From Sclerodactyla briareus (Eukaryota; Echinodermata; Holothuroidea; Dendrochirotida; Sclerodactylidae), in assembly GCA_026419785.1 (NCBI GenBank), contig JAODTK010000976.1, forward strand, positions 62,001 to 126,000: a stretch of 64,000 bases of DNA, written 5' to 3'. The notes beneath the pieces are model-generated. The model searched no databases. It was not told the DNA's origin and saw only the letters and a list, made by a program, of their open reading frames with translations. Position numbers and translations under genes: made by a program. Shown here in pieces: positions 1 through 64,000 of this stretch. The first letter of the stretch is position 1. Each line of letters begins with the position of its first letter.

Positions 1-177
1 AACAACAATACGATATAGCCATTTTTCGAACTTATCTGAGAGTATTACTCATACGGACAATGGTACCAGTTTTGGGCATCGATAAAATTTGTTAAAGAAT
101 GAGAGCCGCTAACGCCTAAAGTTTTCCGGCGTGCGGCGGCGGCGGAGACGTGCGGGCACACACGGCCAAAACCAAAA

Positions 178-207
178 TATCCCGAACACTTACAGTGTTG
201 CGGGATA
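178..207. repeat. Palindromic hairpin, repeat head
   Basis: TATCCCGAACAC and GTGTTGCGGGATA form a stem around a short loop. The same type of head, AATCCCGCGACAC/GTGTCCGGGAT, recurs at 54543-54578, and a TTCAA word follows each, so the two probably mark the 5' ends of related repeats. Confidence 0.45.
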
Positions 208-2261
208 TAATAAGATCGAGTGATTCAAACTAAAAGAAAACTATTAAAGAAGGTGGGGCTAGAACCGCTAAAATTTCGCGGAGGGCCGTTTCGATGGCTT
301 CGTCGATGTCAAATATTAGGCGCAGTTGTCGCTTTCTCCTCCAGTATTTGATAATTTAACTCGAACAGGAAGCTTTCAACAATCAATACCACCTTGTCAC
401 ACGAAGTTATTGTGTCACTGGTTAAATAACCGGTTGCAATCATGACGTATATTTACCTCACACCTTCAATTACCTAGTTTAGGAGGCAACGGCAGAGACA
501 AGATAGCCAACAACTTATCACGGATCAACCTGATTTTCCAGACATCGTGCACATTCAATACTTATTAAGTACGTTCACTTTATTGTGTCCGGCGGGTTGG
601 GGAGGGTGGGGGGGGGAGGCGGCCAGACCTCGTCAAAGGTGTTTCGAAATCCTTATCAATTTTTTTTTAAGGCACCGGCAGTTCCCTGGACAAATAGACT
701 TGAAACCATGGGTCTACATCTAAGTGGGCACAATTATTCGGTTGGGCGCGTATCGACCAAAACATTTGGTTGTCCAAAGATCCCCAGATCGTCGAGCCTG
801 GCACTCCCTGTATTATCAGTGAGTACCCGCTACTTTCAGACATGCGGGTGCACCTTCGGCATTCACATCCTCCGCAAACCCTGACCCATGATCCAAATAG
901 AGAATACTGTGTTGAATGGTTTCTGAACAAGGGATAATAATAATAATGACAATATTATTAACGTTAACAATCTTACAAACCTCTACTCAACAGTACGATT
1001 AGTGGTTTTTCAGTTGGTCGACCCCCAACCCCCTCATGGCTACGCACTGCTAACAACTGTCCTAGCACTTCTCCGGTTTAGTTTTTCTCTAGAAATTTTG
1101 TTCTCGGGATTTGGGGGAGAGGAAGCCCGCGTCGACGCGCCTGCAGTGATGCTCTGAATAAGGCTGGGTTTCCATTGATGCGTATGTTGTCCAGGCTGGA
1201 TTGATAGTGATAATCACATATTTTACAACAAAAACGGACGTTTGCGACAAGACCAAAAAAAAAATGCCTCAAGCCCCATGCATATTGTCGTTTGCTTGGC
1301 CCTTTGGAAGAGACATTCCATCAATTCATTCGCGGTTATACGCATGGCCCTGTACTATTGGTACATGTGGCGTACTTTCTTCGACTTCCGCCTATTCAGT
1401 GTTTTTTGTGCCTTCATTTATAATTTTTTCTGCCTCTTTGGAATCAGTACTATCTCTGCAAACTAATTATACTTATTCAGACAACTGGCCCCCCCCGCTT
1501 CAGTTTCACGTAAAATTTTCAATTTTTCTCCACATTCGTGCCGGACCCGCAATCCCGCATACGCATCTATGGAATCCCAGCCTAACGGAAGCTTGGCATG
1601 GCGAAGTGGACCGTGGGTTATATAGCTCGTCGCTGTCGTTGATTTCTGAGTTTAAAATTCTTTTGGGTAAACACGGTTATTACAGCTGGACTACACGTGA
1701 TAAATTACTGTAGCATGATCCATTATTACGCGCTATCTTGAACTGGTCGCCGTATGGTATTCACGGAATGCCTCTCGCAAAACTGACTCATTCCTCTATG
1801 TCCTACGTTACCTCCATGATCGGACAAGGTCGATTCTGCTCGGCTGTTCGTTTGTCGGCTGGAAGGCCTAATAAATACATTTAAACCGTTGTTTGGTCTG
1901 TTAGGTTGAAATTTGGTGGGTTGCAGGAGGCGTATACGCTCTTGCCAGAAATATTTCGAGGCACTAATATGCTAATGAGCCTAGAACATTGTTTCTTAAT
2001 TTCTTTCATTGTAGCGTTCGTCCTGCCCCCTTGCCAATCAGTCACTCCCGGCTGTTCCCACTGAAAAGGCTATATCTGTAATGGTACAAATTCCTGAAAT
2101 TCCAAGTTTTTTTTCAGGGGTACCGCAGGTATAGTAGGTACCACTGGACTGGAAATAATGATTTCAGCCTAATTTACAGTAAAGGTTATGGAAGTAGGTG
2201 CATCAAGTAGCTATAGGCTGTCCTACAAGTGCGACCAGGAAATTGGTTGGAGAAGGAATCA
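208..2261. other. No gene seen
   Basis: Mixed-composition DNA with no splice-flanked coding block. A 170-codon open frame at 1201-1713 on the plus strand has no recognisable domain and looks like chance. G-rich runs occur near 596-620. Confidence 0.4.
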
Positions 2262-3240
2262 TTCTCATGAATATAGACTCGTTCATGATTTTGTGCGTGT
2301 GTGTGTGTGTGTGTGTGTGTCTGTCTGTCTGTCTGTCCATATGTGCGGTTCGATAATCTCCGCTGACGGCCTGTCATTCTGAAACCTTTTGTGTAGGTGT
2401 ACGGTGAAGAGTTTTTCGATGTGCATCCACTTTCCGCCCGCGAAAGACCATACTCATTTGCATTAAATTGCATATTTAATGAAAATTGGCCGGGAAGCTT
2501 TATGTGCAGGATATCTCTTGATCGAATATGCATGGTGATGCAGTTCAGGCATTAGACCAACTAGGGCGTTAGATGACTGATTAGATTCCCAGCACGTATA
2601 TGTGCTAATTAAGTATCCTAATTCGCATAATTTATGCGATTTTTAAAAGTTTGATGGAATTTTTTATTTCTTGACGACGTCAGAGGAATCTATCGTCCTA
2701 TAGTGTGGGTGTGTGGGACGCCTAGCCCTTGTTAACACGCGCGATCACTCAATTCCGCTTGATGGATCAGTTCATATTTTATATTGGTTCCCCATAATGA
2801 TTACATGATACCTATTGTTTTGGGGTCAACATGAAATCAGGTCACTAGGGGTTATGCAGTGTGTATAAATTGCTGATTCATGCCAATGTCAAATTTTGTT
2901 GAACTACGCATGAAATGTTATTAAGTGTGGTTCACGATTGGTCCTGAGATAAGTGAAGTGAGAACATGGTCACAGAAAGTTGATTATTGTCTAATTTGGC
3001 ATCATTAGGCGGTCTTAGTCACATTTCCACAAAACTTATATTGTATAACATTGTCAATAATCATTCCTTACTGATTTGAAATGGTCCTGGGGAAAAAAAA
3101 TTAGTAGGGCGTTTCTGTCAAATGCTAATACCAGAATCTTAAGCAACTCATTAAATGCTTGTAATTGTTCGCATGGTGTACTAATCGATGAAACACTGAT
3201 CGCGTACTAGGCGAGACACTGGGGGCGGGTCGCCTTGTTC
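2262..3240 (+). mobile_element. Helentron/HINE-like non-autonomous element, copy A
   Basis: The copy starts with a small palindrome (TCATGA ... TTCATGA, 2265-2288) and a GT/CTGT microsatellite. It continues with ATATCTCTTGATCGAATATG, repeated ATTTGCAT-like words, a TTCTTGACGACGTCAGAG block, one partial ~300-bp satellite monomer (about 2725-2835), and a 3' end GAGACACTGGGGGCG ... CGCCTTGTT at 3212-3239. The same blocks in the same order occur at 16.8-22.0 kb, and the 3' part recurs at 36.6 kb. The layout of short palindrome, tetranucleotide microsatellite, tandem core and structured 3' end resembles Helentron-derived HINE or oyster pearl elements. No Rep/helicase coding sequence is present, so the class is inferred. 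Confidence 0.45.
2292..2337. repeat. (GT)n(CTGT)n microsatellite
   Basis: A GT run passes into CTGT units inside copy A of the HINE-like family. Related CTGT/CCGT runs sit at the same place in the 18.86-kb copy. Confidence 0.9.
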
Positions 3241-5229
3241 TTCCACCCATAAAGCATGGCCTTGTGATTGCGAAGTCTCTCCGTATTCGTCAGTCAGGAA
3301 AGATTCAAGTTATTTTTACCCTCAAGTGCTTCTTTACTGACTCTGTATTTGCGTTGAGGTTATGTTTTGAAATCCCCCACGCAGTTCTCACCTTGTCCCC
3401 CAAAACACAAGCCATATGTAGCCTTGTCTTCAGAAGTAATAGCTGTTTTTATTGTTCATATTTTCAGTTTTCGACCTAATTGTGACCTTTGGTGACCTTG
3501 ACGGGCTACAAAAATAGGGTTCTTCCACACCTACTGACGCACCTACAGGAATATTATGATAATGATGACATTACTACGGTCTTTTACGAGTTGCTTGATA
3601 GCGAACCAATGAGTGAACGACCATCACACACATAATGTCAACAGATGATGCCCTTCTCAATAACAAAAAACGTAGCTGATCTTGACACATTCAGAATAGC
3701 GCATATCTCAACAGAACACATTAAACACTTTTTTGGCAACACCTTCGAAACGCCGTAGCACCTATGTGCTAAACATTTTTAGTATTTGATACTACATGCT
3801 ACAGCTTATGCCCACTAATTGACCAACACGCAGTTGTGCACCGTGCGTTCAGGATTTACCTCCTGTTCGTACTCAACCATGTTTCTAGCAATGGACGCAA
3901 AATGTGGTTAGGAAAACGCTCTTTTAGTGTGTAAGTGTCTTTGCCCATTGTAAAGCAACTGTACGCGCACTGTTACTACTCATATGTTTCCGTTAAAATA
4001 GTTTTTTAGATAATAGGGGTGATTATATTTTAATAAATCCAATTAATGTCCACCCCTAATTCGACTTCTCACGCCATTTCCCATTGATAGAGGTTTGTTT
4101 ACTTTGCTCTCTATCCCTGCATGGCAGGCAGCACTAGACGGGGACTGTTTAATTTCATCTTCCACTAGGTGGAATGAATAGAGGCATGGGGGACTTACAC
4201 AGGCAGGTGTCCGCATTTCATGTGTAAGCTTTGTCATCCACTCTCTCTTGCATTATTTTGGTGTTGGCTGGACTTTGCCCTGTGTGGAAACTACAATCCA
4301 TGGTTGAAAGAATTTAGGCAATGGGGGACTCAAAGGCACTTCCAAGTTCGTTTCCACTGTTCACTGCTACCGGCCTGGAATGAGTTGTGCTGGGTACATA
4401 TAACGTTGTGCTTGCCATATAGCAATTATTATGCCAATGTGGTAACTGTTCAGAGCCTTCCAAGTGATTCAGTAACGGCAATTTTAAAAATGTGAATATA
4501 CACTAAATGTGGAATGGTGAAACATGCAGGTATTCCGCCAAAGGAATTTCGCCATCCGCAGCTAATCAAAACGTTTCCGACTTGCGCCTTTGTTATAGTT
4601 ACCAAACCATTGGCGTAGAGTTTTCCATACCACGTCCTCCGGTCATTTGGGTGCTAGTTGGCGGTGTAGAATTCAGCGGGTCTACGGTTAGTGGATATCT
4701 TTCTCCCTGCCGGGTCAAGGTCAGTTCAGTTTTTTCCAGATTGCGGTTTCCTCACGGTCATCCACGGCCGAAGCATCACACGTCACGCCTAATTGAAGTT
4801 AAAAGTTGGAAAATAATACATTCATTTTCACGTCGGCACCACGTTTGCTAATCAAAGTAAGCAACACTGGCGTTTTGAAGCAGCCAATCATAGTGAAGGA
4901 ATGCGCGAGTAATGGGTCGTGGACAACTTCATAGTACATGATTAGGTGAGATATTTAGCACGGTTTTTCAGTAATGACTGTAACCTCGGAGAGGCAGATA
5001 AGCTTCCCCCAGCAATCGGGGCCTCCTTTATAATTGTAATGATCTGGCGCAACCATCTGATGGTGATGATTACCGTAAGTAGTGGCTTTGTACAATACGA
5101 GTACTGGTATATAGTGCAATCGTGCAACGAATTTAGGTCTTGAAATGAAACAGGTCTTGTTCTGGCGTTCCATGAAACATTTTGCTCAAATATTTCTACA
5201 CCTCATGTGTGTTATCAAATGTCAGTCCT
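3241..5229. other. No gene seen
   Basis: AT-rich unique-looking DNA. The open frames at 4220-4495 and 4507-4851 lack recognisable motifs and flanking splice sites. I see no structured repeat. Confidence 0.4.
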
Positions 5230-6990
5230 TATCGTAAATATGTATATATATAAGTGAACATGACGTATGGACGAACAAAGAAGACAGACAGTCATACAGA
5301 CAGGAAGTAATGACTACTACCGACTATTACTAACATCTTAAACTGTTTACCCGCAGCTGAAAAGGCGGAACATAATGCTGATATGGCAAACCCTTCTGAA
5401 AAATTTCTGCTCTATGAGGTATGACGAAAGTCCTTTAGCGCGCGATCCTCTGTCAGAGAGAAATGTATATTGTTACTGATACCCTTCATCAACAGGCGAA
5501 TTGATGGGTGAATTCCATACAATGTTATACAACACTCCATCCCTTATCAATACATCAACCCACTCGCCGTACCTCATTACTAATTACAAAAAGGGGCCAA
5601 TGTACCGGAGCGCATCCGGTTTTACTTCTTACGTAACTCATTATAAAGTCCCTAAGAAATCGAAACAAGATTTACCCTTTGGAAATCTGATTCTGTTTTC
5701 TCAGCAGGTATTTATAGCCCACCCTGATAGGCGTTTCTTTCGAGGTGTTTAACGCTTTGTCTTTGTGCTTATTTAATTTTTGCCGGTGTTTGTTTGAATG
5801 CCAGCACACCTTCTCAGTCGCTAGAGCTGTGTCCCCTTAACGGCGCCACGGCAGCCGTCGACCCCGTCAGCAAACGTCCGAACAATGAGCCGCGGCGAGG
5901 GACGACTGGGAGGGCTCGAGGCCCCTTATATGGAAAGGAATGTTTTTAGACGAATCGGCCAACCCCTCTCTGAGGATTTCTATTTCGGCTTTATAAGGTA
6001 TGACGGAAGTTCTATAACCACCCACTGTTTGAAAAATGTATATTGATAGCAGGCTAGCCTCGATCTACTTCAGTCAGCGAATCACGTGCACAATTACGAA
6101 GTTTGTCTGTTGTGAACACACAAGCGCAAGTCGGAACGTGTTGGTTGCTCGACTAACGCATGAACGAACGACGAACCGACGGAGAGACAATGATGACTTG
6201 TGACCCGCAATTATACAGCCAAATTAATACAACCGCCTACCTACGCGCTTTTAGCCACTCCAGCCATTTTGATCATTCATTTAACCAGCGCATCGAAACG
6301 GTATAAGCTGCGTCAAATATGCTGTGTAGGATTATTTTTTTATCCCTAACATACCCAACCTCCCCACTAAACATTTCCCTCTTGCTGCTGGAAATCTACA
6401 TTATGGTAAAATCCTGGAAATGTCACCATTGAAATAAAACCATGCAGACTATAAACCCACATGTGGAAACACCACTCTTACTGGGTTATCCATTTTCATA
6501 ACAACAGAAACTGGAGCGTGATTTGTTGACAGCCAAATCTCATCCCCTGGTCATTCGATTCATTGTGGAACAGACCCCCTGATGGGTTGCTTACCTGGAC
6601 ATGCGAACCGATAGTTAAGCACTATTGCCTCTGCTTTCTGCAAAGTGGGAGTCACAAATGGTAAACAAACCTCTTCACAGAGCGCATGGAAGGGCTTATG
6701 GTAGATTGGGGTAGTAATTGGATTTATCAAATTAATCACACTATGCAACAAAATTAACTCAGCCTAGCCAGCGCATGCTCCATCCACCCACCAGTTTCCA
6801 ACCTGAATCGCATGTACGATTTAGTTATGAGTGAACGTGACGAGCATAACGGACGAACGAACGAACATACAAACGCACGCCACTGACGGAGAGACGTGAT
6901 GACTCGTAGAGCTGCTCCGACCCGCAGCTTAAAAACATCAGTACATACAGCCTTAAGTTTCAACTAGCCAAGTCCAACGCCAGTCGGACG
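5230..6990 (+). repeat. Degenerate repeat trio with (ACGA)n core
   Basis: Cores at about 5258-5375, 6135-6230 and 6825-6960 share (N)ACGAACGAAC, then GACGGAGAGAC, TGATGACT and GACCCGCAG in that order; the first copy is the most diverged. A second shared block lies at 5386-5480 and 5962-6058 (GGTATGACG[A/G]AAGT ... AAATGTATATTG). This is an old dispersed repeat family; no ends were found. Confidence 0.5.
5924..5933. promoter_or_regulatory. Consensus CArG box (SRF-type)
   Basis: CCTTATATGG fits CC(A/T)6GG exactly. It lies at the edge of a locally CpG-rich patch (about 5838-5920) in otherwise AT-rich DNA. No gene start was found beside it, so function is unsupported. Confidence 0.25.
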
Positions 6991-7586
6991 TGCCGCCTGC
7001 CACCTTCGTAGAGTATAATTATTCCTGACGATGGCGGCGCCCCTCTTAATCTGATTCCTAATTTAATGTCGAAATCACGATTCGTTTCCAAGAGTTTCAC
7101 CTCCGGGCCGAAAAATCGCCTGGTATGGTAGGTCTAATCCGCAGGTCAAATAAGGCATTCCCGTTCTGTCTATTCCAACTATCAACAGTGTCTGAGCGGA
7201 TTTTTTAAGGTGTGTTTAACCTCGAGCAATTTGGAGTTCCCAGACACGAGCTGGCAACATGCGATTTGTGACATGTGCCCTTTGAAAACATATGGACCAC
7301 ACTAATTTCGCCAATTTGTACCGGTATATGGACTCAGAAGACGAACCTCACGTGGTTTGGGCTCACAGCAGGACGGCGTGACAGGGATGGAGTTCTTGTG
7401 GTGGTCATTGACCCATATGCAGTTAGCATTGGCGGCCGGTAGTTAGTTGCTGGGAGATTTATCCTCAATTGTCATAATCCTTCACGCGCTTCAAATTACA
7501 ACTTTTCGATATCTGGTTGCTCGCTTCAACTTATCCCCAGGTTTATGTGTGCTGTGCGTCAATTGCTGGAGGATTCGAGTATTCGT
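6991..7586. other. No gene seen
   Basis: Moderately CpG-containing sequence without repeats or convincing coding blocks. Confidence 0.4.
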
Positions 7587-7702
7587 GACTCGGACTCGAG
7601 TCCGGACTCGAGTCCCTACTTTGGACCCGGACTCGAAGTTCAATGACTCGGACTCGACCCAAAGGACTCGGGGACTCGGGCCCGAGTCCGGATCCGAGTC
7701 CT
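7587..7702. repeat. Palindromic GACTCG/CGAGTC microsatellite
   Basis: Hexamer GACTCG units alternate with their complement (GACTCGAGTCC, CCCGAGTCCGGATCCGAG), so the stretch can fold on itself. Its periodicity makes several frames open on both strands, which explains the Arg/Val- and Asp/Ser-rich translations. Smaller patches of the same word lie at 8944-8996 and 34784-34822. Confidence 0.85.
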
Positions 7703-10700
7703 CTATTTTCCAATACAGAACTTGATTTTCCGATCGTACAATTAAGACAACCAAAATAATTCGCACAACAGTCTGGCAAAAAGTAACTTTTCCCACGTAC
7801 TTCCGCTGCCCGATGTCTAAACCAGGAGGAATTACCTAATTCTCACATGCTCCCATGTTTTAATTACGGTCACCTATCGATTATGAGATAAACAGATACA
7901 TGCTAACGTAAAACTATACTTGTGCCGAAAGTTACTATAGTACAAACAAACAAAAATTTGCATTTAAATCAGCATGGATAACTCAGCATGCATAAAATTC
8001 TTGAAACGAATCAAATAATGTGATCCTATTAACGACACCTTTACAACATTATTCCCTGTTCATAATGATAAACCTACTCGCACATTAATACAACCTGGGT
8101 ATAATCACATCTGTTTGTTGATGCATTATAGCCTCGCTATCATTTCACCTGTGCCAGTGTATGTTAGGATATTTTCTTAAGCATGTGCTTTTCAAATTTT
8201 GTTATCGTAACTGTCATTGGGTATTCACTTTTCCGCTACTGTCACATCAATGTGAATAGCTCATGGCGGAAATTACCGTCAGGCGTTTGTAATTCTCTGT
8301 GATTCATTGGGGGTGCATTGGCTCCCCCCTCCCCCCCCCCCCCTCACGAACATTTGCAGTAAACATTTTCGATATCTCTTGATCGATATGCGTCCGCTCA
8401 TTTTATTCATGTGGCATAGGTGAAGAATAGTGAGATAGTGGTAAGAAAATGTATGTGAATTAAAAGAATGATTCATAGGGAGGGGAGGGATGGGTTCATT
8501 AAGGAAGAAAGCTTTCAGTAAAATAGGAGATGAATGTGGAAGAGAGCAATTTCATTCTCTGGGCTTTTCAATGCTAGATAATGTATGACATCGCTATTAC
8601 AAAATTTGATTTTCACTTGTAAATATACTTTTTTTAATGTGCCTGTACGCTCCAGGGAGTCCAGGCCTACAAGACAACTCACATTTGTGTTTGCACCCAA
8701 ATATAGTCATTTTGCCCTTAATTTGCATCTCGGCTATCAGAGGCTAAAAACCATTAAAACCTCTGATATTCGGCCTGTCATGAGGTATGACCAGCCCAGT
8801 CCTCAATTTAAAGTTCTGTTATTTCAGTACATTGTTAATCAATGGCCGCTGCATTCAAACATTGACCAGAGGCTGGTATATCGCAAGCAATACAGCGGTT
8901 GTTAAGTTATGCCTTAAAATTTGTAAGAAAGCCTATTTGCTAAGGACTCGACTCGGACAAGCTGTGAATCGACTCGGATGGAGAGTACTCGACTCCAGCA
9001 GGATGTTGTGTGTAGGGGGTGGGGGTTCGTTCCCTGTCTGCATGTTGACGTTTTGCTTGGCCTTTGGGTACGCTCGACAAGGGAAAGTTGGATTCGGACC
9101 TAAACGGGCACACAGAGTGTGCCCATGGGTCCTCGTGAGGGTCGCCCAGAAGAAGTGAACAGAAGGGTTTGCCAACAATTGGAATGTTTGTCGGTGACTG
9201 CATTTCATACGGAACTATCTGGTGCAGCAATGGCAGTCGTAGACTCCACAAGATCTGGATGAGGTTTCTTCGTGGAACAGTCTTGGCAGCAGAACGATCA
9301 GGATGCTTCGAAGTGCAAGTTTATAGTTACGAATAAACGGAAGTTATAGTTTCAGTATGCCATTGATGTCACACCACTCTATACTTGGTGTTACAATCGC
9401 AAGTACTCTTTCATATCGACAATTTTGTCTGCGAGGCTTCAAAGGTTTTCGGTTTGATTCGTATAGACTCCTTCATGATCGTGACGTTGAAACTAATACT
9501 CCAGCTTACAGATCTCTAGTTCGACTATTTGTTTATGAAGCCTACCGACGCACCGACGATCGACCATGTGTCAGCTCCTCTTCTATACAGCTTGGGTTGC
9601 CTATACACAGCACGCGAGATTCACCAAAGCAGAATGGGTTTGGGAATCTGTTAGATTATGATATTATCCACTCCAACGTCATATCGGGGTGGCCGACCCG
9701 GATTTGTGTAATTGCCAGGAGCTCGATATGGCGTTGGGTGCAGGGTGCATGGTCCATGTGGGACAAGTTGATATAGATTCATAACTCCAGTTTCTCTACA
9801 AATAGGTTAACAAACCGTGCAAGTACCATATCTTGTTGAGCGGAACAATCGCCAATTCAGATCATTAGTGAATGGTTCTAGTTTAAGACAGGTTTGCCTT
9901 CTTACAGATGCTTCTGAAATGAAATTGGCATTGGCATTGTATGAAAATCGAATTGGTGTAAATGAGAGGTGTTCCTGGTACTCATGGTAGCATGAAAAAA
10001 AGAAAAAAAAAACAATGGTTTGGGTACAAAAAATCCGTGTTTCATTTTGGAGTAACTTTGACAGGTCAATTACATACATAGCAAGTTATGATAATAAATT
10101 TGATTGTTTCCATTAATACAATATTTTGAATTTTTCCATTTCGTATTTTTGCAGGGTTTTTGTTCCGCCATTGGGACCGCATGGATTTGAAAAAGACTGT
10201 ACTACATCAGTTATGCGTTTCAATTGTTTTTAAATACTCAAGATTGCATCGATGACGATAATCTTATTTTAAATTTCTCCTCTCTCTTTTGAAGTGTATA
10301 GGAGGCTGGGGGTGGGGGTAGACGTGCATGGTGGTCGACCAATTCCATAAAAATCCCACCTGTCAAAATTACCCCGCGTGTGAAATTACTACAATTCACG
10401 GCATACCTTCACAACATTATGCAACACCTAGGCAAGGGCTAGGAATCATGGTGCCCATAGGCTTTTGTTAAAAAAGAATTTGTACATGACAAGTTTTGTC
10501 TAAATACTGCCCCTAATCTTTTTCGAAAGGAGATTACGTAGCCGGAGTTGCGAAAAGTGCATGCCAATTCATTTGCGCGGTACCGTACTGTGTAATAAGT
10601 GTCTGGTGCCTAATTGTATCACACACGAACAAAGAGATGAATGAATTTCCATTAGATGGTGACCTGAGAGATGCCCATCGACTTAAAAATGCTGGTGTGT

Positions 10701-13700
10701 GAATTTGCACCAATCGAGTCTTCCTGAGATATCACCATGGTTATATCCGTGAAACTATATACCTATGAACAGATTTTTTTTAAAAATAGTTCATAGAAGT
10801 CTTTATTTGTTATAGCTTTAGGTATTGCTTTGCGCTTACTGCTGATGAGCTGGTTACTTGGGCGTCTGAAAGGTTTGCCGCTCGATAACAGGTGTATTAA
10901 TAGTTCCTTTGTCCCCAGCTGTGTCTATTTATGTTATAAAACGTGACAGAAAAAGCCAGATTTGGAGCTCTTTGAGTCACTCTATTTTCCTGTATGTGCT
11001 GCAAAGAGGAAGGTATGCACATATATTACCCCACGGATGAACCAGGTGGGATAAAGCGTCATCATGCAGCTAGTCCTGTCTACCTCAAAGAGGGGTACGC
11101 AATTGTGTATTTCCAACCCACATTGTGTATACCCGATGGCTGTGGGCAGATACCGTTCACTCCCAAGCTAACTAACTTTGCCTCATATTCCTCACTTTAG
11201 TTGACAATTATCATCGATAACCGCCAACGTTTCCACAGTTGCAATACAATATTTTTTTTTTTTAGCACACGTGATTTCTGCTATTTATGTACCGTACAAT
11301 CTTTAACTTTAGTAGAGTCAAATGTGAGCAAATTTGCATATCATCCTCCCATCGATCAATGTCTTGCTGTGCAGGAATGGTCAACCTTCTGCATGTGGCT
11401 TAGCCTCTCACTTAGGCAATGGTTGAGAGAACTTACGGTCCAATAGTCCGCGATTAATTAGAGCTGACAGAACTACGCAAAAAAAAATCATCATCACTCC
11501 ATGTAGGACGATATTTTGAGGAAGACTGTGGAATGACCCAAATTGGCCATTACTGCAATGGTGTAATTGATCATCATAATGGCACCGTCTCCCACGTGTA
11601 GGGGTCCAAGAGTACCGTAACCCCATGTTTAGGAAATACATGTGCTTTTCCCCGACCGTGATTTATCGACGCCTCATTCCTGACAAATTACCTGCCAACT
11701 ACAATTCTTGTCCCCCGTGCTAATCACAGCATGAATAACAATATGCAAGACTGGTTTGGTCTCGTTGACTAACCTGTTTTTTCTGATTTGTGCCAGACTG
11801 CATTATAGTTGGCCTGTTTATAAACACACGATTCCCTCCCTGGTCTACATGTTATGGTTACCACCACCGCGGGAGTAATTCCCCACCCAGAAGAAAAAAA
11901 AAAAACCCTGAGAAAAATTGTGTTATTCCATTTGATTAAAAATATCTGTCACTACAGCAGGGGTCCTCGAACATTACGAGGGAATGCAATGCCCCCGACA
12001 GTCGAGGGCTGACCGGAGCGATTCGCACCGTGGTGTTCTCCTTCAGGGATCATTGACAAGCTACGGAACCAGCCCCGTCCCAATCTGTTGTCATTTGTAT
12101 TACCGATATTCTGTTGATCCTAATGTTGCTGCAAGTGCGATAGAAAATATGCATTGGGGTGGGAGAGGAGGGGGGTAGGAGTAATCAAACCTTGCTTTGA
12201 TTTACGCACCTATACATCAGAGCGTAATCACCTCTTAAACGTTGGGAGTCCAAAGTAGAGTGGGTGAAGGGAAGGGGGATGGGGTTGAAAGCAGTGAAAA
12301 ACAACGTTTTGTGTTGGTGTGTGAAGGCCCTCGTGTTACGCGTCTTTTCCTCTAAGGGTGTATTCCGAACATGTTCAACCAGACCCACATTTAAAGAAGG
12401 GCCACGTAGGCCTATATTAAAATACCGTAACGGATACTCGATCGGGGTAGTCTAAGGCAAGGTAGTATGTCGAACAGCGTTTATCATGGCATAACGTGCA
12501 TCTGTATATCGCAAGGGTCCGGTTACCACCCCACTCGGAGTTATTTGAAAATCATATTGGATATCGCCAGACACCTTTGCTAAATATTTGTCAGCGGAAT
12601 CCTAATCTATAGCAACGTTTTCGTTAACCACCGGTCGGGGTATGTCCACTATTGTTTTAGCAGTCACTCTATACGTTGGTTATTTGTCAATGTCCATCGC
12701 TATCTCATTTATGTTTAAGGTTTCATATCAAATGACTTGTGAGCGACATGCAATGTACGTTACACATACCGTACCTACGGCATCAGCTAAGTTTGTATGC
12801 CCTTCTTTTACCGTTATGTAGACCTACTTCTTAAGTTAATAAGATAGGCGATTAGACTACTTTCCGTTATCAAACTATTTTGCTCTGTGATTTGATGGGT
12901 TGTGCAGGAGTGCATACAAAACTGGTTGACACACGGATTAGAGTGGTTCCAGGCTGGGACGGACTTTCTCCTTCCCTCACCCGTAAGAGCCTGCCCCCCA
13001 CCGGGGAAGGCCGAGTGGGTGCATTAAAATAACACACACCATAGCGTTGCCCCGATACGATAGCTATTTGTAACTTTATACAAATTCTTACGTAAGCTTA
13101 TGCTAAAGGTGAAAACATACCGTGCCCGGGAGCATTAACTCAATAACCAACCTCCCACAAACTCCTGCAAGGATGGAATCTCAAAGTTAGGAATGAAAAA
13201 GAAATGAGAAGAGGTCAATTAATAGAGCAAAAATGTTGCATTATTGTTGGTCAGGGAGGTGAGCTCCGCATATGTCGGGGATAAAGTGATGCCCCCACCG
13301 TCGGGCAATTCATGGCGCCACCTTTGACACTGAACTGGGCTTGCATGGACTGCCAAGGTAGTAGAGTTGCCGTAAGGTCGTAATTTCTCCTTTCGGGAGG
13401 GAGATGAGGGGCATGACCTCACTGTCCGAAACGGGACATGTTTAATTTTATTATGGAAGCTGAGAAGTCAGCGGGAGCAGCCTCGAAACGTGGCGGAGAT
13501 TATGTCTACACTCGGAAAGTTACTGCCCACGTTGAACCTGACATATCTGTTGTTGATATGCAAAGCAAGAGGAAAAAAAACCTATTCGGCTCGTTTTTTA
13601 TATGTTGGCATAGGTGCATGCCGCGGAAAAGGAAGCAAGTTGGCAAACAAGGATCTAGGCTACAGAATGACTGGTTTAGATTAGAACTTGCTTTTGTTCA

Positions 13701-14087
13701 GCCTTGGCATTTTTGTTAAAAGCATGCAGGAGCAACATTCCCTTGGTTTAGGCAGTTAGTTAGGCATTAGGTAAACATGTCACGTTGCCACAAAATAACT
13801 GGTAGGGACTGTTCCATGAACAATAATAAATGATTGGCAACATCAAACCGCCACGTTGGGCGCCCACTCACTCCAGAAAGGACATCATTCCCACATTCGA
13901 CTTCCATTGATGAAATTTGTTTAAAACACAAAACCAAAAAACTTTTTAATTACCCAATTTATTTAAATATCAGCCAAATTCCTAATTCAAGAGATCAAGG
14001 AGTGGCAAAAAGAAGCAACTAGAGAGCTGATCATGTCGTCCACGCCTACCACGCTACAAAAAAGGTAATAGGTATACATGTACTAAC
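7703..14087. other. No gene recognised; scattered low-complexity DNA
   Basis: It contains a C run (8323-8343), the small GACTCG patch (8944-8996), A runs (about 9991-10012) and a fragment near 12950-13040 similar to the inner part of the hAT-like element at 38.63 kb (CTGCCCCCCACC ... GAGTGGGT). Open frames at 9357-9776 and 13438-13719 (plus) and 13219-13422 (minus) carry no motif I can defend. Confidence 0.4.
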
Positions 14088-16189
14088 CTGAAGATGGAAG
14101 GTTACATAGCTTCTGCAACTCGGCCTTTGTGGCACAGAGACTCTCAAATCTGTCCTCTGTGGTGCAGCACCCCACAGTCAGTCAGAGGCGGCAGTATCTT
14201 GATTGAGGATCCATGGTTGGGGCTGGTATTTTGAGGATGTGTACAAGGCTGAGCTTTGAATTCAGAGTAAGGTGTTTGCAACCTCAGGGGGCTGAACTGC
14301 TCTATAATTTGATGTGCCTACTGTTAAGGGAACTCAAAAGGCATCGGAACAATTTAAGGGCGAGAAAGCTCCTGTAGTCTGTGCCATACATCCAAATATG
14401 CTCTGGGCTGGTGGCCAGGCTGCTCCCGAGTTGCTGCATGGTCTCTATTGCTCTGTTTGCACTATTGTCATCTCAACTGATTGGAATTTGGAAAAGAGGA
14501 CTGATTGTTTCTATCTGGAAAGGGCTGGTGATACTCGGGACCGCATTGACTATAGAGGGTTCCACTCCTCTCGTACCTGGTGAAGTCTTTTTGCTAGGAC
14601 CATTCTGAACCGGATCCGTTTCATGCTGTTTGGGCATCAGCATCCTGAGCGGTCCAAGGTTCACTCTCCCCAGAAGTTTCTCGGTGGATCGCAAAAATGG
14701 GCTCTCTTTGTCCTGGTTGGAGCGGATGCGGAATTCCTAGGGCTATTCGTGTGGCCAGCTATATCGACTGTCACTAGGCTCTGTGTTAGGGAGGCCTCTT
14801 GGGAGGAGTATTCAACAGCCTGGTGTGCCAATTCTTGTACAACAACCTGGATTTCTCGTTTGTATTCTGGAAGTGAAAGTGTGCTGGCGGAGTCCTCTAA
14901 CTTCTTCCCCATTGTCATGGGTGTGAGGGACTGCACACTGGCTCCATCACTTTTCCCACATACACTTTCAATCCATATCAACACCTTTATGGACTGGATT
15001 ATGGAGGGTTGTGGATAGTAACCAACGTGGTCTCATTTGGGTGTAGCCCTCTAGAGCCTTTTAGAGTAATATGCAAGGACCATTCCCTAAACAATCGAGA
15101 AAGTTATTCTTCTCTGAAACTCACATATTGTCTGCAGGGTTCGGTTGGACAAATCCCCCCAAATTGGGGTTCTCCTCATTATAGTCCATCATGTACAAAG
15201 CTGTCAATCACTAACAGGGCATGTTAACATGATAACCTTATTTCCATGTGATCCAATCATACGTGTGGTGGAGCAATTAGGCTCCGCCCATGAGCCCCGG
15301 CCAGGCATGTTAATATTCAGATCAACGGTGAGCAGATTAAAGTGAGGTCCTACAGGCGTTTCTCTTGACAAACTGCCAATCCCAAAGACCTCATTCCTGC
15401 ATATAGAGGAAAGGCTAGTTCCAACAGGCTACATTCAGTGGAGTCAGGTTTCTCACATTGAAATGTTTCCGCATCACTCGCCAAGTCGTGGATCCTCTGG
15501 TTGATGCCCGCGGTCTTCGTACGCTTAGTCGAGAGGCAATCCATTGGGCCCTCAGGTGGCATGGGACCCAAGACTACCAAATCCTTATTTTGGTGAATCT
15601 TGGAAGTACTGCCTGGGGTCCCTGTCCAGGTGTTGGCGAGAATTTGGAAGTCACCAAGTCATTTTCTTTTATTTTTTTTCAACTACCTCACTTTGCTGCA
15701 TCCTTGGTTACCATTGACAGATTCATGTATCCAAGCCAGGGTTTTCAGGGAGGTGGAAATGGTGAAGGCTTAGCTGGCTGATTTGCAACTGTCAACTGCC
15801 TTCCTCTGGGCACATGGCGCGCCTCCAGGCAGACCATCTTCTCCACCAGATCCTGTGAACCAGGATCCAGTGCCGACTGCCAGGATTCTCCCACGGCTAA
15901 TGGTTGGTGCAGCTTTGCAGGTATCTCAGGGAGTTGGGAGAGGGAGTGGGGTGAGGGCCAGGATCAGACTGGTGTTTACCTGAGATGCGGGTTGTTTGGT
16001 GCGGCTAGGTGCTTCCCCGGCATGTGCTCCCATGAGGATTGATTGAGTGACTGCTGCGACTTGTTTCGACTGGATTTGATAGGTTTCATTTGGAATTAAC
16101 TGGGAAAGGACTAGGTTCCCCTCGTTAGTGCTTACCAATCGAGACCAGAATCTCTCGAACTGCCGCTGGAAAGGTTGCACTAATGATGC
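14088..16189 (-). CDS. Candidate multi-exon or degenerate coding region, product unknown
   Basis: Read leftwards on the minus strand, several open blocks with protein-like composition follow one another. Block 1 (16189-15980) is 70 codons, preceded by a pyrimidine-rich TTCTTAG acceptor and followed by CAG|GTAAAC; it is exactly 210 bases, phase 0 at both ends, and contains NEGNLVLSQLIPNETYQ. Block 2 (15876-15748) contains LVEKMVCLEARHVP. Block 3 (15580-15350) contains TAGINQRIHDLASDAETFQ. Block 4 (about 14938-14661, after a TGTGCAG acceptor) contains LPEYKREIQVVVQELAHQAV. Block 5 (14694-14473) and a further frame to 14342 contain ETMQQLGSSLATSPEHI. Block 6 ends near 14088 with AELQKLCNLPSS before TTCAG|GTTAGT. 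Frames change between and within blocks, and a few stops interrupt them. I do not recognise the protein. A host gene with sequence errors and a decayed retroelement are both possible; no zinc knuckle, protease or reverse transcriptase motif was seen in these blocks. Confidence 0.35.
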
Positions 16190-16904
16190 CTAAGAAGACC
16201 CATGTTAGGTGAAAAACTGGAGGAACTATCGATCCTACTAATCAATGAGACTTTTGGGCAGGTTAGGTGTTTATTGTCTTTAGGGCCATTTTATAGCTGG
16301 AGGTGATTGTCAATGAATGTTCCGGCTGCTGATGATGCAGTCAACCCCTGAGCTGCATCAAGTCTGGTAACTGTCAGTTTTGTTACGTGACCCTGCCAGT
16401 CACAGGTGTTCCCTCAGGGTGTTTAGGTTCAACACTTGACATTTTTGGTGTTGTTGAGCACCCATGAGGCTGAATGTTGAAAGAGAAAAAGCCCTTAAGT
16501 TTTTTCTCATGTTTGTTCAATTTTGTCTAGTGAACCCTGGCAGTTCATGCCTCCGGCACTTTGCGAGTTTTGTTACATGTTTATTTGTAATAATAAAACT
16601 TTGAGAATGGCTCATTTACAATAACAACACAATGTGGGGAAACCATTAGCCTACCTATCTATTGTGAGAGACATTAATGTCAGCATTTGTTGTTCTGAAA
16701 TTGCGTCTTGCAACATGAAAGGGCTGGTTTTCCCTTCATGAAATTGTTATGTTAGGCTCATAGATTATTGAACTTTTTTTTGGGGAAACTACCAAGATTC
16801 AGAATATAACTGTTACTCGGGATATTATTTTGTTTGGAACAAATGTTTTTGATTCCTTGACGAGTCAGAGTAATCTATGGCATTCATGACATTGGCTGTG
16901 TGTG

Positions 16905-18250
16905 TGTGAGTGTGACGCCTAGCCATCTTAACACGATAACTCAACCCATGATGGGATCAAATTCAGACTTTGTATATGGTCCCCATATGAGTACATTATC
17001 CCTATTGTTTTTGGGTCAGGTCACAGTCCAATCTGAGATCAAGAGAGGTCAAGTCTGAAACTCTTGTTAAAACGATAAGTCCAGAATCCTGGTCCTATCA
17101 GGTAGAAAAATGGTTTTGCAGCTTCTTAGGGGACAGGAACCCTATAGTTTTTTTGGTTGAAATCGGGGGTCAGATGTGGGGAAAAATTGGCGAATTGTGA
17201 AAAATAGATAATTTGGCAAATTTTTCGCTCGTTAACACGATAACTTAACACCACTTGGATGGGCTCAGTGGCATACTTGGTATATGGGTTCCACATAGAT
17301 GAGTACATGAGTCCCTATTGTTAAGAGGTCAGGTCAAAGGTTCATTTGATGTAGAGAGAGTAAAGTCTGAAAAATCTTCCTATACGTACGTCTGGAATGC
17401 CTGATCCAATCAGGCTGAAATCGGTATGAAGCTTTCTTACGGATACAGGACCCTATTTTTCTGGTTTACACCGGGGGTCAGAATTTGAGAGAATTTTTTT
17501 TGGGGGGGGGGGGAAATTTGAAAATTAATAATTCAGCAACTGTTAGCTCGTTACACAGAACTTGACCTCAAATTGATGGATCACGTTTCATACTGGTCTG
17601 TGGCGTTCCCCATAATATTACATGATCCCTATTGTTTTGGGGTCAGGTCAGTCATCTGAGGTCAAGATTGGTCAAGTCGGAAAATTTGTTAACCCGATAA
17701 GCCCAGAATGCCTGATCCATAGGTTGAACTTGATATGCCGCTTGTTATTAGGGTACAGGAAACCCTTTTTTTTTCATGCAGATTGAAAAAAATGTGAACT
17801 TGTAAAATTTAAAATTTGGCACATTTTGGCTCGTTGACACAATACCTCGAACCCATTGGTGGATCAGTTTGTACTTGTTTGGTGGTTCCCCTTAATAAGT
17901 ACAGAACCCCATTGTCTTTGGGGTCAGGTCAGAGTGGGTCCAAAGTCTGAAAACCCTTGTGAACATGATAAGTCCAAATGGTTCGTCCAGTCAAGCTAAA
18001 TTTATTGTGCAGCTTTCTTAGAGGAGTATTGTTTTCGGGCGTAGGTCGGGTGTGAATTTTGTCAAAAATTGAACAATAGTGAAAGTCATAATTTGGCTAA
18101 TTTTGGCTTGTGATCACTATAACTAGACCCCACCTGAATGGATGAAGCTCTACTTAGTATGTGGTTCCTTATGATGAGTACATGAACCATATCATTTTAG
18201 GGTCAGGTCAGAGGTCATCTGAGTCACCAGAGGTCGAAGTCTGACATCTC
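16905..18250 (+). repeat. Satellite-like array of five ~275-320-bp monomers
   Basis: Monomers begin near 16925, 17229, 17549, 17830 and 18108 with variants of CTCGTTAACACGATAACT. Each continues with a TTCATACTTGG-like block, TTCCCCATAATGAGTACATG, ATCCCTATTGTTTTGGGGTC, several AGGTCA words, GTCCAGAATGCCTGATCC and a block before GGGGGTCAGAATTTGAGA. They are strongly diverged and riddled with single-base indels. The array follows a TTCCTTGACGAGTCAGAG block that is also found at 2.66 kb in copy A, so it is probably the tandem core of a larger HINE-like copy. Confidence 0.75.
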
Positions 18251-18857
18251 GAAATTTAGTGTATACTTTCTTATCAAGAACGGTACACCTAGTGAGTTTT
18301 TGTGGGAAATGGGAAAATTTGTCAGACGTTATGTTGCCCTTATTGGGCTGGTATAATCTCCCATTTGTCCCTTGTCCTGGGCTGTAGGTTATCAAAAAGA
18401 GTCAAGAAATCACCTAGCCTTTTGGCTTTCTGGTTATGATTTCATACTAAGCCATGAACAATATTTCGCTATCTATCACTGGAAACATCCACATTTAATA
18501 CTTCAAATGTTGAAGATATTGTTCTCAAAGTAAATTTTCCCAGCAATCTATGGAATCTGTTGTATGCTTCATAAATTGTCCTAATGGCCAATCTCATGTG
18601 AACATGACTCGACTTTTTGATAGTTTTTGGGGGGGGGGGTTTTGTTTGTGTTATTTCTCTTTATTACATCATTGCGTCAGAACTTCTTTTCCCTTCGTGT
18701 GGGACGTCCTTTGCATGAATCATTGGCCTGTGTCTGATTAAATGCCTTAATCTTGTTCATGTCTCCAATAACATTATTCCACACCCAAGCTATCTGTGTA
18801 TTGGCGAAGACAGAATTCTGATTGGCTAATCCCAATCACGTGGCCTCTGTTATTTTT

Positions 18858-19450
18858 ATCTCGCCTGAACTCTGTTCAAGGAGAGCATAGTGATCACTTT
18901 GTTGTGTGTGTCGTCTGTCTGTCCGTCTGTCCGTCTGTGCAATTTGGATATCTCCTGAACCTGTGAAATTGTCCTTGCTGAAACTTAAGTCTAGAAGGTG
19001 TACCTGAAGAGTTGTCGATTTGCATCTACTTTTCGTCCCGAAAGACCAGACTCCATTTGCATAAATTTGATGAAAATTGGCCTGGACGCTTGTGGATCAG
19101 GATACCTCTTGATCATTAGATGCATTTGGGATGCCTTTCATCAATCTAAACAACTATGAGGTAGATGAACTGATTAATTCCCGTATTATCTGTGCTCATA
19201 AGTAGTCTATTTGCATAATGTTGCGATTTTTTTGAAGTTTGTTGATTTTCTGAAACTTGGTTGAGATTCCTTTATTTTAGTCCTGAGAATTTACAGCGGG
19301 ATGAGGTCCAACAGAGGTCATTTAATGTGACTAATTTGCATAACTTATGTCATTACATATCATCACTGAAAAGACAATAATGATCGAAATTATGCAGTTA
19401 GGGTGTTCGTAGAGGTTGTCATGGTCATTCTGGATTCAGTGGATCCAACA
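18858..19450 (+). mobile_element. HINE-like element copy B1, 5' part
   Basis: The head is CCTGAAC-TCT-GTTCAAGG (about 18864-18881), then AGTGATCACTTTG, a (GTCT/GTCC)n run to about 18940, ATATCTCCTGAACC, and blocks shared with copy A (GACTCCATTTGCATAAATT, GAAAATTGGCCTGGA, AGATGAACTGATTA). It carries repeated TAATTTGCATAA words and AGGTCA half-sites. The 3' limit is unclear. Confidence 0.5.
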
Positions 19451-19769
19451 TCATCTAATGACAATGTCGAAAGGTCAAGGCCGAGTCTTTAGAAAATGTG
19501 CCTATTAAGTTATAGGGCCAAAGCAATAAAACGGTTAATTTTTTTAATGTGATAGAGCTCTGTGTGCTCCATATACAAAACCAACTCCCGCTCCAATCTG
19601 ACACCTGTTCTTCAAGTTTACAAGGGGTCAAAGCTCTGTTCTGATACCTTTCGGGCGATAGCATCGGGTGTGTGTATCTGATTATGTAATGCTTTTTCGG
19701 CTTGGTGCATCACTCAAGGCCAGCATTTTCATAAAAACCGTCATGCCATCAAGGTCATTCAAGGTCAAT

Positions 19770-20640
19770 GAACTTCCAAGTAAGAACATTTTCTGCACCA
19801 ACCTCTATTAAACTGTGTGCGAATATGGCCTGAAATTTGGACATGCTGCTATTATCAAGGGTAACATTTTTCAAGTCTTCAGGTCCCTTAGACCAAAAAC
19901 TTCCAAATAATAATTTTCCTGTAACAACCTCCAAATACTGTATGCGATATGCTGATGTTTTGAGACATTACTTGTGCTTATTTGTGATGGGAATCATTCA
20001 TAAAACTCATGTTATCCAACGTCAATCCGGCCCATTATCAGCAATCCTAATGGTGAAAGCTGAAATGAGTGAGAAAGCCTCTACCAAACTCCGTACATTT
20101 TTTGACCAATGTTTTTCATGGGAATGGCTCTACCCAGCTACCTCTATTCCGCCACCACTTCATCTGGGAATCCCCAGAGGGATTTGTTCTTCAGCCTTTC
20201 AGGGCCTGTGCCACACTACCCTGAATCTGTAAACACTGAGTGCTGACCCAGGAAAGTGACAAGATTGGTGCTGGGTTCAAGGGGGGGGGGTTGATTACAT
20301 TGTTTTACAGGGTGGTGGTTAGGTATCAAACATCATCCAGGCCAATATCCGAATCCTAATGGTGAAAGCATTGAAATGAGGGAAATAACCCCTACCAAAC
20401 TCCATACTTTTTTGACCTATATTTTTCATGGGAATGGGCTCACCCGCTCTCTATTTCCCCGCCACCACTTCATCTGGGGTCAATCTGGAAATCCCCAGGA
20501 GGAGATTTGTTACTTCATACTCTTCACCTTTCATGGCCGTGCCACTACTACCATAATCTTTAAACAATTAGTCTGACCAGGAAAAGTGACAAGGATTGTT
20601 GCTTGGTTTCATGATTACTTGTTTTTACAGGTGTCAATGT
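19770..20640 (+). repeat. Local tandem duplications of ~130 and ~310 bp
   Basis: An AACTTCCAA ... TTTTC block with ACC(A)ACCTC occurs at about 19770-19830 and 19897-19955. A longer unit starting AATCCTAATGGTGAAAGC occurs at 20044 and 20353 and continues through CATGGGAATGG, CCGCCACCACTTCATCTGG, AATCCCCAG and GAAAGTGACAAG to TTTTACAGG near 20305 and 20632. The copies differ by many small indels. Confidence 0.7.
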
Positions 20641-21074
20641 TAGTAACCCTGCAGTAGATGATCTTATTCCACTAGTAGTCTGGTGAGACAGCATGGAAGT
20701 ATGGCTATAGAGTTGTGGAAGTATTAGAGGAGAGCTAAAATCTTTTTTATAGGTGAACTGAGTCTATACAGGAAAAGATTTTAGATTTAGACAGTAACCC
20801 TATGAGCTTGCAAGTGGGGCGCCTAGTGTCCATTTACATTGTTCGAACTTATGTTATCTGGAGGGAACTATCAACCCAGTAATTTGGTTTATAGCCAGAG
20901 AGTCCAGGGTAGATAGGATCGTGCTAAAGACCCCGTCTTTTGTTATGGTTTGCGCTATGTTCTAAGGGGAGTAGTCAATGATTGCGATGAAGTCAAATAT
21001 TTGAGAGGTATTGAGATACCAGTCTGTTGTACCCAATTTAACTTGATCACTTGCTAATTGCTAGTATTCATTTG

Positions 21075-22000
21075 TTGCTCGACTGAATGCAATTCAGGAG
21101 AGACTTAGTGGTCACCGATGGCGTGTGTGGTTTGTGCGTAATGTTGTGGTGTATGTTGTGGTGTCACACGTGTCTCGTTTTGCAAGATTTCTTTCAAACG
21201 GTAAGTGCAATTGTGACAAAATTTTTCAGGGTAGCCCATCGGGGTTGGGTGAATACGATCTGATTAGATTTTGAAACACAAATCACTATTAGGTCTGGTA
21301 ATTATCCTTTTTTTTATGTAATTTATTGTTTTAGGCTCGTTAGCAAGGTTACGGATGAACCTAGGTGCTATGGTGACTTGTGTGTGGCACATAGATGTGG
21401 GATATAAGGTATAGCTGAACTGATTACATTTTCAGCGTAAAATTGGTCATTAGTCTTCCTATTTGCAATAATTTATGCTAACATAAAAAGTTTTGTCGGA
21501 TTTTCACGAAACTTGATGAATATGGTCTACCTGAAGTCCCAAAACTTTTTAACAAAGATTTGGGGTCAGTGGAGTTCATTCAACGAACTAATTTGCTACT
21601 TTATGTAAATTGTTTCAGGTTGCTCGGATTTCCATGGAACCTGTGGAGTTCCAATTTTTTTATCATGGATTCAGGGTCACTGGAGGTCATTCAACATGTC
21701 TAATTTGCATAATTTATTGCGTAATTTAAAAGTTTGCCAGATTTTCGTGAACTTGGTAAATTTCCTAAATTTGCATAATTTAGGCAATTTTAGTCACATT
21801 TCCACAAAACTTTTACTCCTTTGGTAGACATTGTCAATAATCAGTCCTCTAATTTAAAATTGGTCACTGATTAGTAGGCTGTTTTTGTTACTGCTAATAC
21901 CGAAATCTTGGAATGCCTTGTAATTGTTTGCATGGTGACTGATGGAAGTAAACACTGATTGCGCAACCAGGCAAGACACTGGGGGCGATCGCCTTGTTGC
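21075..22000 (+). mobile_element. HINE-like element copy B2 with complete 3' end
   Basis: The head palindrome CTGAAT-GCA-ATTCAG (21083-21097) is followed by AGTGGTCACC. The interior holds about three units of ~115 bp with GGTCA(C/G)TGGAGGTCATTCAAC and TAATTTGCATAATTTAT. The 3' end GCAAGACACTGGGGGCGATC-GCCTTGTT (21971-21998) contains the perfect palindrome GGCGATCGCC. The last ~220 bases match 3010-3240 and 36640-36885. Confidence 0.55.
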
Positions 22001-22009
22001 AATAACAGT

Positions 22010-22500
22010 CATTGTTTTTGCATAACCGGCAGCTGGTCAGAGTAACACAAACATTGAATACTTGCTCGATTTGCTGCTCTTAGTAATGGCAGGTACTTCT
22101 GAGCGCAAAATAAGGTTGCGTGAGCCTTTGAAAGTTTATGTTTACACATGCAGATACGGTTCTCGGTATCCGTGCGCTTCAAAGGGTGTACTGCCTAACG
22201 GAATATGAATGGGCAAACAAGGCGTTTTCTCGTTGAATGTTTACCCTAGCAGCTTATTTACTGTTAAGAGATACAACGATATAGATATATCTGCTCGTTC
22301 TGGTAATTCTTGATTTGCGGTTTTAGAATGTAAATAAACTCCACAGGTTCGACTTTCACATCAACTGGGTTCATAAACCTCTTGAGTCTAAATTTAGCTC
22401 AATAACGAACTGGGCTGCGCCTCGGCCGTTATTTACCTAATTAAAGTCTTGACTGTTTATTCACCAGTTGCAGTTTATTCTTAAAGGACAATACAGGCTT
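22010..22500 (+). repeat. Dispersed repeat, copy 1 (partner 40285-40925)
   Basis: Shared blocks in order: CAGCTGGTCA(G/T)AGTA, CTCGATTTGCT, TTACCCTAG(C)(A)GCT, a GATATAGATAT cluster, TTCTGGTAATTC-type words, TAATAACGAACT, CCGTTATTTACCTAA, and GACTGTTTATTC. The partner is longer in the middle. No terminal inverted repeats were found. Confidence 0.65.
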
Positions 22501-22539
22501 GGATACATCAGAGGTTTCATTGTGGAGAATGGCAAACTG

Positions 22540-22735
22540 TTTCTATAGGTCCAAACCCCGTTTCGATACGATGTTCCTAAAAAACCTATGTGAGTTATTG
22601 GCCTTCCAAGTTTGGGCCATTAAGCAAACAAATTGGGGAGAATCCCAATGCACAATACCGCATACCATCACACATGGACAACACAGGAAATTAATGTTGT
22701 TTATTTGATTGTTTCATTTTGTTGAATAAGTCAAC
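22540..22735 (+). repeat. Dispersed repeat, inverted partner at 30055-30250
   Basis: GGTCCAAACCCC(G/A)TTTC(G/A)ATACGATGTTCC, CAATTGGGGAGA(A)TCCCAAT-type words and GTTTCATTTTGTT appear here and as the reverse complement at 30.06-30.25 kb, in the same order and spacing. Both are partial. Confidence 0.65.
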
Positions 22736-23589
22736 TTTAGTCGAAGTTCTGTTGTCTTTCTGCCACCAAATAAACCTCAACACCTACCAACCCACTACAG
22801 CAATTCTCTTCCATCTATCCTAAATTGCCTTGTTTCGAAGTGAAATCCAATGTTGAATTCGATAGAGACACAGATGTCGGAGGGTTGTGCTGAGTATGAC
22901 ATCATTTATTATGCATGATGGGACATTTCGACTTGCGCAATACACATGCTCTTCAACAATTCCAACAAACTCAAATAACTATAACTCGGGAACGGAGAAT
23001 TCCTATGAACTTCCGGTTTGATGGACTCATTCATTTTTATCAAGCTACTAAATTAGCCCCTATAAAAATCAATCCTTCAGTTGTCCCTATTTTACCATCT
23101 TTCAACTGTATTCTGAGAACTTTTAATTTCTCAGCCTCTTCCTACCCAGCTGTTCTCATTTTATGCTTTTCTATTTTGAGCCTGTCCTCGTTCCATCAGG
23201 AATACCTCACCCTAGCTTGGCCCAGCATCTCGGTAATTTTACACTTGTAGAATCGTTGATATAATTGTGGTGACGAAATATAGCCCCCAGCTATACAGGG
23301 CTAGCACGTTTGTCCATGAACTTGTCAGCAGGTGGGGAGAAATCCCGTAGCGTTTTATTTATGTTTTAGGCCCCAGTGTGAGGCGGCTGAGATCACATTC
23401 GGGGGGGGGGGGGGGTGCTAGCTGGCTGCAGAGTTGGGAGGATATGTCCCAAATAGACTCTGTCTGTTTTAAAATCAATGATGAAGGGTGGATTTGCTCA
23501 TTGCTCCAGTTCATTACTACCCAGACCCAGGAAAACGCTATTGTGGATCTGACAACCTCACGTCCTACTATAAATCGAGGCTATATTAA
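22736..23589. other. No gene seen
   Basis: A 111-codon open frame (22915-23250) is hydrophobic and pyrimidine-rich at its end and lacks motifs. A G run lies near 23401-23415. Confidence 0.4.
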
Positions 23590-23850
23590 TGATCCCAGGG
23601 TTCATTGTTCACAACAATGTCTCCATGGTTCATGTTTCTCTGGTCAATGTTCCCAGGGCTTATGTTCCGGGTCAATTGTACCTAGGTTCATTGTTTCCCA
23701 GGGTTGGATGTTTCCCATATTGTAGAATGGAATAACCAGTAGGGGTTCCCTAACCTAACCAAGAACATAACCCTTGGATTATTGAACCCTGGGAATATAG
23801 AACCCTGGGAACATCAACATTTCTGGGAACATCAACCTGGAGTGAAGAAC
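23590..23850. repeat. Minisatellite in sense/antisense pair (I)
   Basis: GATCCCAGGGTTCATTG-like units run to about 23723, and their reverse complement (GAACCCTGGGAA ... CATC) follows at 23770-23840, so the pair can fold into a long imperfect hairpin. Confidence 0.7.
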
Positions 23851-24241
23851 CTTGTTATCATCGCCAGCGTCAGATAAAATGAATTGGGGACCGTGAAAAC
23901 CCCAAGAACATAGGGTTCACCTCCATAGATCAGGTATGGGGCAACATTTTCCAGTCTGGGGACCAATCGTCATTTCTTCACACCTCGGGGGCCGGAGAAG
24001 TATAGTCAACAGATGCCACAAGGCCGCCATATGTTGACGCAATGAACTGTAATTGAAGAAACCCTGACCATGAGTACAGAACCAATACATGGCCAATTGT
24101 TCCGTATAGTCAGGGCGCAACACTTGAAGGGGGCGGGGGGGGGCTTACCCAGGTAGTGTGATTTTTGTCCATACAACTGGTGGTTTGTTGTGCCAAGTGG
24201 TTATCGGGACAAAGTATCAAATCATGTCATTAGCGGGCTAT

Positions 24242-24571
24242 GTCAATGTTCCCAAGGGTTCATGTTACCAGGTCCGATGTTCGCGGGGTTCAAGGTTCCC
24301 AGGGTCCGGAGGTTCCGGGTTCAATTTCCCAGGATCCGATGTTCCCTGTTTTTGGTATATTTTAATGATCTTGAATTACGAGGTCAATGTTCCCAGGGTT
24401 CGATGTTCCCAGGGTAAGGGTTCGATGTTCCCAGGGTCCGATGTTCCCAGGGTTCGATGTTCCCCGTTTTATATATACAAAAACAGGAAACATCGGAAAC
24501 CCCCCCCCCCCCCTGGGGGAACATCAAAAACCTGGGAACCTGGGCCCTGGGAACATCGAACCATGGGAAAA
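24242..24571. repeat. 16-bp minisatellite in sense/antisense pair (II)
   Basis: Units of GGTTCGATGTTCCCAG, most regular at 24390-24466, are followed after CGTTTTATATATAC and a C run by reverse-complement units (CTGGGAACATCGAACC type) up to 24571. The array creates the FPG-rich translations seen here; they are not proteins. Confidence 0.8.
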
Positions 24572-27039
24572 TCGGGTAGACCCCTTCATGAGAGGGGCAG
24601 GGTTGGTTCTAATTTCCTGCCCAAACTCATTTGTCGTTCTGTGGAGCGATGAAGGTGGGCCGGAGTTAGGGGCCAATTGAACCAAGGGTTGTAGGCAGCT
24701 CAGCCTTGTTTCTAGATGTTCTGGTTCAGGGTTATAGATATCCGTCCTTTGCAGACGCTATTCTCCTCTTTGGAGCAATCCATGAGCCGAAAAACAAAAC
24801 AAAATTTAGGGGGCCTACTTTCACTGTGCATGTTGCTCCGCCTGAGCAATGGGGTGGGAAGAAAATCCCACAACGGAATGGAAGCCGAAGGTAGCCACTA
24901 GTAACCCCCAGCAGGTCCAGAAATCGAAAAACAAAAACATATCCAAAAATTACTTTGTGTTTTCATACTTGGTCATTGACTGAGTGCTCCTAAGTACTTA
25001 TTGTGTTTTCGTCCCCAGTAGCCAGAAGGAGACTTACATACCAGCACAACATCGACTCCGGGATAGAATTTAACTGCAAGAAGGCTCAAGTAAATATTCA
25101 GGGTAATAATATGGGTCATGATGGGTGGTAGCAATGCTTGCTTGCATTTTTCCACTTTAGGCTGAACAAGAACAGGTCCTTCATCGTTAAGGCTGAAAAT
25201 GTTCGATAAAGTAGTACCCACTTCATATTAGCCGAACCATCCTGATGTGGAGGATAGCTTTTTCATTCTACGCTATCCTTTCTGAGCTGAACGATTTATC
25301 ATAAATGCTCACCTTCCATTGAGTCAAAATATAGAAATTGTGTTTTTTCAAGCACTATCGATTCAGAGAAGGAATTGTAGTGTGGTCATTTTGACAATTT
25401 ATGCTGAAAGGCCCCCCCCATCATCCTTGTCTCTGAAAGGAAAAAAAAATGAAAGGAATGCTTGCAGAATTGCTATGGTGTGAACCAGAATGTTAGGGCT
25501 GTTGGAGTCACAGTCAAATTCAGGCAGATCATAATCTTCTCCATCCATCCACTCACTTCATATGAAAACGATAACAAAGCCCCTATAATGGAGGAAAAAT
25601 TAGAGGGAAATGTTAATTCTGGCAAATGGTGGCATTAATAGCAATGAAATGATCTGCGGCATGCATGCACTTTATTGAATCCCAGTTGAGCATATGGGCA
25701 GGGAGACTATGCTCATTTGAGTTTCCCTTGATATTATACCTGGGCAGCTCTGCTAGATGCCACTGCTACATAATATATTATAGTCAGCAAGAGGACCTTA
25801 TGGTGATATATGTACGTCAATCCCTCCCATTCGCCCGTCACTCAAAAGTTGCAGGATAAGGGAGTGATTTCTATTACTAGCTGGTTCCCCTCTCTCCTTG
25901 GGTGTAATATTTCGCACCATTCCTTGCCCCTGACTACCTCCCCATTGTTAATTGCGTCAGAGAGGCCTGCCAACAAACACCCAAAACGTTTGCGCTCGCC
26001 ATTGTGTTACGGTGTCGGCCCCTCCGCTTGTTGCGCAACAGAAACAGTTTTGGGGCCAGGAAAAAATCTGACCAAAAAGCCCTGCCTGTCAATGACAGGG
26101 CCCCTACCTCTATGGGTGAGGCAGGGGTGCGGCACAATAGTACAATATCGCAAGTTTTGTGCTGGGTATAGTTCACTCAGTTTATACCTCCGCAGGATGA
26201 ATGGGAGTCCGTGCAATGTCCCCCGGGCTGAACAATTAGCGACCTATTTGATCCTTTCAACTCGGAGAACCAATCTGGAACAAAGTATTGTTTGTATGGG
26301 AAGTAGGAGTGTGACCACAAAAGGGACCTCAAATAATTGCCCAAAACTCTCTGATTATATTTGCTGAGGACAGGATTACCTGACCACCACAAGCTATCTC
26401 AATCTGTGCCTTTCCAGGAACTGCGAGGCTAGGGATGAGAGGCAACCACCACTGAATCAAACCATAATGAAATTGACAAGATTTTTTGTATGGTGGGGGT
26501 TGGTGGGAAAGGCGATTACCTGCTCGTTTTGGAAATTTTGAAATTTTCTTGAAATCCGGAAAAAGCCCGAAAAAAAAGGGGGAAGCTACATAGGTAGGTA
26601 ATGTTAACGCATAAAACACATGTTTCCATCAATTTTTTTTCATCACCTCTATGCAAGGATCACATCTGTGGGGATGGACGGAATATACCCCCCCCACCCC
26701 CTAATTCATTCGGATGTGCTCACTGACTTTAACATATTCACGAAGTAGTTTCTATTTCAAAGCCCATCTTCCCTCCCCCCCCCACTTTTTTTCTATGGAT
26801 GTGCTCCATTACTTCATGATAGGCAGGGGACACGAAGGGTTGAACAACCCATAGCCCTCTGGGGGCCACTGATGAAGGAGTAAGGGAACACCCCTAGTCC
26901 TAGAGGTAACCAGCATGTTCTTTGAAAAAAAAAGAACAATAGTGCATGTGATGTGTGAGCCATGGTCAGGCGAGAGAGAAAGTATGTGATTCTTTACACT
27001 TTACTCGAATTTCTCCTACCGTTCACTTGAGGATTTCAG
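24572..27039. other. No exon proven; contains a 185-codon open frame
   Basis: The longest open frame of the window lies here (25810-26367, plus) but has no domain I recognise, and the minus strand is partly open too. A local CpG-containing patch near 25985-26045 includes the palindrome GTTGCGCAAC and lies 1 kb upstream of the RBIS-like exon; a promoter is conceivable but unproven. A short minus-strand block near 26392-26440 before CAG|GTAATC looks exon-like but is too short to judge. Confidence 0.3.
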
Positions 27040-27220
27040 CAATGGGTAAATCCAAGGAAGTTCCAGAGGAGCCAAACTAACCAAGCAGGGCCCACCAGTG
27101 GCAAGAAGGACCGGCAGGGACTGCATTTCAGGCACGAATAATGTCTTCCAAGTGAAACACACTAAAGCAAATAGGACCAAGCACAAAACGAAGGCGGGTC
27201 ACTTCTCTACATTGAGCAAG
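27040..27220 (+). CDS. RBIS: RBIS (C8orf59)-like ribosome biogenesis factor, first coding exon, frames disrupted
   Basis: RBIS is a small basic nucleolar protein of about 100 residues in human that helps make the large ribosomal subunit. A pyrimidine-rich stretch ends in TTTCAG at 27039 and is followed by CA-ATG at 27042; the first codons read MGKSK, compared with MAKNK in human. A later block (about 27132-27200) reads NVFQVKHTKANRTKHKTKA, which matches the family pattern NVFxV...KxKNKAKPVTT. VTSL and LSK then appear across small frame slips. The exon ends AAG|GTGAGG, a strong donor at 27220/27221 in phase 0. The pieces lie in different frames, with slips near 27057, 27132 and 27200, so the exon cannot be translated as it stands. 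Sequencing indels or a decayed gene would both explain this; intact splice sites rule out a processed pseudogene. Identity is from memory of the family, with fair confidence. Confidence 0.62.
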
Positions 27221-28222
27221 GTGAGGGTATGACGGTCCTCTATGGTGCAGAGGGGTGAACTAAATGCTCCATGTAAGGTTGCAACCACAAGTTGAGGGGT
27301 CCAATCGATTCACTGCCAACTTATTACCTCTCCATTCTGGGGGATCAAAAGCCGAGAAGAGCAACGTTTGGTGATGATGAAAATCATCATGTATGAAGGT
27401 CCCCATAAAAAGTTGGTGGTTCAAGCCGCCTGGCCCTCTTGGTGGACATAACCTTGGTTCCACAGCTAATCCTCCCTGCCTGATTCAGCCTTGTATGCTG
27501 TGTATGCTACACACAGGTCATTTGACAGGCAAAGTGCCCAATTTCCTTTACCCTTCCCACCCCCATCCTGGCGTACATAATACATTCGAGTCAAAGATTT
27601 CAGGGCAGGAATGAATGTGGTGGGGGAAGGGGGTGGGGTGATCTGAGATTGTTTGGGTAAGTACTGTCAGGAAAACAATGTTGGGGGGACATTTTCCTTG
27701 GTTGTTGCATGGTGGTGGCAGGAGGTCTGAGGTGGGGATGGCCATCCGATGATTAAAATATATTCGGCCCACGATAGGCAAGATGTGGATACAGATAGGA
27801 TGAGATACACATGCATTATAGATATGTTGTATGGACTTCATTCAATGTACAAATTTCTGGAAAACACTGACATATGTCAGGAAAGAGATTTAGTGCGTAA
27901 GTTTCCCAGATTTTGAGTTCAAACCTCAAGATGGCCTTGTTGAACTTGCATGGAACATGAGTGGATATCTGAGCAAGCATATAAACATGGAGCCAGCCGA
28001 CCAGGAATTCAGAAGACCCTTGTCTGGACTTCATAGTACATCTCCAATTCGTAATTGTTTCTAATCAGTAACGTTTTGAACTACTTCCTCCATGTACCAT
28101 AGTTGATGTGAGTCATTGGGTATTGGATAATATTGCTATTCTACATTGATTGTTTCTCAATGGTGTCTGACTAATCTATATACTTCCAGTAATGTCAACT
28201 CCAGGTTTCAATCTGAATCGCT

Positions 28223-28373
28223 GTTTCTTCCATGCTGAAGTGACTACTAGGTCTCGTTAAGAGCAGGCTGTATTAAACTCCCAGCATCATGTAGTGGTTC
28301 TTTCTTTCATGCTGAAGTGACTACTAGGTCTTTGTAGAGCAGGCTGTACAATCCCCTAGCTTTATGTTAGTGG
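28223..28373 (+). repeat. Two-copy tandem duplication, period ~77 bp
   Basis: TTCATGCTGAAGTGACTACT and AGAGCAGGCTGTA recur once with about 77-base spacing, both followed by CC(C)AGC. Confidence 0.85.
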
Positions 28374-29234
28374 GGCAGAAAGGTTATGTTCCTCTGATTA
28401 TAAGTTCAGTTCGAGTTTTTTTAGCAATCACATCGATGCCAGTCTTGACACACACGCTGCACGAAATGTGGGCATATCAACCTTTCCAAAACTCCCTGAT
28501 GAAAACTATATCCTACCAGCACAGAACTTAAAACACCCTCTGTCCCCACACCCCCCATCCTCCTCACAAAACACTCACATCAACAATAATATAGAGGGTT
28601 ATGATTATGATATAAATTTAAAACAAAAGGGCGGCTTGTGACCAGTTGCAAAATTAGAGTAGTAACGATAGCCCTGTGGGTGATTGAATGAAATCGGGTC
28701 TTGCTATAACCCCAACCCAAGCAGTCATAAAGAATGTACAATTGTTGACGTGGAGTGCACCGGCGCTCATTGCCGAACGAGAACTGTAGACTCAGTCCCA
28801 CTCCATCTCCAAATTAATTGCGAGTCCGGCAGCTCGGAAGGGGCATTCGCGGCTGTGCCTGCACAAAAAACTTTTGGGTGCCCCTGTATTTTTGCTCATA
28901 TTTGCAAACATGCTAGAGACCTCATTAGTCACTGCCTAAAGCACGCAGTGGGCACTCGGATGGTGTGACTTTGTGTTTGGCTTCCCTTCAGGGACTAGAG
29001 CATCCTGCTGGTCCAGCTTGACGTCCAGGGTGGGCACAAATGTCAACACCATTCTAAAAATCATTCTGTACGAGTATGTATCTAAAACAAATTGTTTCAA
29101 ACTTGGAAGCTGCAATCACCTGTAGTTTAAACTTGATATGAGTGGCGGGGGTGTGGAAAATGGGCGAACAGGAATACAATATCCCCCCCTCCAACTCTTC
29201 CTGGCTTCATGTTCCACTTTTGGTCGGGTCTGTC

Positions 29235-29690
29235 ATGTGTTTTAACTGAACAATAAGGGTCTTTTTCAAACTAAACCTATCAAACCAACAAAATCATTGG
29301 CATGGGCCTCATGGAAAGAAATGGTGACGATGACATAGTATTAACTGAATTGAAAACCTGATCCTTATTAATTTCCTTGTCTCCCTGTTGTTCTGTATAA
29401 TGCTCTGAAATAATGCTCAAACCTGATATCTGTATTGACAAAAGGTTAAACAAATAAAAGAAACTATCCACCCAGATAAATGGTGAGCCAGACCCAACTG
29501 TTCTCCTAAACTAATGACGCATCAGTTATTTCACTCACTTTATAAAGGGTCGTAAAACGAACATTAATCCAACCCAACCAAATCATTGGCCTTGCTCATT
29601 GGAAGAAATGGTGGACGAGTAACATTGGAAACTGAACTGAACCTTTGACCCTATTTTTTCACCAGATCAGCGATGCATGATAAAACCCTA
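29235..29690 (+). repeat. Two-copy direct duplication, period ~290 bp
   Basis: AAGGGTC, AATCATTGGC, TCATTGGAAGAAATGGTG-like and TTAACTGAATTGAAAACCTG / AAACTGAACTGAACCTTTG blocks occur in the same order at 29255-29365 and 29545-29655. Confidence 0.65.
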
Positions 29691-30054
29691 ACCTGCATTA
29701 TTCACACACACTAGTGGCCAATAGTGTGTGGTTTAAAGGACAACTTCAGGATAATATAAAGAGGCTTAATATATTAGCTGAGAGAGACATGCCTCAGGGC
29801 CAAATCCGAATTCATACGACTTTCGTTACAGAGTTTACGTCCTTATGAAGTCCTTTGGCAATGTTGTATTGTGCAAAATCATGCATAACAAATGATGTCA
29901 ATATTTGCCACAACCCCTTGCAACACAATCTTTGTTTCCTATTAAAACTTCCTACATAATTTTCACTTCGAAAAACAGTCGTCTATGGAGAGTTGTTGTA
30001 TTGGTTTTTGGTAGTGTTCGAGGTGATTACTGTGAGAGAAAGACAACAGCATTC

Positions 30055-30250
30055 TGCTTTTTAAAATGTTGAATTTTAATAACAAAATGAAACACTGCCA
30101 ATACCTGACATAACTTCTGGCTGTCCAAGGCGAGGTCATGTCGTTATTATTGACACTATTGGGAATCTCCCCAATTGCTCTGCAAAATGAACCACTTTTA
30201 AGGCTAAATAACTCCACATGGGAACATCGTATTGAAATGGGGTTTGGACC
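30055..30250 (-). repeat. Dispersed repeat, inverted copy of 22540-22735
   Basis: This is the reverse-complement counterpart described at 22.5 kb. It ends with TGGGGTTTGGACC at 30238-30250. Confidence 0.65.
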
Positions 30251-30499
30251 CTAATAGTACAAGTTTTTCCATTCTCCTGATATACCCTCTGTTGTTTTCC
30301 AGACGCGGCAGGTTCGGGTCCTTTGATGGTGGGTTGGTGTCTGATTGCCTTTGCAAGCGGGAGTGGCTAGCCTAACAATAGGGTAGCCATTGCAGCAGGC
30401 CGTAGCGAGCGGGGGGGTGGTGGGAGGTTGCACACCCCCCCAAGGTATGGGTGTGGGGGTGCCTGTTCTGCACTTTTCGCTGTCCTGGGTTCGGGACCA

Positions 30500-30639
30500 A
30501 AGTAGAAAGAGGAAAGTGAAAAGAGAGGTAGAGAGGAGAGGAGGGAGACGGGAGAGGGTAGATAGTGAAAGGAAGAGAAAGTGGGAGAGGGGAGAGAGGG
30601 TGGGAAAAAAAAAAAAAAAGTAAGGAGTGAAGGGGAAGG
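30500..30639. repeat. Polypurine (GA-rich) tract
   Basis: About 140 bases are nearly all A and G on the plus strand, including an A run near 30605-30619. Such mirror-like purine tracts can form triplex DNA; no further function is claimed. Confidence 0.85.
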
Positions 30640-32174
30640 CTGTGGCTAGTTAATGGAAATGAGAATCGAAGAAAAAAAAGAACGGGAGCCAGACTTTATA
30701 TCGGCTATTTCGACTTTTGGCTCTTCATCTAGTCGCAAGAGAATGGCACAAAAACCAACCGGCAACATCTACGTGACGGGCCCTTCGCCGTCGGTGTAAT
30801 TGACGCGTGACCGAGTCTGTCGCAAATTCCTAAAAGGGTGAATAATGCGTTTCGTCTTGACATCTTCTTTTCCATGAGACTGCCAGTTCTTTGAAGTTTT
30901 TTGTTTCTGGTCCTATATTCCAGAGATTAAAAAAATTCAAGCCAGCCATTTTGCTAAAATCAATTAATAAAGAATTTCCCAGATGAACCAATGGAACAGT
31001 CGGTTTTTTTAGTATTTCGGGAATCATGCGAGCGGCAGAGCTAGAGTGCAAGGCGCGAAAGATAGAGGGCACCCCCCAGAGGTTTTTTTAATAAAAACTT
31101 CAGGCAGGAAACTAACAAACTTTGAGCACAGAATAAGTAAAAACCTGGTTAGAGATACCCTAGAATGCATTTATGGAAAGAAGAAGTACTAAATGACCGA
31201 AACTGCCGATCAATGCACTATTGAAGTGCCAAATTTTGGCGAGCTTCGCGCACAGTGGGAGTTGATGGTCTGATTCATATACTCACGGCTTGCAGTAAAA
31301 TGTGGGCATTGTTCAGGAATCGGGCACAAATTTTTGGCGTTCCAACTTGAAGGGTTCGCGTACATGGTGGGAGGGGGCGAGTAATTACTGAATGCCAAAT
31401 TTCACTGAAAAATGGCACCAATTGCATATGAGGACGTTTCATATTCAAAATTTTCCAAAGGGGAGGGGGGACACCCCATCCCCTTTGACCCCTCCCCCAT
31501 ATCCCAGTCACCATTGCCAGATCCGTCAGCAAAACATATATCTCTACACCCCCATCATCAACCTTCGCTAAGCCCCTGCAATTCAGCTGCGTCGAAGGCA
31601 GTTATCCTAATCAAAGGCGGAAAGAGGTGGCATGCAATATGATGATTGATGATAACATTCAATGTTGCATCAAAACACATACGGTATAATCTGAAAAATA
31701 TTCAATCTCATCCCCCCTTTCTAACTGGACAGGGGGAGTTATAACTAGGAGCATCAGCCCAAGCTGAGTGCTCCAGCTGTCTCCTAGTGCAAATTATCAG
31801 CCAAAGGCCAAAAAATGTGAATTAAGAAAATATCTTGTACTAGTAAGTAGTCTTAATGACACCTCATTGAGGCTATATGTTCCATTTTTGCTCATTAATA
31901 TATTTAGTATGTATATATTTATTATATTTTATTTAGATATTCGAAGAAAACATTGAAAAGAGCACATGCCAGAGAATTGGGGGAATACAGGTATAAAGCG
32001 AAATGTAACCATTTACCCATAAATCTCATTCAAGCGCCCATTTTCTCTTTGTGATACAGTAAAATGTGTGTTTTTCATTCCTTGCCAAAGTACGGAGGAA
32101 CTTGCTGTCATGGGGGGGGGGGAAACCAGGGGGTTGTGGTGTTTTGGTTGTTGGTGGTTGTTTTTTTGATGACT

Positions 32175-32570
32175 AGCATTGGTTTAAAACGATTAACTAA
32201 ACCCCACTTGGAGGATTCAAGTTCACGCTTGGTATATGAGTTCCCCATAATGAGTACATGATCCCTATTGTTTTGGGGTCAGGCAAAAGGTCTCTGAGGT
32301 CAAAGAGAGTCAAAGTCTGACAATCATGAAATCCTCGTTAGCACGAAAGTCCAGAATGCTGGTCCGATCAGGTTGGATTGGTAAGCAGCTTCCTTATGGA
32401 GATTGTTTTAGGTGCAGAACGGGGGTTAGAGTGGCAAAAATTGGGATTGTGAGAAAATGATAATTTGTCCAATTTTAGCTTGTTAACAAGACCTCGTCTG
32501 AATAGATGTAGTTCATACTTGGTAGTGAGTTCACAATAAGTACTACATGATCCCTTTTGTAAATCTGTGT
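32175..32570 (+). repeat. One and a half satellite monomers of the 16.9-kb family
   Basis: It contains ACGATTAACTAAACCCCACT, TTCCCCATAATGAGTACATG, TTGTTTTGGGGTCAGG, GTCCAGAATGCTGGTCCGAT and a second start at about 32482 (TTGTTAACAAGACC). It is the same family as 16905-18250. Confidence 0.7.
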
Positions 32571-35313
32571 GAGTATGTGAACTTGACAATGTTAGGTGAT
32601 AAGTCAGGATCAGTAAAGGAATTACTAAGCCTTTGGCTTTTTTGGTTCTGAGAAGTGTTCCCAATAAAACGAAAATGCAACCAGGCGATAGTGATTCGCT
32701 GGCCATTTCTGCCAATAAAAAATGGAAGTGTTCCCATTTAGCAAGATCCATAACCCCTATCAATATGGGGGACTTGTGTATACTGTTGGCAATGTTGTAA
32801 ATCCACTTAGTCAATGAATTCAAATTGTAGTCCCAAAAGCAGGGCATTTGCTGTCATGGTTGACTGCTGACTGACATGGCATCGAAAAAAGATGTTTCAC
32901 CCATGAAATCCGAGCCACCAGCGAACAAAAGGTGGGACCCCCTGTGTGGTTTCTTCACCATTATGGTGACATCCCACTGGAATATCATGCTGGGCAAATA
33001 TGAAGTCACATATTTACTTGAACAAATATTATCCAGCGTAAAGTATACCCCCAAAGCAGGGGAAACGTATGACCAGTAGCTCAGCTGTTAATTGCCCATC
33101 GGCCCTTTTCGTGTTGCAGCTTAATTTCTTTGCAATCGCTGTTGTTTATATTTCTCTGGTTATTCCGGTTATGTGACATATATTTTTCTCAAGATAGTTG
33201 TAGCATGGAATGAATCTTGGTGGGGGGGGGATGCAGTTATGGCCCAAGGAAAGTGCGCATGCATTTATAGCCTCACCCTATTGGCAAATTAAATGCAATT
33301 TGGGGGCCCTTAATGGACACATGTTGTTGCAATATTTGAGAAACAACAGCTGTAAGACGTCTACTGAACAGTGAAACAAAGTGGATTTTGTGTTTAAAAT
33401 TGATTAGTCGCTTGGGGCATGGGGGGTTCTGACCATCCCCCAGTTCTTGGGTTGCAGGTGCCCATATTATGCTCATCCGACGAGGCAGCTGTCAGGTACT
33501 GGTTTGCCCCAATTATGGTGCGCACTTTAAATGACTGGTCGATGGGTGTTTATTGAGTCATCATATTTGTTCAGACATTCCAAACTAGACTTGTACTTGC
33601 CATGCACTCTGAGGACCTACAGTGACTTAAAAATTATCCATTTTTGGTCAAGCACGATATGAAGTCCACAATGCACCCATTTTATTGATATCTAACTGAA
33701 AAATTGTATTAATTATGTAAATTTGACCTCTGAAAATGACTTTTATCAGGACCAACTTTCGTTTTTTTTAAAATCGGACAAAATTTGAGAGAAGTCACAA
33801 AAATTATCCTAACCCTATCCTAACCTATCAAGATTTCTTATGGTAGACAATTGTGCCCAAGTTTTGGCGTCAACAGATATTTGAAGCACTGGAAGGTTAT
33901 ACTCTAAACCAAACATTCCATGTGGAGAAGGCTTGCCTACACCCAAAAACCATAATATCCCCCGACCCAATGATTCAGTCTGCACAAAAATAAAGACATA
34001 GGTGATTAGACAAAAATAATACTAATGATGAAAATTGTGTATTTTATAATGTGCCCAATATCTACAGATGAAATCAAATGCCACGACAATAGGAAGTCAA
34101 ATAAATGTAGGAGATTCAGCACATTAGAAACAAAAAATCTTTGCGTGTGTCCGTCCAGGTGTGGTGGGACTTGTAGCCACCTTGTGGTCCTTCCAAGATG
34201 GCCGATGTGGTTTTTGAGCTATTGACCTCTTGATCAAGAGGGGATCTACCATGGGGTGACTAATAGATTTGGGTTAAAACTGTGCTGTAAGCTTATCAAA
34301 TACGGTTCATGGTCAGTGATGTTAAACAGAAAATGCTGTGAAAGTGTGCCAAATCACCAGGCTTTCAGAACCACAATTATGCCATCATGTTGACAAGCCC
34401 ACGTGGTTCTCAGGAGGCTTGACCGAGTGACCCCAGTGCTGGAATTTCCATCCTCATTTTGGGGTTTGGAAGAAAATTATGATTGTTGCAGGCATGTGGG
34501 GTGGATTGATGTCACAAAGCATGGCGTATTTTAGTCATAACCAAAAGAAATTCCCCCCCCAACTACAAATGATCGTTTACATGTGCGGTCTAAGCTCCCG
34601 CGTCCCTTTCTGCAAATTTGGTCCATATAGATCGCATATTAATGCATTAGAAAGATACATGCCAGCCACAAAACCCAGTACCCCTCATCAATTTCAATCA
34701 AGCACCCCATACCAGGTCTAACCCAGTGCCGGCCCCAGTATTATGTGTGGCTTCAAAACTGGCATATGATCGGTGCTGTATAGTCAAGTCCGGCAATCCG
34801 AGTCAGAAGTCCAGACTCGACTACAGCACTGGCATTTGTCAACTGATCATGGGAAAGCTGTTGGTGCAATCAGTCCAGCGTACAACAACCAGCAATTAAC
34901 ACATAATAATGTTTCATCTTAAATAAAAAATCACTGACCCTCTCCCCTTCCATGCCCACACGTACACAACCACACCCCTTGTTATCAGTGGTCCTACTTG
35001 GCTAATGGTAGGTGACCACTCCTAAATTAATCCAGGTTATCATTAAAATTGCACAAGTTGTGACCCTGTTTCCACTGGTTGTTTATCTTGGGGGTATCAT
35101 GCAATATGTGGGCACCAGAAGCCCATTAGCCAATCTTCAAGAAGAACCCAGGAATGTAGTATACCAGTATACTCGTTAATATTACTGTTCAGTGGACGTT
35201 TGACTGCTGTTTTGCATTAATATACATAAGAAGGCCACCTTTGCATCCACAGGTCTTAAATCATATTTTCAAATAGGAAGGGGTGAGAGCAGCCTCCCTC
35301 TTAGATCACAACC

Positions 35314-35331
35314 TCCCCCCCCCCCCCCCCC
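35314..35331. repeat. C homopolymer run
   Basis: An essentially uninterrupted C tract, one of many G/C homopolymers in the window. Confidence 0.9.
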
Positions 35332-36639
35332 ACTTCCCCCATCCAGTGTGCTATTATATATATATGTCTTTAACAGAAATGAAGGTGGCAACTTCCTGTG
35401 GTGTGATGGGAAAATTCAGTCCTGAATTACATTGAATCAAAACTGGTATGGTCCAGAGTTCTTGCAAAAAATTCATTGTATGACATAATGGCTAGGTCGG
35501 TAGCTTTGTAGCATGATATGGTTCCAGTGGGTAAGAATATGGCCATAAAATAAAGTAATTAAACAGTTTGGTGCTTTGGTAATTCCATTGGTATGTACAC
35601 AGGAATACAGGATCACCTTTACAATAATAACCTAGTTTTGAAGGGTCTGCTTTATTCACCCTGTGTCACCTGTTATTATGATCACCAAACTTGTGGTGAT
35701 ATCGTGCCACAACAACTGTGATTGTAAACATCTTCGTAGCTACAGAAGCGAAATTACATGAGGTCCAAACAGGTATAAAATTGTACCAGGTTTTATTTTA
35801 ATGCCTACCCAGCTAGGTTTTCAAACCTTATGATTAGTAACCTGTAAACCTGACCTTTCATGATTTCTGATTTCTTCATGTGAATTCCTGTATGTAAAAG
35901 AGAGCATGATATCATCTATTAATGCATGCGAATTAGCCAGGTATTTAATTCTCAAATTTATGCTGGAAAAACATTTTGATGAAGGACATGCATCTTCTGC
36001 ATCCAATTGAGCTTCAATTGTAAGGCATGACAGATTCAACAAGACCTCGCTGGCGGGTAAACCGCCAACGTGTATATCTCCACTTTCGATCAATCAAGGT
36101 GACATTGTTCGCCTTGTTTTTTTATCAGAAGGGGATTCGTGACCCAGGAAGGTGGGAGATTGGTTCCCAATGCACACACCAATGCTCTGAAATATACAAT
36201 CTGCAGTAAACATCAGTTCTGTCCGAATTAAAAATGGCGCCAGGTTGGGTCGTAAAACAATCGCATGAATCGAAACGTGCAAATTCCAGTGGCTGAAGGA
36301 TTGCATATTTCGTAACAAGGTGAAGAGGCACAAATTACAACTTTTGACACGCAACCAGCTGAAAATTATCAAGAATGTGGATTATTGGGGGAAAACTGAT
36401 TTTTGGTCAAATTTTTGACTTTTCAAATATATGTTCTTTTTTTCAACATATTTAGGGATTGGAAAAATTTAATGGTTCCAATTTTCATAACGAGGTTTTG
36501 AGACAAGGAGTTTTAATTCCCAGCATTTATGCTGGACGAATTCCTGAAATTTTCTATGAACATGTTTTTGTCTCAACCTGAACCAAAGTCAGGAAGAGGA
36601 CTATTGATCCTGAGAATAGTCGATAGATGTGGAGTATCA

Positions 36640-36888
36640 TGTCTAATTTGCATAATTCAGGCAATTTTATTCACATTCCACAAAACTTATACTCCTTTGG
36701 TAGACATGGTCAATAATCAGTCCTTCTGAATTTGAAATTGTTCACTGATAGTAACTTTCCTGTTAAATGCTAATGCCAAAATCTGGAAGCAGCACATGGA
36801 ATGTCTTATAATTGTTTGCATTAGGGACTGATGAGAACCTGACCGTCTTCTCGACAACCAGGGAGACATAGGTGATCGCCTTGTGTTT
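36640..36888 (+). mobile_element. HINE-like family, 3' fragment (copy C)
   Basis: CTAATTTGCATAATTCAGGC, CACAAAACTTATACTCC, GTCAATAATCAGTCCT and GTGATCGCCTTGT match the 3' 220 bases of copies A and B2. The 5' part is absent or has decayed beyond recognition. Confidence 0.6.
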
Positions 36889-37460
36889 TCCTTTTCGGGA
36901 GGGGGGACTGCTGTTTTCAGATGTATTTTGACAACTTTGCGAGATGATTGGAGGGAGATATTACTGGGTAGTTTAACATTTCCAGGGGTGCCCACGTGAC
37001 ACTATAACTATGGGGATTGCCCTCTTGTTTCATTTCATTATTCATGTAACTCCAGTGAACTTTTCTCTTTTCACCTCCTGCCCTCAAAATGATTCCCCTT
37101 TCTTTGTTTGCTCCTTCCCAAAAATCCCCCAAACCCTCCTGGCCACTTTTCTTCTCCAAATTTACTGACTCTCAATGCAATATGGTTCATTAAGCAGAGT
37201 GTGGAACAATGCCTTATTCTGCACAGAGATATTGAAGAGAATTCAGTCTATAATTTGTAGTAGATAATTCCTATTTTTTTGAGATAGACATCTGCAGTTC
37301 CTCCAGTTTAAGCAGGGTTGACAGGGTGATTAATTTGTCATTGTTATCAGCCAATCACCCCCACTGTGGTGCCAAAATCAGTAGCATGGTGCTCCACTAG
37401 GTCACTATCATCAGGTCATAAATTACTATTGAATAGGCACTGGTTCAGCAGTCCAATACT

Positions 37461-38127
37461 CTGTGTTCACATGTGATGATGCATGCGCCATCACACCACA
37501 ATCCACGTTGCGGTCAACCCGTATTCTGTTCACATGTGCACCCATCGTCATGCATTTGGATTTAAAACATAGGCTAGTATGTATCGCTACCAAATACAGC
37601 CAAAATTATGTGCCAATGTTTAAAAATAACTGAAATCACAAACATCAAACTGGTGAGACTAATCGAATATGAACACAGCGATCCAAGCGCCAACTAGTTT
37701 CGCGGTGTACCAGCTAGTGCACCACCTACTACCAGTGATTCTGAGACACCGATACAGCGGGTTTTAAAAGACGGTGCACCAAGATTTTAGGTATATAGCG
37801 TTCACCCCGCAGGGAGAACTTCTCAGTGGTTAGTTAGTCTCTGGCGATTTTTAATTGGGACCCCTATGTCAATACCCTTATTGTAGTGTCACAAATCAAC
37901 AGGATTATCTCTCTAGTATCGATGCGCTGGATTGCACATTGGTTTACACCTTGTGAAGCAATGATCTTGATCACACGTTGCGTTCACATGGCAATTTGAT
38001 GACGGGTTGATGACACGAGGTGGATCTTGATGATTGTACACCAGCTGTGATCTTACACAGGAGCGGCATTTTGATGGCACGTCTGTTCACATGGACATTT
38101 TGATGACAGGTTGACCCACCGGGACAA

Positions 38128-38186
<59 letters not shown>

Positions 38187-38227
38187 GCGTGATCAGATGA
38201 CGCGTACGTTATCACATTTGATCACAG
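37461..38227. mobile_element. Miniature DNA transposon with 32-bp terminal inverted repeats
   Basis: The left end (37461-37492) begins CTGTGTTCACATGTGATGAT; the right end (38196-38227), reverse-complemented, begins CTGTGATCAAATGTGATAAC. They match at 25 of 32 positions, and most differences are transitions. The repeats may extend outward to CAG at 37446 and CTG at 38243. Inside, GTTCACATGG ... TTTTGATGACAGGTTGA-type words repeat. No transposase is present and no target duplication was found. Confidence 0.6.
38128..38184. repeat. 57-base poly-G run
   Basis: Fifty-seven consecutive G lie just inside the right end of the miniature element. The true length may differ because homopolymers are error-prone. 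Confidence 0.9.
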
Positions 38228-38626
38228 GGGTGGGATAGTCCTGTTTGTAGGTACACATGATTGACCTCAGGAAAAGGGCAGCCCTGTGCAGGTGGAGAGG
38301 GGGTGGGGGGGTGTCAGAAGAAAACCTAAAATCAGTCAGTCACCTTGGTAGGGAACAGTTATAAACTCAAGACCAATTACATGACAAGTGCGACCTGGAT
38401 TCTGGCATTGGCTAGTAGGGTAAAAGCTTCCAAATCTTTGGTAGGAGGGTAACTTATTTTGAGTGCTAGGTGGAATAGTGATTTTGTTGCCTGTGTTTAT
38501 GTACAATCAATCAGCAAGTTTTTCAACTGATAAAAAGTCTACCTCCCAAACTTGCGAGTGTCCTGCATGTAGCTACATCAAGTCCTCATGTCACAGATGA
38601 TGCGCAATATCTGTTCTGGCTAGTGG

Positions 38627-39140
38627 CAAGGGTGGCGCCAGCGAGGAGGGGGGCAGGGGATCCATGCCTCCCTCCATCGGAAAACTCTTGCCCCCCACCC
38701 CCGTTGGGGATTTTTCCCATCTCCGCGGGGAGCCCGAGTGGGTACGCTAACATTCACACAAGACCGGACACCTCGAAGAGGGCCTATTCCCAGAACAGTA
38801 GAATATCTCAAACCTTCTTTATAGCAAAAATTCTTATATTGTTATTTTTTGGCGCGCTTCACACGCTTCATATCTTCGTGATATTGCCAGTTCTTCCTCA
38901 AGTTTACAGAGCAGCGTATCCATCCTGCTATCTTCCTACATACTAACAATCGTGGCATATATAGATAGAATACATGAGTTTTATGAATATCTTCGCAAGG
39001 TTCTGCAAAAAGATTAATGTTACAATTTTGTTGGGGAGGATGATCGTTCTACCGTCTACCACTTGGACCCCCGTCGGGGAACTCAGACCCCCCGTCGGGG
39101 AACTCAGACCCCCCGTCGGGGAAATCCTGGTGCCCACACC
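38627..39140. mobile_element. hAT-like non-autonomous transposon with target-site duplication
   Basis: The element is flanked by direct repeats GGCTAGTGG at 38618-38626 and 39141-39149 (8 or 9 bp depending on the exact end). The left end is CAAGGGTGGCGCCAG; the right end, complemented, reads CGGTGTGGGCACCAG, which agrees mainly in the inner part. The 8-bp duplication and the CA(A/G)GGG-type end fit the hAT superfamily. The interior is GC-rich at both ends and has no transposase frame. Confidence 0.6.
39066..39125. repeat. 21-bp tandem repeat, three copies
   Basis: CCCCCCGTCGGGGAACTCAG units sit near the right end of the hAT-like element. Subterminal repeats like this are common in such elements. 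Confidence 0.9.
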
Positions 39141-40284
39141 GGCTAGTGGTTATTGTATTGTAGATATTTGATATCCTTTGTTAGAGTAAGGATCAGCATA
39201 GTAGGATAGGGTTAGCATAACCAACTTCAGAAGTTCTTCCAGATAGCAAACCCACCGAGGACCTCCATTCAGCGCTAATACAGACGGATGCAATCTGATG
39301 ATCTCGCCTAGATTCTACTGTCCCAGGTCCGTAGGAAAGTGGATTGGATATGGGAGAGTGCAGAGTCATGACTCCGTACAGCTCTCGCAGATTTTAATTC
39401 CGCTGTGGATGTTTCGTCAACATTAAAGATTGATCGCTGATTGATCTCTGGGCCAGTATATGGTCTCTAGGGGAATAATCCTCATTGTCATATGGCCCCA
39501 TCAGTGAGAGGAAAATAGAATACGGTTAATTCAAATAAAAGATGGGATCAATCCGGTACAGTTGCTTGGTGCATTGCATTATTAGCACATTAACCTAATT
39601 AGTTGTTTGACTAATAAACGGGTGGTTTGCAATACATCGGGGTTCTGATGACTCTGTTTCCCTGTGGACTGTGTGACACATAAATAGATTAAATGCAATA
39701 ACATGTACTGCTCTGTTTGAGTCCTCTGTCTCATGGCCACCCATTCATCTGAAGCGTTTCATTACTCCTTCCCTTTCATATTCCTCATCAGTTCCCACCC
39801 ACTAGGCCCTCATCTCGTTAGTCTCCTCCTCAATAATCTGTCTCACTATAGTCCCTTGTCCCAAATCAATACATTAGACCTCCTGATGTATTGAAAATTT
39901 CAAGCTGTGTTTACTTAGCATGCGAAACATGTACAGTTGAATAGTCTCATGTGGATCGCACTCGCGAAGACTCCTCATTTGTTTTCTCAATTAACATTCT
40001 CTTGGCATACAGATCAAGAACTATGGAACATGGACTAAATATCTTTGTTACTCAGATTGAAGGCCATGTGGTATAGTGTAGTTTCCAGTAGGGTTTCTCT
40101 CTACATATTCAGTTTCATACTGCATCATACTAAAGTGTAATGAGGATTCTACAACCCTGCTCGTGTTTTTTTACGGACCTACTACATGCTGATTTGCTAA
40201 ACCCAGTAACGCGACTGTCCTCTATTCTGTGTCAACAACCTCGTATCCTATCAATTTAAGACTTGTTCAAGTTGTCAGGTCCAT

Positions 40285-40925
40285 TTTCGGAATCACGCAG
40301 CTGGTCATAGTACCACACAATCGAATACTGGCTCGATTTGCTAGGTCAATAGGTTAAACGCGTACGTTCAAAAACCAAATGTGGGGTTCGTGAACCTATC
40401 GGGAGTTTATGTTTCACACGCGCAACCTGTTCCGATTATACGCGCGTTCAAGGTGCACTTGCTCAACGAATCAAACGGGCGAAACGACGCATCGCTCGTT
40501 GCATTGGAGAACGCCATGTTCACACGCACAGAACCCTCCAGTTCGGCACGCGTGGTTTGTATTGCGTCTCCGTACGCACAGCACGCACTGCCAATCTTTT
40601 GTGTATGGTGCGAAATGCAATTCACCTTGATCAAACTAACGCAATAAGTTACCCTAGCTGCTTATTTACTGTTTAGAGATACAAAGATATAGATCTAGAG
40701 ATATAGATATCTCTAATCGTTCGGGTAATTCCTGATTTGTGGGTTTGTAGAATAGGAATAAAACTACAGAAGGTCGACTTTTACTGGTTCATAAAACCAG
40801 TCTCGACTCTGAATTTAGCCTAATAACGAACTCGGCTGCCCTCGTCCGTTATTTTACCTAAATTCATACTCTCGACTGTTTATTCGCCAGTAAAAGTCTC
40901 CCAGTTGCAGTTTATCCCTTAAATC
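40285..40925 (+). repeat. Dispersed repeat, copy 2 (partner 22010-22500)
   Basis: This longer copy has a CpG-rich middle (40350-40610) whose open frames on both strands reflect low stop density rather than a gene. It shares the TTATTTACTG(T)TTAGAGATAC and TAATAACGAACT blocks with the partner. Confidence 0.65.
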
Positions 40926-41979
40926 CCCCTCAGGGGGTGTTCATTAGGTATGTAGATGCATGTACCCCACCCCCTGGGTTCCACTATCGCCACAACTCAT
41001 GTGCGCCAAGTAGACCATAGAGTAGGTGTCTCCTGTGGGACCCTTGAGGCGGGGGGGGGGGGGGGTGGGGGGGGGTGGTTGACTACAAACATCAGCCAAG
41101 GTTTGATTGATTGAGAGGCTAGTCAATTCCAATGAAACTCACAATAGCTATTGAAGTATGTAATTGATTTTGTTATTATAGTAAGGATGTACGACTGCCT
41201 GATGGATTATAGTGACATGGCTGACCTAATATGTGTTGCGCAAAAAACATGTCTAGAAACCTTTGATGGGGGTGGGGCATGACTGGTTGCCGACCTTGGG
41301 GGCCAGGTTCCCTTCCCGGTTGGATCATTTTTGCTCCCTGAGATGCGAAATGGTGCAAATGTGAACAATGTCAAGCAACAATATTCAATTTTTAATGCCT
41401 AAATTCTTTAGTTGTTTGGTTGAACTGTCAATGAAAGGGGGGGGGGTGGGGTGGAACAGGGCTGCCCCCCCCTCCCTGGATCCCCCCATGAGTCCAATCA
41501 TGAAGCTAGCTCCATGGTCATAATACAATTATGTAAAGTTGACTAGACCCTCGGTACTTTCGATTGTATCAAGGAAATTCAACCCTTAAACAAGATATCA
41601 GCTTATGTGCGCATGTAAATGGCACAATCCACTACTTCCTTAATGTGACATTTTGAGAGAGGGTGAAAAGCCTCTGTGATACCAAGCCAATGCAAAGCAA
41701 CATATTCTTTCAAAACCTGTAACAAATGAAAAGTAACTGGCATGTGAATGAACACTGGGAAGCTACATGCAAAAGTTGGAACATTTTTTGCGTAAATCCT
41801 CGTATCTCCCCTGTCCCACTGACGTCAATAATCCTTCAAGTTCAAGTACATTGAATTAACTCAACAAGACAGTATGCTAAAAATCTTCAACTTCGGGGTG
41901 TGGAGTTTCGATATGAACGTTTTCCCCAGCCAAATAATATCTGACAATATGATTAATCTACATTTTTGGCTTTTGGCAG

Positions 41980-42095
41980 GTTTTAGACAAGAAGAAGGAC
42001 TACCAGCTACGAAGGTTAACCAGGAGTACAGGGAACTCCAGGACATGCTGCACAGATCATCAGTACCTCCAGCATCAACGCAGAAAAAGAAAGAG
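41980..42095 (+). CDS. RBIS: RBIS-like second coding exon
   Basis: A good acceptor (TTTTGGCTTTTGGCAG) ends at 41979. Entered in phase 0, which is the phase left by the donor at 27220, the exon reads VLDKKKDYQL, slips one base near 42010, then reads KVNQEYRELQDMLHRSS. Human RBIS at the same distance after its VTTNLKK motif has a helix with the pattern VNxxFxxVQxxL; here VNxxYxxLQxxL fits residue for residue in spacing. Phase, spacing and motif agree independently. A lysine-rich tail (QKKKE) ends at a weak donor GAG|GTCAGA at 42095/42096, so the 3' boundary is the least certain part. The expected C-terminal motif (VNVDEA...L in human) was not found next to it. In another frame the sequence stays nearly open to 42306, which is discussed as a separate finding. 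Confidence 0.5.
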
Positions 42096-43790
42096 GTCAG
42101 AAAAATTCCTCAGTGCAATTCAGGGTGGTTTGCCTGAGCTAGGAAAGGCTGTAGCCTACCTGTTGCCACTCGGAAAGAAGTTTGTTACTGATACGTGGCC
42201 ATGCTTGTTCACATCTTCCTGAGTTGTCATAGATGTTCTAAACAGACCTCGGCCAAAAACTACAGGACTTGGTTCCCTTAAGAAATCTTCTAGGTATGGA
42301 TGGTGAATAAAGCATGGGTTGAAGAATTGCACTGACTACCTAGGTTCAGGATTTTGTTTCATGTTATGTTTTGTGTCATTCAAGTGAGTTAATAGGGAGG
42401 CCCCTGACAAATTTGTTGACTACTTCTCAATCAGGGTGCCATCTAGACCAGGTACCATGGGGGTCTAATCAGTGAAGGGTCCCAAGGTACTTTTTCCACA
42501 GTTTAGCCTAACATGTCCGGAACAGGAAAAGTGTGGGGTAAAGCCCTGGTAGCCAGAACCCCCTCCCCATTTGTGCAGTCCCTGTAAATCAGTCTGAAGA
42601 TGGTCCCCTCAGGTTTATTGTTCCTCGGACTAAATGGACAGCTTTCGAAGACGGAGTGCTTCCAGTGGTGGGTTCTTGTGAATGGAACAAACCTTCCTGA
42701 TAAGGTGAAGTATTTATATACAGAACTCTAATACTTGATGATCTAAAGATGCATTCGTTTAAATTGGCAGTCACAATTTTTTTTGCACAGATGCACAAGT
42801 ATGTGCTGCATATTGGTGTTTGAAAGAAGTTTGGATTGACTGGGGGGAGGGGGAGGTACTAGGGGGGTGCATGACCCACATCGTGTAGACCCTCTCAACT
42901 TTTGATAGAAATGATTGGCAAACTAGAACATATCATGCAGAAACACAAGGTTCTGTGGCACAGATCACAGCATCCCACCCTCAAAACTTAACCAAGCAGT
43001 CATTGGTGATGTGTATGCTCCACTTGCAATAGTTATTGCTACTATTTGAGACCCCAGTTTTCACTGTGGATCAACCCCCCCCCAGGTTGAATGTTTCTCC
43101 TGTGGTAGTTGAGGTGGATGTGACTGGACCAATACCCCCAAGATTATCCCTGATTCCATGATTTCTTTTTTTTTTGGGGGGGAGGAGCTAGGGTTTGGGG
43201 CATATGTTTGGAGGTTTGTGGGTGGAGGGGGTAGCTGTCCGGCAACTGAGGTGACAGTGAGGTAAATCACAACTTCATTGAATCCGACATGATTGTGACC
43301 CAATTGTCCAAATTGTAGAAGGGGTACTGTTCGGTGAATTGAATTGGAGCCTGATAGATAGTTAATGAGATAAATGTTTGTGTTTAATGTATTTGTGTAT
43401 TAGAAGGTTTTTCGCCCATGCAGATTACCCTGTTTCCTGGGGCTACTCATATTTTTGCCTTAAATCAGAATTCCATAATTTGCTTTTGCCTCACACAAGA
43501 TTGTTCAAAAGCATGTAACAGGTGTAGAAGTTTCAAACTTCATACAAATCTTAACCACTGGGTCTGGGAAAGGAGGCGAAATCATGCCTCCTCTCTATAC
43601 AGAATAGTCCGTCATATACAAACCCTTGCTGTAACATATCTGATTAACCCAAACAATGCATGTGCCTGATATAGGCACAAACCCGGTAGTCTATCAAAGA
43701 GAGCCTGTATTTTCAACTGACAAAGTGCTTACAGAAAAATCAGTGGGTTATATAGGCTTTACCTTAGAAGCCTTAAATGGTATTTCTTGC
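42096..43790. other. No assigned gene; partly open frame at its start
   Basis: The first ~210 bases are open on the plus strand with one stop (see findings). The rest holds G/C runs near 42841-42866, 43074-43083 and 43167-43182 and no recognisable element. Confidence 0.35.
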
Positions 43791-43794
43791 TTAT

Positions 43795-44050
43795 TATCTC
43801 ATCGGGCCTTAAGGGCCAGATGAGATATTGTAGTCACTTTCATTTCACCTTATTTATACTGTTTGGGGTGCCATAGCAACGGTTGCTAGGTAACCATAGT
43901 GGTGGTTAGGGTGAATATCCACTGAGGGGTACCCTCTGGTGGGGTGCCCATGGGTGGTCGATTGGTCAGCAATGAGGTGCACTCGCAAAGGTTCCCGTTT
44001 GTGTGTGTGCGTGTTTGTGTGTGTGTGTGCGTTTGCGTCTCCGTCAGATT
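43795..44050 (+). mobile_element. Palindrome-headed repeat family 2, copy 1
   Basis: The head is a 33-base palindrome with arms TATCTCATC and GATGAGATA around GGGCCTTAAGGGCC (43795-43827). Then come GTAGTCAC, ATTTCACC, an X-box-like pair, ATAGTGGTGGTTAGG, CCACTGAGGGGTACC, GGTGGGGTGCCCAT and CAGCAATGAGGTGCA, and a (GT)n run at 43998-44036. Copy 2 at 45192-45400 keeps the order. Confidence 0.65.
43868..43895. promoter_or_regulatory. RFX X-box-like palindromes in repeat copy 1
   Basis: TGCCATAGCAACGGTTGC followed by TAGGTAACC contains two adjoining matches to the GTTGCCATGGCAAC-type X-box. Binding is inferred only. Confidence 0.35.
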
Positions 44051-45191
44051 TTTGATGGTTTTTCGCAAATATTCCCACTTTTCAGGTGGCGGAAACATGG
44101 TCAAATTTTGGCCATTACCCGAAATAGTCCATGGAAACACCACGTTTACCCTCCAAATTGGAACAAATTTTCTTTCAGAAACATGAATTCGGGGAGTCCA
44201 ATGGCCATTTTGGGTGGTAAAAAAAGTCATTTTTGCCTATTTCCTCAACACTGTTGTTAAAGAAGTTCGTGTGTACTAACTTATACCCGAACAATTTAGA
44301 TCTCCGAACAAGGCAGGATAACAAAAATGACCCACGTTTCCCTTGCATTCAAGCAAAAATTGCAAATAAATTCGAATTTGGAGAGAAACACTATTTTTTG
44401 GCCAATTGTTGAATTTTTTCTTTGAAAAATTTGGTGACTGGAATGACTGAATGGTTCATAAGTGAATTGTGATACACTGTAAGACAGGTAATCCCCAAAT
44501 ACAATTTCAACTTCACTTCTAGTGAATTTTTTATGAATTGGACTTGGGGAGGAAACTTCGATTAGATACGTCCCTACTGGACTAAGAAGGCAGATGAGTA
44601 GGGGGGGGGGGGGGGGGGGTTTGCGGTCAATGGAGTGTAGAAGGCCAGAATACCAGTGATTCTCCCACTGATTAGTTACGACGTCATTCAAATCAGAGCA
44701 AGACAAACCTGGAGCTTGAGGAATTCCCGGCGGGTTGTGTACTCGGCTATCAGGCCACGCCTGGCTACCATGGCTAATTTAGCTGGTACGATTGTTACCT
44801 TATTAGTATACCGATGTGTAACTGGATGTATGAGATTACTGTTAGACTGTAATTACTGGTAGGGATTAGGGGTAGGGTTAGTGAGGATCAGGGGGTAGGC
44901 TTAGGTGTTTGTAACGTAAAGATTTGGGATTATACATCTGGAATGGCCCTAACCATTCCAACCCGAATGAAATATTTTATCATTCAACCCACTGTTGGCT
45001 CCCCTCAAGCCATTGATCCACACTGAAAGGCCTGGATTAGGTCATTTTGGGACCCAACCGCCCCATTTTTCGAACCTTATATCAGATTTTGAGCAGGAAA
45101 TTGGACCAAACAGTGAAATACAATTGGTAAAAAAGCTCATAATTACATCATTCATACAATATAATCCAATGTGCCTTGCATGGCCACATTT

Positions 45192-45400
45192 TATCTCATC
45201 GGTCCCGAAGGGCCAGTGAAGATATTGTAGTCACTTGCCCATTTCACCTATATTTACTGTTGCCGGTTGCCATAGCAATGGTGCTATGGTAACCATAGTG
45301 GTGGTTAGGTACTATCCACTGAGGGGTACCCACTGGTGGGGTGCCCATTGGGGGTGTCGGGTGGTCAAGCAATGAGGTGCAATTGACTCCGTCACACACG
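45192..45400 (+). mobile_element. Palindrome-headed repeat family 2, copy 2
   Basis: TTATCTCATCGG ... GAAGGGCCAGTG is a decayed form of the same head, followed by all the blocks of copy 1 up to CAATGAGGTGCA. The GT run is replaced by ACTCCGTCACACACGG. Confidence 0.65.
45265..45294. promoter_or_regulatory. RFX X-box-like palindromes in repeat copy 2
   Basis: GGTTGCCATAGCAATGG and GTGCTATGGTAACC form two X-box-like palindromes at the same place as in copy 1. They are kept while neighbouring bases have changed. Confidence 0.35.
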
Positions 45401-48400
45401 GTCGTATGGGTCCGAGCGAGTCAGTGCCTCGGTGGTTTCCCCTCCCTTGATGTGTCTACCCCGAGAGACTTGGCCGCCCCCGTACTCTGCCACCCTTATC
45501 GACGGACATTTACATTACTCTCTAACCCCACCCGTCATCACCAACACACCGTGACTGTCTTTCAACTTCTCTAACATTAGTATTCATCCCACCCCCTATC
45601 CAGGTGTAAACATGCTGTACTTATACAATCATGCCTATTTAGGCCTAGGCCGCGGGCCTAATGTTAAAGCTACCAGTGTGAATTTACCTCTTCAAGCAAC
45701 AGTTCTAAGGCACTAGGCTTAGGCTAGTATTAACGAGTATTCTATTATAGCTAGGCTTAGCCTAGTTAACTCCACATGAGTGTTTCCCCCATAGACAAAA
45801 ATATTGTATTGGCCAAAAATACAAATGTACTGACACTTCACCCTTTTTCTGAGCCCAGAGCAAGTTATTACCAGGGTAGACTCCACTCCCGTTTTGAAAT
45901 CTAACAACAAATTTTCATACTGTCAGTCTGGAGTCTGACCAATGATGTTTCGTACTGATGATGCCGTGAAGTGCAGGGTGAGGTTAGCGAATCTTTAGCA
46001 GCAGTCCACAGATGAAAGCTCATCAAAAGAAGGGATGTGTGGGTAGAAGAATACAGTCAAACTGCTTTGCCAGGGTCATGTAACTGTATACAAATTGCAC
46101 AGCGAAATGTGTTCTTCGAATAAGGGCAGACTTGGATCCGCGTGAAGGAGGCTCTAAACCCCCAATTTGGCCCAAAAGCGGAAAAAACATTATGGTCTAT
46201 TTTTAAGGGGAATATCCTGGGTGGAATTACAATCAGTGTCAAGGTGGTTGCTGCTTTATTCAGTGTTATTTCTCGAGAGAGATGAGAAATGACTAGCACA
46301 CTCGGAGGTCAAATGAAAAGCTCTTCTAGAACGGGAAATGGAGAAGGAAAAGCAAGAAGATATTAGAAATAAATGGAAAACTTGCCCCCAAAAGCCAGGA
46401 AAGCTGGGAACAAATTGAATATTCTAGAATCTATGTACGGGAAGCCTGCTTTTATGACGCTTCTCATACAGTTATAGGTCACCTTACCCTCACTCCACCC
46501 CACCCTCCCCCACCCCTACAACTATCGTTGACCCTGAAACCCCGGGAAGAAATGCAGCTATAATGATATAAAATTTGCAGAATACGTTGGAGAATGACTG
46601 CTAAAGATATGCGAGTTGTACACATTCACTATCCCGGAAGGGAGTCTTCTCCAGTCGATCTGAAAGTGTCTGATACCTAGAAGACCTAAATTTTAAACCT
46701 AACTGTCCTGGAAGACTGGACCAAGAAAAGCTCACACCAAGAAATCTTGACTTGTCTGATCCACTGCTCACTTATATGGCACAACTGCTGGAGGGAAGCT
46801 ATCCACATGCGATTTCATGCAGTATAATGTTCTGAAGGTCTGAACTCCTGAAGACTGAATTTTCCATGGATGCAATGAGATATGCACTACGGGATTGCCC
46901 TCGCGGTGGTATGTTCGATATACATTTTGCTGGGATTCCTAGCTCCTGATGACAGAAATTATGAGACAAAATTATCAATTGGCTTGTAGCCGGTAATTTC
47001 TCAACAATTCATGGAGGAAGTGGGGACTGGAACAGGTGCTTTCGTCCTGAAATGTCCAATATTTCACACTGTCAGGCCAGACCACTATTGCCCGTTGGTC
47101 CCACTTTGTGAAACGAACCGTACACCACAACTAGGCCTTTCTCACCACCCTACATTACAAGGGCTGGCCTTCAAATTGCATAGAACCAAGGGCAAGTCAC
47201 TGTGGACAGAGGGCGGGCAGGGATTCGTGACCTGCTCAACTTTCATGAGGGCCCATACAATAACAGCTTGGACACCAAAGTGCCCAAACTTTACATGTAT
47301 TTTTCCCTTCCCCAACGTTAGCAGGTGCATAGAACTAATATTTGGCCAGTATCACCCCAACTGAAAGATTTGTACCAAAATACCAAGGTGGTCAATTCGA
47401 ACGAACATAGAACCATGCTTTGTTTCTTTCATGGATAAATATAATTCAATTGTAGGTGTGATTGGAAAATGAGAAAACATATGGTCCAGAGGAGAACAGT
47501 CACTTCCACAAGGAGGAAGAGGCTATTATAACTAGCTTGTCTACTCAAGACAGAGAAAGGTCTACAGTGAGGAAGTCACAGTCTTTAAGTGGTCCGGGGT
47601 GTTGGTGTGGGTAGGGCCGGTGAAATGATAAATATGTGTATTCCCTCCATTTCCACAAATTTGATGATGCAGATGGAATGTGTCCAAGATTTAGGCTGGT
47701 CTTTAATTGTACAGGGCTCTTATATGGACTCCATGTTTATTGTCTTGACATCGTCCATTTTCATTTAGGTTTTAAAGTTTGATAGAGTACAGAGATTGCT
47801 TAATAGGAAGTTTGAAAGTCAATATGTCCTGATTCAAATGAACCCAAATGCATATTTGTAAATGCTAGAATCACACAATTTTGGTTGTGGGGTTCCGACT
47901 GTTCCTCGTCCACCTGTGTCAGGTTAAGGGAAGTTTGTTGCATGACTAGTTGACTTTGTGTGTCCCCCCCCCCTCCTTCTCCCCCCCCCCTCAAAAAAGG
48001 CATGATACTCCGACACGTCATGTGAAAAGTACCTAGTCCCGCGTTAGCTCAGTTAGGCTGCTGTAAATTGACGACACTCTGTAGTCAAGCAGCGTTCACC
48101 TAATACCGTAATGTTTTAGTGAAATTCCGATAGAAATTTGTAGATGTTTCATTTGGCCTCAGTTGCATAGGAAAACAAAAGGGGAGAAATGTTGGACCCT
48201 CAGTTTTCACACAGTAACTTTTTGGCAGCAAGGTCCTCCCCATATCCTGTACAATTAAATTAAACATTGGATATTGCCTGTTGTCTTTTGTTCAACTGCC
48301 AGCACTTGCCTGGATACTAAAGATTTCAGGGCAACACATTCACTTGCAGCAAATGTATTTTATTCGACATAATTTTCAAGCCTCGGGCCACAATGAGGCA

Positions 48401-50009
48401 GTATGACTCGGTGATTGGATTAGCGCAGGTGGCATGGCTTTGGATTAAGACTGCATATTGTGGGTTTCAGGGGCAGACCTTTCCCAGTTTCTTTGGGTGA
48501 TACACTTGTCCCCACCCCTCCCAGTGATAATTGGACCTGTGAGGAACCTGAATAAAACTTTACATTACCTTGCTGCAACATACTCCCATGGACTGTTCTT
48601 GTGTGTGGGCTGGATGGTATGGGTGGTATACGCAACATATGGCAGCTGGCCTATGGACTGTGGGCATACTCAGGCTATGGGGGAATAGGTTTAAACCCCC
48701 CTCAGTTTGCCGAAGAATCAGCTCTTGACAAATTCAGTGATAATTTTTTGATATTTCATTTTGAATTGAAGCCCAAACACTGCACCATTTGCCTTCCTAA
48801 TTTTTTTTTTTTTTTTTTGGTTTGTAGAAGGGTGGGGGGGTGTTATTTGCCTTTCCCCACCCAGATTTGGGAAACAGCCCCACCCTCCCCTATGTCGACT
48901 TTCTGCATGCATATGGAAGTAGCCAAACAACTTCTGACTACTGGTGGGTCACAAACTCCCTGTTGCCCTAGGGGAGGGAGGTGTAGGGTTGTTATTGCCT
49001 TCACCCAAATTTTGAGAACAAGGTCAAAGGTCACGAATCCAGTTGGCCTCAGGGTTTATGTGGTAGATGTTTCCTACCACTTACATTTAGGCTTCATCTC
49101 AGATGATCTAACACGAATTATTGCAATCTGTTTCTTTCTGTAATAGTTTATTAGGCTCATCTGACAGGGAATTGCCTCCCATATTTTTTTCTCCATACCT
49201 CATCTAGTGGCAAGGTCTGTTTACCATTTTTCAATCGAAAATGTCCCAAGGAAATTGTCATGAGCAAGAACCACTAACCCTAAAAGGTAATAAAATGACC
49301 CACTACAGATGAAGGTCACCAGACAAGTCAAGTCAACAAGCAGCTGGTTAGACTGTATAGTATAGCCCTGAAAGGCCAATGGGAATATTTTGACAGGATT
49401 TAATTGAATATTGGCCATACTAATAAACACACGGATCAAAACATTGATTTTATGACATCTCTGCAAACAGGCTGTGTCCTGAAACTTTAGCCATAAGCGC
49501 ATAATGCTGTAATGCTTCATTCGTTTAATCTGAAACTTGGTAAACATGTTGCCCTTATAGTACGTGGATTGAGATCAAAAGTGGGAATTATGCATGCGCT
49601 CTCTATTTGGGATTGCGGGTAAAAAATACCGGTGTTGTGTTAGTCAAATGAAAGAAAGAATAGGTGGGTGGGGTTGGTAGGTGGGTTGAAAGTTGGTCCG
49701 GAAAAATGGGCAGGTCACGGAGGGCAAATCTGTGTTTGTATCTCGTTAAGTTCGTCGGATTTGAACCAAAATTTGTGAATGAGACTGTGTTAGTCATAAC
49801 AACTTAGGAAGTCATGTCAAGGTCAAAGGAGGTCAAATGGACTGATTTGATGTGCTATCTTTATGAGTACCACACAAAAGTAAGTTCTTCGGGATTTTAC
49901 CGTCGGCCTTCACCCGCCCGCACATGTCCAGTCCTTTGTATCTTCATGAGCTTTAGTCATCTGGGACCAGACCATACTGTTCTCTTAGGTTTATATGCAC
50001 CTGTCAACT
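45401..50009. other. No gene recognised
   Basis: It includes a TAGGCCTAGGC-rich patch (45637-45770), C runs near 47967-47990, an 18-T run (48801-48818) and a repeat block at about 49690-49930 related to 54690-55110 (GGAGGTCA(A/G)ATGGAC ... TTTGATG). A 180-codon frame at 48601-49143 crosses the T run and has no domain. Confidence 0.4.
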
Positions 50010-50520
50010 GAATGACGCACAACCCAATACCAGGCCATAGTCAGTCAAATGTGAGTCATAATTGGCAGTTATGTCACTGTCAAACTGCATGACGCACCCC
50101 AAACCCTGGCCATAGTCAGTCCAAATGGGAGTCTAATAGCAGTATGTCACCTGTCAACTGCATGACGCCAACCCCAATACCTTGGCCATAGTCAGTCAAA
50201 TGGTTTGGGGTGTCATATTGGCAGTAGGTCACCTGCAATCTGCATGACGCAACCCAATACCCTGGCCATAGTTAGTCAAATGTGAGTAATAATTGGCGTA
50301 TGGTACCTGTCAACGCAGACGCAACCCAATACCCTGGCCATAGTCAGGCAATGTGCGTCATAATTGGCAGTATGTCACCATGTCAACGGATGACGCACCC
50401 AAGACCCTGGACAGTCCAGTCAAATGTGAGTATAATTGGCAGGATGTCGCCATGGCAACTGAGGACGCACCCCACTACCCTGGCATAGTCAGTCAAATGT
50501 AGTATAATTGGCAGTATGTC
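50010..50520 (+). repeat. ~75-bp minisatellite, about seven copies
   Basis: Each unit contains CATAGTCAGTCAAATGTGAG, TCATAATTGGCAGTATGTCA, CCTGTCAACTGCATGACGCA and CCCAATACCCTGGC. Copies differ mostly by one- or two-base losses. Confidence 0.9.
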
Positions 50521-51416
50521 CACTCCAGTTGCATCACTTCTTGAATGGTCTGACTTGATTCACCGTAGAATCTGTAAATGTCGGGGGGGGGGGGGGGCGT
50601 TACAGTTCAGAGAGGGGCAAAATTACTTGAGGTAATTTTCTAAGGCAAAATATAATTGTGGGTATATAGGCTTCCAAATTCCTATACTACAGTGGTAGGC
50701 TTCTCCCAAACCACTTACATTTGGTGTCAGCGGTTCAAGGACTAATTTTCATCGTAATGGTGAATTATGCATCCTAACCTTCATTGGAATGTCACAAAAA
50801 AAGGGGGATTTCTATATTCCCATATGTAGGAATGATAATAAAATGCCTAATTGGAGGAGCCATTCAAAGGCAATGTAGCGATATTTAATGTCACCCACCT
50901 TCGACAATGACTCCCCCTGTTTGGTATAGGATTGCATAGTCCGGGTATAGGGGGGCATGAAGGGGGATGTTGCCCAGAAACATTCTGAGAGTGGGTATAA
51001 AATGTTGCCCTGAAGGAGCGTGGACAGCTCTGAAGCAAAGACAGAGGAGAGTGCCAGGAAATTGGGCTAAATTGTAATGAGTGTGGTCTAGAAATGCCTG
51101 AGTGTGGGGGGCACCTCACCGCCCAGCCACAGTCCCCTGGATTATGTTTGACAAGTGTATTATTCCTAAAGAATCAAGATTACCAGAGTTTGCATTGACA
51201 AGATGTTTGTTTTTACACAGGTGATGAAGAACGGTCTGTGGGGATGCTGTGAAGGGAAATGATAAAGCCCAATTGAGAGTACTTGGGTCTGTGAACAGGA
51301 TGGGGCCTATGTCTCTCACGCGCTTTAGGGATATCACCTTATAGAGTTTTAACATCAGTGAAACCGTATGTGATGGGTACAATGACATGTAGATGTTTCC
51401 TTGTTGTTTCCCACAG
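50521..51416. other. No gene seen
   Basis: A G run lies at 50583-50597. Minus-strand frames at 50847-51119 and 51116-51388 lack recognisable motifs. Confidence 0.35.
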
Positions 51417-51532
51417 GCTTATCAATAACTGTTGGCCTTGTTTGAGTACTGACAATTCTGTTTTCCACTGTGAGACTGCCAGCAGAGTCTATAAGGGGCT
51501 GTGTCAGTCAGTCACCTTGAACAATAAATAAT
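51417..51532 (+). CDS. Weak candidate terminal exon
   Basis: A strong acceptor (TTGTTGTTTCCCACAG) ends at 51416. Entering with one leftover base gives about 37 open codons containing NNCWPCLSTDNSVFHCETAS, then a TAA that overlaps an AATAAA-like poly(A) word near 51526. The cysteine-rich translation is not a family I recognise. In the other two entry phases a stop comes within about a dozen codons. This may be chance. Confidence 0.18.
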
Positions 51533-52018
51533 GTATTTCTTATTTGCTTCCTAAAGTTCTATCAGAATTCTCATTACTTGTTTGTCTTGAAGAGGATTGC
51601 TTCTGTAAAAGAAATCGTGTCTGTTGGGATACACTTGTTGTAAGCCAGCACTGACCGGAGAGGCTTTGTGCGCCTTACTTGAGAATTATAGTTTTCATTA
51701 GTCTAATTCCCGAGGCTTCCATCTGAAAATTGAACTACTTATTGATTTGGTGAGGGTGATAATAAAAGGCTCTGACAATGAAAACCAAGGGCGTTTGGTA
51801 GTTATGTGCAGAAAAGAGCAACAGTATCCATAATGTGTACTTAGCTCATGCCAAGTAATGTCTCCCTAATCCTGTCAAAAGGCTTTTTATCAAATTTGTC
51901 AAGGCAAGATATATTCTGTGTAAAAGCCGAGGTTGAAGTTGAGCATGGATCGATGGGGAAAGGACTTGGGGTGCTTGCTGCCTAATGGGAAACACTGGTG
52001 AGCTGCAGGTGCCCCCCA

Positions 52019-53222
52019 CTGTCTGATGCCCCTTACATCTGATACCCCTGGTATGATTGGGTATAGGGATCAGGTCGTAACCTGGGTTAGACATAGCATA
52101 CAGCCATTCGAAAATTTCGATTACAGATCAATGAGAGTCCTTCCTCGCTGATAAAGGATATTTAAATTATTTATTTCTTAATTTTGTCATCTGTATGCAT
52201 TTCAGTGAACCAAATTGAAGGAGAAGGGCTGGGGGGTGAGCGAGGTATCCACTCCAAATGCCACGTTGAGGAAGTTTATCTGTCAGTCTGGCAGGTCCTT
52301 GCCTTACGCAAGTTCAATGTTCCAGAGCGTGGATTGGTTACGAGAATATAACACCCAAGTCTATTTCAGAAAGCACACCTAGGGGAACTTGAAGAAGAAG
52401 TAATTGAATGGAAGGCAGTAGCAGGTCTGGAAATTTCATCCCCCCACCTTTTTTTTTGGGGGCGCGGGAGGTTGATTTATTGTATATAACTCAATTGTCT
52501 CCTCTATACAAATGGACTGAAATTACTACTGAAAATCTTAACACCGCCAGCCCCCTTACTTACCGGACCCATAGCCACTCAGGACACGAGCCCTCTCCTC
52601 TTTCTAAATGACATCGCGTTAGCTTTGGAAAACAGTGCAAGGGGTTTCATCAGCCTGCTCGTGCAACTGTTGGTCAGAGTTATAAGAAAGTCTCGCAAAG
52701 GGAGTCATATTTATGTATCATGAACCTGCTCACTAACTTAACCAGTTTATGTCCGACTCTTACTCTTGTCTGATGTGGATAAAGTAGGGATCTTGCTTGT
52801 AGCAAATGTATCTTCACAAGCAAACCTAAAAAACCACAATTGACTGGCAGGGATCATATGGACATATTGAGGTATTTGGACCCTCAAAGTCTTTATGTTT
52901 TTCGGACAATTTTTTTTTACTGGGGGGGGGGGGGGGGTTCATCAAGAGGACTTGTGATGGCTGAAGCCCCTCTATCACCCCATGCAACTGTGCCTAATGG
53001 AAGGATCACAATCATTTGAACATATCTGTGTTTGTCAAAAGTCAGAAGGCTCAACTGCACTTCTTCAGCCACTTACAGTACCAGAAACTTCTAGCTGGTG
53101 TCCTGGGGAAGTACCTCAGCAATATACTCCCCTCACTGCCAGTGACGATAAACGCACAAGACAGGATGAAATCTAATAGTTTAATACCCTCAAGATGGAC
53201 CTATACTACCCTGATTTCCAAT
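52019..53222 (+). repeat. 1.2-kb long direct repeat, copy 1 (partner 62664-63866)
   Basis: The copies are collinear from TGTCTGATGCCCCTTACATC to GACCTATACTACCC. Shared blocks include GAGAGTCCTTCCTCGCTG, GTCTGGCAGGTCCTTGCC, AAATGGACTGAAAT, GAAAGTCTCGCAAA, GTGATGGCTGAAGCCCCTC and TTCTTCAGCCACTTACAGTA. No coding sequence was recognised. It is likely a transposable-element family rather than a gene. Confidence 0.85.
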
Positions 53223-53814
53223 CATGTAGCCACAGTGTTTAATTGATGTTTAACTGTACTTGGTACTTTGAGAAGGATGGTTGGTGGTCCTGACCTTGCT
53301 GGTATGACCTGGAGGACTATCCCTAATAAAAAAACCCATCAGTGGCTATTGAAATTTGTGATCCCCTAAAGTTCGTTCTAATAAAGCTTGGAGCTAAAAT
53401 AAAAACTGTTTAGCTCCATGGAGTAAAGCTTGGATAATCTGTGGGCCTGTTAGGGAATGTGGGATGTATACTTCAAAGGGAGTCACAAGTAGTGGGGAGT
53501 CCTGCACTAGTTGATTGTGACCACGGCCCCCATACCCTGGCAGCTGCCAAAGATTGGCCCGGGTTGTGCACATCATTTCGTCCCCACTGCGCGGGGGAGT
53601 GATGGCCTTTTCATCACGCTGGGTTTTGCATCAGTGGGTAGCCAGGGAATACAAGCAGTTTGCTTTGAGTTCAGTGAGAATGTTCAAAGAACAGTTGCTC
53701 TGTTATGCTTGGATGTACTACTAATGTAGCTGGCGCTGTGATGCTTTGTGATACAGTTTTGAGAATAAAAAACGGCACTATCCCCCGTGCGGGGGAGTGG
53801 GTTATATATTTGAC

Positions 53815-54215
53815 AAGTGAGTGCATTAGAGTGTAAGGGAGTGAGTGCATTAGAGTGTAAGGGAGTGAGTGCATTAGAGTGTAAGGGAGTGAGTGCATTA
53901 GGGTGTAAGGGAGTGAGTGCATTAGAGTGTAAGGGAGTGAGTGCATTAGGTGTAAGGGAGTGAGTGCATTAGGGTGTAAGGGAGTGAGTGCATTAGAGTG
54001 TAAGGGAGTGAGTGCATTAGGGTGTAAGGGAGTGAGTGCATTAGAGTGTAAGGGAGTGAGTGCATTAGGGTGTAAGGGAGTGAGTGCATTAGAGTGTAAG
54101 GGAGTGAGTGCATTAGGGTGTAAGGGAGTGAGGGCATTAGGGTGTAAGGGAGTGAGGGCATTAGGGTGTAAGGGAGTGAGTGCATTAGAGTGTAAGGGAG
54201 TGAGTGCATTAGGAT
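53815..54215. repeat. 24-bp minisatellite, about 17 copies
   Basis: GAGTGCATTAGAGTGTAAGG-GAGT units alternate AGAG and AGGG variants. Because 24 is a multiple of three, both strands stay open as 8-residue repeats (MHSLPYTL on minus). One copy near 53949 has lost a base. Confidence 0.95.
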
Positions 54216-54542
54216 GATCAATAGACTATTACTCTGGAAGGAGAGAGACCAAAAATGAGGGGTTAATTGTTTTTTCTTCCGTAATACAGGTTATTACCAT
54301 GATCGGTGATTTGATCAAAATACTGCAGCAAGGGGTCCGGTGTGGGGGTAATTACGGTTCTTCTCTTCCAAAGTTAACTTCAAAAGATTGCAGAACTGTC
54401 TCCCCCTCCTAAAAAGCACACCCCAGTATTTTAGCAAATAGTGGTGAAAAGCAGGAGGTAATTTAATCCCCTCAAGCCGGCAGAGCAATAGGGTCTATCT
54501 ATTTCTCCAACATGCCTGTTAAGGAGAGGTTTCCCAATTATT

Positions 54543-54578
54543 ATAATCCCGCGACACGAGTAGTGTCCGGGATATTAT
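54543..54578. repeat. Palindromic hairpin, repeat head (family 3)
   Basis: ATAATCCCGCGACAC and GTGTCCGGGATATTAT pair around GAGTA. It is the start of a repeat that continues past the hAT insertion to about 55110 and resembles the block at 49.7-49.9 kb. Confidence 0.5.
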
Positions 54579-54725
54579 GGTTCAATGAGTTCGAAAGTGG
54601 GCATCACTGAATGCTGCTGCCCTCTATTTTACAGATTCACACAAAAATACTTTGAGTTTACCCCATTGTTACCCAATGGTGGGTGGGATCAGAAGTTGGT
54701 CCTGAAATGCTTATGGTGATTTCAA

Positions 54726-54875
54726 CAAGGGCGCAGCCACTAGGGGGGTCCAGAAGGTCATGACCCCCCAAATTTTGGAAGGCCGTCATACCTAATTTTT
54801 TCACAAACAAAATATTTACCATCACTGCTTCAGACCCCCCCCCCCCCCATCTCTCAGACAGTGGCTGCACCCTTG
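54726..54875. mobile_element. 150-bp hAT MITE with perfect 8-bp target duplication
   Basis: Terminal inverted repeats CAAGGGCGCAGCCACT (54726-54741) and its complement (54860-54875) match at 15 of 16 positions. The direct repeat GATTTCAA flanks both sides exactly (54718-54725, 54876-54883). The 8-bp duplication and CAAGGG end identify a hAT superfamily non-autonomous insertion. The interior has a C run and no coding capacity. Confidence 0.85.
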
Positions 54876-54883
54876 GATTTCAA

Positions 54884-56255
54884 GGTCACCAGTGGTCAGT
54901 TTTTTTGGGGGGGCAATTTTTTTTAACCAAAACTCGGTGCATATGGACAGTTGTTATCCTTGCACAAAACATGAAGGTAATTTCAACAACCCACCGGGCA
55001 TTGGAGGTCAGATGGACATAATTTGATGTTGCTTTCTCTGAAACTGAGGTCCCCAAAGGCTGTTTCTGCGGGGAAAAACACCGTTTGGCGTTTTACCCGC
55101 CTGTACATGTCTAGTTTAGCTAGGAATGCAGGTTGGGTATCGATAAGCCACATGCAGTGCTCCACAAGCTAGGGGGTGGGGGGGGGGGGGGGAGGTGGTG
55201 GTGTTGCTGACAGTTAGGAGACTAGTTCTAGAGTAAACTATCGTGAAAAATGTGGAAAATACATTGGTAATTGACCAAACTGGGTCATGACTTTGACTGC
55301 AGCTGTTGGGGGAGACCGTGGTCAGAATCAGAGTTCACAGCAGATTGTGTTAGGTTGGTTGCAAAAATGTAGTCATAAACATTGATCGAAGATCTGTGGA
55401 ACTCCTGCTGAGGCCAAGTAAGGCTGGAAGTCGATTACGGTGCTGTGGTATATGAAACTGGATTGGGAGTTAGTCAGCCTCAGTGGTCAAAGTGTGAAAT
55501 ATCAGAGCATTCATACCAGGGACTCTATTAATACCTGCTGTCATATTGGGGCAAGCTGTAATTCTTGTTTGTATTGTCTTTATTGGAAGTTCTGTCAGAT
55601 GACACCTGGTATCTCGGTAACCTAGAATACAAGGACTGAATTAAATTAGAACCTGTTCATAGACTAGATCAAATGCAAGAGGACAAGTTCACTGAACTGA
55701 ATGGACATGCACTTCATGTGACAATATACCATTTTTTAGTCCAGTAACATCAGCGACCTTTTCGGCAAAAGCCACTGCCATGTTTTGAAATTACATGGTC
55801 CTGATCAGCCTACAAGCATCCTCTACTGTGAGAGATCAAAACAACAGTAGTTGGGGCGCAACCCTTGGGAGCCATGATTCTAAACACATAAACCTGGTAT
55901 GCAAATGATCAAGTGCAACAGTATGCATCACAGTTTGGGATATGGTTGTTGAACCCCCATCCCACCGTTCCCATTGTACAGAATTTATACACTGCCCCAT
56001 TACTTTGAAGGTCCTTGTACTGCACAAATACACTCACAGTTTGCTCATTTATGTCAAATCTATTGAGATATACTTCACTGTTTCTTATGTCAAAAGAAAC
56101 TGAGTTTTCAGCCACTATAATACAATAATGGACCACCTGTGGGTTTTTGTAATGTCCTGCTGTGTGGTATTATTGAATGGTGTTATAAGGTTTTTCATTT
56201 AAACTATTAGGCATGTAATGAAGTGAAAACTGATGGGTATAAATAATGATAATTT
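54884..56255. other. No gene seen
   Basis: The first 220 bases continue the palindrome-headed repeat. A G run lies at about 55172-55192. The rest is AT-rich without structure. Confidence 0.4.
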
Positions 56256-56309
56256 GAGCGTTTATATAGCACTGTATCACCAACACATGGTCTGAAAGCG
56301 CTTCACAGA
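56256..56309. repeat. TTTATATAGC...AAAGCGCTTCACA repeat tail
   Basis: GAGCGTTTATATAGCACTG and CTGAAAGCGCTTCACAGA form the near-palindromic motif common to a widespread short interspersed repeat of marine animals and fish, recalled from general experience. Ends of the element were not found. Confidence 0.45.
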
Positions 56310-56721
56310 TATCAACCTTGATCACCACTTGTGACTTGTCCCTAAATTGTCTAGATTATGGAAGAACACAACCACTTGTTGAAAGCTGATCAGTTCAAAT
56401 CATGTAGGGGAGGGGGGTTCGAAATAGTAGAGAGCAATGATTTCTGTTGTTATGTTGGCAAAAGGTGTTATGTATGAAGGTTTTTCATAAAAGTTGGGAG
56501 AGGGAACAATCTCCCCCCCTCCCCCCGACCATTGTGCCCTTGGTGATGTATAGTGCTGCCACCTCTCTCTGGATACTCTTGGCATACTATTTCAGGATTT
56601 CACTTCTTCATGGCCCCCAGGGGAGGCTCCCGGGTGGTAAGGCTGCTATCTATGGTTGGTGCTCACTACTGTTTATAAGTCACGAGGTCGCCCAATTTTT
56701 ACACACGTGGGTGCATGAGAC

Positions 56722-56830
56722 AATCGGTCAGGAACGCCTAGTACTAGCAAACTTGGAAAACTGGGAGCTCTAAAGGCTGAGCTAATCCATGCACCAAAGC
56801 ACCTTGCACAATGTTGTAGTAACTTAATTT
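56722..56830 (+). repeat. Direct repeat block with partner at 63872-64000
   Basis: CAATC(G/A)GTCAG, CTAGTACTAGCAAACTTGG, GGCTGAGCTAATCCATGCAC and AAGCACCTTGCACAA recur at the very end of the window. There it directly follows the second copy of the 1.2-kb repeat. Confidence 0.8.
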
Positions 56831-56954
56831 CTAAAGCTCCAGTGTGAAGACCCGACCTAGAATAGATGGATCAAGCCATTGTTTGCTGCATGCACATGGT
56901 GTAGATCTGCTTCCTTCAGTGTATATATGAACCAATGTCTACTTCTCTTTCCAG

Positions 56955-57113
56955 GTTTTGTGTGTCAAGCCACAAGCCACCTCGAGGAGTAGTGAGCCTG
57001 TCACATTGATGAAACAATCGGGAACAGCTATCGTTCCCTCTCGAAGGAAACCTTGGATCATGAAACGCTTCACAGCAGGAAGTGATGAGTGTCCACTGGT
57101 TCAGCACGGTTAA
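56955..57113 (+). CDS. Candidate terminal coding exon, product unknown
   Basis: One of the strongest acceptors in the window (CTACTTCTCTTTCCAG, ending at 56954) is followed by 52 open codons and a TAA at 57111-57113. The translation is phase 0 from the acceptor and includes SSEPVTLMKQSGTAIVPSRR and KPWIMKRFTAGSDE. Its phase would allow splicing from the RBIS-like exon 2, and PQATSRSSEPV vaguely recalls the PQQRHESKPV stretch near the RBIS C-terminus, but it is longer than that tail and I do not claim identity. It could be the last exon of another plus-strand gene. The opposite strand is also open here, which lowers the weight of the open frame. No nearby upstream exon was found. Confidence 0.3.
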   Translation, partial: VLCVKPQATSRSSEPVTLMKQSGTAIVPSRRKPWIMKRFTAGSDECPLVQHG

Positions 57114-59610
57114 ATGAGCTGTCTTTCTCAGATTGATTAACCAAATGTCAGTTATTTTCCAGATGAATGACCATGGTACACTCATGAGAGAGATAGAGTG
57201 CATGGAAATTTGGAATCTGTCCCTGACCAGAAGGCTGGTATCAAAGAGACAACCTAAAAGCAGTACAAACACAAATCTGATCTGAGTGTCTGTGTGACAA
57301 GCTTAAAATCTCCAGCAGAATTGAAAGGACTCTTCTTTTTTTTTCGCTTTAATGACTGAGGGATATGAGAGAATCACCATGAGACTGGAGAGGTATTGTT
57401 TGCATCTCTGCATGGAAGGGCATTCAACTAGGAAAAACTGGCATTAGGAGAGAACTAGAGCAGTAATAACAGACGTGGACTTCTTTGGTAGTGGAGCACA
57501 GCACAACTGAAAGGACCTCTCGCTTTTGAAAGCCTCAGAGCTGGATGGGGGGAGGAGAATTGCTGCTAACCTCTTACAAGCAGTGCACCTAGCATTATGT
57601 ATGGCAGGCAGGTGTGCAGTCATCGGCACAATGACAAAACAACTTCCTTCCCCGGTCTGTGGCTCCAGTGATAGGCGTACTCAGTTGGATTTACAGGCAT
57701 ATAATGGGATGTAATTTGTGAAAATAGTTGTTTGAGACAAGACTTCTCTGTCACAATTTTCTATATTATGCCACTTTTTGGGGGAAATGGCTTTTTTGGG
57801 GGTGCAATAAGTAGATTTCTCGCTATGATGTCTTGTCAGTTGGTGGGAGGGGGGAAGGGGGGGGGGGGAGGAGGGAAGGATGGGGAGGTGCAGGAGAATC
57901 ATTGTGAACCTTTAATGAAGCATTGTTTGTATGTGTGGGGAACATAGGGGAATGTCAAGAAGAATTGGAAGAACTCTGCTAAAAGGTGGTAGAATCCTAG
58001 CAAATCACTAGGAACCTCAGAGTTAACAACAGACTGGTTTCTGGGAACCCAATAGTGCTTAGCAGGACAGATACCATCGGAATGACAAGAATTTGGATGG
58101 CTGTGGATTTCGAGTGTTGTTTACCACCCAAAAAATTATGGTGGCTAGTATGCTCTATATTACCTCTCATTACTGATTGAGAATACCCTTTGTTTTGTGC
58201 TCCCAGTGTGAACACTGGAGAACATGACTGAGGAATAAACTGCTGTCCAGGCACTAGTTTCATTCATTCACAAATGGGAGAACCTTCACTGGGCTGTCAT
58301 GGACGACAATGTAACTAAAGGCATTTCTTTTTCTCAGCTCCACAATGATGGAATGGTCTGCCATATTTCCTGCCTGATGTTTAAGAGAGATTAATGCTAC
58401 ATATTATGGTGATGTACACGCTTACGTATCATGTTCAATACCTTGTCTATGCAGGTAAAAGAGGGGAGTCATTTGTTTAAAACTGTCTCCCTTTTCTGCC
58501 TCATGCACTGGTAGTATTGCACCCACACATACTCTCATGGAATGGCTCAATTGAGTAAATGTTGTATTCAGTTTTCACACTTACTGGGAATCGTGTATGG
58601 TAAGGGGGTGGGTGTTCAATCAATGGGTGCATTTTGTATGGCATACTATATACAAAAACTAAGTGTATTAAACAGATGCAGACAAGCCTTACTTTTTTTA
58701 CCTCCATGATACAGTGTAGCCCATCGCAAGAGCCTTGATTCACCACTTCAGTGGGGCACTCTCACAGTTCAATTGCAAAACACCAGCTTGGACTTACCTG
58801 GATATAGGGAATGACCAAGCTGGACATCATACATGCCTCTTCCATAATTCAAATGACCAGGGTCCTCTAATACTATCAAGGTGCTTTGATTTGGATGTAT
58901 TGCATGACTGACCTCTGCTGGATACTACAAATCTTATCCCTCCATCTCTTCCCAGAGATACAGAGCCATATTGGGTCATACACGGTTCATTCATACTTGC
59001 CGTATATCCTCCCCTCTGATTGGCTGAAACAAGTCAGATGACCGTGCATAAACCTGCGTTCATGCACGGGTTTATTGAACGGGCACGTGGATAACTGGTG
59101 TATGAATTTTGATGGTTGCAAGAGTGTCACACGCATATGTTCACAACGTATCAAATCGAATGGGGCTATGGTGAAGGGATCCATTGTGCATAGATGTTTA
59201 TATTGGGCGCGATCTACCAGTGCCACGGCACAACATCAGAACGCTTTGAATAGAACTTGTATGTATCATTTATGTAAGTACATGGAAATAACACGCGCGA
59301 TGGAAGATTGTTTCATGGCAATGTAAGGCGTTGCTCAAAGAGGACGCGTTGGCTTGAGACAATTATTTATACGCGTATGCGGCGACATTTCGTCACGCGC
59401 TTTGTGTGCGCTTGTATTTCCAGATGGATTTGAGAGACGCGCATATTGTGTTGTAATTTATTGGCCGCATGTACAAGCCTATTTGCAATGTAATCAGGGG
59501 TCCATTTTTCATAAATTGAAATCCAGAGTCGTTTGATGCAATATTCCAACCAAATTTCGCTAATTTTTTTTTTTTTTAATTTTCGCCAAATTTCGTTATA
59601 TGAATGAACG
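57114..59610. other. No gene recognised; possible 3' untranslated DNA at start
   Basis: After the candidate terminal exon, AATAAA occurs at 58234-58239. A purine/G-rich stretch lies at 57842-57895. A CpG-rich block at 59030-59440 with open frames on both strands has the look of a DNA transposon flank but no transposase. Confidence 0.35.
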
Positions 59611-59772
59611 GGGTTAATCAATGGTCGATTGTGTTTAATCCACATGATAATCACTCCCGGGGGGTTATTCTAAACATGGATTGCACTCGGGCTGCACCCT
59701 CGTGCATCGCTTGCATTAACCCGGTCTTGCATTATCCAGTGGATAAACCAACTCTCGACCGTTGATTAACCC
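59611..59772. mobile_element. Foldback element (MITE-like)
   Basis: Arms of about 41 bases pair across 59611-59651 and 59731-59772: GGGTTAATCAATGGTCGA against TCGACCGTTGATTAACCC, continuing to ATCCACATGATAAT against ATTATCCAGTGGAT, about 35 of 42 matching. The centre is CpG-rich. It may be the end of a larger element starting near 59030. Confidence 0.6.
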
Positions 59773-62226
59773 CCAAATAAACTGCTCACACTTGACTCAC
59801 TGGTTGTAAGCTAGGTAGTCTCTCTACAGATAGTCACCTCTTTTTTCATGGAAATAAAATATGCAGATTTTTCAATGAGGGGGGGTGGTGGTTATGAGAT
59901 CCAGACCATAGTCCTATCTATCACTCTTGCCAGGCGAACAATGCAGTTTAAAGGCCTCTAGATGCAAAATGGTTGCAATGCTTTCAGCATAGAATCACAA
60001 TAAAACTTCTCAATTCATCGATAAAGTCCATATTTTGCAAACTTTCCCCTCCAACCTGAGGGTGGGTGGAGGGTGTTTAAAATCCAAAGATCATCATTGC
60101 CATCTGGACAGATGCAATGCTTCTGGGGGCGAATCACATATGAAATTCCAAATGTTGGTGGTTAAGATTATCACACTCGACCAACTGGTATCTGCAATAA
60201 ATTATTAAGATATCATGGCATGGTTATGGATTACGATTTATTTCCTTTGGTTAGTATGTATGACTCATTATTTGACATTTATGTCAGATTTACGTAAGCA
60301 CGCTTTACCGAATACATACCCCGAAATTGATTAGAAGAACATATACCTCAGTGTTACTTGGGATAATAAATGTATGCATTGAATGCCAAATGGGTGATGA
60401 CCATAGTGAGCAAACAAATTGAGGGCAGTTAGTAATTTGTTACAACTCCATGGGGCTACACAAAGCGAATTATAACCTCCTTGCAAATAGTGAATCATAG
60501 GTACAGGGGGAGGCATGGCCCAACCGAATCAAAATTTGTAGTAAAAGTATGAATATGAAAATGTTGATGCACCAGACTGCATATGGGATTCTGGGGGCCT
60601 TGTATGAAGAGAAGAAAAAAATGTGGGGGTTGGGCATTCCCTTAGTTAGGCCCCCTTTCCACAGGAGGGCTGATCACCAAATTTTTCTGTGGAATCACTA
60701 TCTCCCTACCCCCAGGTGAGAAGTCTGGGAATGTCACTGATGTGGCTACACAATGTGAATTAGCCTCTTTGAGTATTGATGATTTATGGTGGCCAGATGT
60801 ACATAAGTTACACTAAATGAAACCATGTCGTACAGCATATTAAGGGGTATACCACGGGGTTTAGCTGCACATTGGAATTGTCACATGACATGTAACGATT
60901 AAAAGAGGGAATGTGATTAACACTCACAGCTGGAAACAAAACAGTAATTTATCATTGGATGGTCGCACCATTCGGTTTACCGCCTAACAACCTGCATGCA
61001 TGCTGATTAAGCCTCCATGGTGTTCTGCAAATGAGGGGAATCTACAATGTTGGAGGCCGCAGTTAGGGGAAGGCAAAACTGGATTGTGGTACTGATTTGT
61101 TGATAAAACTAGATGCCATTGCCACAATTACATTGGGGCATACATGAAGCGGATATAGTCTGTCAAGTACACTCACATTTGGTGCTTTCAATTGATAATA
61201 GGGGACTCCAAACATTTGAACCGAAATTCATTGTGTAAATGGCTACAATATGAAGTCAAAAGAATCCCCTGTGACGTCTCAAAATGATAACAGGAACCTC
61301 TGTAATACAAAGTCAATGAAAACCTGAATGGCATTGAATGAAAACTGCCACATAGCATGATTATCAAGTAATTATTGTTGTTGTGCTGGGAGAAGAGCCT
61401 CATGCAAAGAGGTATTGTGGGATGAACATGGATATCTCATTGACACATTGGACCTACAGTGGTGGGGTTGGTGCCCAGAGCACTACATACCAGTAGCTGT
61501 CATTTGATTCATCCAACGAATGTCATTAGTATTTTATTATAGCTCCATGTGGCCACACTATGGGATTTATCTTTGTTCGCCAGAGGTAAAACAAATTACA
61601 CATTAAATGAACTCTATAAAATGTCAAATGTGTCCTACACGCATTCATTTCACCTTTGTCAAGGGAGGGAGGGTTCCAGATGGCTGGCTCATAGAATGGC
61701 CCGACCTCTCTTCATCAAAACGCTATTACCCGTGTGTGGCAGTGGCAAAACTCCTAGTATGGGCTCAGGAAGTGCTGAGCCAGCATAGAACGGCTGCATG
61801 CTGAACTGTTGACTTAGATTTGCATACAGGGTGAATGTTTAGCTCTGAAATGCTGGGGTTCAATCATGCAATTTCAAGCACATAAATTGACAAGATATGT
61901 GACAATCAATGAGACAAGTGTCCTATTTTCTCACATTTTGTGTATGTACCCTTCATGTGACCCCCAGACCCCTTTTGGCAACGTCGGTACTGCATTTCTT
62001 GTGCGGATAATGGGTAAGTACATTTTGACAGGATGCCAGGAGCTATGTTTTTTTTTTTTTCCCCCTTATAGGCCACCACAATGCAACAAGTGATTTATTC
62101 TCTTTCAGTGATTGTGTTTTACAAATAGTACATTGGGCCTTGCTATCATCGCTCATTGACATGAACACATGCATAAAATATGTTATAGGTATCTGCATTC
62201 TATTTGTGGTGGCTCATTTCTGTCTC
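59773..62226. other. No gene seen
   Basis: AT-rich DNA. Weakly related words (GGCTACACAA(A/T)G(C/T)GAATT) at about 60453 and 60747 hint at an old duplication. Open frames at 61549-61804 lack motifs. Confidence 0.4.
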
Positions 62227-62350
62227 CCCTGAATGAATTTAGGAAGAGACACAGTGATCACTTTGGCTGAAATATTTCACACTTACCCCTTTGCAGGATT
62301 CTCTGAAACTGTAAGACTGATTTTGCTGAAATTTTGGGCACAGAATTGAG
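62227..62350 (+). mobile_element. HINE-like family, 5' fragment (copy D)
   Basis: The head CCTGAATGAATTTAGG (62228-62243) is followed by CAGTGATCACTTTGGCTGAA and GACTGATTTTGCTGAAATTT, matching the 5' start of copies B1 and B2. The microsatellite is missing. Confidence 0.5.
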
Positions 62351-62663
62351 TCTCTCAATAAGTGGGGTATGTTTTTCATTGTTTGAGCTTGTAGCAGGAT
62401 TATATATGGGGACAAGAGCACCGATGGTGCTGTAGCTCAAACCGCACAAATGTACCAGGACATATGTACAATTATGTGATAATGTTCAAGATCATGAGTC
62501 CAAGAAGGTAGTTTCAAACAATGGCCTATTGTGCCCTCTAATAACTTTTGACCATGATCATATGCCCAGAGTGTCTAAGCAGTCGATGAACATTCACTAA
62601 TGGCCGCGTGAGAATGGGTCTTGGGTCCTACTGTAAATCCCTGGGAATTATCGTGCACATTCA

Positions 62664-63866
62664 TGTCTGATATGCCCCTTACATCTGATATCTGGGTATA
62701 GAGTCAGGTGTAACCATGGTTAGGCATAGCATACAAGCAATTCTGAAAATTTGGGATCCTCAGATCACTGAGAGTCCTTCCTCGCTGCTAAAGGATATTA
62801 AATTATTTTCTTTTCAATTTTTGCATCTGTATGCATTTCATAGACCAAATTTGAAAGAGAAGGGAGGGGGGGGGGATGGAGCGAGTGGCTGAAGAGGACC
62901 TGGGGGGGGGGGGAGATGTCTCCTCCCCCAACTGCCACTGTTGGAGAAGTTTACCTGTTAGTCTGGCAGGTCCTTGCCTAAGCAAGTTCAATGTCTCAAG
63001 TCTTGGATTTGGTAATAGTCTATAACACCAGTCTATTTTCAGAATAGCACACCTAGGGGAAGTGGAAGAAGAATGGTTGTTTACCAATTCCTGCCATGGA
63101 AGGCAGTAGCAGTTCTGGAGACTTTTCCCCCCCTTTTTTTTGGGGGGGGGGGGAGGGGGGGGAATGTTGAACTTACTTTGTAATGACTTAATTGTCTCCT
63201 TTACACAAATGGACTGAAATCTACTACTGAAAACTCTTAACACCACCCCCTTACAGGCTTACTCTCACTGCATGATCCACTCTGAAATTTACCTCAAAGG
63301 GTTTTCATCAGCCTGCTCCTGTTCGTCAGAGTTATGAGAAAGTCTCGCAAAAGAAGTCATATTTATGTATCTTGAACCTGCTTAAGCTGACTTACCAAGT
63401 GTATGTCCGATGTGGATTATAAGAAGGATCTTACTTGTAGCAAGATGTGATCATTCAAGCAGAAAACCACAATTGGCTGGCAGGGATCACATGAGGACAT
63501 ATTGAGGTATTCAAGCCTCAAAAGAGCATTTAGTGTTTCATGAACAATTTTTCTTCTGGGGGGGGGGGTGTGATTAGAGGAACTTGTGGTGGCTGAAGCC
63601 CCTCTATCACCCCAATGCAGACGTGCTGTATATTATAGTGAGGATCACAATCATTGAACTATTACTGTGTTTGTCAAAAGTCAGAAAGCTCAACTTGCAC
63701 TTCTTCAGCCACTTACAGTACCAGAAACTTATAGCTGGTGTCTGCAAGTAATCTTCTAGCAATTCACTCCACTAAACTGACAGTAACTAATAAACCAACA
63801 AGAACAGGTGGGAAAATCTAATAGTTTATATACCCTCCTAGGGATGACCTATACTACCCCCTGAAT
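62664..63866 (+). repeat. 1.2-kb long direct repeat, copy 2
   Basis: This is the collinear partner of 52019-53222, separated from it by about 10.6 kb. It carries additional G runs (62863-62875, 62900-62914, 63141-63161). It ends against the block matching 56722-56830. Confidence 0.85.
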
Positions 63867-63871
63867 CCATA

Positions 63872-64000
63872 CTGAACAATCAGTCAGACATGCCTTGTAC
63901 TGGCAAACTTGTAAACTACTGATCTTATGACTGGCGCTCTACGGGCTTGAGCTAGTCCATGCACTGAAGCACCTTGCACAACATTGTAGTAGCTTCCATT
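63872..64000 (+). repeat. Partner of the 56722-56830 block, cut by window end
   Basis: ACTGGCAAACTTGTAAAC ... GAGCTAGTCCATGCACTGAA and AGCACCTTGCACAACATTGT follow only five bases after copy 2 of the 1.2-kb repeat. Confidence 0.8.

Follow-up and report, generated by a model that had tools for sequence, protein, structure and literature searches.

RBIS (C8orf59), which we take to be a protein needed for ribosome assembly, is represented in Pfam by DUF4665 (PF15679); in human RBIS 36 bases lead from the initiation codon to the NVF codons, and the vertebrate protein carries a C-terminal VNVDEA...L motif. No functional study of RBIS/C8orf59 was present among the literature matches listed, and a search for a solved RBIS structure returned none. 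The other system with which the present locus can be compared is an artefact: one report describes, for small genomes, how long-read indel errors falsely pseudogenise genes (PMC12007338).

In the window, that is, the whole 64-kb stretch of DNA analyzed here, two candidate exons resemble RBIS/C8orf59 (PF15679) in presenting, in the same order, an MGKSK-like start, an NVF block, a K-rich block, and a V-N-x-x-[YF] stretch, but they differ from it in their interrupted frames, in about 60 extra bases after MGKSK, and in a VNVDEA-like C terminus that was not found. As in the false pseudogenes described in PMC12007338, frame slips lie within otherwise conserved genes, but the genomes there are small and the slips here occur without homopolymer enrichment. 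We consider it likely that the locus is a single-copy animal RBIS gene of which two coding exons are seen, probably intact in life, whose frames were broken by assembly error.

The two RBIS-like exons and the predicted intron

The first RBIS-like exon (27040..27220, + strand) is read as coding from an ATG at 27042, where MGKSK (ATG GGT AAA TCC AAG) is encoded, and an acceptor-like ...TTTCAG/CA lies two bases upstream. The block NVFQVKHTKANRTKHKTKA (NVFQV...KHKTKA) starts at 27140 in a frame different from that of MGKSK, as the earlier note had described, and reads on to the donor at 27220/27221. The distance from the ATG to NVF is 98 bases, and the stretch 27057..27139 holds about 60 bases more than vertebrate RBIS has there. 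The exon reads KHKTKAVTS where the human and zebrafish proteins, alike at these positions, have KNKAKPVTT.

The second RBIS-like exon (41980..42095, + strand) follows a phase 0 acceptor at 41979/41980, TTTTTGGCTTTTGGCAG/G (also given as ...GGCTTTTGGCAG/G). It reads VLDKKKDYQL in phase, changes frame, and continues with VNQEYRELQDMLHRSSVPPASTQKKKE from 42015, so that the VNQEY stretch at that position (VNQEYRELQDML) is shifted relative to the acceptor, from which it is separated by 35 bases, no multiple of 3. Both the acceptor and the VNQEY stretch had been proposed previously and are indeed present. At its 3' end the exon has a weak donor, GAG/GTCAGA, at 42095/42096.

The first exon would be spliced to the second across a predicted intron at 27221..41979 (+ strand; 14,759 bases, phase 0, GT...AG), a prediction drawn from the rarity of the donor core and the rank of the acceptor. 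The donor AAG/GTGAGG, previously called perfect, is present at 27220/27221 and fits 8 of the 9 places of the consensus. Its core, [AC]AGGT[AG]AG, has just two instances on the + strand of the 64-kb window, one of them exactly at the end of the first exon. The acceptor was ranked in a contest among all acceptors with a pyrimidine-rich tract from 27.3 to 63.5 kb, which were given equal freedom to slip and scored against the human and zebrafish RBIS sequences. An open path was available for 149 of the 310 acceptors, and 41980 came first with a score of 35, followed by another acceptor of the same exon (24), while the best path outside that exon reached 15. By this sequence comparison, the second exon, given the first, exceeds chance.

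Within the predicted intron there is an uninterrupted run of 57 G (38128-38184). A scan of the window for runs (G/C of at least 12, A/T of at least 14) returned 17 others, 14 of them G or C; the long G runs could be genuine or could have arisen in sequencing.

Frame slips in the exons and in conserved genes of the assembly

Two net frame slips are forced in the 295 coding bases of the two exons, and two more are optional, which gives 7-14 per kb. The first forced slip falls within 27057..27139 (+ strand), in the same stretch as the ~60 extra bases, and accounts for the frame change from MGKSK to NVFQV. The second lies approximately at 41998..42014 (+ strand), between KHKTKA and VNQEY and ahead of the latter. 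The optional slips would form a compensating pair at 27194..27215 (+ strand), around the conserved V-T-T that is read here as V-T-S, and the frame is open without them. The earlier count of at least three slips is thus reduced to two that are needed, the further two, around 27196-27210, being a matter of choice that restores V-T-S.

The frequency of such defects in the assembly was determined with conserved genes located in its 319 Mb (3171 contigs) and aligned, with slips allowed, to human proteins. Over 10,238 aligned bases of actin, HSP70, and tubulin exons, 105 frame slips were counted, i.e. 10.3 per kb, at an identity of 86% (2926/3388 residues); slips were found in 19 of the 23 pieces kept and were absent from 4. 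Overlapping segments of 297 bases from these genes carried a mean of 3.2 slips, with 3 or more in 42 of 88. In the actin pieces kept, slips numbered 7, 2, and 5 at the three loci, and the HSP70 pieces carried from 0 to 8 each; 4, 11, and 17 were counted in the large alpha-tubulin exons and 25 in a beta-tubulin exon, each over 1.1-1.3 kb. When intact alpha-tubulin genes were simulated (6 per identity level), the spurious slips introduced by the aligner stayed at 0-0.6 per kb for identities of 75-95% and reached 1.6 per kb for 65%; at the identity of the control genes, the spurious rate is about 0.6 per kb. Exon pieces scoring below 200 or less than 60% identical were left out of the count, e.g. 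the first actin piece of L034 (7 slips, 51/100 identical), an actin piece of L035, one HSP70 piece of L037, and two of L039. The CCT loci (L041-L044, L058) and L040 did not enter the alignment. CCT itself was represented by only 4 pieces in 319 Mb, with internal stops in 3 of them. The rate of 10.3 per kb is probably an underestimate, because the control loci were those that matched in profile searches.

The control slips run in both directions (types 2/4/5/1: 49/37/13/6), and they were not enriched at homopolymers, the only context examined. Their clustering is mild (variance/mean 1.5 over 55 bins of 100 bases in 6 exons), and the rate varies by locus from 0 to 21 per kb. In the beta-tubulin exon at 1171-2454 of L057 (reverse-complement coordinates), 18 of the 25 slips fall in the first 470 bases and are followed by about 320 clean bases, showing that errors occur in patches. 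Patchy slips without a homopolymer link would be in keeping with uncorrected single-molecule long reads; the assembly would then have a small indel about every 100 bases, with an uneven spread, as in an uncorrected long-read consensus.

Unrelated conserved genes in the assembly thus show equal defects, 10.3 slips per kb against about 0.6 spurious ones, in support of the earlier suggestion of assembly error. The slip density of the RBIS-like exons is typical for this assembly. Since the control genes carry an equal slip density, the defect of the RBIS-like exons is what a typical gene piece here shows, and since conserved genes are equally broken, slips in this assembly do not count as evidence of decay. 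Those in the two exons considered here would then be of the assembly-error kind. Against an average error rate near the gene stands a tandem array 11 kb downstream, with one off-length unit in 397 bases, and the local error rate may be below the assembly average; no other gene that could serve as a local control was recognized in the inspected parts of contig C970, which took in, by eye, the open reading frames of 20 kb of flanking sequence. The array (53816-54212) is a clean one of 24 bp with 16.6 copies, 96% matches, and one unit of 23 bases, and a second array at 49994-50520 (~72-73 bp, ~7 copies) is more diverged, with 11-12% indels.

Some further observations concern the same loci and assembly. 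At the actin loci L020, L021, L023, L026, L029, and L032, some matches lie in open frames of 462-805 amino acids, which exceed the actin exons, and L060 (4787-5890) has overlapping open reading frames in which similar words recur by eye, as if in a short tandem-repeated element. HSP70 matches are confined to two contigs of the whole genome, and COX1 gave no match in it, in a search that may not allow for the mitochondrial code. The assembly is noisy and, with COX1 unmatched, HSP70 limited to two contigs, and CCT seen as 4 pieces, perhaps incomplete.

Copy number and the C-terminal exon

The same broken frames could belong to a genuine unprocessed RBIS pseudogene, which would have lost its function and be accumulating frame changes with introns and splice sites still in place. 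The change from KNKAKPVTT to KHKTKAVTS, at positions where the human and zebrafish proteins agree, the surplus bases of the first exon, and the C-terminal exon, missing from the window and the next 10 kb, would all fit such a gene. The search for the C-terminal VNVDEA...L exon covered the window and those 10 kb of a contig that extends about 49 kb further, and the motif is short and the assembly garbled. Regular expressions run on the window for a third exon gave one match, which was rejected as unconvincing. A 15-residue scan scored at best 21 downstream of the second exon, whereas other places on the + strand reached 28 and the minus strand reached 24; in the 10 kb past the window the best score was 17.

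The equal rate at which conserved genes are broken in the assembly argues against a pseudogene, and so does the copy number. The DNA of each exon was found at a single place in the genome. The protein piece of the second exon matched only its own place, and that of the first matched itself and, at an E value of 1.7, C2282, which was judged by eye to be a chance hit. With the DNA of either exon and the two protein pieces as probes, no second RBIS copy was found, and it is unlikely that the assembled sequence contains a near-identical duplicate. A six-frame search of the genome with the DUF4665 family gave no match even at an E value of 10, and the zebrafish RBIS protein gave none either, but both searches also missed the exons of the window itself, so that they carry little weight. 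If RBIS is needed, its presence as a single copy lowers the likelihood of decay. The decaying gene that the earlier note had offered as its other reading has no evidence of its own, no intact second copy having been found to free it, and we regard a pseudogene as unlikely.

Relationship to the RBIS family and fate of the gene

A single-copy RBIS gene broken by assembly error presupposes that the exons belong to RBIS at all, and the scores against DUF4665, whose curated cut-off is 27 bits, depend on the way in which the exons are read. When the two exons were joined by hand, the reading matched DUF4665 at 40.0 bits (E value 6.1e-10, profile positions 1-75 of 99), along a path that was picked by eye and leaves out the ~60 extra bases of the first exon; a reading that retains these bases scored 25.0 bits, below the family cut-off. 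The human and zebrafish proteins score 127 and 120 bits, respectively. From the first exon alone, a hand-joined reading of 38 amino acids reached 27.2 bits, and a 28-amino-acid piece, in which one base near its end is skipped and the NVF and K-rich blocks cover profile positions 11-34, gave a weak match of 18.2 bits (E value 0.0039). The unedited frames of the first exon (51 amino acids, and a 64-amino-acid version in which Q was put in place of one stop) matched no Pfam family, nor did the unedited frame of the second (55 amino acids), and the hand-joined second exon on its own (40 amino acids) did not match DUF4665. Whether the profile match exceeds the cut-off thus depends on which edited reading is taken, and the frames as they stand give no match. 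Elsewhere in the window, 10 of the 73 long open reading frames were compared with Pfam and gave no match, and no tRNA and no Rfam family were detected.

These null results leave room for the view that the locus is not RBIS, and that short motifs have met by chance beside chance splice sites. In agreement with it, a slip-tolerant alignment of the vertebrate proteins to the window placed the first exon at the top on the + strand, with scores of 47 for human (an alignment whose end overruns the donor, to 27260) and 40 for zebrafish, but the best scores over 8 simulated windows were 36-50 and the real minus strand gave 48 for human and 40 for zebrafish. By vertebrate alignment alone, the first exon is therefore inside the null range. 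Chance would have to account, on the other hand, for the first place of the second exon among 149 paths, by 35 against 15 outside that exon, and for a donor core that is found only twice on the + strand and once exactly at the exon end. It would also have to account for the 40.0 bits, since six decoy second-exon paths joined to the first exon, from a pool of 148, gave 28.1-32.5 bits; these decoys were among the top scorers of the acceptor contest, three high ones having been skipped, two of them because they overlapped the real exon and the third for reasons of space. We therefore hold a chance encounter to be quite unlikely. The RBIS identity previously proposed is not proven by the rank of the second exon and the edited 40-bit reading, but on these comparisons the gene is probably RBIS-like.

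Two readings fare worse. That RBIS has truly been lost, its only copy having decayed recently and being still spliceable, appears very unlikely. Programmed frameshifting, in which the organism would read through the slips in translation, would suit the frequent slips of conserved genes, but it is extremely unlikely given that slips run in both directions, that their number differs between gene copies, and that homopolymer length, the sole context examined, shows no bias.

Taken as a single-copy RBIS gene with assembly-broken frames, the locus would encode a protein with the role in ribosome assembly that human RBIS has, and the gene beneath the broken frames, if RBIS, probably belongs to a known family without being unusual in it. 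Since even tubulin, HSP70, and actin carry about one slip in every 100 coding bases, caution is needed with this assembly, and claims of pseudogenes, gene loss, or frameshifting made from it need the reads first. Should RBIS truly be lost here, a ribosome-assembly factor would be dispensable in some animal lineage.
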